The notes below the pieces were generated by a model that saw only the letters and a list, made by a program, of their open reading frames with translations, was not told where the DNA came from and did no database searches. From a virus, in the IMG/VR virus record IMGVR_UViG_3300036832_000354, positions 1 to 38,202 of that record: a DNA stretch of 38,202 nt; one strand, given 5' to 3'. Numbering within the stretch: the first letter of the stretch is position 1; every line of letters starts with the position of its first letter. Below, piece after piece: positions 1 through 38,202 of the stretch. A program made the translations under genes and the position numbers.

Positions 1-40
1 TGCTACGCGGTCGCGCCCTTGCAGCGACATGGGGGTCACC

Positions 41-670
41 CCCCACCGATGGTCGTCGAGTGTAGTCGACACCATTCTACCACCCCTGACCACCATTGAC
101 GCCACGCCACTGTAGTCGACCCCAATCGACACCCATCGTCACCCCTCGTCAGCACCCTACCACCATCTACCATCCCCGACACCCAGCGACACCCACCGAT
201 GGGCGTTGACACCCACCGATGGGCTTCTACCCAGCGTGACCTAGCGTGACCCAGCGTGACACCAATTGACTGTAGTCGACACCCATCGACACCGGCGGCG
301 GCGGCGGCAATGTAGTCGACACCCATCGACACCACCTGACACCCATCGACCCCCGTCGACACCACGCGACCACCCCCGACACCAGGCGTCACCAGGCGAC
401 ACCCACCGATGGGCGTTGACACCCACCGATGGGCGTTGACCAGGCGCGACACCCAGTGACACCTCCTGACCAGGCGCGACACTCTCTGACCCTAGTCGAC
501 ACCTCGTGACTAGGCGTGACCCCGCGTGACTAGGCGCTACCCTAGACGTCACTAGTCGACACCCTATGACCTAGCGTGACCCTACGTGACCTAGCGTGAC
601 TAGGCGTGACCCTACGTGACTAGGCGTGACCCTACTCGACTAGTCTCGTAGCGCGTGACCCTAGTCGACT
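41..670. repeat. Degenerate 10-bp tandem array
   Basis: About 58 consecutive decamers run from 61 to 640 without a single insertion or deletion. I count 42 that end exactly in GAC, and most others end in TAC, GTC or CAC. The left half favours units such as ACCCATCGAC and TGTAGTCGAC; the right half favours CTAGCGTGAC, TAGGCGTGAC and CCTACGTGAC. Four 20-bp double units begin ACCCACCGAT and keep the register, as does a GGC-rich 20-bp segment at 291-310. After 640 the phase slips by one base. The 10-bp period is about one helical turn and is not coding periodicity. It may be an iteron-like binding array (origin, partition site, packaging or regulatory site); the role is not shown by the sequence. 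Confidence 0.9.
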
Positions 671-737
671 GCTATCGAGTCGCGTCGAAGCTGCGCGCGG
701 AGGTACCGCATTTCGTTACCTTCCCGTTACCTCAAAA

Positions 738-767
738 TTCGCTTTTCCCCGCCGGGTAGGGTATGCT
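738..767 (+). promoter_or_regulatory. Putative promoter of the ribozyme operon
   Basis: TATGCT at 762-767 is a plausible -10, with TTCGCT 18 bp upstream as a weak -35. The bases before the -10 (CCGGGTAGGG) closely match those before the -10 of the better promoter at 13139-13168 (CCTGGTAGGG). It is the only promoter-like site between the decamer array and the first gene. Confidence 0.45.
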
Positions 768-779
768 TACTATGTAAGC
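765..779. promoter_or_regulatory. Operator-like palindrome over the -10
   Basis: GCTTAC and GTAAGC form a perfect 6-bp inverted repeat separated by TAT. It overlaps the putative -10 and start region, a typical place for a repressor site. No repressor gene is recognised in the window. Confidence 0.4.
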
Positions 780-860
780 GTAAGACGGTAGCGAGGGAGG
801 GCGGGACGCGCGAGGACGCGCGAATGGTAGGCCGGGCGAGGTTCGCGCTCGTGACACGAG

Positions 861-905
861 GTTGTGCCGCCAGAGGTACAACATCGCTTCTTGAGAACTC
901 AATAG
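861..905 (+). promoter_or_regulatory. Hairpin plus rRNA-leader-like boxA element
   Basis: An 8-bp stem (861-868 with 875-882, one G-U pair, loop GCCAGA) is followed by CTTCTTGAGAACTCAATAG. The TTGAGAACTCAA core matches, from memory, the conserved leader element ahead of 16S rRNA in actinobacterial rrn operons, which is linked to Nus-dependent antitermination and processing. I infer that the phage leader recruits host antitermination factors so that polymerase passes the many RNA structures downstream. Confidence 0.5.
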
Positions 906-1016
906 TTGATATCTCCCCCATCGACCGATGGGCGACCACTAGCCCGTACGCGGGACGTGGGAGCACCATCTGAGCATGCGGACGACGGCGAGCTTGTGTA
1001 GCTCGTATTCGCGATG

Positions 1017-1080
1017 TGGCGAAACCCGGTGGCACCGGGTCCATGACGCCAGCCCTGCGTCGTGCTGATGAGCCAAGGGC
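1017..1080 (+). ncRNA. Type II hammerhead ribozyme, copy 1
   Basis: Stem II is open (TGGC 1017-1020 with GCCA 1072-1075). GAAA is at 1021-1024, and stem III is 1024-1030 with 1034-1040. The GUC cleavage triplet ends at C1041. Stem I is 1042-1048 with 1058-1064 (one G-U), followed by CUGAUGA at 1065-1071. The stem-I loop bases GCCCT (1052-1056) can pair with AGGGC (1076-1080). All core bases are intact. It lies in the 5' leader of the first gene, with GGGAG 6 nt beyond the pseudoknot. Confidence 0.9.
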
Positions 1081-1097
1081 ACCGATGGGAGTATACC

Positions 1098-1418
1098 ATG
1101 ACCACCACCAACAACCGCAACGCCAACCACGTCGACACCGAGTCGGCGGAGTTCAAGGCGCTGGTTGAGGCGCAGGTTGCCGCGCAGCTTGAGACTCGGC
1201 TTGCCGAGGAACTGGCCAAGCGGCCCGTGGTTGAGGCGACTGGCTACAAGTCGTACGCGACCAAGGCCATCCCGCCCAAGGCGGCCCAGTTCGCCGAGTG
1301 GATTGGCCGCGAGTTCGCAGCTCTGTACCCGCAGGGCCTGAACGACCGCGACGCACGTCTCGTGATGATCGCCATCCGGACGTACCGCAACTTCCAGCAG
1401 GAAGTCAACCCCAAGTAG
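1098..1418 (+). CDS. Small protein with W..F/TY..FQ domain (paralog of 16290-16730)
   Basis: This 106-residue protein starts at an ATG 6 nt after GGGAG; an upstream ATG in the same frame lies inside the ribozyme core and is not the start. The N-terminal half is Ala/Glu-rich and probably helical. The C-terminal half (about 55-104) has the pattern P..A.F..W, then I.I.TY..FQ...N. The same pattern occurs in the protein at 16290-16730, so the two look like paralogs with one shared domain of about 50 residues. I do not recognise the family. It is the first gene of the ribozyme operon and ends one base before ribozyme 2. Confidence 0.85.
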   Translation: MTTTNNRNANHVDTESAEFKALVEAQVAAQLETRLAEELAKRPVVEATGYKSYATKAIPPKAAQFAEWIGREFAALYPQGLNDRDARLVMIAIRTYRNFQQEVNPK

Positions 1419-1483
1419 TGGCGAAACCCGGCAGCCAGCCGGGTCAGTGTGAGATGACCTACACACTCTGATGAGCCAGGTCA
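1419..1483 (+). ncRNA. Type II hammerhead ribozyme, copy 2
   Basis: Stem II is TGGC 1419-1422 with GCCA 1475-1478. GAAA is at 1423-1426, and stem III is 1426-1432 with 1438-1444. Cleavage is predicted after C1445. Stem I is AGTGTG 1446-1451 with CACACT 1462-1467, followed by CUGAUGA at 1468-1474. Loop bases TGACC (1455-1459) pair with GGTCA (1479-1483). All core positions are intact. It begins immediately after the preceding stop codon. Confidence 0.92.
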
Positions 1484-1498
1484 CCGATGGGAGATAAC

Positions 1499-1633
1499 AT
1501 GAACGAGTGTCTGTTCCTTGCTGGCCTTGACAATGGCAATTACGTCCCAGTGCGCGAGTGCCCGTGTGACGCCTGTACATTCTCAATCCAGGTCGGCGAG
1601 CTCAGCGAAGCATACATCATGGCAAACCAGTAG
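1499..1633 (+). CDS. Small Cys-containing protein (44 aa)
   Basis: ATG lies 5 nt after GGGAG in the leader left by ribozyme 2, and the frame runs 44 codons to a TAG that overlaps the start of ribozyme 3. The product carries CPCDAC near residues 21-26, a possible metal-binding knuckle. No family is recognised. Its position, spacing and leader match the other genes of the array, which is the main evidence that it is real. Confidence 0.7.
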   Translation: MNECLFLAGLDNGNYVPVRECPCDACTFSIQVGELSEAYIMANQ

Positions 1634-1698
1634 GCGAAACCGGAGGGATACCCTCCGGTCTGCGTGAGATGACCACCACGCACCGATGAGCCAGGTCA
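1633..1698 (+). ncRNA. Type II hammerhead ribozyme, copy 3 (variant core)
   Basis: Stem II is GGC 1633-1635 with GCC 1690-1692. GAAA is at 1636-1639, and a 9-bp stem III is 1639-1647 with 1651-1659. The cleavage triplet ends at C1660. Stem I is TGCGTG 1661-1666 with CACGCA 1677-1682. Loop TGACC 1670-1674 pairs with GGTCA 1694-1698. The catalytic box at 1683-1689 reads CCGAUGA, so conserved U4 is replaced by C, which should weaken or abolish cleavage. It overlaps the upstream stop codon by one base. Confidence 0.78.
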
Positions 1699-1714
1699 CC
1701 GATGGGAGATTGAA

Positions 1715-1942
1715 ATGGCGAGCAATGACAGGTATGCCACCGCTGTAGACAACAACAGCTACAGCGGCAGCGGCACCGTTAACACGACCAAGGTCTCGAT
1801 TGTGCGAGTCGACGTCAGTGTTGATGCGCAGTACCTGGACACAAGTGATGTCGAAAGTGTCGTGGTCTACGTCAATGGACGTCCGCTGAGCAGGATGCAC
1901 CCGAGTCGCGCAGCGCGACTGGGCATCATTCGCCCCAGCTAA
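1715..1942 (+). CDS. Hypothetical protein (75 aa)
   Basis: ATG is 6 nt after GGGAG in the leader after ribozyme 3. The N-terminal third is Ser/Thr/Asn-rich; the rest reads as alternating hydrophobic and polar residues (VSIVRVDVSVDAQ, then VVVYVNGRPL), suggesting beta-strands. No family is recognised. The gene ends 8 nt before ribozyme 4. Confidence 0.75.
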   Translation: MASNDRYATAVDNNSYSGSGTVNTTKVSIVRVDVSVDAQYLDTSDVESVVVYVNGRPLSRMHPSRAARLGIIRPS

Positions 1943-1950
1943 GCAAGCCA

Positions 1951-2008
1951 AGCGAAACGGCGTGAGCCGTCGGCAGGAACTGACCTACCTGCCCTGATGA
2001 GCTAGGTC
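1951..2008 (+). ncRNA. Type II hammerhead ribozyme, copy 4
   Basis: Stem II is AGC 1951-1953 with GCT 2001-2003, a change on both sides relative to the GGC/GCC copies. GAAA is at 1954-1957. Stem III is ACGGC/GCCGT (1957-1961 with 1966-1970) closed by a GTGA loop. Cleavage is predicted after C1971. Stem I is GGCAGG 1972-1977 with CCTGCC 1988-1993, followed by CUGAUGA at 1994-2000. Loop GACCT 1982-1986 pairs with AGGTC 2004-2008. Confidence 0.9.
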
Positions 2009-2021
2009 CAAAAGGGAGAAC

Positions 2022-2231
2022 ATGATGGGCATTGTTATTGGCATCGCGCTGTACATCCTGCCGTCGATCATCGCTGCTACTCGCAGTGAGAAGGTCAACG
2101 TGGGCAGTATCGTGGTGATCAACCTGCTCCTGGGCTGGACAGTCATCGGCTGGATCATTTCCCTGGCCATGGCTGTCGGCAACGGCAAGCACAGCATCAC
2201 GATCAACAACAATAACAGCATCAACCAGTAG
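2022..2231 (+). CDS. Superinfection immunity (Imm-like) membrane protein
   Basis: This 69-residue protein has two hydrophobic segments (about 2-18 and 30-50) separated by a short basic stretch containing R23. The pattern YILPSIIA..R..., then NLLLGWTVIGWI, is the signature of the superinfection-immunity family related to phage T4 Imm. Known members sit in the inner membrane and block entry of DNA from a second phage. Its place among the first genes fits early expression. Two adjacent ATGs (2022 and 2025) follow GGGAG; either could be used. The Asn/Ser-rich C-terminal tail is soluble. The stop codon abuts ribozyme 5. Confidence 0.85.
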   Translation: MMGIVIGIALYILPSIIAATRSEKVNVGSIVVINLLLGWTVIGWIISLAMAVGNGKHSITINNNNSINQ

Positions 2232-2297
2232 TGGCGAAACCCTTCCAAAAAGGAGGGTCGGCAGGGAATTGGCTACCTGCCCTGATGAGCCAGCCAA
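2232..2297 (+). ncRNA. Type II hammerhead ribozyme, copy 5
   Basis: Stem II is TGGC 2232-2235 with GCCA 2289-2292. GAAA is at 2236-2239, and stem III is 2239-2245 with 2252-2258, with an A-rich loop. Cleavage is predicted after C2259. Stem I is GGCAGG 2260-2265 with CCTGCC 2276-2281, followed by CUGAUGA at 2282-2288. Loop TTGGC 2269-2273 pairs with GCCAA 2293-2297, a compensated change from the TGACC/GGTCA copies. Confidence 0.92.
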
Positions 2298-2314
2298 CCA
2301 CCGATGGGAGAACA

Positions 2315-2782
2315 ATGGACACAGAAGGCACAGAAGTCACAGTTGAAGAATTGCCACCGTGTAACTTCATCCACGACAAGCCTGAGCCTGCCCTGTACGA
2401 TGGCAAGACCATACACGGGCCGTGGGCGTTCATGTGCGAAGAGCACTTCCGCATGTACGGCACAGGACTCGGAATGGGCAAGGGCCAGCGTCTGGTGGTG
2501 AAGCAGCCCGAACAGAAGCAGAAGCTCGATGAGCAGTCTGTCCGCGCATGGCTGACCAGCTATGTGTGGCTGCCGAGTCACCAGGACCACAAGAAGGAGA
2601 TGGTCGACTGCATCATATCGCAGGGCGGCTGGGAATACATCTCCGCGCGAGCCGACCAGTTCGCAGGCGCGCAGGAAGAGCCAGGACCCAAGGCATTCAG
2701 CGAGGGCATCCAGTTCGCGCTGTCCGAGCTGTACGAATGCCACACTGGCCCGCACCTCGAAACCTGCCCTGACCACCACTAA
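2315..2782 (+). CDS. Hypothetical protein with His/Cys-rich ends (155 aa)
   Basis: ATG lies 4 nt after GGGAG; the frame is open upstream only through the ribozyme. The N-terminal third has C16, then MCEEHF near 40-45 and a Gly-rich GTGLGMGKGQ stretch, resembling phage proteins with an N-terminal zinc site. The C-terminus carries further Cys and His (YECHTGPHLETCPDHH), possibly a second metal site. No named family is claimed. Ribozyme 6 starts 3 nt after the stop. Confidence 0.8.
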   Translation: MDTEGTEVTVEELPPCNFIHDKPEPALYDGKTIHGPWAFMCEEHFRMYGTGLGMGKGQRLVVKQPEQKQKLDEQSVRAWLTSYVWLPSHQDHKKEMVDCIISQGGWEYISARADQFAGAQEEPGPKAFSEGIQFALSELYECHTGPHLETCPDHH

Positions 2783-2784
2783 CC

Positions 2785-2842
2785 AGCGAAACGCCGTGAG
2801 GCGTCTGTGGGAATGACCTCCCCACACTGATGAGCTAGGTCA
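2785..2842 (+). ncRNA. Type II hammerhead ribozyme, copy 6
   Basis: Stem II is AGC 2785-2787 with GCT 2834-2836. GAAA is at 2788-2791. Stem III is ACGCC/GGCGT (2791-2795 with 2800-2804) with a GTGA loop. Cleavage is predicted after C2805. Stem I is TGTGGG 2806-2811 with CCCACA 2821-2826, followed by CUGAUGA at 2827-2833. Loop TGACCT 2814-2819 pairs with AGGTCA 2837-2842. Confidence 0.92.
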
Positions 2843-2859
2843 AACGATGGGAGATGAAA

Positions 2860-3216
2860 GTGAAGCACGCAGCAGACAAGCTGAGCCGGGCCGCAAGTGC
2901 GGTGTACAGGCTTCGCAATGCTGAGCCCGATCCAATGGGTGATCCCAGTGGTGACGCAGGTGAAGCGATTGCCGCCTGGGAACGTGGCTGCCTCTTGAAG
3001 GCAGTCGCGGACGCTGGCTACGAGAACCCAGGACAGTACAACCTGGACCTCGCAGCGCGAACCACCCCGGCTTGGGCATCGAGACTGGAAATCGAGCACG
3101 TGTGCCAGTGTGGCACTGCGCAGGACATCAGGCACTTCATGACTCGCAACTACGGCGGTGGAACGGACACCGTCCTGTCCTGCGCGAACTGTGGCGAAAT
3201 GGATGTGTACGTATGA
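2860..3216 (+). CDS. Hypothetical protein with C-terminal zinc-ribbon-like Cys pairs
   Basis: I chose GTG 2860 because it lies 6 nt after GGGAG, like other starts in this operon; an in-frame ATG at 2854 directly abuts the Shine-Dalgarno and would give two more residues. The 118-residue product has a helical, Ala-rich N-terminus and a C-terminal region with CQCG and CANCG, a typical four-Cys zinc-ribbon arrangement about 30 residues apart. Function is unknown. The stop overlaps the next ATG (ATGA), so translation is probably coupled. Confidence 0.75.
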   Translation: MKHAADKLSRAASAVYRLRNAEPDPMGDPSGDAGEAIAAWERGCLLKAVADAGYENPGQYNLDLAARTTPAWASRLEIEHVCQCGTAQDIRHFMTRNYGGGTDTVLSCANCGEMDVYV

Positions 3217-3305
3217 GCTACGTCCCGCGCCATGCCAGGAAGAGCAGCCTGGTCGCCATCATCGACTGGGTAATCAAGGCCCTGACTGGAGAGACCTGTG
3301 CCTGA
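3213..3305 (+). CDS. Very small protein (30 aa)
   Basis: ATG overlaps the preceding stop as ATGA. The product has a basic start (YVPRHARKSS) followed by a hydrophobic/amphipathic stretch (LVAIIDWVIKAL), possibly a small membrane-associated peptide. Its TGA overlaps the next gene, so it sits in a tightly coupled trio. No homology is recognised. Confidence 0.5.
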   Translation: MSYVPRHARKSSLVAIIDWVIKALTGETCA

Positions 3306-3468
3306 AGAGGAGCAACTCAAGCAGAACAGGGAACTCCACCCATGGCGTGATGATGAGATGTTCCGCGAGATCATGGGCGTAATGGAAAAGGAGGAAATCC
3401 CCTGGTGCGCAAAGTGCGCTGACTGGCACTACCCGAATGAGGAGCACTCAGACATAACAGTGCCATAG
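3298..3468 (+). CDS. Small acidic protein with CxxC (56 aa)
   Basis: The GTG start overlaps the end of the previous frame by 8 nt. The peptide is Glu-rich with helical character, then has WCAKCADWHYP near residues 38-48, a CxxC...H knuckle likely to bind zinc. It reads open for 56 codons to a TAG just ahead of ribozyme 7, which fits the pattern of a last gene in one ribozyme-delimited segment. Function is unknown. Confidence 0.6.
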   Translation: MPEEEQLKQNRELHPWRDDEMFREIMGVMEKEEIPWCAKCADWHYPNEEHSDITVP

Positions 3469-3470
3469 CA

Positions 3471-3529
3471 GGCGAAACGCCGTGAGGCGTCCGTGGGGAA
3501 TTGCCTACCCACGCTGATGAGCCAGGCAA
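3471..3529 (+). ncRNA. Type II hammerhead ribozyme, copy 7
   Basis: Stem II is GGC 3471-3473 with GCC 3521-3523. GAAA is at 3474-3477. Stem III is ACGCC/GGCGT (3477-3481 with 3486-3490). Cleavage is predicted after C3491. Stem I is CGTGGG 3492-3497 with CCCACG 3508-3513, followed by CUGAUGA at 3514-3520. Loop TTGCCT 3501-3506 pairs with AGGCAA 3524-3529, another compensated version. Confidence 0.92.
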
Positions 3530-3543
3530 CAAGGGAGATGGGA

Positions 3544-3792
3544 ATGACAAAGGACCAGATGAAAGACCTGTCCGGGCTGTTCGCTCAGCAGGCGACTGGA
3601 ACCGAGAGCTTCAGTAACGGTATTGCGCCGTTCACTGTCCAGTTCGGGTATGTCAATGAGGTGTGCTGCCACGACGGCGTGCGCATCCTGGACTGCCCGC
3701 AGTCGCTGCTCAACGCAGTAATCGAATGGGCCAAAGGACAGACGCCGTACGTGGGCGTGTCCATTCATAACGGCGCGCTGTTCGTCAAGTGA
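3544..3792 (+). CDS. Hypothetical protein (82 aa)
   Basis: Of two ATGs after GGGAG, the one at 3544 has the usual 6-nt spacing; the one at 3538 abuts the Shine-Dalgarno. The first half is polar (KDQMKDLSGLFAQQ); the second contains CCHDGVRILDCPQSLLNAVIEW and ends in alternating hydrophobics. No family is recognised. The stop overlaps the next GTG (GTGA). Confidence 0.75.
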   Translation: MTKDQMKDLSGLFAQQATGTESFSNGIAPFTVQFGYVNEVCCHDGVRILDCPQSLLNAVIEWAKGQTPYVGVSIHNGALFVK

Positions 3793-4019
3793 CGGACAAT
3801 CGCCAGATCTACCAGGTTGACCCCAAGAAGGTCACCACTGGAAAGGTCTACCCGAATGATGTCCGCCAGCAGAAGGCGCGGCTCCAGGAAGAAGGGCAGA
3901 TTGAGCCCATCGAGACAACCCCGGATCTGGTGATCCGGACTGACGCCTGGTTCTACTCAGGTGCTCAGGTCCAGGCGGCCATCGAGCTAGGATGGCCGAC
4001 AATCCTCGTGACATACTGA
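3789..4019 (+). CDS. Small ParB-N-like protein
   Basis: This 76-residue protein begins at a GTG coupled to the preceding stop. The order DPKKV..., then NDVRQQKARLQEEGQIEPIET, then AWFYSGAQVQAAIELGWPTILVTY resembles the ParB/sulfiredoxin N-terminal fold found in partition proteins and phage ParB-like nucleases, where a query residue set surrounds a nucleotide site. No HTH domain follows, so it is a stand-alone domain. A link to the decamer array is only a thought. The stop codon lies 2 nt before ribozyme 8. Confidence 0.6.
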   Translation: MTDNRQIYQVDPKKVTTGKVYPNDVRQQKARLQEEGQIEPIETTPDLVIRTDAWFYSGAQVQAAIELGWPTILVTY

Positions 4020-4021
4020 AA

Positions 4022-4080
4022 GGCGAAACGCCGGGAGGCGTCGGCAGGGAATGACCACCCTGTCCTGATGAGCCAGGTCA
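4022..4080 (+). ncRNA. Type II hammerhead ribozyme, copy 8
   Basis: Stem II is GGC 4022-4024 with GCC 4072-4074. GAAA is at 4025-4028. Stem III is ACGCC/GGCGT (4028-4032 with 4037-4041) with a GGGA loop. Cleavage is predicted after C4042. Stem I is GGCAGGG 4043-4049 with CCCTGTC 4058-4064 (one G-U), followed by CUGAUGA at 4065-4071. Loop TGACC 4052-4056 pairs with GGTCA 4076-4080. Confidence 0.92.
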
Positions 4081-4094
4081 ATGAAGGGGAGAAA

Positions 4095-4340
4095 ATGGAA
4101 GACGAAGCCATCGTGATCGAAGGCGAAGACAATGTTCGCATGGCACGCATCCTCGCGCTGCGAAGTGCCCTCAAGATCGAGGTCACGACCAGCATGAAGC
4201 TGAGCCGAGGCAGGAGCGCCCGCGCCATCGCGCAGGAGTTCCTGAAGCTGCCGGGCCGGCCAACTGCCAGGACGGTGTACAAGAAACTGAATACGTACAT
4301 CGTGGATCAGCTGGGCGCGGACTTCGACAGGCCGTTGTGA
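4095..4340 (+). CDS. Hypothetical helical protein (81 aa)
   Basis: ATG is 3 nt after GGGAG. The N-terminus is acidic; the central and C-terminal part (about 30-75) is basic and helical, with RGRSARAIAQEFLKLPGRPTARTVYKKLNTYI. That pattern could form a helix-turn-helix, but I cannot name a family. The stop overlaps the start of the next gene (TGATG). Confidence 0.7.
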   Translation: MEDEAIVIEGEDNVRMARILALRSALKIEVTTSMKLSRGRSARAIAQEFLKLPGRPTARTVYKKLNTYIVDQLGADFDRPL

Positions 4341-4546
4341 TGTTCTACAACTCTGTCGAAGATGCCATGAAGGCAATCGATCTAGCCACTGAAGACACGA
4401 TCAAGGACAGTCCAGAACTCCAGGCGCAGGAAGACTCGGTTTACTGGGAAATTGCCCAGTCAATCATGTACGACTGCTCCCTGGAAATCCGCCGCGAGCT
4501 ATCACGTCGAACAGGAGTCCCTATTCCAGGAAGCCTTGACGACTAG
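4340..4546 (+). CDS. Hypothetical small protein (68 aa)
   Basis: ATG overlaps the previous TGA; a GTG three bases earlier is an alternative. The protein is mostly helical and acidic (DAMKAIDLATEDTIKDSPELQ), ending in RRELSRRTGVPIPGSLDD. No family is recognised. It is the last gene before the promoter at 4544-4573, whose -35 overlaps the stop codon. Confidence 0.65.
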   Translation: MFYNSVEDAMKAIDLATEDTIKDSPELQAQEDSVYWEIAQSIMYDCSLEIRRELSRRTGVPIPGSLDD

Positions 4547-4573
4547 CTCCACGAGCCGGTCATACGGTATAAT
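4544..4573 (+). promoter_or_regulatory. Promoter for the RepA-like ATPase
   Basis: TAGCTC (4544-4549), 18-bp spacer and perfect TATAAT (4568-4573). It belongs to the family of six similar promoters in this window. Confidence 0.75.
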
Positions 4574-4580
4574 CAAGATA

Positions 4581-4598
4581 GGGCGCGAAACCGCGCCC
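4581..4598 (+). promoter_or_regulatory. 5'-leader hairpin
   Basis: GGGCGCG and CGCGCCC form a 7-bp perfect stem around AAAC, just after the promoter and about 20 nt before the ATPase start. It probably sits at the 5' end of the message. No U-tract follows, so it is not a typical terminator. Confidence 0.6.
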
Positions 4599-4617
4599 GA
4601 GAAAGTGGGAAGACTGA

Positions 4618-5565
4618 ATGGCACTCGTGAAAGCGTACGATCTGGACACTAGCCCGCCGGAGTTCCTGGTTGAAGACATTATCCCATTCACAGGGATTGG
4701 CTTCATCTGGGGCGAGTCCCGTGTGGGCAAGAGCCTCCTGACGAATGGCGAGCTAGCGCTAGCCATCACGAACGGGGCAGAGTTCTTCGGCAAGAAGACT
4801 GTCCAGTCCTCGGTCGCGATCTGCTTGGGCGAAGGCCTGTATGATGCCGGCGTGCGAAAGCTAGCTAGGCTGGCCAGGGAACAGCAGGACCGCCTGGAAA
4901 TTGCTGAGCAACTTCTCAGGGCAAAGAATGATGTCGACAAGGTAAGTAGGTGGTTTGAAGAACTGCCCGAGTACACCGACGACAACTTGTACTTCATGAC
5001 CGAGCCGTTCGTGCTACCACTAGACAACGGCGGCGAGAAGACCAGCTCTCTGCGCTCGGCGATGTCCTCGCTGAAGCAGATTCCAGATCTGGGCATAGTG
5101 ATCCTGGACTCCTTGGCCGACTTCACGCCGTCCTTGTCCATCTCGAATGATGCGAGTGCGAACCGCATCGTCCAGGGCATGAAGATGATGGCGCGGGAAC
5201 TCGACTGTGTGGTCCTCGCCGTAGCCCATCCGCTCCGGGACAATTCCCGGATGCTAGGCGCAGGAAGGCTGTTCAACTCCAGCGACTTCGTGATCAAGAT
5301 CGAAGCGGAAGGAGCAGTGGGAACTGGAGCGACAGTCTCCTGCGAGAAGAACAAGTATGGCCGGCCATTCGAGCCGTTCGGCTATACAATCGAAAGCTGC
5401 GCCTGGGAGGATGAAGAGTCCGGAGCCATTGTCGAGACCGCGACCGTGCGGTCAAGACAAGAGCAAGAACGGGAGATACAAGTAGAAAAGCCAGAGCGGA
5501 AGCTGCCGACATTCCTGAGGCGTGACCACGGGAAGCAGAAGAGAACTGGAATGCGATCGAGGTGA
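4618..5565 (+). CDS. RepA-like AAA/RecA-fold ATPase
   Basis: This 315-residue protein has a Walker A GESRVGKS (32-39) in the context GIGFIWGESRVGKSLL, and a Walker B GIVILDSLADF near 157-167, followed by an Asn/Asp-rich segment and VVLAVAHPLRD. This arrangement matches the RepA/RSF1010-like hexameric helicase group (AAA_25), which unwinds DNA or loads at replication sites. The C-terminal tail is charged and likely disordered. It has its own promoter and a structured leader. An ATPase of the recombinase class is an alternative. Confidence 0.8.
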   Translation: MALVKAYDLDTSPPEFLVEDIIPFTGIGFIWGESRVGKSLLTNGELALAITNGAEFFGKKTVQSSVAICLGEGLYDAGVRKLARLAREQQDRLEIAEQLLRAKNDVDKVSRWFEELPEYTDDNLYFMTEPFVLPLDNGGEKTSSLRSAMSSLKQIPDLGIVILDSLADFTPSLSISNDASANRIVQGMKMMARELDCVVLAVAHPLRDNSRMLGAGRLFNSSDFVIKIEAEGAVGTGATVSCEKNKYGRPFEPFGYTIESCAWEDEESGAIVETATVRSRQEQEREIQVEKPERKLPTFLRRDHGKQKRTGMRSR

Positions 5566-5567
5566 AA

Positions 5568-5623
5568 GGCGAAACCCCGAGTGCGGGGTCCACGAGGCGC
5601 CACCTCGTGCTGATGAGCCAGGC
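5568..5623 (+). ncRNA. Type II hammerhead ribozyme, copy 9
   Basis: Stem II is GGC 5568-5570 with GCC 5617-5619. GAAA is at 5571-5574. Stem III is ACCCCG/CGGGGT (5574-5579 with 5584-5589). Cleavage is predicted after C5590. A 7-bp stem I is 5591-5597 with 5603-5609, followed by CUGAUGA at 5610-5616. The stem-I loop is only 5 nt, so the loop-to-tail pairing shrinks to about 3 bp (GCC 5599-5601 with GGC 5621-5623). It is the only copy outside the first transcription unit. Confidence 0.88.
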
Positions 5624-5636
5624 AAAGGGAGATGGG

Positions 5637-5930
5637 ATGCCAAGAAAGCGCATCAACCTCAGCGAGATCCTGCCGCCGACATGGACGGCAGTTCACACTA
5701 CCGCGAGCGGCCGCAAGGGTGCGACTCGCTGGATGATCTACGACGGCGAAGACAACTACCAGGGCGATCTCGTGCGCTGGCGCGGAGACTGGAATGTCAG
5801 ACTCCCCAGCCAGGAGCCCGGCGAGTCCTGGTCATGGCAGCCGTACAACTCGGAAGATCCAGGCGTCGTCGAGGGCACTGTTAATCAGTGTTCCGAAGCC
5901 ATCTTCGATCTTGATGGTAGGGAGCGGTAA
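5637..5930 (+). CDS. Hypothetical protein (97 aa)
   Basis: ATG 5637 is 5 nt after GGGAG; another ATG at 5632 abuts it and is out of frame. The product is basic at its start (PRKRINLSEILPP), then rich in Trp/Tyr and Asp (RWMIYDGEDNYQGDLVRWRGDWNVRLP), suggesting a compact beta-sheet domain. No family is recognised. It is the last gene whose leader carries a hammerhead. Confidence 0.75.
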   Translation: MPRKRINLSEILPPTWTAVHTTASGRKGATRWMIYDGEDNYQGDLVRWRGDWNVRLPSQEPGESWSWQPYNSEDPGVVEGTVNQCSEAIFDLDGRER

Positions 5931-5938
5931 ACCCACGC

Positions 5939-5968
5939 TAGACGCACCGGCGTCTGGTGGAGTATAAT
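5939..5968 (+). promoter_or_regulatory. Promoter for the first HNH gene
   Basis: TAGACG (5939-5944), 18-bp spacer and TATAAT (5963-5968). A perfect AGACGC/GCGTCT hairpin (5940-5955) overlaps the -35 and spacer and may end upstream transcription or act as an operator. Confidence 0.75.
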
Positions 5969-5997
5969 AGGACTAGGGACGGCCGGAAGGGGATGGA

Positions 5998-6414
5998 ATG
6001 TTTGAGAAGGGACTGCCCGGCTGCCGTACCTGCGGCAAGCAGCTAAGTAGCCAGAATGTTACTGGCTACTGTCGAAGCTGCTTTGGCAAAACCAGGAGAG
6101 GTCCCAATAGCCCATCATGGAATGGTGATAATGTCACCGAGTATCAGCTACATAGACGGATCTGGTCCACTCGCGGTAAGGCCAAGGAGTATGATTGCGT
6201 AAGCTGCGGCGAACCGGCTGATGAATGGTCGCTAACCCATGACGCTGACCCGTATGATGTGAATAACTATAACCCAAGATGTTTTTCGTGCCATAGATAC
6301 TACGACAAGCCGGGGCATGGAAACCTAGGCAAACCGTGGAGTCAAGCGAGACGAGACATTCCAATTAGGAGGGATGACAATGGCAGGTTTGCCAGGTTAC
6401 GACGATTATCTTGA
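5998..6414 (+). CDS. HNH homing-type endonuclease
   Basis: This 138-residue protein has an N-terminal zinc knuckle (CRTCGKQ, then YCRSC) and a C-terminal HNH module: YDCVSCGEPADEW, then H..DPYDVNNYNPRCFSCHRYYD, with paired CxxC motifs flanking the His. Phage proteins of this type are free-standing homing endonucleases that nick or cut DNA. It has its own promoter and a GGAAGGGG leader. The gene is more AT-rich than its neighbours, as expected for a mobile gene. It shares this module with the protein at 25037-25393. Confidence 0.85.
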   Translation: MFEKGLPGCRTCGKQLSSQNVTGYCRSCFGKTRRGPNSPSWNGDNVTEYQLHRRIWSTRGKAKEYDCVSCGEPADEWSLTHDADPYDVNNYNPRCFSCHRYYDKPGHGNLGKPWSQARRDIPIRRDDNGRFARLRRLS

Positions 6415-6733
6415 TAACTACGGAAATCCGGGAATGGGAGCAGAAGTGAACGTGAACTATCCGCGCTGGGCAATTGAAGAGCGCATCTACGTGACCCAGG
6501 TCACGAAGAACCCCGACACCTACAAGATCAACCGGAAGGACGGCATCGGGGAGTTCACGATCAGCTTCCGCGAACATGACCGCCGACTACTGATCAATGG
6601 CGAGGATGTCGATCTGGGAGATGACTTCATCGAGTTCATCTCAATCATCGACGATTTCCATGAGGATGATGTTCCGCTTGGCGAGGCCAGCCTCCAGCAG
6701 CCGTATGATGGTGACCCAGATGTCCGAGCTTAA
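6380..6733 (+). CDS. Hypothetical acidic protein (117 aa)
   Basis: AGGAGGG at 6367-6373 favours ATG 6380 over the ATG at 6374. The gene overlaps the HNH gene by 35 nt. The protein is acidic with aromatic residues (DDYLDNYGNPGMG, then FTISFREHDRRLLINGEDVDLGDDFIEFISI), suggesting a beta-rich domain. No family is recognised. Its end overlaps the next start by 14 nt. Confidence 0.75.
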   Translation: MAGLPGYDDYLDNYGNPGMGAEVNVNYPRWAIEERIYVTQVTKNPDTYKINRKDGIGEFTISFREHDRRLLINGEDVDLGDDFIEFISIIDDFHEDDVPLGEASLQQPYDGDPDVRA

Positions 6734-7028
6734 CAAGCGTGAGAACGAGATCCGCGCCAAGGCGAAGGAGTGTAACCTCAGCGTCAGCTCCCACAAGGGG
6801 GTCGTGACCATCAATGGCAAGTTCACTCCCGGAGACAAGGACGCCTACATGAAGATGGAGGCTGACGCCAATACCGTTCTCGGGATGTTCCGGCAGACCC
6901 GCCTGGGCAGTGTCTGGGGCACGGACTCCAGCAGTGTCGGCGGGTACGTCGGCATGACGAAAGGCTATGTCCTTCTCCACAAGTCAGGCGTCGAGATGCG
7001 CCTGGCCGACAGGTTCAAGCAGGCATGA
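6720..7028 (+). CDS. Hypothetical protein (102 aa)
   Basis: It starts inside the preceding gene's 3' end. The N-terminal segment is basic and helical (LNKRENEIRAKAKECNL), followed by a beta-rich region and a Gly/Ser-rich stretch (GTDSSSVGGYVGMTKGYVLLHKSG). No family is recognised. The stop overlaps the next ATG. Confidence 0.7.
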   Translation: MSELNKRENEIRAKAKECNLSVSSHKGVVTINGKFTPGDKDAYMKMEADANTVLGMFRQTRLGSVWGTDSSSVGGYVGMTKGYVLLHKSGVEMRLADRFKQA

Positions 7029-7270
7029 TGGCTGACAACGACGCTCCACTTCCCCTTATCGTCATCGTCAGGTGGCCTGCTGAACCCGACCGTGGACAGG
7101 AGGTGTATGGTCCATTCGATGATGAGGAAGCACAGATCGACTGGACTGACAAGTGCATCCACGCACAGAAGCACGGCAGCCTGCAACTGAAGGGTGCCGA
7201 GTACGTCTGTACCAGAATGGACAAGCCATTCGACCCGTTCAACTTCATCAATGAAAAGAATGAGGCATAA
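7025..7270 (+). CDS. Hypothetical protein (81 aa)
   Basis: Two consecutive ATGs (7025, 7028) overlap the previous stop. The sequence reads PLIVIVRWPAEPDRGQEVYGPFDDEEAQIDWTDKC, a pattern seen in small phage proteins of unknown role with a beta-alpha core. The TAA overlaps the next ATG (TAATG), so translational coupling is likely. Confidence 0.75.
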   Translation: MMADNDAPLPLIVIVRWPAEPDRGQEVYGPFDDEEAQIDWTDKCIHAQKHGSLQLKGAEYVCTRMDKPFDPFNFINEKNEA

Positions 7271-7431
7271 TGCTCGTCAGCGCCCAGGAAATTGCCGACC
7301 GGCTCAACGCAATGGAGGATGATGATGTCCTCGCCGTGATCAAGCACGGTGATGAATTCGAGATCATCGATCTCGATGCCGACCCCAAGGGAAGCCACCA
7401 CAGGCCGGAGGAAGACAACGATGGAGTTTGA
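7270..7431 (+). CDS. Small acidic protein (53 aa)
   Basis: ATG is coupled to the preceding TAA. The peptide is Asp/Glu-rich (MEDDDVLAVIKHGDEFEIIDLDADP) and ends in a His-containing tail. It overlaps the start of the DUF2786 gene by 11 nt. Its tight coupling on both sides supports a real gene. Confidence 0.6.
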   Translation: MLVSAQEIADRLNAMEDDDVLAVIKHGDEFEIIDLDADPKGSHHRPEEDNDGV

Positions 7432-8383
7432 CAAGGTACTCGACAAGATCCGGGGCCTGATCGCCAAGGCTGAGAGCCTTGAGGAATCAAGCGATCCCGA
7501 CCAGCTTAACGAGGCACTTGCCTGCCGCAACCGTGCCGACGCAATGATGCAGAAGTACGCGGTTGAGGAATGGCAGGCCCGCGCAGCCGCGCCGGTCGCC
7601 TCCAAGCCGGACAGGATCAAGATCAAGATCGGCGAGGATGGCAATCCATTCCTCGGCGAGATGGCCGGCCTGGTCAACATCGTCAGCCAATTCTGTAAGT
7701 GCTCGTCCGTCTGGATGGTCGGCGGCGGCAAATACACCGAGGACAAGCAGGAGTTCTGCTGGGTCTATGGCTACGAGTCTGACCTGCGCTACTTCGAGAT
7801 GCTCTTCACCACGCTGTTCCTCCACATGAACGGCGCGATCTTCCCCAAGCCTGACTTCAACAAGACCCTGGGCGAGAACGCCTATGAGCTCCACAACGCC
7901 GGGCTTAACTGGCTGGACATCGCACGGATGTACGGCTGGTACGAAGTCCAGCCACTGCCGCACGAGCCAGTCGCGGGCATGTTCGTCAACCGGAACACCG
8001 GCGAGCGCGTCAGCTGGCATGGCTCGGTAGGCAAGATCAAGAAGGCATACACCGCCGAGATCACCAGGCGTGGTGAGAAGTTCTTCCGCATCTCGCCGAA
8101 CGGCAGTGAGACCTACCGGCGCAACGCTGCCCAGGGATACATCGCCCGCATCAATCAGCGACTTCACGAGGTCGCCGGCAAGCGTGGAAGCGGAGCCGAG
8201 CTGGTTCTCGCCGACAAGAGCCAGAACATCACCGCACTCATGAACGAGCACTTCGGGAACCTGCATAGCGTTGGCTCCAAGAAGACAACCTACAACGAGG
8301 CAGCCTACCGCCACGGCGTACGGCACGCTAACTCGGCAGCCCTCAACCCGCAGGCGACCGGGCCACGAACGGCACTCAGCTAG
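7421..8383 (+). CDS. DUF2786 domain protein
   Basis: This 320-residue protein opens with FDKVLDKIRGLIAKAES, followed by NEALACRNRADAMMQKYAVEEWQ. That is the DUF2786 pattern (about residues 3-50), a short domain seen in phage and bacterial proteins of unknown function. The middle (about 70-200) contains metallopeptidase-free mixed alpha/beta sequence, and the C-terminus is basic. I chose ATG 7421; a longer frame begins further upstream inside the preceding gene. The activity is not known. Confidence 0.8.
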   Translation: MEFDKVLDKIRGLIAKAESLEESSDPDQLNEALACRNRADAMMQKYAVEEWQARAAAPVASKPDRIKIKIGEDGNPFLGEMAGLVNIVSQFCKCSSVWMVGGGKYTEDKQEFCWVYGYESDLRYFEMLFTTLFLHMNGAIFPKPDFNKTLGENAYELHNAGLNWLDIARMYGWYEVQPLPHEPVAGMFVNRNTGERVSWHGSVGKIKKAYTAEITRRGEKFFRISPNGSETYRRNAAQGYIARINQRLHEVAGKRGSGAELVLADKSQNITALMNEHFGNLHSVGSKKTTYNEAAYRHGVRHANSAALNPQATGPRTALS

Positions 8384-8392
8384 GAGCAGGGC

Positions 8393-8698
8393 ATGGACAA
8401 CACCGGCATTCACCGCCTAGAGTCAGAGATCCGCGCCAAGCGTAACGACATCCTAACCGCGATCAGCCAGAGGTATGTCCGGCCGAACAGAATCAAGATC
8501 ACTGAGATCCGGCGTGACGTCGATGAGCTCAAGGGCATGGTGTTCGCCTGGGTGTACGTCAGCGGCAAGTGGGAGGGTATTCACCGGATCACTGAAGTAA
8601 CAGACCAGATCAACGACCTCATCATGCTCTGGCTCAGCGTCGACCTCAAGAAGATGCTCGACCAGGTTTACCCAAAGAAGGCACCGCGCGATGTCTAG
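8393..8698 (+). CDS. Hypothetical protein (101 aa)
   Basis: ATG follows GGAGCAGGG. The protein is mostly helical and basic at the start (LESEIRAKRNDILTAISQRY), with IHRITEVTDQINDLIMLWL near 63-81. No family is recognised. It overlaps the next gene by 8 nt. Confidence 0.75.
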   Translation: MDNTGIHRLESEIRAKRNDILTAISQRYVRPNRIKITEIRRDVDELKGMVFAWVYVSGKWEGIHRITEVTDQINDLIMLWLSVDLKKMLDQVYPKKAPRDV

Positions 8699-8981
8699 CA
8701 AGTGGACAGTAGTTCAGCATAGCGGCTTCGGCTACAACGGCAACCCGCAGTTCGAACAGGCCGTCGAGACAACTGGCGGCTTGACGACGGCTGAAGCCAA
8801 ACTGGTGGAGCACGTCGGCGGTGTGGTTTTTGACACATACATGGAAGCCGAGGAATTTGCCGAGAAAGCCAACTACCCGGAAAGCAACTTCGGCATAATC
8901 CCGACCGCCAAGGGTACCTTCAGCACCAGGCGCATAAACGGACTCAAGATATACATCCCAGTCCGTAGCGTCACCGGGTAG
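8691..8981 (+). CDS. Hypothetical protein (96 aa)
   Basis: It starts within the 3' end of the preceding gene. WTVVQHSGFGYNGNPQFEQAVETT leads into a helical EAKLVEHVGG and EAEEFAEKANYPE, ending in IYIPVRSVTG. This resembles small phage proteins of an alpha/beta type; no name is claimed. Confidence 0.75.
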   Translation: MSSKWTVVQHSGFGYNGNPQFEQAVETTGGLTTAEAKLVEHVGGVVFDTYMEAEEFAEKANYPESNFGIIPTAKGTFSTRRINGLKIYIPVRSVTG

Positions 8982-8983
8982 CC

Positions 8984-9190
8984 ATGGCCGTCATACTCAT
9001 AGGCCCAGCTGAAGGTCCGCGCTGTCCGACACACGGACAGATGCGCATCGACATGCCGGGCGACAAGTACGTCTGTCGCGGATTCGACGGCGAGGGCTGT
9101 GACTATGAAGTGACCATGGAAGAATGGTACGCCAGCTTCAAGCCGATCGGCTACATCGACAGCGACGGAATCAAATTCAAATGGGAATAG
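8984..9190 (+). CDS. Small zinc-ribbon-like protein (68 aa)
   Basis: CPTHGQMRI near residues 14-22 and YVCRGFDGEGCDYEV near 29-43 form two metal-binding half-sites, as in short zinc ribbons. The gene starts 2 nt after the previous stop. The role is unknown. Confidence 0.75.
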   Translation: MAVILIGPAEGPRCPTHGQMRIDMPGDKYVCRGFDGEGCDYEVTMEEWYASFKPIGYIDSDGIKFKWE

Positions 9191-9191
9191 A

Positions 9192-9611
9192 ATGCCTGAG
9201 TACCGCGTCCAGCTACTACGCAAAGTCCCGAACACCAATACGTGGTGGACTGAAGTCAACACGATCGAATTCAAGGCAGGCTCGGACATCGATGCCACTG
9301 AATGTATCGCTGGCCTAATTCCCGACGACTCGATCACCAAACAACGCAAGAGGAAGCCAAGAATGAAAACCCTGACCGCGACGCAGAGCGAGAACAGGGA
9401 CGGTATGTGGCACTTCATGTGTCCACTCCATGAGCCTGCCTATGTGTTCACGGAGCCAAGCTCCATGGCCATAGCAATCGAAACGCTGAAGTCACACATG
9501 GATGACAAGCACTCCGGCGAAAAGGTCCGGCTCATGGTGAAGGGCAATTATACACTCCACTCGGTATATTCCGCAGTGTCCGTCGTCGAAACAAAAGGAG
9601 ATTTTCTGTGA
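9192..9611 (+). CDS. Two-part small protein with C2H2-like segment
   Basis: This 139-residue protein has an N-terminal beta-rich part (YRVQLLRKVPNTNTWWTEVNTIEFKAG), a basic linker (KQRKRKPR), and a C-terminal part with FMCPLHEP and then LKSHMDDKH, a zinc-finger-like spacing of Cys and His. An internal ATG at 9363 could start a shorter product beginning at the second part. The stop overlaps the next GTG. Confidence 0.7.
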   Translation: MPEYRVQLLRKVPNTNTWWTEVNTIEFKAGSDIDATECIAGLIPDDSITKQRKRKPRMKTLTATQSENRDGMWHFMCPLHEPAYVFTEPSSMAIAIETLKSHMDDKHSGEKVRLMVKGNYTLHSVYSAVSVVETKGDFL

Positions 9612-9823
9612 AGTTCAAAGTCACTGACGAACAGAGAACGAACGGCAACATCCACTACACTATCGCCGAAGGTGGCGCCATAATCGGGACGGTAACTAAC
9701 AGGGCGAACACCTGGAAGTGTACTGCTCCTACCGGCTTGCTCGTGAACGATATCGACGTCCGGAAGAGGATGTATGCCGCCGTCAAAGCCCACACCGCCC
9801 TCCCCGGAAAGACTTCTGATTAA
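9608..9823 (+). CDS. Hypothetical protein (71 aa)
   Basis: GTG overlaps the preceding stop (GTGA) and follows AAGGAG. The product is polar and beta-rich (IHYTIAEGGAIIGTVTNRANTWKC) and ends in a helix (DVRKRMYAAVKAHTA). No family is recognised. A non-coding, CTAG-rich interval follows. Confidence 0.7.
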   Translation: MKFKVTDEQRTNGNIHYTIAEGGAIIGTVTNRANTWKCTAPTGLLVNDIDVRKRMYAAVKAHTALPGKTSD

Positions 9824-9905
9824 CGCGGTATACGACATCATCAGCTGTATATGGCAGATATATGTACAGTTGCTACTAGTGCCACCAGCACTCAGGGTGA
9901 TAGGA

Positions 9906-9922
9906 CTAGTCATAGTGACTAG
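9906..9922. promoter_or_regulatory. Perfect palindrome (candidate operator)
   Basis: CTAGTCATAGTGACTAG has 7-bp arms around TAG, 47 bp upstream of the promoter at 9969. It may be a repressor or activator site. Confidence 0.5.
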
Positions 9923-9968
9923 AGAGTTCGTTCTAGTAATGCTGCCTTTCATGGGTAGCTCGGGACAC

Positions 9969-9998
9969 TAGACTTCCACGCCCCGGATACGCTATAAT
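9969..9998 (+). promoter_or_regulatory. Promoter upstream of the DUF6011-like gene
   Basis: TAGACT (9969-9974), 18-bp spacer and TATAAT (9993-9998). Same architecture as the other promoters of the family. Confidence 0.78.
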
Positions 9999-10055
9999 CG
10001 AGAGAGCGCGGCGGGCCGACGGCCCACCATAGATCTGTCTAGGAAGGCAGAACGA

Positions 10056-10649
10056 ATGTCAGTGAAATGCGGCAAGGGACATTACCACGACAGCGTCGCG
10101 GAAGTCCGAGACTGCTATGGCGTCGAAGCAGCGGGATTCCCGCGCCAGGTCCCGGAGTACAGGACAAACCGCTTCGCCGGGAACTGCGCCAAATGTGGCG
10201 GCAAGGTCGAAGCCGAGCAGGGTCGTGTCGACAAGACCGTGGATGGATGGGTCGCTTCCCACCTCCCTGGCAAGTGCCGCGAGATCCCGGCCAAGGTTGA
10301 CGTGAAGGCGGTCGTGGACCGTTACTCCGCAATTCCAATAGGCCACTACGCGACTAAAAGCCTGACCGGCAACAATGACTATGACTTCTGGCGAATCGAT
10401 CGCCCAGAACAGGGCACGTATGCCGGCCGTACATTCGTCAAGCGCATCGTCGGCGGTAAGCCAGACCTGAACGTCTCGCGGACCACAAAGTTCGCTGCCC
10501 TCGAAGCCATCATGACTGAGGGCATCGAAGAGACGGGATGGCGCTACGGGCAGGAACTCAAGCGATGCCGCAAATGTAACCGGCACCTCACTGACGAAGT
10601 CAGCCGTTCCGTCAGCATAGGCCCTGAGTGCAGGAAGAAGGTTCAATGA
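10056..10649 (+). CDS. DUF6011-like zinc protein (197 aa)
   Basis: The C-terminal 35 residues carry CRKCNRHLTDEVSRSVSIGPECRKK, the C..C...L....S...GiGP.C pattern of DUF6011, a zinc-binding module common in actinophages. The N-terminus has another Cys/His set (CGKGHYHDSVAEVRDCYG, then CAKCGGKV), so two zinc sites are likely. The middle (about 90-150) reads as a small alpha/beta domain with FWRIDRPEQGTYAGRTFVKRIVGG. It has its own promoter, and its stop overlaps the next start. Confidence 0.78.
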   Translation: MSVKCGKGHYHDSVAEVRDCYGVEAAGFPRQVPEYRTNRFAGNCAKCGGKVEAEQGRVDKTVDGWVASHLPGKCREIPAKVDVKAVVDRYSAIPIGHYATKSLTGNNDYDFWRIDRPEQGTYAGRTFVKRIVGGKPDLNVSRTTKFAALEAIMTEGIEETGWRYGQELKRCRKCNRHLTDEVSRSVSIGPECRKKVQ

Positions 10650-10879
10650 CAGTCGACACGGGCGAATGGCGATGGCGGAAGCGGCAGGCAGATTTCGCGA
10701 TGAGCCACTTCGAGTACTGCACAACACTCGACGCGAGGGTCGCCCTCGGCCACGGCATGACTCGTGAGACGGTAGCGCTGATACTGCGCTCCATCGCGGA
10801 CGCGATCGAGACGCAGGATTGCGCCGAGGACATGTCCCCCATCAATGACGGCCACACTCTGGAGCAGCTGATCCAATGA
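10646..10879 (+). CDS. Hypothetical protein (77 aa)
   Basis: ATG overlaps the preceding TGA (ATGA). The product is helical (ARVALGHGMTRETVALILRSIADAIE) with a short acidic end. No family is recognised. It overlaps the next start by 4 nt. Confidence 0.7.
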   Translation: MTVDTGEWRWRKRQADFAMSHFEYCTTLDARVALGHGMTRETVALILRSIADAIETQDCAEDMSPINDGHTLEQLIQ

Positions 10880-11166
10880 CAATAAGCAACATCGAGTTCG
10901 CCTGGGTTGCCACTCAGGAAGTCGACGTTACGATGGTCGCGGAATCTGCCGCGCTCATCTCGCCAGTCGGCCTGAGCGGCAACCAGGAGATGCGCAAGTC
11001 ATTCGTCTATAGCGTAGATGATCAGGGCAACATGTTCATCAACGGCGTCGAGCGCAACGACCTGCTTGGCTACAAAGCACTTCACTCCGTTGCCGAGCGC
11101 GTCCTAATGGGACCGCCGGTCGTAATGCTTGGCCGCACCGTCCGCTACAAGTACGACCAGAGGTAG
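10876..11166 (+). CDS. Hypothetical protein (96 aa)
   Basis: ATG overlaps the previous stop. The sequence is a mix of beta-strand-like segments (EFAWVATQEVDVTMVAES, then KSFVYSVDDQGNMFINGVE) and one helix. No family is recognised. Confidence 0.7.
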   Translation: MTISNIEFAWVATQEVDVTMVAESAALISPVGLSGNQEMRKSFVYSVDDQGNMFINGVERNDLLGYKALHSVAERVLMGPPVVMLGRTVRYKYDQR

Positions 11167-11169
11167 GCG

Positions 11170-11382
11170 ATGAAGACGTACCGCGCGGTCATCGTGCCGA
11201 AGCCCGATGCGCCGAATGACGAGTACACCTCCGCGCTCCTGCGTATGGAGCTGACCTTCACGATCGGCGCTAAGGCACCCATCATCGACCCGCAGATCAT
11301 CATCCAGCGCAACCTCGCCGACCTCCACATCACCAACTTCATGCGCGTCGAATCACTTGAGGAAGTGAAGAATGGGTCATGA
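11170..11382 (+). CDS. Hypothetical protein (70 aa)
   Basis: It begins 3 nt after the previous stop with GAGGTAGGCG as ribosome site. KTYRAVIVPKPDAPNDEYTSALLRMELTF suggests a beta-alpha-beta start. It overlaps the glycosyltransferase start by 4 nt (ATGA), so it is probably coupled to it. Confidence 0.7.
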   Translation: MKTYRAVIVPKPDAPNDEYTSALLRMELTFTIGAKAPIIDPQIIIQRNLADLHITNFMRVESLEEVKNGS

Positions 11383-12209
11383 CTGTATATATCCCGACCC
11401 TGGGCAGAATCGAGATGCTCAGGAAGACAGTTCCATTCTGGCTTAAGCAGGAGATGCCAGTCAGGCTGGTCGTCGAGCGCCGCGAGTACGCAGCTCATAC
11501 CAAACTGGTTCGAGAAGAGAAGTGGAGTAGTGACGTACAGGTTCTTCCACTACCACTAGCCGGGCGCGGAATTGGATACGCCCGGAAGTTCTGCGTGGAG
11601 CACGCCAAGAAGGCAGGTCTCGATGCTATCATCATGAGTGACGATGATAGCTACGTAAATCCGACATCTGACGCCTGGCTCCTCATCGACGAAGCAGAAA
11701 AGCCGGAAACCCTCGGCATTGGTGCGGTCCGTCCACTCTTCGATCGCTTCACGAACGGCGCCATCTCCGCCAATAGCGGGCCAATCCTCTGCCCAGGCGG
11801 CTGGGGATTCAAGCTATGGGGACTCAACATCGAGAACGCACTTGAGTGCGGCAATTACGACCCAGCCCTTTTCTGCTTCAGCGAGGATGCTGAAATGGCT
11901 CGGCGCGGGATTGCCCTTCTTGGCCTCCCATGGCTAGTGCACTGCGACGTTCAGTACACGGCCGCAAACAAGCGATACGACGCCGGAGGTTTCGAGAGCG
12001 TATACCACAACAACATGAACGCAAGGCTAGCGGCCGAGCGCGAATGCATGGCTATCGTGTACAAGCGCTGGCCTAAGTATGCGAACACTCCAGACAAGAA
12101 GTCACGCATGTCGTGGCAGAAAATGCTTGACGACTATATCCCAGACTGGAGAGAGGAATCTGCCATCCACGGCGGCGCTCTCAAATACTACTCCGCAGAG
12201 GATGCCTAA
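11379..12209 (+). CDS. GT-A glycosyltransferase (TAGT-like)
   Basis: This 276-residue protein opens VYIPTLGRIEMLRKTVPFW, typical of GT-A nucleotide-sugar transferases, and has a DxD-type metal motif in IIMSDDDSYV (about 85-94). A second block, LCPGGWGFKLWGLN, with FCFSEDAEMARR later, and the C-terminal RMSWQKMLDDYIPDW resemble phage transferases thought to glycosylate modified DNA bases (TET-associated group). No TET-type oxygenase is visible in this window, so the acceptor is uncertain: DNA, protein or host wall. The stop overlaps the next start. Confidence 0.75.
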   Translation: MTVYIPTLGRIEMLRKTVPFWLKQEMPVRLVVERREYAAHTKLVREEKWSSDVQVLPLPLAGRGIGYARKFCVEHAKKAGLDAIIMSDDDSYVNPTSDAWLLIDEAEKPETLGIGAVRPLFDRFTNGAISANSGPILCPGGWGFKLWGLNIENALECGNYDPALFCFSEDAEMARRGIALLGLPWLVHCDVQYTAANKRYDAGGFESVYHNNMNARLAAERECMAIVYKRWPKYANTPDKKSRMSWQKMLDDYIPDWREESAIHGGALKYYSAEDA

Positions 12210-12361
12210 TGCCACAGAGCGTAGTAATCACCATCACCGTCTCGGGCACCGGGAACATGAAAGTTGATGTTCGCGGCCAGCGAATCAGCAAGTCCGGAAT
12301 CACATCAGCGCTCAATACTGCATCACAGCTAGTTGAACAGGGAACATACGACCAGGAGTGA
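12209..12361 (+). CDS. Small protein (50 aa), paralog of 12976-13131
   Basis: ATG is coupled to the preceding TAA. The core VVITITVSGTGNMKVDVRG and ending LVEQGTY match the protein at 12976-13131 (LVLITVSDIGHITVDVRG, then LVEQGTY), so the two are duplicates. The order of strands and one helix suggests a beta-beta-alpha unit of about 45 residues. No family is recognised. Confidence 0.75.
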   Translation: MPQSVVITITVSGTGNMKVDVRGQRISKSGITSALNTASQLVEQGTYDQE

Positions 12362-12362
12362 C

Positions 12363-12491
12363 ATGAGGAAGCCAGAATTTAGGTCCAGGGTTATAGCCCT
12401 GGAGCTTGACATGAGTCTCGACAGGAAGGCATTCCTCGAAGCTCTCAATGAGCTAGTCAGGGAATTCCTCAACTCGCACGATGAGGATTAG
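12363..12491 (+). CDS. Small protein (42 aa)
   Basis: ATG follows the preceding TGA by one base. FRSRVIALELDMSLDRKAFLEALNELVREFL has helical periodicity, with an acidic C-terminus. It sits between the duplicated small gene and the deaminase. No family is recognised. Confidence 0.6.
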   Translation: MRKPEFRSRVIALELDMSLDRKAFLEALNELVREFLNSHDED

Positions 12492-12494
12492 AAC

Positions 12495-12983
12495 GTGCCA
12501 GCATACCGGCCTGCGCGCCCGACCTGGGATCACTACTTCCTAGACATCGCGAACGCGGCGTCATGGCGGGCCGACTGTACCCGTCGTCACGTCGGCGCAG
12601 TGATCGTGGACCCAACAACTCATGACGTCATCTCGACCGGCTACAACGGGTCCGCGCCAGGCGAGCTAGGATGCCTCTCAGGCGCATGTCCGCGCGGGCT
12701 CCATTACCAGACGCTGCCCGCACAATGCGGATGCGGCAATCCCTGGCCATGCCCTGACTCCGTCGAACCATACGCCAGCTACGACACCGGGCCTGGCCTA
12801 TGCATCGCAATCCACGCGGAAGCAAATGCCCTGCTCCGCGCCGGGACAAGAGCACGTGGCGCGGTTATCTACTCGACCAGCCAGCCATGCTACAATTGCA
12901 TGCGGCTCATTAAGGGAGCCATGCTCTACAGAATAGTATGGCCTGGCGAAGACATCATCATCAAGGAATGGGACAATGGCTAG
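12495..12983 (+). CDS. dCMP deaminase family protein
   Basis: This 162-residue enzyme has HAEANALL (about 107-114), where His binds zinc and Glu is the proton donor, and SQPCYNC (about 129-135), which supplies the two Cys zinc ligands. CTRRHVGAVIVD near 28-39 and GYNGSAPG are the usual upstream blocks. Deoxycytidylate deaminase makes dUMP from dCMP, the substrate of ThyX, which is encoded about 10 kb downstream. An extra Cys-rich insertion (CLSGACPRG, then CGCGNPWPC) is common in phage and actinobacterial members. The start is GTG. Its end overlaps the next small gene by 8 nt. Confidence 0.9.
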   Translation: MPAYRPARPTWDHYFLDIANAASWRADCTRRHVGAVIVDPTTHDVISTGYNGSAPGELGCLSGACPRGLHYQTLPAQCGCGNPWPCPDSVEPYASYDTGPGLCIAIHAEANALLRAGTRARGAVIYSTSQPCYNCMRLIKGAMLYRIVWPGEDIIIKEWDNG

Positions 12984-13131
12984 AGGCATACTTGTGCTCA
13001 TCACCGTCAGCGACATCGGGCACATTACCGTCGACGTGCGCGGCCCTGTGAAGGGAAAGGACGGCATGCTGACAATTCTCCAATCCGCAAAAGAGCTGGT
13101 AGAGCAGGGCACGTACGGAGCACGCCCGTAA
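12976..13131 (+). CDS. Small protein (51 aa), paralog of 12209-12361
   Basis: It starts inside the 3' end of the deaminase gene. It shares ITVS..G...VDVRG and LVEQGTY with the upstream small gene, so the deaminase is flanked by a duplicated pair. Function is unknown; a subunit or modulator of neighbouring enzymes is a guess. Confidence 0.7.
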   Translation: MARGILVLITVSDIGHITVDVRGPVKGKDGMLTILQSAKELVEQGTYGARP

Positions 13132-13138
13132 ACAGGAC

Positions 13139-13168
13139 TAGCGCGCAAGGCCCCTGGTAGGGTATACT
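13139..13168 (+). promoter_or_regulatory. Promoter for the SNF2-type helicase
   Basis: TAGCGC (13139-13144), 18-bp spacer and TATACT (13163-13168), with GGAAGGAGG just downstream as ribosome site. Confidence 0.7.
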
Positions 13169-13187
13169 TGAGGGAAGGAGGTAGCGA

Positions 13188-15110
13188 GTGAAAGCGATTG
13201 TAACCACTAACGGCAAGCGCATCATGGCAAAGATCGATTATGCGGGAGGCCAGGGCCCAAAGGCTGCGAAGCGCGTTCCCGGTGCGCGCGCTGAGTGGGA
13301 CAAGTCCGTAACACCCAATATATTCCTCGGCTGGTCTTATCCCCTCACGATGGACTCATGCCGATCACTGCGGAAGGAGTTCGGCCAGGAGCTTGAGATC
13401 CTGCCACCGCTGGTCGACTGGGCGCGGGTAGAGGTCGCCAAAGAGCGCACGCTCGAAGAGATGCGTGAGGAGCAGATTCATAACGTCAGCTTCCCGCGTG
13501 CCGAGCAGGAAGCACCCAGCCTTATCGCGGCGATGATGAACCGCAAGTACCAGCTCGCCGGGACGGCGTTCATGCTTGCGGGTAAGCAGGTAATCCTCGG
13601 TGACGACCCTGGACTCGGCAAGACGCTTCAGGCCCTCGCGGCCATCATCGAGAATGACGCCAAGGAAATCCTTGTCGCTTGCCGGCGTACCGCGACCCGT
13701 ACAGTATGGGAGCGCGAAACCCTCCGCTGGGCACCGACCATCGCGACATTTGTGGCGCAGGGTACGCGAACCGAGCGCCTAGCCGCGATGTATGACTACT
13801 TCACGTACAAGAGCGGCCGGAAGATGTTGATAATCAACATCGAGATGGTCCGCGCCAAGCGCCAGGAATGGTGTCCGGCTACGCCATCTGGCGTCTGTGC
13901 GTTTGACGGTCGTCCGCCCGCAGGCCATATCAAGCACGAGTATCACGCGATCCCCGAATGGCCATTTCTTACGGAGCAACACTGGGATGCGGTCATCTTC
14001 GACGAGTCGCATAACCTGCTAGCCAGTACCGCTAACGTTCAGTCGAAGCGCATAACGCAAGCCCGCTTTGGCGCGGTAAAGATCCGGCAGCGCCTCCGTC
14101 CCGGCGGACTTGCCATTGCCCTGTCCGGCACGCCGTTCCGTTCCAAGGTTGAGAAGGGATGGGGAACTCTCAACTGGCTACGGCCGGATATCTTCGGCAG
14201 CTACTGGCGCTGGGCCGAGACGCACTTTGGCGTTGAAGAGGGACGCTACGGCAAGATCGTGGGCGGCGGCAACAAGGTGCTAGAGCCCAGGGATGAGGAA
14301 GCCTGGGACAAGATGCTCCGGCCGTACTACCTGAAGCGCACTAAGGCAGAAGCCGCGCCCGACCTGCCGCCCATCATTTTCGCAGGTACGCCGATCGATC
14401 CTGAAGACCCCAATTCTCCGTGCTATATCCAGCTCGACATGACGCCCGAGCAGAGGAAAGCATACAACCAGATGGAAGCGCTCGCAGAAGCGAACCTTCT
14501 GAGCGGCAGAATCACCGCGACCGGCGTACTCGCCGAGATCACCCGCAAGCGGCAGTTCGCGACCTCCGCGCACGATCTCGGCCTAGGCCGTCAGCAGCTT
14601 GTCCCTATGCTCCCCAGCAATAAGATCGAATGGCTGATCGACTTCATCCAGGAGCGCGAAGGTACCGGCCAGAAGATTGTTGTAGCGAGCAGCTTCACTG
14701 CCCTGGTCGAGCTAGCCGCCCAGACAATTCGCAAGGAGACGGGCCTGGAGGTTCTGACCCTGACGGGCGCGACCAGCGACCGCGACCGAGCAGGATTGGT
14801 GGCCAGATTCCAGGACACGAACGATCCTCTCAAGGTGGTATGCCTTAACCGGGACGCGGGTGGTGAGTCCATTACGATCGACGCAGCCGACGAGATGGTT
14901 GTCCTGGACATGCCCTGGATCTCCGACCGCGACGAACAGCTGTATGCCCGTATTCACCGCGTCTCAAGAATTCACCAGGTCACGGTCTACCGCCTCCTGA
15001 GCACCGGAACGATCGATGAGTGGATCGCATCCTTGAATGATGAGCAGCGCGCAGTCGTACTGAAGTCGAGCCCCCGCAAGCTTAGCGAAATGGTGATGAC
15101 TGGTGCCTGA
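13188..15110 (+). CDS. SNF2/DEAD-like helicase
   Basis: This 640-residue protein has Walker A DPGLGKT (about 140-146), motif II DESH (about 271-274), motif III-like SGTPFR (about 312-317) and a C-terminal helicase lobe with VVASSFTAL, LTGATSDRDR and a final block, LYARIHRVSRIHQVTVYRLLSTGTIDEWI (about 585-615). This is the layout of SNF2-type superfamily-2 translocases. The GTG start has a strong GGAAGGAGG ribosome site. An N-terminal domain of about 120 residues precedes the helicase. It probably acts in replication or DNA repair. Its stop codon overlaps the ends of small frames that follow. Confidence 0.85.
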   Translation: MKAIVTTNGKRIMAKIDYAGGQGPKAAKRVPGARAEWDKSVTPNIFLGWSYPLTMDSCRSLRKEFGQELEILPPLVDWARVEVAKERTLEEMREEQIHNVSFPRAEQEAPSLIAAMMNRKYQLAGTAFMLAGKQVILGDDPGLGKTLQALAAIIENDAKEILVACRRTATRTVWERETLRWAPTIATFVAQGTRTERLAAMYDYFTYKSGRKMLIINIEMVRAKRQEWCPATPSGVCAFDGRPPAGHIKHEYHAIPEWPFLTEQHWDAVIFDESHNLLASTANVQSKRITQARFGAVKIRQRLRPGGLAIALSGTPFRSKVEKGWGTLNWLRPDIFGSYWRWAETHFGVEEGRYGKIVGGGNKVLEPRDEEAWDKMLRPYYLKRTKAEAAPDLPPIIFAGTPIDPEDPNSPCYIQLDMTPEQRKAYNQMEALAEANLLSGRITATGVLAEITRKRQFATSAHDLGLGRQQLVPMLPSNKIEWLIDFIQEREGTGQKIVVASSFTALVELAAQTIRKETGLEVLTLTGATSDRDRAGLVARFQDTNDPLKVVCLNRDAGGESITIDAADEMVVLDMPWISDRDEQLYARIHRVSRIHQVTVYRLLSTGTIDEWIASLNDEQRAVVLKSSPRKLSEMVMTGA

Positions 15111-15258
15111 TGACGAGAAGCGCCGCGAGCGACACCGCCGCTATAACCAGAGCGCTAAGGGCCAGAAGCGCAATCACCGCTATGAGCAGAAGCATCCAGA
15201 GCGCAAGATTAGATGGGAACAGGCACGTGACAAACTTCGCCCCACTTCCGGATGGTAG
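15103..15258 (+). CDS. Small, highly basic protein (51 aa)
   Basis: A GTG overlaps the helicase stop region by 8 nt. The product has repeated R/K-R-H-Y patterns (RRYNQSAKGQKRNHRYEQKH), which recur in small basic phage proteins. It may bind nucleic acid. I prefer this frame over an alternative one starting at 15110, whose first 39 residues look like a shadow translation. Confidence 0.6.
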   Translation: MPDDEKRRERHRRYNQSAKGQKRNHRYEQKHPERKIRWEQARDKLRPTSGW

Positions 15259-15427
15259 CAAGAGCGAGGCCGAACTTGATGATTCCTGGTATGAGGCATT
15301 TGCCGATCAGGTCCACAAGTTCGGCAAGGCATGGCCCGAGCCCCTCACCGAGGAAGAGTATGACGCCTGTGAGAAGTACGCAGACTCTCAGGTTCGCAGA
15401 CCGGAATGTGAGAAGACAGATGAGTGA
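15227..15427 (+). CDS. Small acidic protein (66 aa)
   Basis: GTG 15227 follows GGGAACAGG and starts the coding-like part of a longer frame. The product is acidic and aromatic (AELDDSWYEAFADQVHKFGKAWPEPLTEEEYD). No family is recognised. It overlaps the basic protein gene by 32 nt and the next gene by 8 nt. The start is uncertain. Confidence 0.55.
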   Translation: MTNFAPLPDGSKSEAELDDSWYEAFADQVHKFGKAWPEPLTEEEYDACEKYADSQVRRPECEKTDE

Positions 15428-15755
15428 CATCGAAGAGGTGATGGATGCGATCGAGCGTGAGCTTGATACCTTTCAGTGGTCCTATGGACTCAATCGCGCC
15501 GACAACAGAGGTGAGGTATCAGTCGATCGAGACACCCAACGACTACGCCTGGAAGTATGGGTGGCAGACAATGATACTCCGGATGACGACACGGCGAAAC
15601 CGCTTGATGTGTCAATTGACATTTCGGCGTATCATGATCCGCGCGAACAGATCCGGAACCTGATCCACCTCTACCTTTGCCACGAGGCCGACGAGCAGAT
15701 ATGGTTCGGCAATGAGCGCCCCTACTATCCGCACAAAGAAGGACAAAATGACTAA
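15420..15755 (+). CDS. Hypothetical protein (111 aa)
   Basis: ATG lies in the 3' end of the preceding gene. It is acidic, with a helical start (DIEEVMDAIERELDTFQW) and beta-rich middle (RLRLEVWVADND). A His/Cys pair occurs in LIHLYLCHEADEQ. No family is recognised. Confidence 0.7.
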   Translation: MSDIEEVMDAIERELDTFQWSYGLNRADNRGEVSVDRDTQRLRLEVWVADNDTPDDDTAKPLDVSIDISAYHDPREQIRNLIHLYLCHEADEQIWFGNERPYYPHKEGQND

Positions 15756-15978
15756 CCCAATTCACATCTCCGGTACGCCGGAAAATGAAGGCGTCCAGAA
15801 GTTCGATGTGCGCATGTACTTCCCGCGCGAGGCCAGCCGGGAAAAGATCATCGATATGGTGATGGCCGCGCTTCAGGATTCTTCAGATCTGGCGGAGGCT
15901 GAACTTGTGGCCGCCTATGAACTGGTCAGCGATGGCTTCGGCGGCCTAGTTCCTGCGGAGGATGGACTACTGGCGTGA
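15748..15978 (+). CDS. Hypothetical protein (76 aa)
   Basis: ATG 15748 follows GAAGGAC and overlaps the previous gene by 8 nt. The product has a beta-strand start (IHISGTPENEGVQKFDVRMYFP) and two helices (REKIIDMVMAALQ, then EAELVAAYELV). No family is recognised. Its TGA is coupled to the next GTG. Confidence 0.75.
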   Translation: MTNPIHISGTPENEGVQKFDVRMYFPREASREKIIDMVMAALQDSSDLAEAELVAAYELVSDGFGGLVPAEDGLLA

Positions 15979-16730
15979 CCGAGATCCCGCGCCGGGCAAA
16001 CGTAACGGACATCAGACAGGAGCTGACTGACAAGTACGGCTATACCTACAACAACGCAAATATCGTTCTGCTACATACCGCCGAGCAACGCCGGCTATAC
16101 GGTCGTGATTCGGAATGGAAGGTACCAGACGCGGACGGGTTCATTACTGTCCGTTACCACGGTCTAAGCCGTTTCACGATCGAAGATCACCGAGAATTTC
16201 CCCGGAAAAGACTAGCGTCCCGTCCCGGCATGGAGTATAATCGGGAGCGTAAGGGATATCCAAGGGAACAAGGGAAAGGTAGAACACACATGCCCCCTGC
16301 CAAAGGTCGCAGAGCAGCCACTGCGCCGCCACCGCCCGCCGAGCCGGAAGCCAACGGCGAGGTTGATTACCAGAGGTACATCGACAAGGACCTGTCGCCG
16401 ACGATGGCCGACTTCGTGACGTGGTTCGAGGACAACGTGGCGTCGCTCGATGACTTGCCGGTCGACAAGATCCTCACCATCGGCATCGCAACGTACGGCC
16501 ACTTCCAGAGGTCGGACTTCAACGTGGAGCGCCGGGAGGCGCGGCGTGCCGCTCGTCAGACTGCTCGTCCGGAGCCGGAGCCGGAGCCAGAGCCCGCGCC
16601 GGCCAAGCCTGCTGGCCGTGGCCGGTCGCGCCGGGCCGCAGCCGCACCAGAGCCTGAGCCAGAGCCCGCGCCAGCTCGTCGTGGTCGCGGCCGGTCCAGT
16701 CGTTCCGCTGGCGCGGAAGCGCCGTATTAA
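15975..16730 (+). CDS. Long form: N-terminal domain fused to the 16290 protein
   Basis: GTG overlaps the previous stop (GTGA). The first 75 residues (ANVTDIRQELTDKYGYTYNNANIVLLHTAEQ...) look like a separate small domain. From about residue 76 the frame runs through the promoter at 16213-16241 and its leader into the downstream protein without a stop. So a 251-residue readthrough product is possible from upstream transcription, while the internal promoter gives the shorter protein. This may be a lost stop codon. Whether the long form is made cannot be told from sequence. Confidence 0.5.
   Translation: MTEIPRRANVTDIRQELTDKYGYTYNNANIVLLHTAEQRRLYGRDSEWKVPDADGFITVRYHGLSRFTIEDHREFPRKRLASRPGMEYNRERKGYPREQGKGRTHMPPAKGRRAATAPPPPAEPEANGEVDYQRYIDKDLSPTMADFVTWFEDNVASLDDLPVDKILTIGIATYGHFQRSDFNVERREARRAARQTARPEPEPEPEPAPAKPAGRGRSRRAAAAPEPEPEPAPARRGRGRSSRSAGAEAPY
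16213..16241 (+). promoter_or_regulatory. Internal promoter for the 16290 protein
   Basis: TAGCGT (16213-16218), 17-bp spacer and TATAAT (16236-16241). It lies inside an open frame, yet matches the other promoters, and is followed by an AAGGG-rich leader and a ribosome site. Confidence 0.75.
16290..16730 (+). CDS. W..F/TY..FQ-domain protein with EP/RG-rich tail
   Basis: This 146-residue form begins at an ATG after AAGGGAAAGG. Residues about 38-85 repeat the pattern of the first gene of the window (P..ADF..W..., then I.IATYGHFQ..DFN). The tail (about 95-146) is low-complexity, with EPEPEPEPAPA and RGRGRS blocks. The SSB-like protein at 19240 has a very similar tail. The role may be nucleic-acid binding, but that is inferred from the Arg/Gly and acidic repeats only. 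Confidence 0.75.
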   Translation: MPPAKGRRAATAPPPPAEPEANGEVDYQRYIDKDLSPTMADFVTWFEDNVASLDDLPVDKILTIGIATYGHFQRSDFNVERREARRAARQTARPEPEPEPEPAPAKPAGRGRSRRAAAAPEPEPEPAPARRGRGRSSRSAGAEAPY

Positions 16731-16739
16731 CCACTCAAC

Positions 16740-16789
16740 GTCCCAGGCGGTCAGCCCTCAGGTTACCCGCCCCACTGGCCGTCTGGGAC
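16740..16789 (+). terminator. Long hairpin (15-bp stem), attenuator-like
   Basis: Bases 16740-16754 pair with 16775-16789 along 15 positions with only G-U wobbles, around a 20-nt loop. No U-tract follows, so it may be a processing site or attenuator rather than a simple terminator. It ends 16 nt before the nuclease start. Confidence 0.6.
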
Positions 16790-16805
16790 CCCTTCAGGAG
16801 ATGTC

Positions 16806-17783
16806 ATGGCCGACCTGCCTACACTCCGCACCAGCGAACGCGCCACTTTTAAGCGCTGCGCTCGACGATGGTGGTGGGAATTCCGGATGGGCTATCGACA
16901 GCGATCCCCACAGGCGGACGCCTTGTGGTTTGGGATCGGCATTCACGAAGCCCTTGGACAGTGGTACCTTCGGGGCAAGCGACGAGGCCCGCATCCAGCC
17001 GAAACCTGGGCAAACTGGACGGCCGATGAGATTGCTTTTGCTAAGACTTACCTTGACGAAACGTTCGATGAGCCAGTATGGGTTGACGCAGTAGAACTCG
17101 GCGCTGCGATGCTCGAAGAGTATGTCGCCTATTACGGCAAAGATCCACAGTGGGACATCATATCGATCGAGCAGCCATTCAAAGTGCGTATTATGCGGCA
17201 GGGAAGACCTGTCGCATTCTTCACATCAAGATGGGACGGCGTACTCCGCGACATAGCAACCGGAAAGATATGGCTCCTAGAGAACAAGACTGCCGCGCAG
17301 ATCGTTACCGCCTACCTTGAGCTTGACGATCAGGGTGGAAGCTACTGGGCTGTAGCATCCCAGCTTCTACGCGCCAAGGGTATCCTCGGCCCGAATGAGC
17401 ATATTGAAGGCATCATATACAATTTCCTGCGCAAGGCATTCCCTGATGAGCGCCCGCAGAATGCGGAAGGTCTTCGCCTCAACAAGGACAACTCCATCTC
17501 CAAGAAGCAGCCTGCCAGGCTATTTCATCGCGAGCCAATGGATCGCTCTCCGAAGGAGCAAGCCACTCAGCTCTCCAGAATCGCTGATGAGATAGCCGTT
17601 ATGAACGCAGTCCGCGACGGTACTATCCCTATCACCAAGACGCCAACGAAAGACTGTCCCCGGTGTCCATTCTGGGTACCTTGTACTCTTCATGAGCGCG
17701 GTAGCGAAGCGTACAAGTCAGTCTTGAAGTCCAACTACCGAGTGATCGATCCCTATGAAGACACAAGGAAGACGAGCGCATAA
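16806..17783 (+). CDS. RecB/Cas4-like PD-(D/E)XK nuclease
   Basis: This 325-residue protein has C18 in TFKRCARRW and a C-terminal CPRCPFWVPC (about 282-291), the four-Cys iron-sulfur arrangement of Cas4/AddB-type exonucleases. GIGIHEALGQWY (about 43-54) supplies the motif-I His; RWDGVLRD (about 142) the Asp and WLLENKTAA (about 155-163) the E-x-K catalytic pair. Such enzymes resect DNA in phage recombination. The next two genes follow without gaps, including a Sak4-like ATPase, which supports a recombination module. GGAG in CAGGAGATGTC is the ribosome site. Confidence 0.85.
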   Translation: MADLPTLRTSERATFKRCARRWWWEFRMGYRQRSPQADALWFGIGIHEALGQWYLRGKRRGPHPAETWANWTADEIAFAKTYLDETFDEPVWVDAVELGAAMLEEYVAYYGKDPQWDIISIEQPFKVRIMRQGRPVAFFTSRWDGVLRDIATGKIWLLENKTAAQIVTAYLELDDQGGSYWAVASQLLRAKGILGPNEHIEGIIYNFLRKAFPDERPQNAEGLRLNKDNSISKKQPARLFHREPMDRSPKEQATQLSRIADEIAVMNAVRDGTIPITKTPTKDCPRCPFWVPCTLHERGSEAYKSVLKSNYRVIDPYEDTRKTSA

Positions 17784-18188
17784 ATGTACGCACTAGGTCA
17801 CGTATATCTCGCATCTCAGTACGAGCGCAAGGATGAGATGCGCAACTACCGCGACCATCTCTGGTCGGAGGGTATCACGGTCGTCTCCCGATGGATCGAC
17901 AATGAGGGCCAGGAAGAGGGGATGGGCCAGGACATCCTAGACAATCAGCACTGGCGCGGGATTCCGTCGGCCCTCCTGGACACAGAGGATCTTGTCCGCT
18001 CGGATACCTTCATCATGTTCACGAGCGATGGCGGCCGTGGCGGTTACCATACGGAGTTCGGAATGGCACTATCTATGCGAAAGGAGATATTCCTGATAGG
18101 CAAACGGAAGCACGTATTCCACTGCCTATCGAACGTTCAGGTATTCCCAGACTGGGATGCCTTCGTGAAGTGGATCAAGGAGCACTAA
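17784..18188 (+). CDS. Nucleoside 2-deoxyribosyltransferase-like protein
   Basis: It starts directly after the nuclease stop. VYLASQYERKDEMRNYRDHLWSEGITVVSRWID (about 7-39), a later SDTFIMFT (about 74-81), and GGYHTEFGMALSMRKEIFLIG (about 86-106) follow the order of nucleoside 2-deoxyribosyltransferase-like proteins, in which a conserved Glu acts on the deoxyribose. The family includes phage enzymes of base metabolism and related DUF4406 members. The exact substrate is unknown. Its end overlaps the next start (TAATG). Confidence 0.75.
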   Translation: MYALGHVYLASQYERKDEMRNYRDHLWSEGITVVSRWIDNEGQEEGMGQDILDNQHWRGIPSALLDTEDLVRSDTFIMFTSDGGRGGYHTEFGMALSMRKEIFLIGKRKHVFHCLSNVQVFPDWDAFVKWIKEH

Positions 18189-19126
18189 TGCCTCCAACAA
18201 GAGGCCTGCGCGGCGCGAGGGGCACACCTCAGCGCCAGTCAGCAAAGCAATCACGGGAAGCTCCGCTCTCCATGATGGAAGCTGACGTCGAAATCACCGA
18301 GGAAGACTTGTCTTCATCGGGCAAGACCGCGCCGATAAACATGCTGATACACGGGCCGTCCGGACACGGGAAGACCCTGCTAGCAGGTGGCGCGGCCGAC
18401 GGTACCCGGCCGGTTACCTTCCTGTCTACCGAGACAGAGGGAGTCGCATCCGCGCGAGCCGTAGGCAGCCAGGCTAAGCTCTGGCGCTGTCCCTCCTGGG
18501 AACACGCGGTCGCCGGAGTCAAGAAGGCAGAGCGAGAGTTCACGATCGACGACTGGCTAGTAGTCGACTCCGGAACCAAGATGCAAGAGATGTATATGCG
18601 CTGGATTCTGGAGCGTGAGAACCAGATTAATCCGCAGCGTGACCTCGACATCCCGGCGATCCAGAATCACCAGAAGTACCAGAACGGCTTCAAGCGCTGG
18701 ACCGACCGGCTGATCGACGGCAACTTCAACACGATCTTCATTACCACTAGCATGACGGCCGACGATGCCGAAGGTGAAGAGCGGATCATCCCGCACCTCC
18801 TGGGCAAGAAAGGCGAGATCTCGGACTATGTGTCCGCGCAGTTCTCGATCGCCCTGTACTACTCAGTGGCGCGGGAATCCCGTGAGATGCGTGGCGCGAT
18901 CCTGCGGCGTGCCCTGGCCCAGCCATATCCTCCGTGGTACGCCAAGGACCGCTACATGGCTCTCGGCCGTTCCTGGGATGTTGAGGATGGCAACTACTTC
19001 GCCATGTCCGACATGATCGCGGCAATCGACAAGGCGAGGGGAGCTATCAGTGACGCCGAGGAAGCGGCAAGCACCCCTCGACAAACTGGTCGATCCAGAC
19101 ACTCAAGAAGTCGCGTGGCTTCGTAA
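18188..19126 (+). CDS. Sak4-like AAA ATPase (recombination)
   Basis: This 312-residue protein has Walker A GPSGHGKT (about 56-63) and Walker B WLVVDSGT (about 119-126), followed by a conserved NTIFITTSMTADD sensor-like block. This RecA-core layout with a short N-terminal extension matches the Sak4/AAA_24 single-strand-annealing ATPases of phages. It is next to a RecB-like nuclease and an SSB-like protein, a set that fits a phage recombination pathway. The last 40 residues are basic and low in complexity. A small frame overlaps the 3' end. Confidence 0.82.
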   Translation: MPPTRGLRGARGTPQRQSAKQSREAPLSMMEADVEITEEDLSSSGKTAPINMLIHGPSGHGKTLLAGGAADGTRPVTFLSTETEGVASARAVGSQAKLWRCPSWEHAVAGVKKAEREFTIDDWLVVDSGTKMQEMYMRWILERENQINPQRDLDIPAIQNHQKYQNGFKRWTDRLIDGNFNTIFITTSMTADDAEGEERIIPHLLGKKGEISDYVSAQFSIALYYSVARESREMRGAILRRALAQPYPPWYAKDRYMALGRSWDVEDGNYFAMSDMIAAIDKARGAISDAEEAASTPRQTGRSRHSRSRVAS

Positions 19127-19238
19127 GCACGTCGATAAACGCCACTCCTGGCTCCGGTTCGTTACGAGAGGGGAGCATGACGCAGATCACCGTCTCAACC
19201 AGTCACGACTAGATCACATTCACGAAGGGACAAACTGA
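19050..19238 (+). CDS. Small basic protein (62 aa)
   Basis: GTG lies within the 3' end of the Sak4-like gene (77-nt overlap). The product is basic and His-rich (RKHVDKRHSWLRFVTRGEHDADHRLNQSRLDHIHEG). Its stop is 1 nt before the next ATG. The long overlap lowers confidence, but the sequence looks coding downstream of the overlap. Confidence 0.5.
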   Translation: MTPRKRQAPLDKLVDPDTQEVAWLRKHVDKRHSWLRFVTRGEHDADHRLNQSRLDHIHEGTN

Positions 19239-19239
19239 C

Positions 19240-20088
19240 ATGGTTCGTATTCGACAGGAAGATGTCGAAGACCTTGACGTCGAAGAACTCGATGCCATCG
19301 AATACTCCACCGAACAGTTCGACAGCTACGACGGCGAAGTGCCGCCCAAGGACATCGAACTCAAGGGCTACGTCAAGAAGATGTGGTGGACCCGCTCGCA
19401 GGCGGGCGACCCCATGCTCAAGATCCTCTGGGTCGCGGCCGACAATGAGGGCGAAGAGGAAGAGTTCAACGACTGTCCTTTCTGGCTCAACTACGCCCTG
19501 AACGGCGGTTCCAAGTTCCGGTGGGCGCCATTCCTGGACACCTACGGGATCACGCTACGGCAAATCAAGAAGCGCGAGATCGACCTGGCCGACAAGGACG
19601 ACCAGAACGGCGCACCCATCAACAAGATCGGCAGCTTCAAGCCAGGCGAAGAGAACGATGAGGCCTGGTGCCGCATCATCACCGGCAGCGAACGATACAA
19701 CGGCGAGCCGAAGCCGGCCATCGCAGAGTGGCTCCCCTACGACGCCGATGATGAAGGAGAGGGGGATGATGAACCAGAAGAGGATGAAGATGACTATGAG
19801 GAGGAGCCTGAGGACGAGCCAGAGCCTGAGCCCGAACCGGCGCGCGGACGCGGACGGAGCGCAGCCCGCTCCCCGGCCCGCAGCGCGCCTGCAAAGGCCG
19901 AAACTCCCCCGGCCCGTAGGGGTACCCGCGCGGCGGCCGCAGCCCCTGAGCGTCCCGCTCCGGCCCGTGCAGCGAGGGGTTCGCGAGGGAGCAGGACTGC
20001 CACTGCTGAGCCCAAGGCGGCGACCAAGCCCGCAGCGCGCGGACGCGGACGCCGTAGCAGTGACGACGACAATGAGCCCCCTTTCTAG
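19240..20088 (+). CDS. SSB-like protein with acidic tip
   Basis: This 282-residue protein has an N-terminal domain (about 1-165) with beta-strand and Trp-rich segments (ELKGYVKKMWWTRSQAGDPMLKILWVAAD), consistent with an OB-type ssDNA-binding fold. A long low-complexity tail follows (EPEPEPARGRGRS, AAAAAPERPAPARAARGSRGSR). It ends SDDDNEPPF, close to the DDDIPF-type tip through which bacterial SSB recruits partners. So I call it the phage single-strand binding protein, from layout rather than sequence identity. It sits beside the Sak4-like ATPase. The tail resembles that of the 16290 protein. Confidence 0.7.
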   Translation: MVRIRQEDVEDLDVEELDAIEYSTEQFDSYDGEVPPKDIELKGYVKKMWWTRSQAGDPMLKILWVAADNEGEEEEFNDCPFWLNYALNGGSKFRWAPFLDTYGITLRQIKKREIDLADKDDQNGAPINKIGSFKPGEENDEAWCRIITGSERYNGEPKPAIAEWLPYDADDEGEGDDEPEEDEDDYEEEPEDEPEPEPEPARGRGRSAARSPARSAPAKAETPPARRGTRAAAAAPERPAPARAARGSRGSRTATAEPKAATKPAARGRGRRSSDDDNEPPF

Positions 20089-20164
20089 CAGCTGAGATCA
20101 AGCGGCTCCGTGAGGAGACTCGCCAGAGTTTCCTCCGGGCCGTTTGGTCCGGAAAGTGGCCGTA

Positions 20165-20515
20165 ATGGACATCAGGGATCTAATCGAAACAATCCGTCTC
20201 ATCAATGAGGAACATGGCTGGCGCGATGACGTCGGACATGGCCCGCCGCCCCGTACTGGCCCGATGTTCCCGGCCCATCTCGCACTAGTCCATTCCGAGC
20301 TTTCCGAAGCCTTGGAAGCATACCGCGACCGCGAATGGTCGGGCATTCGTGCGGGCGACGGAAAGCCAATCGGAGTCGGCCCGGAGATGGCCGACACGAT
20401 CATCCGGAGTCTGGATGTCTGTGACATCTGGAATATCAGTATCGAATACGAACTCGATCGTGTCCTCGCATTTAACCACACACGTCCGTACCGACACGGA
20501 GGTAAGGTCATCTGA
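20165..20515 (+). CDS. mazG: MazG-like NTP pyrophosphohydrolase
   Basis: This 116-residue protein contains HSELSEALEAYRDREW (about 43-58) and EMADTIIRSLDVCDIW (about 76-91), the two ExxE/D helices that bind Mg in MazG-type enzymes. Phage MazG hydrolyses (d)NTPs and may lower host alarmone or sanitise dNTP pools. I started at ATG 20165; a GTG seven codons earlier is possible. Its stop overlaps the next ATG. Confidence 0.85.
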   Translation: MDIRDLIETIRLINEEHGWRDDVGHGPPPRTGPMFPAHLALVHSELSEALEAYRDREWSGIRAGDGKPIGVGPEMADTIIRSLDVCDIWNISIEYELDRVLAFNHTRPYRHGGKVI

Positions 20516-21285
20516 TGAACGTAGCCGTTCTGGGCTGCGGACCGTCCGGATTGGCGGTGGCTCTGGCTGCCGTCAACTCCGGACATAAAGTCCTGATCGC
20601 AAGCAGCACTACCGCGCCGAGCCAGCAGTATGGCTGTCAGTATCTCCACGCGCCTATCCCCGGCTACGAACACGTCCAGCATGTTCGAGTCGAGTACCAC
20701 TTGAACGGGACGGCCGACGAGTACCGCAAGAAGGTGTACGGCAAGAAGTGGGAAGGCAAGGTCTCCCCGGAAGACTTTGTGGGCGAACATGACGCCTGGG
20801 ATATCCGCGCCAGCTATATGGGGATGTGGAGAGATCTCCATGCGAACGATAAGATCATGTTCAGGAAGATCGACAGGATCAAGTGGGGCGTCATAGCTGA
20901 TGATGTGTACGCCTTCGGGCCGGACAAGATCTTCTCGACAGTGCCCGCGCGGGACTTGTGCTACGGCGGTGATGCGCATCGCTTTACCTCGCACCGGATC
21001 TATGCGAGCGGCAGTAACAAGCAGGGTACTGATGTTGTCAACACTGTCGTGTGCGACGGGACGCGACGCACCGACTGGTACCGGAACGCCTGCGTGTTCG
21101 GCTACCGGACAATCGAATGGTCCAAACGCCCCATCAACGGCGACCTCGTTGTTCCTGTGACTAAGCCGCTCGCGACCGACTGTACCTGTTATCCTGAGAT
21201 CCATAGGATCGGCCGGTACGGTAAATGGCAGAAGTCATACCTTGTCCATCAGGCGTATCCCGAGGTAATGGAGATCCTTGCATGA
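20515..21285 (+). CDS. FAD/NAD-binding Rossmann-fold oxidoreductase
   Basis: This 256-residue protein begins MNVAVLGCGPSGLAVALAAVNSGHKVLIA, with the GxGxxG dinucleotide motif at about 7-13 and an acidic or Ser position where the ribose binds. Near the end of the Rossmann domain the sequence diverges. Phage flavoenzymes of this kind occur with nucleotide-modification genes, and here the neighbours are MazG and a HAD phosphatase; the reaction is unknown. ATG overlaps the previous TGA, and the gene overlaps the next by 4 nt. Confidence 0.75.
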   Translation: MNVAVLGCGPSGLAVALAAVNSGHKVLIASSTTAPSQQYGCQYLHAPIPGYEHVQHVRVEYHLNGTADEYRKKVYGKKWEGKVSPEDFVGEHDAWDIRASYMGMWRDLHANDKIMFRKIDRIKWGVIADDVYAFGPDKIFSTVPARDLCYGGDAHRFTSHRIYASGSNKQGTDVVNTVVCDGTRRTDWYRNACVFGYRTIEWSKRPINGDLVVPVTKPLATDCTCYPEIHRIGRYGKWQKSYLVHQAYPEVMEILA

Positions 21286-21980
21286 TCCCATGGACGGAAC
21301 CAGGAGTCGCAACTCAGCCGATGGAAATCTTCCGTAGCGGCGATGGCATTCCAGTCGTCGCGCTCGACATCGACGGCACCCTAGGCAACTACCACGCTCA
21401 CTTCCTCTGGTTCGCCGAGAGATGGCTAGGTGCTCCTATGCCGTCCGAGTATGACATCAACCCTGGTCTGCGTCTCAGCGACTTCATGAACGTTCCGCAC
21501 CACATCTACCGGGAGTGTAAGCTCGCCTACCGGCAAGGCGGGCTGAAGCGCTTCATGCCGGTGTACCCGTTCGCACGGGAACTTACCATGCATATCCGCG
21601 AGGCAGGTGCGCAGGTCTGGATCTGTACTACCCGGCCGTACCTCCGTCTCGACAACATCGACCCTGACACAAGAGAATGGCTCGGACGGAACAACATCGA
21701 GTACGATGCTGTCATATTCGAGGGAGTCCCATTCGGCGAAGCAGTCATGTCGAAGTACCGCGATCTAGTTCGGCAGGTCGGTACTAATCGCATAGTGGCT
21801 GCCGTCGACGACCTTCCCGAACAGACGGCAGACGCAGTTAACCAAGGCATTCAGAAGGTATATCTCCGCGACCAGCCATACAACAAGATCGAAGGTGTCA
21901 TGGGGGAGCGGATAGAGAGCCTAGCCGTTCTATGGCTGCGTCTCCGCAAAGACATAGCTGAGTGGTACGCGATCCACTAG
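21282..21980 (+). CDS. HAD-superfamily phosphatase (5'-nucleotidase-like)
   Basis: This 232-residue protein has VVALDIDGTLGNY (about 25-37), where D29 and D31 are the nucleophile and acid of HAD phosphatases. A later WICTTRPYLR (about 109-118) and AVDDLPEQ (about 170-177) are motifs II and IV. The cap region contains FAERWLGAPM. Phage 5'(3')-nucleotidases of this form recycle host nucleotides; its position between nucleotide genes agrees. I started at ATG 21282, coupled to the previous stop. Confidence 0.8.
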   Translation: MIPWTEPGVATQPMEIFRSGDGIPVVALDIDGTLGNYHAHFLWFAERWLGAPMPSEYDINPGLRLSDFMNVPHHIYRECKLAYRQGGLKRFMPVYPFARELTMHIREAGAQVWICTTRPYLRLDNIDPDTREWLGRNNIEYDAVIFEGVPFGEAVMSKYRDLVRQVGTNRIVAAVDDLPEQTADAVNQGIQKVYLRDQPYNKIEGVMGERIESLAVLWLRLRKDIAEWYAIH

Positions 21981-21989
21981 GAGCATAAG

Positions 21990-22271
21990 ATGAAGAAGAC
22001 AATCTGCGATGGCTGCGGAAAAGAATGCGTCAACGTCACATACGGGATGGGACTAGGCGCTAGGCATCACACCAAGGACGGCAGGACGGTCGGCAATGAC
22101 GAGTTCGCAGAAGCCGATCTCTGTAAGGACTGCGTCGAGCTCATCAAGCGCCTCTTCCCGAACGCATTCCGCATCGTCCGCTACGAGAGCGACAGCGACT
22201 CGATGAGACCGATGTCGGTAGCGGTCCCGGCAGATCAGATAGCGATGGCAGAAGAAAGGCGACACCCATGA
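21990..22271 (+). CDS. Zinc-ribbon protein (93 aa)
   Basis: CDGCGKEC at the start and LCKDCVELI near residues 44-52 make a four-Cys zinc site, as in HU-type or small ribbon domains. H27/H28 also occur in the loop. The C-terminus is polar. The function is unknown. Its end overlaps the next gene by 4 nt. Confidence 0.75.
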   Translation: MKKTICDGCGKECVNVTYGMGLGARHHTKDGRTVGNDEFAEADLCKDCVELIKRLFPNAFRIVRYESDSDSMRPMSVAVPADQIAMAEERRHP

Positions 22272-22957
22272 CAGAAGGCAAGCTCCTGATCATAGGCGGG
22301 CAAACCGGCATCGGCGAGGCGGCGGCCAAGCACATCAACAACATCTACCCCGAAGTCGAACAGTACGTGCCGCTGCGAGGTGAGCTTGACGTCACTGAAC
22401 GCGAGGACATCATCTTCGCAATAGGTAACAGGGGACCATTCACGCATATCCTCTACTCGGCTGGGGTGAACCGGCTCAAGTGGATGGACGGCCAGGCTCT
22501 TGACGTAACACTCGAAAGCGCATTCGCCGTCAACTGCTCCGGGTTCATCATGACCCTAGGCGAACACCGGCGCAAGTGGCCTAATGCTGGCTTCTCGGCC
22601 GTAGCCATCAGTTCGGATGCAGCCCACATCCCAATGCGCGGTTCGATCGCCTACTGCGCATCTAAGGCCGCGCTCGACATGGCCGTCAAGGTGGCCGCGC
22701 GGGAGCTAGCGCCGTTCTGTCGCGTGAACGCTATAGCGCCGGGCATGGTCGAGGGCACGCCCATGACGCGGTACATCGACAGGACCATTCCCGAGTTCCG
22801 GGGCTGGACTGAAGAGCAGACCAGAGCATACGAGAAGCTCAATACGCCTACGCAACGCCGGGCGACCCTGGATGAAGTCTCCCGCACGATCATGTGGGTC
22901 CTATTCGGGCCGGAGCAGATGACCGGCGCAATCATCCCGATTAATGGAGGAAGGTAA
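22268..22957 (+). CDS. Short-chain dehydrogenase (SDR)
   Basis: This 229-residue protein has GGQTGIGEA (about 10-18), the TGxxxGIG-type cofactor loop, ILYSAGVNRL (about 62-71, the NAG-like motif), the catalytic SSDAAHIPMRGSIAYCASKAALDMA (Ser about 117, YCASK about 129-133), and IAPGMVEGTP. All catalytic residues are present, so it should be an active NAD(P)-dependent oxidoreductase. SDRs are rare in phages of this size. It lies just upstream of thyX, and the stop overlaps the thyX ATG (TAATG), suggesting translational coupling and a role in nucleotide or sugar-nucleotide metabolism. Confidence 0.85.
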   Translation: MTEGKLLIIGGQTGIGEAAAKHINNIYPEVEQYVPLRGELDVTEREDIIFAIGNRGPFTHILYSAGVNRLKWMDGQALDVTLESAFAVNCSGFIMTLGEHRRKWPNAGFSAVAISSDAAHIPMRGSIAYCASKAALDMAVKVAARELAPFCRVNAIAPGMVEGTPMTRYIDRTIPEFRGWTEEQTRAYEKLNTPTQRRATLDEVSRTIMWVLFGPEQMTGAIIPINGGR

Positions 22958-23883
22958 TGACCGAGCACGACAAGCAGATTCAGCGATGGGCCGACCCCGC
23001 GATGTATGCGGCCAAGCCGCTCCAGACGCATGGCGAGTCCGTCACACCGAAGGTGTACCTCATCTCGATGACGCACGATCCGCTCCGTGTGATGGCGGCC
23101 GCAGCCGAGCTATACCGAGGCGGCGTCTATCACCACTCATCCAGTCTCTTGAATGAACAGTGTCTTGAGTGGCTCGACGGCTTCAAGAAAAGCAAGATAT
23201 CCGCGCCCATGGAGTTCATTCAGTTCCACTTCCTCATCGAAGGCGTGACGCGGGCATTCACACACCAGCTTGTCCGGCAGCGGACGGCCGTGTTCGTCCA
23301 GGAGTCCATGCGGTTCGCCGTCAAGGAGGATGCGGCGTTCGAGGTCGCGCTACCGCCAAGCATCGCCAACACCGAGGGCCGGCAGCCCTTGGGAGCGGAA
23401 GACTCCGCAGAAGAGTGGCAGCGAAACGTCTGGGACGCGGCCGTCGAGCACATCGCAGAAGCGTACCTCCATCTAGTAAACTCCGGCATGCCGGCCGAGG
23501 ATGCGCGTGGAATCCTCCCGACGAACATCACGACGCGCATCCACTACCACACCGACCTCCGGAACCTCGTGGCACAGGCGGGTAACCGGCTCTGCTCCCA
23601 GGCACAGCATGAATGGAAGATTGTCTGGGCGCGGATGATCGAGGCGATCATCAACTACGACGGCAGTGATGAGCGCTGGCAACAGCGCGAAATCGTCAAG
23701 CTATTCAAGCCGGTCTGTTTCCAGACGGGCAAGTGCGAATTCATGAGCCCGGCCGACCGCTGGTGCGTCATTCGTGATCGGGTAGAGCGACACCATGAAG
23801 CCGGAGATCCCCCGGACACATGGGTCGACATCGACCCGCGCGAGCCCCTCCACCACATGGCCGCTAGGAGGCCGCAACTATGA
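22957..23883 (+). CDS. thyX: Flavin-dependent thymidylate synthase
   Basis: This 308-residue protein has RQRTAVFVQESMRF (about 107-120), the RHRx7S-type ThyX signature in its RQR variant. The upstream FHFLIEGVTRAFTHQLV (about 90-106) and downstream NITTRIHYHTDLRNLVAQAGNRLCSQAQHEW fit the family. ThyX makes dTMP from dUMP with FAD, methylene-tetrahydrofolate and NADPH. The dCMP deaminase of this phage could supply dUMP. It is longer than common bacterial ThyX (about 220-250), partly because of a C-terminal extension. It overlaps the next gene by 4 nt. Confidence 0.93.
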   Translation: MTEHDKQIQRWADPAMYAAKPLQTHGESVTPKVYLISMTHDPLRVMAAAAELYRGGVYHHSSSLLNEQCLEWLDGFKKSKISAPMEFIQFHFLIEGVTRAFTHQLVRQRTAVFVQESMRFAVKEDAAFEVALPPSIANTEGRQPLGAEDSAEEWQRNVWDAAVEHIAEAYLHLVNSGMPAEDARGILPTNITTRIHYHTDLRNLVAQAGNRLCSQAQHEWKIVWARMIEAIINYDGSDERWQQREIVKLFKPVCFQTGKCEFMSPADRWCVIRDRVERHHEAGDPPDTWVDIDPREPLHHMAARRPQL

Positions 23884-24125
23884 CTGAACAGCAGTCAGAG
23901 CCACAGCCGCCCGCCGAGCCCGCCCACGTACATCGATGGGGCATACTCGATGTATGGCACCCAGAAGCACCAGCTCACCCACGACTCCGGTCAGACCCTA
24001 TCACGATCACGCTCGTTCGCTGCACGACGTGCGACATGCCGATGACTATCGAGCTAGAGGGACACTGGAATCTACAGCAGCTTATCAAGAACTACGCAAA
24101 AATCGAGCACCGTGATGGCGGGTGA
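23880..24125 (+). CDS. Zinc-binding small protein (81 aa)
   Basis: ATG overlaps the thyX stop. A Pro/Glu-rich start leads to HVHRWGILDVWHPEA and then RCTTCDMPMTIEL, a His/Cys set likely to bind zinc. No family is recognised. It overlaps the next gene by several bases. Confidence 0.7.
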   Translation: MTEQQSEPQPPAEPAHVHRWGILDVWHPEAPAHPRLRSDPITITLVRCTTCDMPMTIELEGHWNLQQLIKNYAKIEHRDGG

Positions 24126-24456
24126 CCCAATCCGCGTCGCGGCGCACCAGTTCATGGAAGTCCTGGGCATGGAGCCGACCCCGGACGCGGTAGACCAGCT
24201 AGCAGGACCATTCGCCGAAGCGCTCCGTGTCATGTGCGAACGCGGCTACGATCCCGAGGGAATTACTTGGGCATCAAAAGGATGGAAGGGACTCGTCCAC
24301 GATATCCTCAACAAGGCCGGGCGCATCAAGTACCGCTCCTGGAAGCACGATCGATTCGATCCCGACTCCGCGATAGACATCATCAACTTCGCAGGCTTCT
24401 ACTGGCGCCTCAAGAATAAAGGCTCCAAGTGGGGCGAGCTAGGAGAGCCGGGGTGA
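24115..24456 (+). CDS. Hypothetical protein, possibly nucleotide-modification-associated
   Basis: ATG 24115 lies in the end of the previous gene (a GTG three bases earlier is possible). The C-terminal half has WKGLVHDILNKAGRIKYRSW and DPDSAIDIINFAGFYWRLK. A K...R plus D..D...FA pattern occurs in DUF1599-type phage proteins associated with base modification, but I see only the pattern, not the full domain. The stop overlaps the next GTG. Confidence 0.6.
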   Translation: MAGDPIRVAAHQFMEVLGMEPTPDAVDQLAGPFAEALRVMCERGYDPEGITWASKGWKGLVHDILNKAGRIKYRSWKHDRFDPDSAIDIINFAGFYWRLKNKGSKWGELGEPG

Positions 24457-24659
24457 GCAGCTGGGCGCATGCGATATGTGATGAGGACTGGGTTAAACAG
24501 CGCCCGGACATTCCAATCCCACATCGCATCGCCGAAAATTACAGGGACACGGAAACTTGCTGTTTCTGCGGAGAGCCGACGCGAAGCGGCATCTACATTC
24601 GCAAAGATCCGGCTGAAACACCATGCGGAGGGAATCATGCCGAAGAAACCAAAGAATAA
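24453..24659 (+). CDS. Small Cys-rich protein (68 aa)
   Basis: GTG overlaps the previous TGA. CDEDW, then TCCFCGEPTRSGIYIRKDPAETPCGG gives at least five Cys in a short span, a likely zinc site. Its end overlaps the next start by 23 nt. Confidence 0.65.
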   Translation: MSSWAHAICDEDWVKQRPDIPIPHRIAENYRDTETCCFCGEPTRSGIYIRKDPAETPCGGNHAEETKE

Positions 24660-24993
24660 CATGGAGAACGACGCACGCTTCATAGCAGGCGTCGACCTGA
24701 TAGGCCGTACTGGCGCGGAAGAGTTCCGGATCCAATACTGTGAGGAAGAGGCTCCACCAGTCATCTGGATGGCCTCCGCAAGCTGGAACGGAATCTGGGA
24801 AGTCGGCGCGTCAACAAACCCTCTCACAGCAGTCTTCCGGCTTCTTGATGAAGTCATTGACGGCGCGATATGTACGCACTGTGAACGCCCGTCCGGATTC
24901 GAACCGAGCACAGATCCCATGCCTCTAAGCACTCACGTATGTTGGTATCAGTACGATCCCAGTACGAAAAAGTTCGCACGCGGCTGTGCCTAG
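24637..24993 (+). CDS. Hypothetical protein (118 aa)
   Basis: ATG 24637 follows GCGGAGGG. The sequence has MENDARFIAGVDLIGRTGAEEFRIQY, a Trp-rich stretch (WMASASWNGIWEVGAS), LLDEVIDGAICTHCERPSGFEP (CTHC zinc pair), then HVCWYQYDPSTKKFARGC. The CxxC and the later H..C suggest a zinc ribbon near the C-terminus, with a form seen in several actinophage proteins. Function unknown. The next promoter overlaps its stop codon. Confidence 0.75.
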   Translation: MPKKPKNNMENDARFIAGVDLIGRTGAEEFRIQYCEEEAPPVIWMASASWNGIWEVGASTNPLTAVFRLLDEVIDGAICTHCERPSGFEPSTDPMPLSTHVCWYQYDPSTKKFARGCA

Positions 24994-25019
24994 CGTGTCG
25001 CGCCCGGATAGGATATAAT
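24991..25019 (+). promoter_or_regulatory. Promoter for the second HNH gene
   Basis: TAGCGT (24991-24996), 17-bp spacer and TATAAT (25014-25019), then GAAGGAGGGAGG before the ATG. The -35 includes the stop codon of the gene upstream. Confidence 0.78.
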
Positions 25020-25036
25020 CGAAGGAGGGAGGCGAC

Positions 25037-25393
25037 ATGGGCCGATACAAAAGATACGGAGTCCAATCGTGCCCTCCTGATTGTCGATGCGGCAAGCACA
25101 ACGGAAATCAAAAATGTAAGCCAGGATGTAAATGCGGAAGACATGCTTTCACCGTAGCCTATCCGCAAAGACCACAAAGACACGGAAGAGTCGCAAAGAC
25201 AAGAGGGAGGGTGACCGACTATGAGTGTGTAGCATGCCAGGAAATAAATGCCGAGAACTGGGCGCAAGTTCATGGAGCTGATCCTATGGATATATACGGA
25301 TATCAGCCTATGTGTCGCAGATGTCATTTCAGGTACGACAACGAGCAACATCCAAAGGTGAATGGACGATGGGTGGCAAAATCAGATATGTGA
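25037..25393 (+). CDS. HNH homing-type endonuclease
   Basis: This 118-residue protein begins with a Cys-rich segment (CPPDCRCGKHNGNQKCKPGCKCGRH) and then an HNH module YECVACQEINAENWAQVHGADPMDIYGYQPMCRRCHFRYD (about 70-109), similar in its HNH core to the protein at 5998-6414 (YDCVSC..., H..DP.D...Y.P.C..CH..YD). Its position directly upstream of the split polymerase gene fits a mobile endonuclease that targets or invades that region. Its 3' end overlaps the polymerase start by 25 nt. The stretch 25037-26335 is visibly AT-richer than its surroundings, perhaps from transfer. Confidence 0.85.
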   Translation: MGRYKRYGVQSCPPDCRCGKHNGNQKCKPGCKCGRHAFTVAYPQRPQRHGRVAKTRGRVTDYECVACQEINAENWAQVHGADPMDIYGYQPMCRRCHFRYDNEQHPKVNGRWVAKSDM

Positions 25394-26337
25394 GTCTCCA
25401 TCACCACAGCACATTTAGTCACGGAGATGGGCATAAACTTCCTGCGGTACATGTTCAACGTGCCGCCGAGCTAGGTTACTCGGCGATGGCTCTAACAGAA
25501 CATGGGGGCACATCTAGTCACTTCCAGTTTGAAAAGGCTGCAATAGCTGCCGGAGTAAAGCCAATCTTTGGATTGGAAGGATATACAGGGCCTACTGACG
25601 AGCGACGTAGTCAATGGAAATATCACCTTACGATTCTAGCGAGGAACGCAGATGGATATCGAAACCTCAACCAACTGGTCACGCAGTCTTGGAGAGAGCA
25701 TCACTATCACCCTACAATTTCTGGAGAGAATCTACAACGCAATTCAGGAGATCTTTACGCGCTGTCTGGATGCACTGGCTCAATGCTTGCCTGCGCTCTT
25801 GTTGGAGGAAAGGGCATACCAGCTCCCACGTCTCGCGACGGCTATGGATGGGATGACGCCCGACGCGTCATCAGCCGTTTTCACCGGATATTTGGGTCCC
25901 GTTACTTTCTTGAAGTCCAGCCCTTCTGGGAACTTGAGAAAACCTGCCGGATCAATCCAGCCTATGAACGCCTCTCTAGGGAGACTGGCATTCCACTTGT
26001 CGCAACCTGCGACATCCATTACCCTCGACCCGAGGATTCTGAGATGCAGGCTGTCCTCCACGCAGTACACCGAAAGAACCAATCCATAGATGACACGATG
26101 CGATCCTGGAATTATGACGTCAAGATGACACTTCCAGAGTCGGACAAGGAACTAGGCGAACGCCTGATGAAGACAGGCCTAAGCCGCAATGCTGCTTGGG
26201 AGGCCATCCTTAACGCGGCCTGGATAGCTGAGCAGTGTACCGTAACTCTTCCAAAAGCCAGCAGACTTGTATATCCAATCAAAGAGGATGACTGGACGCC
26301 GTGGACATCCTCGAACAACAAGGGAAAGGGACAGTAA
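25369..26337 (+). CDS. dnaE: DNA polymerase III alpha, N-terminal (PHP) part
   Basis: I chose ATG 25369 because AAAGGTG lies 9 nt upstream; an in-frame ATG at 25312 has no ribosome site. The 322-residue product carries YVSLHHHSTFSHGDG (about 7-21), ALTEHGGTSSH, PIFGLEGY and WKYHLTILARNADGYRNLNQLV, the PHP phosphoesterase domain order of DnaE. It ends soon after AEQCTVTLPK, where the palm domain would normally begin. The palm is in the separate gene at 26870. The two halves probably assemble as one replicative polymerase. The stop overlaps the methyltransferase ATG (TAATG). Confidence 0.88.
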   Translation: MGGKIRYVSLHHHSTFSHGDGHKLPAVHVQRAAELGYSAMALTEHGGTSSHFQFEKAAIAAGVKPIFGLEGYTGPTDERRSQWKYHLTILARNADGYRNLNQLVTQSWREHHYHPTISGENLQRNSGDLYALSGCTGSMLACALVGGKGIPAPTSRDGYGWDDARRVISRFHRIFGSRYFLEVQPFWELEKTCRINPAYERLSRETGIPLVATCDIHYPRPEDSEMQAVLHAVHRKNQSIDDTMRSWNYDVKMTLPESDKELGERLMKTGLSRNAAWEAILNAAWIAEQCTVTLPKASRLVYPIKEDDWTPWTSSNNKGKGQ

Positions 26338-26867
26338 TGCAGACCCCAATCGACATGGTATGGCCGGCTCCGGAGAGTGCTCTTGAACTCCTGCGTCTCG
26401 GAGCTTTCCGCCCTGAGATCCCGGACTGGCAGCCAGATGTTCCAGGACTCACCCTTAACATCGGCGCAGGCAAGAAGCACATCGAGAACACCACAGTCCT
26501 CGACCTGCCCGAGTGGAACGCGGACAAGGAGCCAATGCCGTACGACGACGAATCGGTATCGAACATCTACATGATCCACTTCCTCGAACACGTCAAGCAC
26601 CCCGTCGCCGTGCTCTACGAGTGCAACCGGGTGCTCCGTTCCGGCGGGCATCTCAACATCGTGGTGCCTTACTGGAGGACCGAGTCGGCCCACAGCGACC
26701 TCGACCACAAGACATTCTGGACCGAAGACTCCCTGGTCCGCGTACTCAACAACCCCTACTACGAGAAGAACAACCTCAAGGACTGGAAGCTGGAACTCGG
26801 CATGAACATCATCGCCGGCATCGCCGAGCGGAACCTCATGCTTCTGGCTCAGCTCATCAGGATGTAG
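26337..26867 (+). CDS. SAM-dependent methyltransferase inside the split dnaE
   Basis: This 176-residue protein has LTLNIGAGKKHIE (about 38-50, motif I), then D58, and MIHFLEHVKHPVAVLYECNRVLRSGGHLNIVVPYW (about 79-113), the HxxEH-like block of class I methyltransferases. The target (small molecule, protein or nucleic acid) cannot be told. Unlike its AT-rich dnaE-N neighbour, its codons are GC-rich. Start ATG overlaps the dnaE-N stop, and AGGGAAAGGG is the ribosome site. It separates the two halves of the polymerase. Confidence 0.85.
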   Translation: MQTPIDMVWPAPESALELLRLGAFRPEIPDWQPDVPGLTLNIGAGKKHIENTTVLDLPEWNADKEPMPYDDESVSNIYMIHFLEHVKHPVAVLYECNRVLRSGGHLNIVVPYWRTESAHSDLDHKTFWTEDSLVRVLNNPYYEKNNLKDWKLELGMNIIAGIAERNLMLLAQLIRM

Positions 26868-26869
26868 AA

Positions 26870-29116
26870 ATGTCTGAGAGTGAGGACTTGCTATGGGCGT
26901 GGTGCCGGTACGGATGGCGCTACAGGAATATAGGCTCACTCCCGCGCCAGGATCAGGAGTGGTGTGCTGAGCGCGTCAAGTATGAAATGGGTGTTCTGCT
27001 TGAGCGCGGTCTAGCGGACTTCCTGTTGTTCACTAGCGACACAATACGCTGGGGCAAGGACCACGGCATTCCTTTCGGCCCAGGCCGTGGTTCTACCGCA
27101 GCGTCGGTCGTCGCGTACCTTCTGCGTATCACCGAGATCCCGCCATACAAATACAAGGGCATGCTCTTTGAGCGCTTCATTGACCTGACGCGCCCCGACC
27201 CGCCAGACATCGACGTCGACTGTAGCGATGAGGACCGCTGGCGAGTCTGGGAGTATCTTGAAGGCAAGTATGGCGCGGATAAGGTCGGCCACGTAGGCAA
27301 CTTTGTCAGGTACCGTGGCAAGAATTCTCTGCAGGATGTGACGAACGTCTATAACATCCCCATCTACGCACGGGAAGCTGTAGGCAATCTCCTGATCGAG
27401 CGGTCGGGTGGAGACTCCCGGTTTAGTAGCACGCTGGAAGATACGTTTGACCTCTTCCCAGAGGCTAGGAAAGTACGCGATGAGTACCCTGACATAGGCA
27501 AGTCCTGCCGTCTTGAAGGCGATGTCCGCGGCATGTCCGTCCACGCGGCGGGATTGGTGATAGCCAATAGCCCGCTTACCGACATCTGCGCCGTGTACGA
27601 GAGGGACGGCGTTAAGGTTATGTCGATTGATAAATACGATGTCGAGTACGCAGGTGCCCTAAAACTCGACTTCCTTGGCCTTGCGACTATGGGAATGATC
27701 GCCCGCTGCCTACGCCTGGCCGGAATAACCCTGGAGGATCTCTATGCGATTCCCGACACTGACCCTAACACAATCGAGGTATTCCGTACCGGAGATGTCA
27801 TTGGAGTTTTTCAGTTTGAGGGTCGAGCTACACGCCTCGTCAACCGAGATGTCCGTCCAGCTAACTTCATGCACATCGCTGACATCAATGCGCTATCGCG
27901 TCCTGGACCACTGTTTTCCGGCCAGACGGCTGCGTACGTGGACGTACGGCACGATCGTAGGAAGGCTGAGCGACTTCATCCCATCGTGGATGAAGTCACC
28001 ATGGACACTTACGGACAGATCATCTACCAAGAACAAATCCTCCGAATCCTGAAGGAAGTGGGCGGATTCGACTGGTTCTCAGTTAGCCAGATTCGCCGTA
28101 TCATCTCCAAGAAAATGGGCGAGGCCGCGTTCCAGATGTCGTATCAGCAGTTCGCTGACGGAGCCGAGAAGCTCCATGGTATCAACGCGGAACTGGCCGA
28201 CGAGATATGGCGTCGTCTTGTTACCTCCGGAACCTACTCCTTTAACATCGCCCATTCTATCTCATACGCGATGCTGGCGTTCTGGACAGCCTGGCTAAAG
28301 GCCAACTATCCCATCGAGTTCTACGCGGCATCCCTTCAGAAAGCAACCAGCGCTGACTCTCAGTTCCGGCTTATGCGCGATGCCCTGGCTCACTCGATCG
28401 ACGTTAAACCGCCATCTCTGGAACATTCCCGCGCCACCTGGCGTCCTGTCAAAGGAGTCGGCCTAGTCGCTGGATGGCAGCAGATCCCGAAGATAGGCGA
28501 GAAGACAGCTGACAAAATCGAGGCGCTCGCAGGTGACTATGGATTCGATGACTGGGTAGAACTCCGCGCCATACCAGGCATAGGCGACAAGACTGTGGCG
28601 CGGATGGAAGAATGGACGATGGCCCGCGACCCGTTCGGGCTGTACAGGACAGAGAAGCGCCTGGCCGCCGTCCGCCGGTTCCTGAAAGGCCAGGGCAAGG
28701 GCAGCGCTCCCCTCCCGACGCAAGATGGCGGTAGCCTCTCGGTAATGAAGGTGCCCCCGCGCCAGCCAGGTAAGTGGATTCCAGGTCCGCGCGTCGTCTA
28801 TATGGGAATGGTAGGCAAGGTTGAGTACAAGGACATCGTAGAAGACGAGCGATCCCGCAGCGGCAAGGAAGTGGAAGAGATCCTGAAGACGCTGAAGCGC
28901 CCGGACCTAGTGAAACGAGCCACACTTCACTGTTATGATGTTAGCGATGAAGAGGTATACGCACGAATCAATAGGTGGAAGTTCCCCCAGCTCCAGAAGC
29001 AGCTAGCCATGATTCGCCCGAACCGTGACGTTGTGGTTATCCTAGGCAATCGCATCGCCGGCTTTGGTACTCCTGTAACAGTAGAGCGCATATGGATTTT
29101 CGATCCCGACTCTTAG
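26870..29116 (+). CDS. dnaE: DNA polymerase III alpha, palm-to-C-terminal part
   Basis: ATG 26870 is 2 nt after the methyltransferase stop; the longer upstream extension overlaps it and looks like a shadow. The 748-residue product has GPGRGS (about 71-76), the palm Asp pair PDIDVD (about 111-116), the third catalytic Asp in KLDFLGL (about 264-270), the fingers region, HhH-like KTADKIEAL and IPGIGDKTVARM (about 550-585), and a C-terminal OB-like domain. All three catalytic Asp are present, so the polymerase should be active with the separate PHP subunit. Palm and PHP domains are normally one polypeptide in bacteria. Confidence 0.9.
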   Translation: MSESEDLLWAWCRYGWRYRNIGSLPRQDQEWCAERVKYEMGVLLERGLADFLLFTSDTIRWGKDHGIPFGPGRGSTAASVVAYLLRITEIPPYKYKGMLFERFIDLTRPDPPDIDVDCSDEDRWRVWEYLEGKYGADKVGHVGNFVRYRGKNSLQDVTNVYNIPIYAREAVGNLLIERSGGDSRFSSTLEDTFDLFPEARKVRDEYPDIGKSCRLEGDVRGMSVHAAGLVIANSPLTDICAVYERDGVKVMSIDKYDVEYAGALKLDFLGLATMGMIARCLRLAGITLEDLYAIPDTDPNTIEVFRTGDVIGVFQFEGRATRLVNRDVRPANFMHIADINALSRPGPLFSGQTAAYVDVRHDRRKAERLHPIVDEVTMDTYGQIIYQEQILRILKEVGGFDWFSVSQIRRIISKKMGEAAFQMSYQQFADGAEKLHGINAELADEIWRRLVTSGTYSFNIAHSISYAMLAFWTAWLKANYPIEFYAASLQKATSADSQFRLMRDALAHSIDVKPPSLEHSRATWRPVKGVGLVAGWQQIPKIGEKTADKIEALAGDYGFDDWVELRAIPGIGDKTVARMEEWTMARDPFGLYRTEKRLAAVRRFLKGQGKGSAPLPTQDGGSLSVMKVPPRQPGKWIPGPRVVYMGMVGKVEYKDIVEDERSRSGKEVEEILKTLKRPDLVKRATLHCYDVSDEEVYARINRWKFPQLQKQLAMIRPNRDVVVILGNRIAGFGTPVTVERIWIFDPDS

Positions 29117-29127
29117 CAAGGAGAAAC

Positions 29128-29349
29128 GTGGAAGATGTCGAGGAACTTATCACCGTCCGTAATGCGGACTCGATGAATACTGACTTCTTCAGGAAGCACA
29201 TGGAAGCTAGACACGGGGAAACTATTCTCCGGTTCAGGTATATGGACTGGGCCGATTCGGAATACCTGGAGAAATGCTGGCGCGCCTACCATAATGCTAT
29301 CCACCGCTTCGGACTCCAGAAGGACATGGATCATGACCACGGTAATTGA
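29128..29349 (+). CDS. Hypothetical protein (73 aa)
   Basis: GTG 29128 has a strong AAGGAG 5 nt upstream, better than an ATG 12 codons earlier that lies inside dnaE. The product is acidic at first (EDVEELITVRNADSMN), then basic and His-rich (FFRKHMEARHGETILRFRYMDW) with a HxxH-like end. Possibly DNA-binding; no family is recognised. It overlaps the next gene by 17 nt. Confidence 0.7.
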   Translation: MEDVEELITVRNADSMNTDFFRKHMEARHGETILRFRYMDWADSEYLEKCWRAYHNAIHRFGLQKDMDHDHGN

Positions 29350-29677
29350 GCAGTACCCCCTCGAACCGGACTGGGTGATGTTCGGCGTACAGCACCTGAA
29401 CGGCGTCGTCCTGCTAGCCAGCAAGGATCTGTCCCGCGCACAGCTAGAGACGGAAGTTGTCTACAAAGATGCTGCTAAATGGTACGATAGCATCAACGCC
29501 GACGATATGCGCATCGTCTACAGGGTCACCGCGGAACTGCGAGGGTACGTTAGAATTGAGGCACCCGACTATCCCACAGCTCTCCGTCGTCTTCTGGAAA
29601 TCTGGTCGCCGCCAGGGCGCATGCCAAGTATTGCCCTGCCGCCAGCGCCCGCCAGTACGGAGAGCGACGATACGTAA
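29333..29677 (+). CDS. Hypothetical protein (114 aa)
   Basis: ATG 29333 lies in the end of the previous gene. The product alternates beta-like stretches (WVMFGVQHLNGVVLLASKDLS, then RIVYRVTAELRGYVRIEAPDYP) and a short helix, ending in a Pro/Ala/Ser-rich tail. No family is recognised. It is the last rightward gene; the leftward structural genes begin 172 bp further on. Confidence 0.7.
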   Translation: MTTVIEQYPLEPDWVMFGVQHLNGVVLLASKDLSRAQLETEVVYKDAAKWYDSINADDMRIVYRVTAELRGYVRIEAPDYPTALRRLLEIWSPPGRMPSIALPPAPASTESDDT

Positions 29678-29849
29678 CGGAGCGTATAGCGGATGTACGG
29701 CCCGGAGAGCTACGGAGAGCGCCTGAACCGGCTGCCCGGCGGGATAGGGCGGAGATCGGCCGAAAACGAGCCGTAGGCCGCTTGTCGCCTCGTGCAGAAG
29801 GTATGGGGAACCGGCCCTCTCCGGACCCCGCGCGCCGGGGAGTCTGGCG
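29678..29849. other. Structured gap between convergent transcription units
   Basis: No gene is seen. CCGGAGAG (29702-29709) is perfectly complementary to CTCTCCGG (29817-29824), closing a 107-nt interior rich in GGC and GCC repeats, including CGGC/GCCG and AGGC/GCCT pairs. A perfect CCCCG/CGGGG hairpin (29826-29840) follows. It may be a bidirectional terminator or a structured RNA; neither is shown. Confidence 0.55.
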
Positions 29850-30467
29850 CTAGCCCGAGTATGACACCGGCGTCGGCACCAGTGGATCATATGGCTCCTG
29901 CCGGCGAATCATCTGGTCGTAGACGCCTCGCGTGGTCTTGTAGCCTGGCTTCTTCCAGACACCACGGAACGGCCGCCGATAGTAGCAGGGCCATGTGTAC
30001 GGCTTAGTCGCGGCAAATGCCATAATCAGCACCGCGCCATTGCGCATCCCTTCCTGGATCGAGTGCTCGAATTCAGCCTCAACTTCATCATCCTTGAACG
30101 GACGGCTTGTGTAGACAATGTCGTACGCCGACCACACAGGCATCTCGGCGCGAAAATCCATCTCCCGTGCATCGACTCCGAGACGGGTCGACTTCTCAAG
30201 GTAGTCACGGGAGATCTCAAAGCCGATCGCAGACAGCGAGTGATAATGCTCGGCGAGGTAGAGCTTTGTGCCTATGCCCGACCCCGCCTCGCAGAACTTG
30301 ACCACACGGAAGCCCGGCAGTAGCTGCCGGGCCACCGTTAGCATGTGATCGAACTCGTTGAGCTCTAGCGGCGACCACCGCCATATCTCAGGATCAGGCT
30401 CGGTCGTCTCCCGTTCGATGTCGACCTGCGCCAGCTCCATGTCCCAGAGCGCCTGCCTACTTAGCAT
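29850..30467 (-). CDS. SAM-dependent methyltransferase
   Basis: This 205-residue protein has VVKFCEAGSGIGTKLYLAEHY (about 55-75, motif I), IGFEISRDYLEKS (acidic strand-2 end), and YDIVYTSRPFKDDE (about 117-130). The class I methyltransferase fold is clear; the target is not. It lies at the 3' end of the leftward structural transcript, after the endolysin region, where phages often carry late accessory genes. Its start overlaps the end of the upstream small gene. Confidence 0.75.
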   Translation of the reverse strand: MLSRQALWDMELAQVDIERETTEPDPEIWRWSPLELNEFDHMLTVARQLLPGFRVVKFCEAGSGIGTKLYLAEHYHSLSAIGFEISRDYLEKSTRLGVDAREMDFRAEMPVWSAYDIVYTSRPFKDDEVEAEFEHSIQEGMRNGAVLIMAFAATKPYTWPCYYRRPFRGVWKKPGYKTTRGVYDQMIRRQEPYDPLVPTPVSYSG

Positions 30468-30648
30468 GGCTGTGGATATTTATCTTGGTGTGCTCGTCGA
30501 TTTTCGACAGCGGCACAAGAGCGAAGCATACAGGGCACATCCCTACCCGCAGTATCCCTTCCTGCTTGAGCACTGCGACAAGGAAGTTGTCCGCGGTGTC
30601 TTCCGCCACCTCGATGGATAGCTGGACCGGAACCTCGAACTTGATCAT
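30457..30648 (-). CDS. Small zinc-finger-like protein (63 aa)
   Basis: The product has a beta-rich start (FEVPVQLSIEVAED) and then MCPVCFALVPLSKIDEHTKINIHSH, a C-x2-C...H-x6-H zinc-finger arrangement. I prefer it to another overlapping leftward frame (30461-30676), which looks like a shadow. It overlaps both neighbours by a few bases. Confidence 0.7.
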   Translation of the reverse strand: MIKFEVPVQLSIEVAEDTADNFLVAVLKQEGILRVGMCPVCFALVPLSKIDEHTKINIHSHAK

Positions 30649-30986
30649 AACGCCCAGCTAACCATGACAGTGACACTAATGCCAGGATCTAGTGAAATGA
30701 TTGTGGCCCTGACAAACTGGAAGACGTGTTGTCCTTCAGTTCTGATGCCGGACCCAGTGATGACCACTCCAGGAGTGAACCAGTGCTCGCCGTCCATCGA
30801 GCCCTCGATCAGGATTTCGAGGTCAGTATCAGTAACCTCGATATTGGCTATCGAGAGCTGGAACGCAATCGTTTGGAATGACTGCGCTCCAGACATAACC
30901 TTCATATCAACCATGCCGCTTTCATTTGTTTCAGCGGCATTTTCGAGTAGGTACGCGCCCTTCAGGGACGGCGGCGCTGCCGGCAT
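30645..30986 (-). CDS. Hypothetical structural protein (113 aa)
   Basis: The protein is beta-rich (QSFQTIAFQLSIANIEVTDTDLEILIEGSMDGEHWFTPGVVITGSGIR) with almost no Cys, in the manner of small head-tail or tail accessory proteins. It sits next to the endolysin. A structural role is inferred from position and composition only. Confidence 0.65.
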   Translation of the reverse strand: MPAAPPSLKGAYLLENAAETNESGMVDMKVMSGAQSFQTIAFQLSIANIEVTDTDLEILIEGSMDGEHWFTPGVVITGSGIRTEGQHVFQFVRATIISLDPGISVTVMVSWAL

Positions 30987-30994
30987 TTCTCCTC

Positions 30995-31801
30995 CTATGT
31001 GATCGGCGCGGACCAGGTAGCGCCCCAGGTATCCGGGCCGACGAGCCCGTCAGCCGTCAGCCCCTTCTCGGACTGGAACTGACGGCAGACGTTGTCCGAC
31101 TGTGGGCCGAAGTCTCCATCGACCGAGATTGTCCAGCCGCGCCCGGACATCTGCGCTTGCCAGACCTGGACGTCGGGACAGGTGCTGTTGTGGGACTGGC
31201 CGAAGTAGTCGACATGGAGCGGAGGTGCCTTGGTGCCAGTTGACGGCGGCGGCGTCGATCCTCCGCCACCTCCATCGCCGCCACCTAGCATGTCCCGCGC
31301 CATGTCTAGGACATAGTCCATCGGGAACCCTGTCCCACAGTCGACGTGTCCGCCTCCCCACGACCCGAGGTCGACGTGCTGACAGACACCGCGCCCGGAC
31401 CCCTGCGCCTGCGAGGGGGTCAGCTTGGTGATCGGGATGCCGAACTTCCCGGCCTCTTCGGCAACCCACCGGGCCGTGTTGTTGAGCATGTTCGCGTGGC
31501 TGTTCTTCCACGTGTTCGTCGACCAGGACGCGAAGCCGCACAGCTCGGCCGACACCGCGACCGGATTAGCGTTGCCCTGCGTCCACGCCTTGTTGCCGCG
31601 TGTCACATACTCGCCGACCTTGCCGAGCTTGTCGTCGATACCGACTTGCGACGAGACGCCGGAACTACTGCTGGCGAAGAAGTTGCCTAGTGACTCGTAT
31701 GTCGTGGACCCTTCCGCCGTGTGTAGCACGATGAGGCGAACCGTCGCGCCGCCACGGCTGCTGTAGTTGGGCGATGGAATCCATACACGCTGAAGTCCCA
31801 T
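30995..31801 (-). CDS. Endolysin: amidase plus peptidoglycan-binding domain
   Basis: This 268-residue protein starts with an amidase_2-type catalytic domain (LIVLHTAEGSTTYESL, about 22-37, with zinc-ligand His; later AELCGFAS and GVCQHVDLGSWGGGHVDCG, about 135-155). A Gly/Ser/Pro linker (about 172-190) is followed by a peptidoglycan-binding domain (about 210-262) with DGDFGPQSDNVCRQFQSEKGLTADGLVGPDTW. It is an N-acetylmuramoyl-L-alanine amidase that lyses the host at the end of infection. No signal peptide is seen, so a holin or alternative route is needed; no holin is identified in the window. Confidence 0.88.
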   Translation of the reverse strand: MGLQRVWIPSPNYSSRGGATVRLIVLHTAEGSTTYESLGNFFASSSSGVSSQVGIDDKLGKVGEYVTRGNKAWTQGNANPVAVSAELCGFASWSTNTWKNSHANMLNNTARWVAEEAGKFGIPITKLTPSQAQGSGRGVCQHVDLGSWGGGHVDCGTGFPMDYVLDMARDMLGGGDGGGGGSTPPPSTGTKAPPLHVDYFGQSHNSTCPDVQVWQAQMSGRGWTISVDGDFGPQSDNVCRQFQSEKGLTADGLVGPDTWGATWSAPIT

Positions 31802-31803
31802 GC

Positions 31804-32007
31804 TTATTCATCCCCTTCCTTCTCGCGTGGTGTGTGTACCGGCGTGCGCGGATCGCCGGGCCGCATCGCCCAGCGCTCGTCCTGCTCTTCCACGGGCGGT
31901 TCCTCGCGCGGCGTGACCTGCTTCCGGTTGTTGTCGTCGAGGTCGTCCTTGATTGGCTTGAGCTTCTTCATCTTCTTCCCCTTGTTCTTTCCGTGATCTG
32001 GCTTCAT
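31804..32007 (-). CDS. Small charged protein (67 aa)
   Basis: A strongly charged, presumably disordered protein: Lys-rich first half (KPDHGKNKGKKMKKLKPIKDD), then acidic with Pro (REEPPVEEQDE). It lies between the endolysin and a minor tail protein gene. Function is unknown. It overlaps its upstream neighbour's stop codon. Confidence 0.65.
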   Translation of the reverse strand: MKPDHGKNKGKKMKKLKPIKDDLDDNNRKQVTPREEPPVEEQDERWAMRPGDPRTPVHTPREKEGDE

Positions 32008-33080
32008 CAGTTCGCCACCCTATCGTACGTAGCACTGATACATGTGATCGACGGAGCGCCGGAAATCGACGTCCATGAAGCCTGCATGCCGATCGTAGTC
32101 GCCGCCGCGACATTAACCTGTCCGGCAGCATACTGCTTCTGCGTCGCCTGAACAGCAGTAGCCGTCCCAGGATTGAATACTGCATGACTGATGATGAGCG
32201 ACCCGTAGTAGTTCACGCTGCCGTTCGCCGAGGCGATAAGCTCGCAAGTGAAGTGCCAGCTGAAGTGCGAGCCAGCAGCGATGTTGCCAGTATCCTGAAT
32301 AGGACCAAAGTCGAGTCCGAACGCAACCACCTTGAAGTTGAAGGGCCGGGGCGTGCCAGTCGCCTGCGCTCCGTTACCGCCTGCCTGAAGCCGGTAGGAT
32401 ACCGGCCCGAGCGCAGAGTCATTTCCGGGGATGGCGAATGGCGTAATAAGGTTCTCGTACGCCACATCATTCGCAGTACCACCGGATGCCGAAATCTGAT
32501 TCTTTGGGCCGATGTTCCGCCAGGTCGACCCGTCCCACCGTAGGAGGTAGCCAGTGTCATATTCTAGGCCGAGACGCGGATGCGGAGGCGACGGCCTAGC
32601 GCCCGAGTTCATAGCCACTACCGTGTGCCCGGAGAACTGTCGCTTGTCTGACAGGTTCGTAAGCGTACCGGCCGCGCGGGTTATCCACTGACAGACAGGG
32701 ATGTCCCATATGCCGGTCGAAGTCTGTACGATAGGCGGCGCAACAGGATTCGCTCCTGGTGAACCCTGGATGATGACTGGCGCCACAACCCCGGCCGACG
32801 AGTTCGCTGTCCGGTTCAGCCGTAGCACGAGAACGTCAACACGATCCTGCGTTGACGCAGCCGGAATCGCCGTGTCAACAACAGCGTCACACCACCAGAT
32901 CTGCCCCTTGATGATGACAGTCCCCGGCGTGATCTCGATGTTACGGCCGTTGAATGATGGCACCATGCTGCTGTTGCCGTCGATGCCATCCCATATTCCT
33001 GCGGCCGTGTGGAACTTCTCCCAGTCAGCTGTCGACGCGATCTGCGTATAAACACTTGGCCTAGCATCATAGGTAGCCAT
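32007..33080 (-). CDS. Minor tail protein
   Basis: This 357-residue protein is beta-rich, with a start typical of siphophage tail-fibre-like minor proteins (YDARPSVYTQIASTADWEKFHTAAGIWDGID) and a later LRWDGSTWRNIGP segment. Low Cys content and the position downstream of the tail-hub gene support a distal tail or receptor-contact role. The C-terminal half is Ala/Gly/Asn-rich beta structure. No exact family is named. Confidence 0.75.
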   Translation of the reverse strand: MATYDARPSVYTQIASTADWEKFHTAAGIWDGIDGNSSMVPSFNGRNIEITPGTVIIKGQIWWCDAVVDTAIPAASTQDRVDVLVLRLNRTANSSAGVVAPVIIQGSPGANPVAPPIVQTSTGIWDIPVCQWITRAAGTLTNLSDKRQFSGHTVVAMNSGARPSPPHPRLGLEYDTGYLLRWDGSTWRNIGPKNQISASGGTANDVAYENLITPFAIPGNDSALGPVSYRLQAGGNGAQATGTPRPFNFKVVAFGLDFGPIQDTGNIAAGSHFSWHFTCELIASANGSVNYYGSLIISHAVFNPGTATAVQATQKQYAAGQVNVAAATTIGMQASWTSISGAPSITCISATYDRVAN

Positions 33081-33085
33081 TTATT

Positions 33086-34375
33086 TCACTTACCCTTCGT
33101 GGCGAGAGCTTTCTCAAGAGTCTTAATCCGCGCCAGGAGCTGGCCTGTAGCAGTCTTCGGGTTTACTGACGGGTCCGTCGCATTCCCGATCACCGGCACG
33201 ACATTCATAATTGGCTGTTGTGTCGCATCACAGGTAAGCGTAGCCGAGGAAACAACATCCTGATAATAGACTTCAGGCGTGTTGTCAGTTGCAGCTCGCA
33301 CCGACACCGAAACGATATCGCCAACGGAGTAATCCCGTCCATATACCAGGAATGGCGACTCAGTCGCCGTGACGGCCATATTCGGCCCCATCGAGCCTGT
33401 ATACAACGCATTCCGCGCCGTCGTGTCTAGGTTGTCGGAATTTGACTCGGCAGTATCGTCAGTGTACTGCTCAACCTTAGTCCATGATGTACTCGGATTC
33501 GCCACCTCTATGAATGATGGCGACGAAGGATCTGCTGTTCCATCGTGCTTCAGCATCGGGGTAGCGCCCTGCACAAGAGCGTCCGTACACGTCGGGTCCG
33601 TCAGCGAGAAATTGATAGAAGTCAGATTGCCTAGGGATTCTGCGAACCATGCCGTTCCAGTCTTGTCGACTGGCATATAGACGTCGAACAGAAGACGGCT
33701 TCCATTCTGCGTAACGCGCACACCCATCTTCGAGTTCGTCTTGGCAATCATCGCGCGGATTACATCCATCAAGTTAAGACTCTGCCCTGAATGGAAATTG
33801 ACCGAGTATATTACCGCAGGGCCACGTCCCTGATCAGCAGCGATATCAAGCAGAGGATGTACCCGCGAAGAAATAGCATTTGGCCCCATGTTGCTGTTGA
33901 CGTAATACTTGATTGCCGTTTCAAGCGGAGCATTCACCACTACGGACGAACTATTGGCTAGCTGTCCAGACCAAGGCTTTGTCGGGTCCGGGTAAGCAAT
34001 TCGGTTCGCGACGATGGCAAGGTAATCCGCGCCAGACAGCGTTATGAACTGGCCTGATAGACCTCCGGCATTCCCGCCTGACGCACCAGGCAGCGAACTT
34101 GAATACGTCGGTTGTTCGCACTTTCCGCCGAAGGTGAATAGTCCGCGCCAGCCGATACGGACGATGAAATCCCCGGCGTGAATCTGATCCCATAGATCAT
34201 CAGTATACGGGACCATAACAGTATATGCGCCTACCGCGTTATGGTTGATAGTTGCGTCAATATTGACGAACTGAAGCATCCTCTGGCTGGCCAGGGTGCC
34301 GGGATCGAGCGTCTCAACCAAGGCAGTATATTCTGGCTGCGCGGGGGTATCAGTCGCGATCGGGGGAGTAGTCAT
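33086..34375 (-). CDS. Tail hub-type protein (ReqiPepy6 Gp37-like)
   Basis: I start at ATG 34375, which overlaps the upstream stop (ATGA on this strand); five codons upstream there is another start. The 429-residue protein has YTVMVPYTDDLWDQIHAGDFIVRIGWRGLFTFGGKCEQPTYSS near the N-terminus and ITLSGADYLAIVANRIAYPDP, then SDNLDTTARNAL in the C-terminal half. This matches the ReqiPepy6 Gp37-like siphovirus tail family, baseplate hub-like components. It sits between the distal tail protein and the minor tail protein. Confidence 0.78.
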   Translation of the reverse strand: MTTPPIATDTPAQPEYTALVETLDPGTLASQRMLQFVNIDATINHNAVGAYTVMVPYTDDLWDQIHAGDFIVRIGWRGLFTFGGKCEQPTYSSSLPGASGGNAGGLSGQFITLSGADYLAIVANRIAYPDPTKPWSGQLANSSSVVVNAPLETAIKYYVNSNMGPNAISSRVHPLLDIAADQGRGPAVIYSVNFHSGQSLNLMDVIRAMIAKTNSKMGVRVTQNGSRLLFDVYMPVDKTGTAWFAESLGNLTSINFSLTDPTCTDALVQGATPMLKHDGTADPSSPSFIEVANPSTSWTKVEQYTDDTAESNSDNLDTTARNALYTGSMGPNMAVTATESPFLVYGRDYSVGDIVSVSVRAATDNTPEVYYQDVVSSATLTCDATQQPIMNVVPVIGNATDPSVNPKTATGQLLARIKTLEKALATKGK

Positions 34376-35307
34376 CACGCCCTCGCCCACTTATCCCAGT
34401 ATTCAAGGGTCACTACCGTCGAGAGAGTCGCATCAGGAATACTGATGGTGACAATATTGTCCCCGGCGGTAAGGGGCCATAGGTCGCGCGGACCCGAGAA
34501 GACTAGTTCACTCCACAAATTGGCCTTTGTATTAGCATCGAACACGGCCTGATGCCCTCGCGCGGTATTCACCTGTACCCTCTGGCCATTGCTAACGGCC
34601 TTGTTGAGCGCCCATGCCCTGTTGTTCGTGACATTCTTGACCGTCGGAGTTCCCGGCCCATCGATGATCCAAGTTGGATATGAAGGCATATCTCCGTTGA
34701 TGGTAATAGTGATAGGGCCGCCGAGTGAATGGGCCGCATTAAGCTGAACCGGAAGTACTGGGAGGATTCCGGTGTAGTTCGTGAATGCGAATGGAATCGA
34801 TGTGACATCCTCGCCGCTCCAGAATGGATCAGGAGTCGAGAGCGCGAACGAGTACACGGTCATATCATTCACACCAACATCCGGAGTATTGAACCCTGAT
34901 GTCGTGTACGTGTAGATCTGCCTAGTCGTCCCGCTCGGCCGCTTGATCTTAAGCAGTCCCGGCTTAGGCGCTTCATTACGCCTGTTGTAGAATGCCCGCA
35001 CTATTCTATCAAGCAAGGTATAATAGTCATTCTCATTATCTGACGCGGGACGGGCCACAAGTATGGCAAGACCGATCGTTCCGGTCTGCGGAATGTAAAT
35101 GTTAGGGATTGCCGTGCCGTCAAGAAGCGGAATCTCCTGCATCATTACAGGCAGGCCTTCAATGCCGGCGATTGCCGAGCAGACATACCCGTTCGCCATA
35201 GTCCTATCAGAAAGGTCCCATACATGATCGTTAGCAGTCTTGCTGCCCGCAACATAGTCAGGATCGTAGTATGTGATCTTGAGTGGGTTTGGAGCTAGTG
35301 ACATCAA
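34375..35307 (-). CDS. Distal tail protein (Dit-like)
   Basis: This 310-residue protein follows the tape measure directly, the usual place of the distal tail protein in siphophages. Blocks such as PKITYYDPDYV, DRIVRAFYNRRNEAPKPGLLKIKRPSGTTRQIYTYTTSGF and GDMPSYPTWIIDGPG fit the phage-tail-protein family with a Dit/tail-hub role. The start overlaps the end of the tape-measure gene by 4 nt. Confidence 0.8.
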   Translation of the reverse strand: MMSLAPNPLKITYYDPDYVAGSKTANDHVWDLSDRTMANGYVCSAIAGIEGLPVMMQEIPLLDGTAIPNIYIPQTGTIGLAILVARPASDNENDYYTLLDRIVRAFYNRRNEAPKPGLLKIKRPSGTTRQIYTYTTSGFNTPDVGVNDMTVYSFALSTPDPFWSGEDVTSIPFAFTNYTGILPVLPVQLNAAHSLGGPITITINGDMPSYPTWIIDGPGTPTVKNVTNNRAWALNKAVSNGQRVQVNTARGHQAVFDANTKANLWSELVFSGPRDLWPLTAGDNIVTISIPDATLSTVVTLEYWDKWARA

Positions 35308-38202
35308 GATCGCCTCCCTTGCCTCTGCAGGTAACCTTCTCTGATAGACATGATCTGGAACGCAGTCTGGACATGCGATTCAATAGCGGACCTAGTAAGA
35401 CCGTCGAAGTGCGCATGATATGCCGGGCCATTAATTTGCGCCTTCATCATCTCATTAGGAGCAACAACCCGCTCCGGCGTTCCGGTCATGTTGTAGGCGA
35501 TGGTGACGCCCGGCGGCAGCCATCCTCCAGAGTCATACTTCATGAACTGCGTAGCAAGCGCAACCCCCGTTGAGTGAACATCGTTGATGCCGTACCGCTC
35601 GACACGCTTGCCCCAGATATTAGCGGCATCAAGCACGGACTTGGACCCCATCATCGCGAGGATGGCTGGGTAGTCCCCCGCATTACGCACAAAGTCGATG
35701 ATTGCGGGAAGCTGCGTCTTCATGCCGCCACCGAACGCAGCATTCGAGATCGTACCGGCCGGAGTCCAGCCGATTAGTCCTCGCCCGCCAGTTCCGACAG
35801 CGAACGGGTTCCATCCCGACTCGCCCCAGATAGAGGCAGCCGCGCCAGCCGCCGCTACCTTGTTGCCGGCAAATAGGTTGTTCAGCAGGTACCTATACAG
35901 CTGTAGGCCATTCGCCCGCAAACCTGCTGATGTAGCGCCAGCCGACGAGCCGGTGCCGAGGATGCCCGAGAAGAACGAGCCAACCGCCCCGGCCGCTCCC
36001 ATGAGCGAACGCATAACCTGACCAGGAAGCTTCGACACCGCGATAGCGCCCTTGCCTATGAAGGAGATGAGGGCCTTTGGCCAGCTGCCGAAGATATCGC
36101 CCACGAACTTGTCGAGGTGCTTGCCTTCAGAAATCATGCCATGGATAATACCGGTGATAACCTGCTTGCCGATCGGTACCATTGTTTGTGCCGGAGAACT
36201 AATATGGAAGTAAGACTTGACAGCAGTAATCAATGGCTGAACAACATTTGCATTAATCCAGGAGCCGATATCTTTCATCGCGCCCCAGATGCCATTGAAG
36301 AGGCCCTGAATGATATTGTCGCCTACGGTAAGCAGCCAAGTTCCCGCGTCCGCGAACCAGCTACCCGCAGTCGAGAAGTAGCCAGGGACTGTTACCGTGA
36401 AGAAGTGAACGATATCTGTCCATCCGACGCTGATGCCATGGCTAAAGCCGCCGATGAGAGTCTTGCCCGTGCCGACTAGCCAATTGCCAGCATCCTTGAA
36501 CCAATTGGTGAAGTTCTGCGGAATCGTTACCGTGAAGAAGTTGGTGACATCTCTCCAGCCAATATCAAAGCCATGCTTCAGGCTATTGATAACAGTAGTT
36601 CCCTTGCCTTGAATCCAGGTAGTCGTGTTATCGAACCAGTGAGAGATGGTATGCCTTGCAGTATCAAAGCCGCCAGCAATATTGTGTCTAGCAACATCGA
36701 GCCCGCGAGTCATCCCATTCCACATCGTGACGCTGGTATGCCCAACCCATGTACCGAAGCTTGCTACGGCATGCCTAGCGTCATCGAAGTAGTGCGCAAC
36801 CCACGTCGAGAACTTCTCGCTGCCGCCAGAGCTAAGGGCATCATTAAGAGCCCGCCCCGCAGACATAAGACTTCCCGGCGTCTTGCCTTTGAACGCTCCG
36901 ACGGGGTTAAGCCCCGCAACAAGATCTGCAGCTCCACGACCCCAATTGCCAACAAGACCCGGGACATTCCCAAGAACCTGTCCGACAAGACCTTGTTGCG
37001 GACCTCGCGGCGTAGGCGGCAGTACATTAAACAGACTTGTCCGTGCGCGCGGAGCGCCAGGCAGCGCAGGCGTGAGAGGTGCCGGAACTGATGTACCGCC
37101 ACCTCCGCCAAATGGATTCCATCGCTCGACAGCAGTAGCGGCATTCGCTAGCTTATCAACAGCCGAAATCAGGAAGTTGACGATGTTAACAAGGTACTGG
37201 AAGACATCCGCCATTGCTTGCGGGTTCTTTGCGACATCATTTGCTAGCGTAGCAATCGAATTCGCTATCATCGTCATGTCGCCGGAAACTTGTGGCGTAA
37301 CAGCAGCCGTAATTACAGCGAACGCATTCGCCACCGCAAGGATCGCAGTTTGTACTGCCGGTTGCCCAAATGAATTGACAACAGCATCCATGAACGTTCC
37401 GAGCGCCGGGCCGATAATGCTCATGGCCTTTGTGAAGGTCGGCGTCATCTTGTTCGTTATTTTGGAAAGGTCATCAATAAATGTAGTCAATGGGCCAACA
37501 AAAGGCGTACCGATCTTCTTCATGTCGCCGGAGACGGTCTTGACGAAATCATTCCAAGGCTTCGTCAGTTTGCCGGTCATCGCTGCGCCGACAATGCCCA
37601 TGCCAGCAAGTCCCGCGCCAAGCGCACCAATGATAGCGCCGCCTACAAGCTGACCGATAAATGGCGCCGCCGCAGCAATACCGGCGACGATGAATGGGGC
37701 AATGCTGGTACCACCACCGAATATCGCTGATATGCCGCCTCCGCCACCGCCACTACTTGCCGCTGCGGCTGCCGCGCTGCCTCCGCCACCACCCGCGCCA
37801 CCTCCGCCAAATAGCCCGCTTAGCCCTCCAAAGAAGCTCATGATGTTGCCGAGAATGGCACTCCCCGCGCCACCTGCTCCTGCTGCAGTCTGAATAGCAG
37901 ATTCTGCGCTAGTGACTACACCACCCTTCTTGGAAGGAGTGCCTCCAGCCGTTCCTGCGACTACCCGCAGAGCAGCTAGCTGGACCAGCGCTTCTCTGGT
38001 ATCGAAGGTTACGTTTATGCCGTGTGCCTTCAGCTGTAGCTTAGTTAGATCCAGGGAAATCTTCGCGATCTCATCAGAAGCCTTGGCTGGGTCGAGCATC
38101 TTCTGATCATGAATGCGCTGAATACGAGCCTTGATCTCGTCAAGATCCCGGTCGACCTGGGACTTGTCAGCCTCAAGCTTTGCCTTCGGCAAGTTGTCAA
38201 GT
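35304..38202 (-). CDS. Tape measure protein with lysozyme-like domain (partial)
   Basis: The gene is cut by the window edge; it reads open to the last base, so the true N-terminus lies outside and any start here is not real. At least 965 residues are visible. Features include a helical, charged N-terminal part (AKLEADKSQVDRDLDEIKARIQRIHDQ), Gly/Ala-rich hydrophobic stretches, then repeated Phe/Trp/Gly blocks (NTTTWIQGKG, FKDAGNWLVGTGKTLIGG) of about 60-70 residues. Near 35690-35920 is LYRYLLNNLFAGNKVAAAGAAASIWGESGWNPFAVGTGGRGLIGWTP, a phage tail lysozyme-like (Phage_lysozyme2-type) domain with the catalytic Glu, suited to local cell-wall opening at infection. Confidence 0.9.
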   Translation of the reverse strand, partial: LDNLPKAKLEADKSQVDRDLDEIKARIQRIHDQKMLDPAKASDEIAKISLDLTKLQLKAHGINVTFDTREALVQLAALRVVAGTAGGTPSKKGGVVTSAESAIQTAAGAGGAGSAILGNIMSFFGGLSGLFGGGGAGGGGGSAAAAAASSGGGGGGISAIFGGGTSIAPFIVAGIAAAAPFIGQLVGGAIIGALGAGLAGMGIVGAAMTGKLTKPWNDFVKTVSGDMKKIGTPFVGPLTTFIDDLSKITNKMTPTFTKAMSIIGPALGTFMDAVVNSFGQPAVQTAILAVANAFAVITAAVTPQVSGDMTMIANSIATLANDVAKNPQAMADVFQYLVNIVNFLISAVDKLANAATAVERWNPFGGGGGTSVPAPLTPALPGAPRARTSLFNVLPPTPRGPQQGLVGQVLGNVPGLVGNWGRGAADLVAGLNPVGAFKGKTPGSLMSAGRALNDALSSGGSEKFSTWVAHYFDDARHAVASFGTWVGHTSVTMWNGMTRGLDVARHNIAGGFDTARHTISHWFDNTTTWIQGKGTTVINSLKHGFDIGWRDVTNFFTVTIPQNFTNWFKDAGNWLVGTGKTLIGGFSHGISVGWTDIVHFFTVTVPGYFSTAGSWFADAGTWLLTVGDNIIQGLFNGIWGAMKDIGSWINANVVQPLITAVKSYFHISSPAQTMVPIGKQVITGIIHGMISEGKHLDKFVGDIFGSWPKALISFIGKGAIAVSKLPGQVMRSLMGAAGAVGSFFSGILGTGSSAGATSAGLRANGLQLYRYLLNNLFAGNKVAAAGAAASIWGESGWNPFAVGTGGRGLIGWTPAGTISNAAFGGGMKTQLPAIIDFVRNAGDYPAILAMMGSKSVLDAANIWGKRVERYGINDVHSTGVALATQFMKYDSGGWLPPGVTIAYNMTGTPERVVAPNEMMKAQINGPAYHAHFDGLTRSAIESHVQTAFQIMSIREGYLQRQGRRS

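Follow-up and report, generated by a model that had tools for sequence, protein, structure and literature searches.

Nine type II hammerhead ribozymes between the early genes of an uncultured actinobacterial phage

The DNA of an uncultured actinobacterial phage (IMG/VR record IMGVR_UViG_3300036832_000354; the window analyzed here is the whole stretch of 38,202 nucleotides) contains nine type II hammerhead ribozymes, all on the + strand and between positions 1017 and 5623. We consider it very likely that they form an array that is specific to this lineage and processes the early phage transcript.

Identification and structure of the nine copies

The claim of nine type II hammerheads made in a preliminary description of this DNA was confirmed by a sequence pattern, a stem-aware descriptor, and a covariance model. 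The pattern matched nine times in the window and never in 100 dinucleotide shuffles of it; the descriptor found nine copies on the + strand, none on the − strand, and a single match in 2.3 Mb of shuffled window. The covariance-model search proposed at the time, with the Rfam type II model (RF02276), matched all nine copies at 27.9 to 42.6 bits, with E values, calculated within the record, from 3.4e-9 to 2.4e-5. Four copies exceed the RF02276 gathering score of 37 bits, and the other five, at 27.9 to 31.1 bits, fall below this curated cutoff apparently because the top pairs of stem I in the model are not formed. A scan with the whole of Rfam listed seven of the hammerheads; matches to PrrB_RsmZ and sR53 were under their cutoffs and were set aside. 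No degenerate tenth copy was found on either strand of the window.

In all nine copies, stems I and III are closed by loops and stem II is open, with lengths of 5 to 9 bp for stem III, 6 to 8 bp for stem I, and 3 to 4 bp for stem II. The core, CUGAUGA ... GAAA with A15.1-U16.1 and H17, is perfect in eight of them. CUGAUGA had initially been ascribed to every copy, which holds for these eight; copy 3 (1633 to 1698) reads CCGATGA instead of CTGATGA at the DNA level, a U4C change. Such cores occur in 2 of the 272 ribozymes in the viral loci that were fetched, and the variant core CCGAUGA probably makes copy 3 slower in cleavage. Loop I and the 3′ tail can form a pseudoknot, a feature overlooked in the preliminary description, with 5 to 6 bp in eight copies and four covarying sequences. 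The copies resemble the type described by RF02276 (PMC3088659) in their closed stems I and III, short open stem II, GAAA and CUGAUGA core, GUC cleavage triplet, and pseudoknot, the last being found in the majority of that type, and they differ from it in the five subthreshold scores and in the U4C change of copy 3.

All copies are on the + strand. Copy 1 (1017 to 1080), in the gap between the leader and gene 1, is predicted to be cleaved after 1041; it scores 30.2 bits (E = 6.0e-6), has stems III, I, and II of 7, 8, and 4 bp, respectively, and pairs GCCCU with AGGGC in its pseudoknot. Copy 2 (1419 to 1483; cleavage after 1445), between genes 1 and 2, lies just over the gathering score at 37.1 bits (UGACCU/AGGUCA), and copy 3 (cleavage after 1660), between genes 2 and 3, scores 30.4 bits. 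The lowest score, 27.9 bits (E = 2.4e-5), belongs to copy 4 (1951 to 2008; cleavage after 1971; GACCU/AGGUC) between genes 3 and 4. It is followed by copy 5 (2232 to 2297; cleavage after 2259) between genes 4 and 5, at 42.2 bits with the compensated pseudoknot UUGGCU/AGCCAA, and by copy 6 (2785 to 2842; cleavage after 2805) between genes 5 and 6, at 29.7 bits with UGACCU/AGGUCA. Copy 7 (3471 to 3529; cleavage after 3491), between genes 8 and 9, scores 31.1 bits and again has a compensated pseudoknot, UUGCCU/AGGCAA. Copy 8 (4022 to 4080; cleavage after 4042), between genes 10 and 11, reaches 40.0 bits with UGACC/GGUCA, and copy 9 (5568 to 5623; cleavage after 5590), between genes 13 and 14, has the highest score, 42.6 bits (E = 3.4e-9), and a pseudoknot of only 3 bp. 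Eight of these sites had been listed before and lie exactly where the structure places them; the ninth, 1660, was absent from that list.

Stem I, stem III, and the pseudoknot all covary among the copies. In-register pairing amounts to 50 of 50 positions in stem III, 54 of 54 in stem I, and 41 of 45 in the pseudoknot, and when the 3′ strands were swapped among copies (20,000 shuffles), these totals were reached in 0.005%, 0%, and 0.065% of cases, respectively. The hammerhead does not stand out by minimum folding energy alone (z = −1.2 to −2.5), whereas it does by covariation; in the lowest-energy folds without pseudoknots, copies 1, 4, and 7 take up nonhammerhead alternatives.

Placement in the early region and comparison with relatives

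From the leader through gene 14 there are ten gaps of 71 nt or more, and the ribozymes occupy nine of them. The preliminary description had placed one in each intergenic space, which is nearly so: the overlapping junctions g6/g7, g7/g8, g9/g10, and g11/g12 carry none, nor does the 71-nt gap between genes 12 and 13, where a TATAAT-like box, so called by consensus resemblance only, is followed by the hairpin GGGCGCGAAACCGCGCCC (4568 to 4598, + strand). Placement as punctuation between genes is supported by the sequence, by covariation, and by the relatives of the phage. The predicted cuts leave a downstream leader of 46 to 56 nt at each site.

Upstream of the array, a TAGGGT box (757 to 762, + strand) is tentatively proposed as the −10 element of an early promoter by consensus match only; similar boxes stand ahead of genes in relatives. 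The ribozymes had been assigned to one message, but since candidate promoters lie near both 757 and 4568, copies 1 to 8 and copy 9 may belong to two transcription units. A rule for the clade in which a promoter is followed by a 5′ hairpin found weak support, at 24 of 162 TAGGGT/TATAAT sites compared with a background of 9%, and is not relied on. No terminator-like sites were found on the + strand from 600 to 6400, leaving a terminator role for the hairpins unsupported. The untranslated leader upstream of copy 1 also contains CTTGAGAACTCAATAGT (890 to 906, + strand), a sequence identical to a motif found in the leaders of actinobacterial rRNA operons; it matched 82 stretches in bacterial genomes, and several among the matches listed continue directly into the 16S start GGAGAGTTTGATCCTGGCTCAG.

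The genes of the region, all on the + strand, include gene 1 (1098 to 1418; 106 aa, function unknown), with homologues in the relatives L127, L177, L178, and L179; gene 4 (2022 to 2231), for a 69-aa superinfection-immunity-like membrane protein (PHROG 1039; E = 7.9e-16); gene 13 (4618 to 5565), for a 315-aa AAA_25/RepA-DnaB-like ATPase (Pfam PF13481; E = 2.5e-17); and gene 14 (5637 to 5930; 97 aa, function unknown).

The array is absent from 40 relatives retrieved by a DNA polymerase search, many of which are fragments. A search of viral contigs with the gene 13 protein gave one relative, and a DNA search of annotated phages with the early region gave no close relative and four weak matches. 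In L127, where the gene 13 homologue is 64% identical, the stop codon of gene 13 and the start codon of gene 14 overlap (TAATG), and it is at this border that copy 9 stands in the present phage. As read from the two sequences, a coupled gene pair of L127 is split here by a ribozyme. This split and the 40 relatives without an array are new observations; the concept of clustered hammerheads was already known (PMC3088659). A weak RF02276 match (21.2 bits) near 61971 in another relative, G050, was discarded, as it apparently lies in coding sequence.

Transcript processing and its alternatives

From their sequence, structure, covariation, placement, and the one border that differs between relatives, we infer that the copies would be cleaved in the cell, so that the long early transcript would be cut into separate mRNAs. 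As RNA polymerase leaves a gap, stem III would fold, followed by stem I, the core, stem II, and the pseudoknot, and the fold would be complete just when the next Shine-Dalgarno sequence is made. The cut would fall after GUC, leaving stem III and a 2′,3′-cyclic phosphate at the 3′ end of the upstream mRNA. The downstream mRNA would begin with a 5′-hydroxyl on a nucleotide already paired in stem I, at the head of its short leader; this reading, of separate mRNAs with such ends, is supported by the sequence, by covariation, and by the relatives. The benefit would lie in uniform, hairpin-ended mRNAs of one to three genes each, translated and decayed independently.

Among the alternatives, it is conceivable, but in our view unlikely, that the copies are regulated switches whose folding is steered by ribosomes on the neighboring gene, by a ligand, or by a protein, with cleavage coupling translation and mRNA stability. 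Stop codons adjoin the 5′ strand of stem II or lie a few bases ahead of it, and about 3 to 10 nt separate the pseudoknot strand from the Shine-Dalgarno sequence that follows; bound ribosomes would therefore overlap the ribozyme. Stem II is also weak at its 3 to 4 bp, and regulation was raised by the authors of the 2011 study for slow phage variants (PMC3088659). However, the loops are short and variable, a conserved ligand-binding domain is absent, the neighboring genes are unrelated, and the strength of the stems, like the consensus cores, points to constitutive cleavage. We regard it as distinctly improbable that most copies are low-effect ribozymes that multiplied in the lineage and are now being lost. 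The U4C change in copy 3 and the absence of arrays from the 40 relatives would fit such decay, as would the single hammerhead that L127 retains at the leader position, with the core UUGAACA and intact stems and pseudoknot; but eight of the nine cores in the window are perfect despite far-diverged stems, and other groups of phages that lack nucleotide similarity also have arrays. That the copies are borders of gene cassettes, short intergenic DNA repeats that allow shuffling by recombination with cleavage as an incidental property, is very improbable: for eight of nine copies the closest relative is another copy in the window, CGATGGGAG is common to the sites upstream of several start codons, and relatives lack the array, but every copy is oriented with transcription, and the stems keep pairing by compensatory change rather than sequence identity around fixed core bases, which amounts to selection at the RNA level.

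Hammerhead arrays in other phages and gene punctuation

Nine copies had been thought unusual and their use as punctuation possibly undescribed, and neither view was upheld. Type II hammerheads number 9 in Streptomyces phage R4 (JX182370), 10 in phiELB20 (NC_041849), and 8 in Hank144 (NC_054661), with no annotation of the arrays in these records, and up to 12 in other viral records. In 2011, Perreault et al. reported prophages in which clustered hammerheads border individual genes or short blocks of genes, and proposed a role in transcript processing (PMC3088659). With the same arrays present in Streptomyces phages such as R4, the present one is therefore a striking case of the kind described in 2011. 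Among the 272 ribozymes in the fetched viral loci, 86% have a long open frame ending ahead of them (background, 29%), and 77% are followed by a Shine-Dalgarno sequence and start codon (background, 26%).

Cleavage in vitro has been demonstrated for tandem clusters of three bacterial genomes and, for that of A. tumefaciens, in E. coli as well (PMC3088659). Since 14 of 18 consensus hammerheads were active in those assays (PMC3088659), some copies of the present array may be inactive. The prophage clusters of Azorhizobium, Clostridium scindens, and Agrobacterium likewise have several hammerheads flanking single genes or short blocks, and their cleavage was demonstrated in vitro and, for Agrobacterium, in E. 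coli (PMC3088659); they differ in arrangement, which is a triple in Agrobacterium and here comprises nine copies that fill almost all true gaps in a region of 14 genes. The Arquatrovirinae phages R4, phiELB20, and Hank144 share with the present phage an array of 8 to 10 type II hammerheads, oriented with transcription between small genes, but the genes differ and the loci lack long nucleotide similarity to it. The hammerhead variant of haloviruses HF1 and HF2 also precedes an early gene directly, within a polycistronic message, and has a mapped 5′ end at most 3 nucleotides from the cleavage site (PMC3088659); unlike the present copies, it is a single copy with a variant core.

The role of phage hammerheads has been at issue since 2011, and a 2017 review still treated that of prokaryotic hammerheads as an open question (PMC6155905). 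The present phage and above all R4, whose nine copies are unlabeled and whose recorded host is Streptomyces coelicolor, make this question testable through exactly predicted cut sites, distinctive 5′-hydroxyl and cyclic phosphate ends, and single-base core mutants as controls. The splitting of at least one gene pair that is coupled in a relative moreover offers a concrete case in which evolution has experimented with the architecture of an operon. More tentatively, ribozyme arrays may be a general strategy of gene punctuation in actinobacterial phages, with several origins, that replaces border promoters and translational coupling and gives uniform mRNA ends. If so, each early mRNA would carry a 5′-hydroxyl on a paired first base and a 3′ hairpin, and cistrons would therefore be translated and decayed independently and would escape 5′-monophosphate-dependent decay.

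Structure and covariation of the nine hammerheads

A hammerhead-core pattern was matched at nine sites in the window, all on the + strand between 1017 and 5623, with no match in 100 shuffles of the window. The Rfam type II hammerhead model (RF02276) matched the identical nine sites, with E values from 3.4e-9 (best) to 2.4e-5 (weakest) and four of the nine above the curated cut-off, so that the covariance-model check proposed in the preliminary description had a positive outcome. In every copy, GAAA is followed by a stem III of 5 to 9 bp ending in GUC, stem I has 6 to 8 bp, and stem II has 3 to 4 bp with its outer end open. Cut positions proposed previously for eight copies (after 1041, 1445, 1971, 2259, 2805, 3491, 4042, and 5590) proved exact to the base; a ninth, in copy 3, had been missed and lies after 1660. 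The CUGAUGA core ascribed to all copies is present in eight, whereas copy 3 reads CCGAUGA. This U4C change is rare (2 of 272 ribozymes in the fetched viral loci) and reduces in vitro activity considerably, with in vivo activity still sufficient for viroid infectivity (PMC3088659); since U4C ribozymes retain this activity, copy 3 could be a slow ribozyme and not an inactive one.

The stem sequences vary from copy to copy, yet in-register pairs form at 50 of 50 positions in stem III, at 54 of 54 in stem I, and at 41 of 45 in the pseudoknot, where four different 3' strands (AGGUC, AGCCA, AGGCA, and AGGGC) are each complementary to their own loop. When 3' strands were swapped between copies, the observed pairing totals were reached in at most 0.065% of 20,000 trials, an imperfect null because the copies are related paralogues. 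Such compensatory changes and a fixed core would be hard to explain other than by selection on the RNA, and the nine elements are almost certainly type II hammerheads.

Arrays in other phages

Type II hammerheads and their pseudoknot were discovered by Perreault et al. in 2011 (PMC3088659), who already described prophage clusters flanking genes, proposed that transcripts are processed to operon- or gene-length mRNAs, and observed that three tandem arrangements cleave in vitro, the Agrobacterium one also in E. coli. In the openly accessible literature, which leaves subscription papers largely outside, we found no description of arrays of at least eight or of R4-like phage arrays; Rfam matching would reveal them to any observer. 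Our pattern scan of viral contigs gave at least 118 loci, and searches of whole records gave a maximum of 12 ribozymes per record. Among Streptomyces phages, R4 has nine, phiELB20 ten, and Hank144 eight. By eye comparison of coordinates, gaps between annotated genes hold 9 of the 10 ribozymes of phiELB20 and 7 of the 8 of Hank144, with a slight overlap of a start in one case; the remaining ribozyme of each phage extends well into an annotated start. In the stretches examined, these three records are annotated with protein genes only. The tiny R4 genes 60.1, 67.1, and 75.1 (JX182370) overlie hammerheads at 41776-41840, 44144-44208, and 47096-47160 and are probably not real genes.

Outside the window, the loci that bear arrays can be divided into five groups that lack long nucleotide similarity, and one of these groups has only three copies. 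Three viral records have two hammerheads 1 to 2 nt apart in a single gap (G039, 46286-46418; G030, 51395-51528; G033, 50999-51133), and such pairs would be predicted to free an RNA of ~65 nt. Another viral locus, L052, has eleven descriptor matches on the minus strand (~3700-9100, ~5 kb of a 27.9-kb contig) and eight hammerheads by Rfam over the whole record; no long nucleotide similarity to R4-like phages was found.

Genome setting and relatives

The window is a single virus record of 38,202 bases. The early-gene-like region lies within the first 6.7 kb on the + strand, preceded at 1-660 by dense noncoding repeats of the type GACACCCATCGAC / GATGGGCGTTGAC. Downstream are genes for an SNF2-type helicase, an exonuclease, a Sak4-like protein, thymidylate synthase, and a DnaE-type DNA polymerase, with the tail genes on the opposite strand to the early region. 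The polymerase is 48% identical to its counterparts in Butterscotch, Troll4, and other Mycobacterium phages, from which an actinobacterial host is inferred to be most likely. A TET-associated (TAGT) type glycosyltransferase (11379-12209; E value, 5e-11) suggests that the phage DNA may be glycosylated.

The motif CTTGAGAACTCAATAGT (890-906) lies in the untranslated early leader ahead of copy 1. Identical motifs occur in rRNA operon leaders of actinobacterial genomes, several directly 5' of the 16S start, and precede other sequence in some Streptomyces and Nocardioides loci. Our guess is that it might act in an antitermination-like manner, aiding polymerase through a long, structured, and cut transcript.

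Searches over the full length of 40 viral loci whose DNA polymerase is related (47 to 88% identical) gave no hammerhead above the cut-off; their sole weak match, probably coding sequence, was discarded. Many of these loci are fragments, so that the absence is not firm for each of them. Four have a strongly matching homologue of gene 13, which encodes an AAA_25/RepA-DnaB-like ATPase. At the border of genes 13 and 14, where this phage has copy 9, the genes overlap as TAATG in the closest relative, L127, and other sequence intervenes in another, L179. Before its first gene, L127 has a hammerhead-like element (1080-1160) with the strands of stems III and I and of the pseudoknot intact but with the core UUGAACA instead of CUGAUGA, which would make it a dead or repurposed ribozyme. 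Because CTTGAGAACTC precedes both this element (by ~50 nt) and copy 1 (by ~130 nt), this single case suggests a shared ancestral leader position. The nearest neighbor, among 267 ribozymes, is another window copy for eight of the nine; we therefore read the array as having probably grown by amplification within the lineage.

Predicted mRNAs and their proposed function

Ten gaps between the leader and gene 14 measure 71 nt or more, and nine of them hold a ribozyme. The initial claim of one in each intergenic space thus stands for these nine gaps but not for the tenth (4547-4617), where TATAAT is followed by a GC-rich hairpin, or for four overlapping gene junctions, which have neither a ribozyme nor TATAAT/hairpin. 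TATAAT is also present in the next gap (5931-5997). The predicted mRNAs carry gene 1, 2, 3, 4, or 5 singly, genes 6 to 8, 9 and 10, 11 to 13, and 14 onward, each with a leader of 46 to 56 nt starting in stem I. The mRNA predicted between copies 4 and 5 encodes a superinfection-immunity-like small membrane protein (PHROG 1039; 2022-2231).

The majority of copies very likely cleave in the cell. What the cleavage is for is less certain: regulation or mere tolerance of the ribozymes would be the alternatives, and we lean modestly toward the production of independent, hairpin-ended mRNAs. With a 5'-hydroxyl and paired ends, such mRNAs are predicted to be protected from the 5'-monophosphate-dependent and 3' exonucleases of bacterial mRNA decay.
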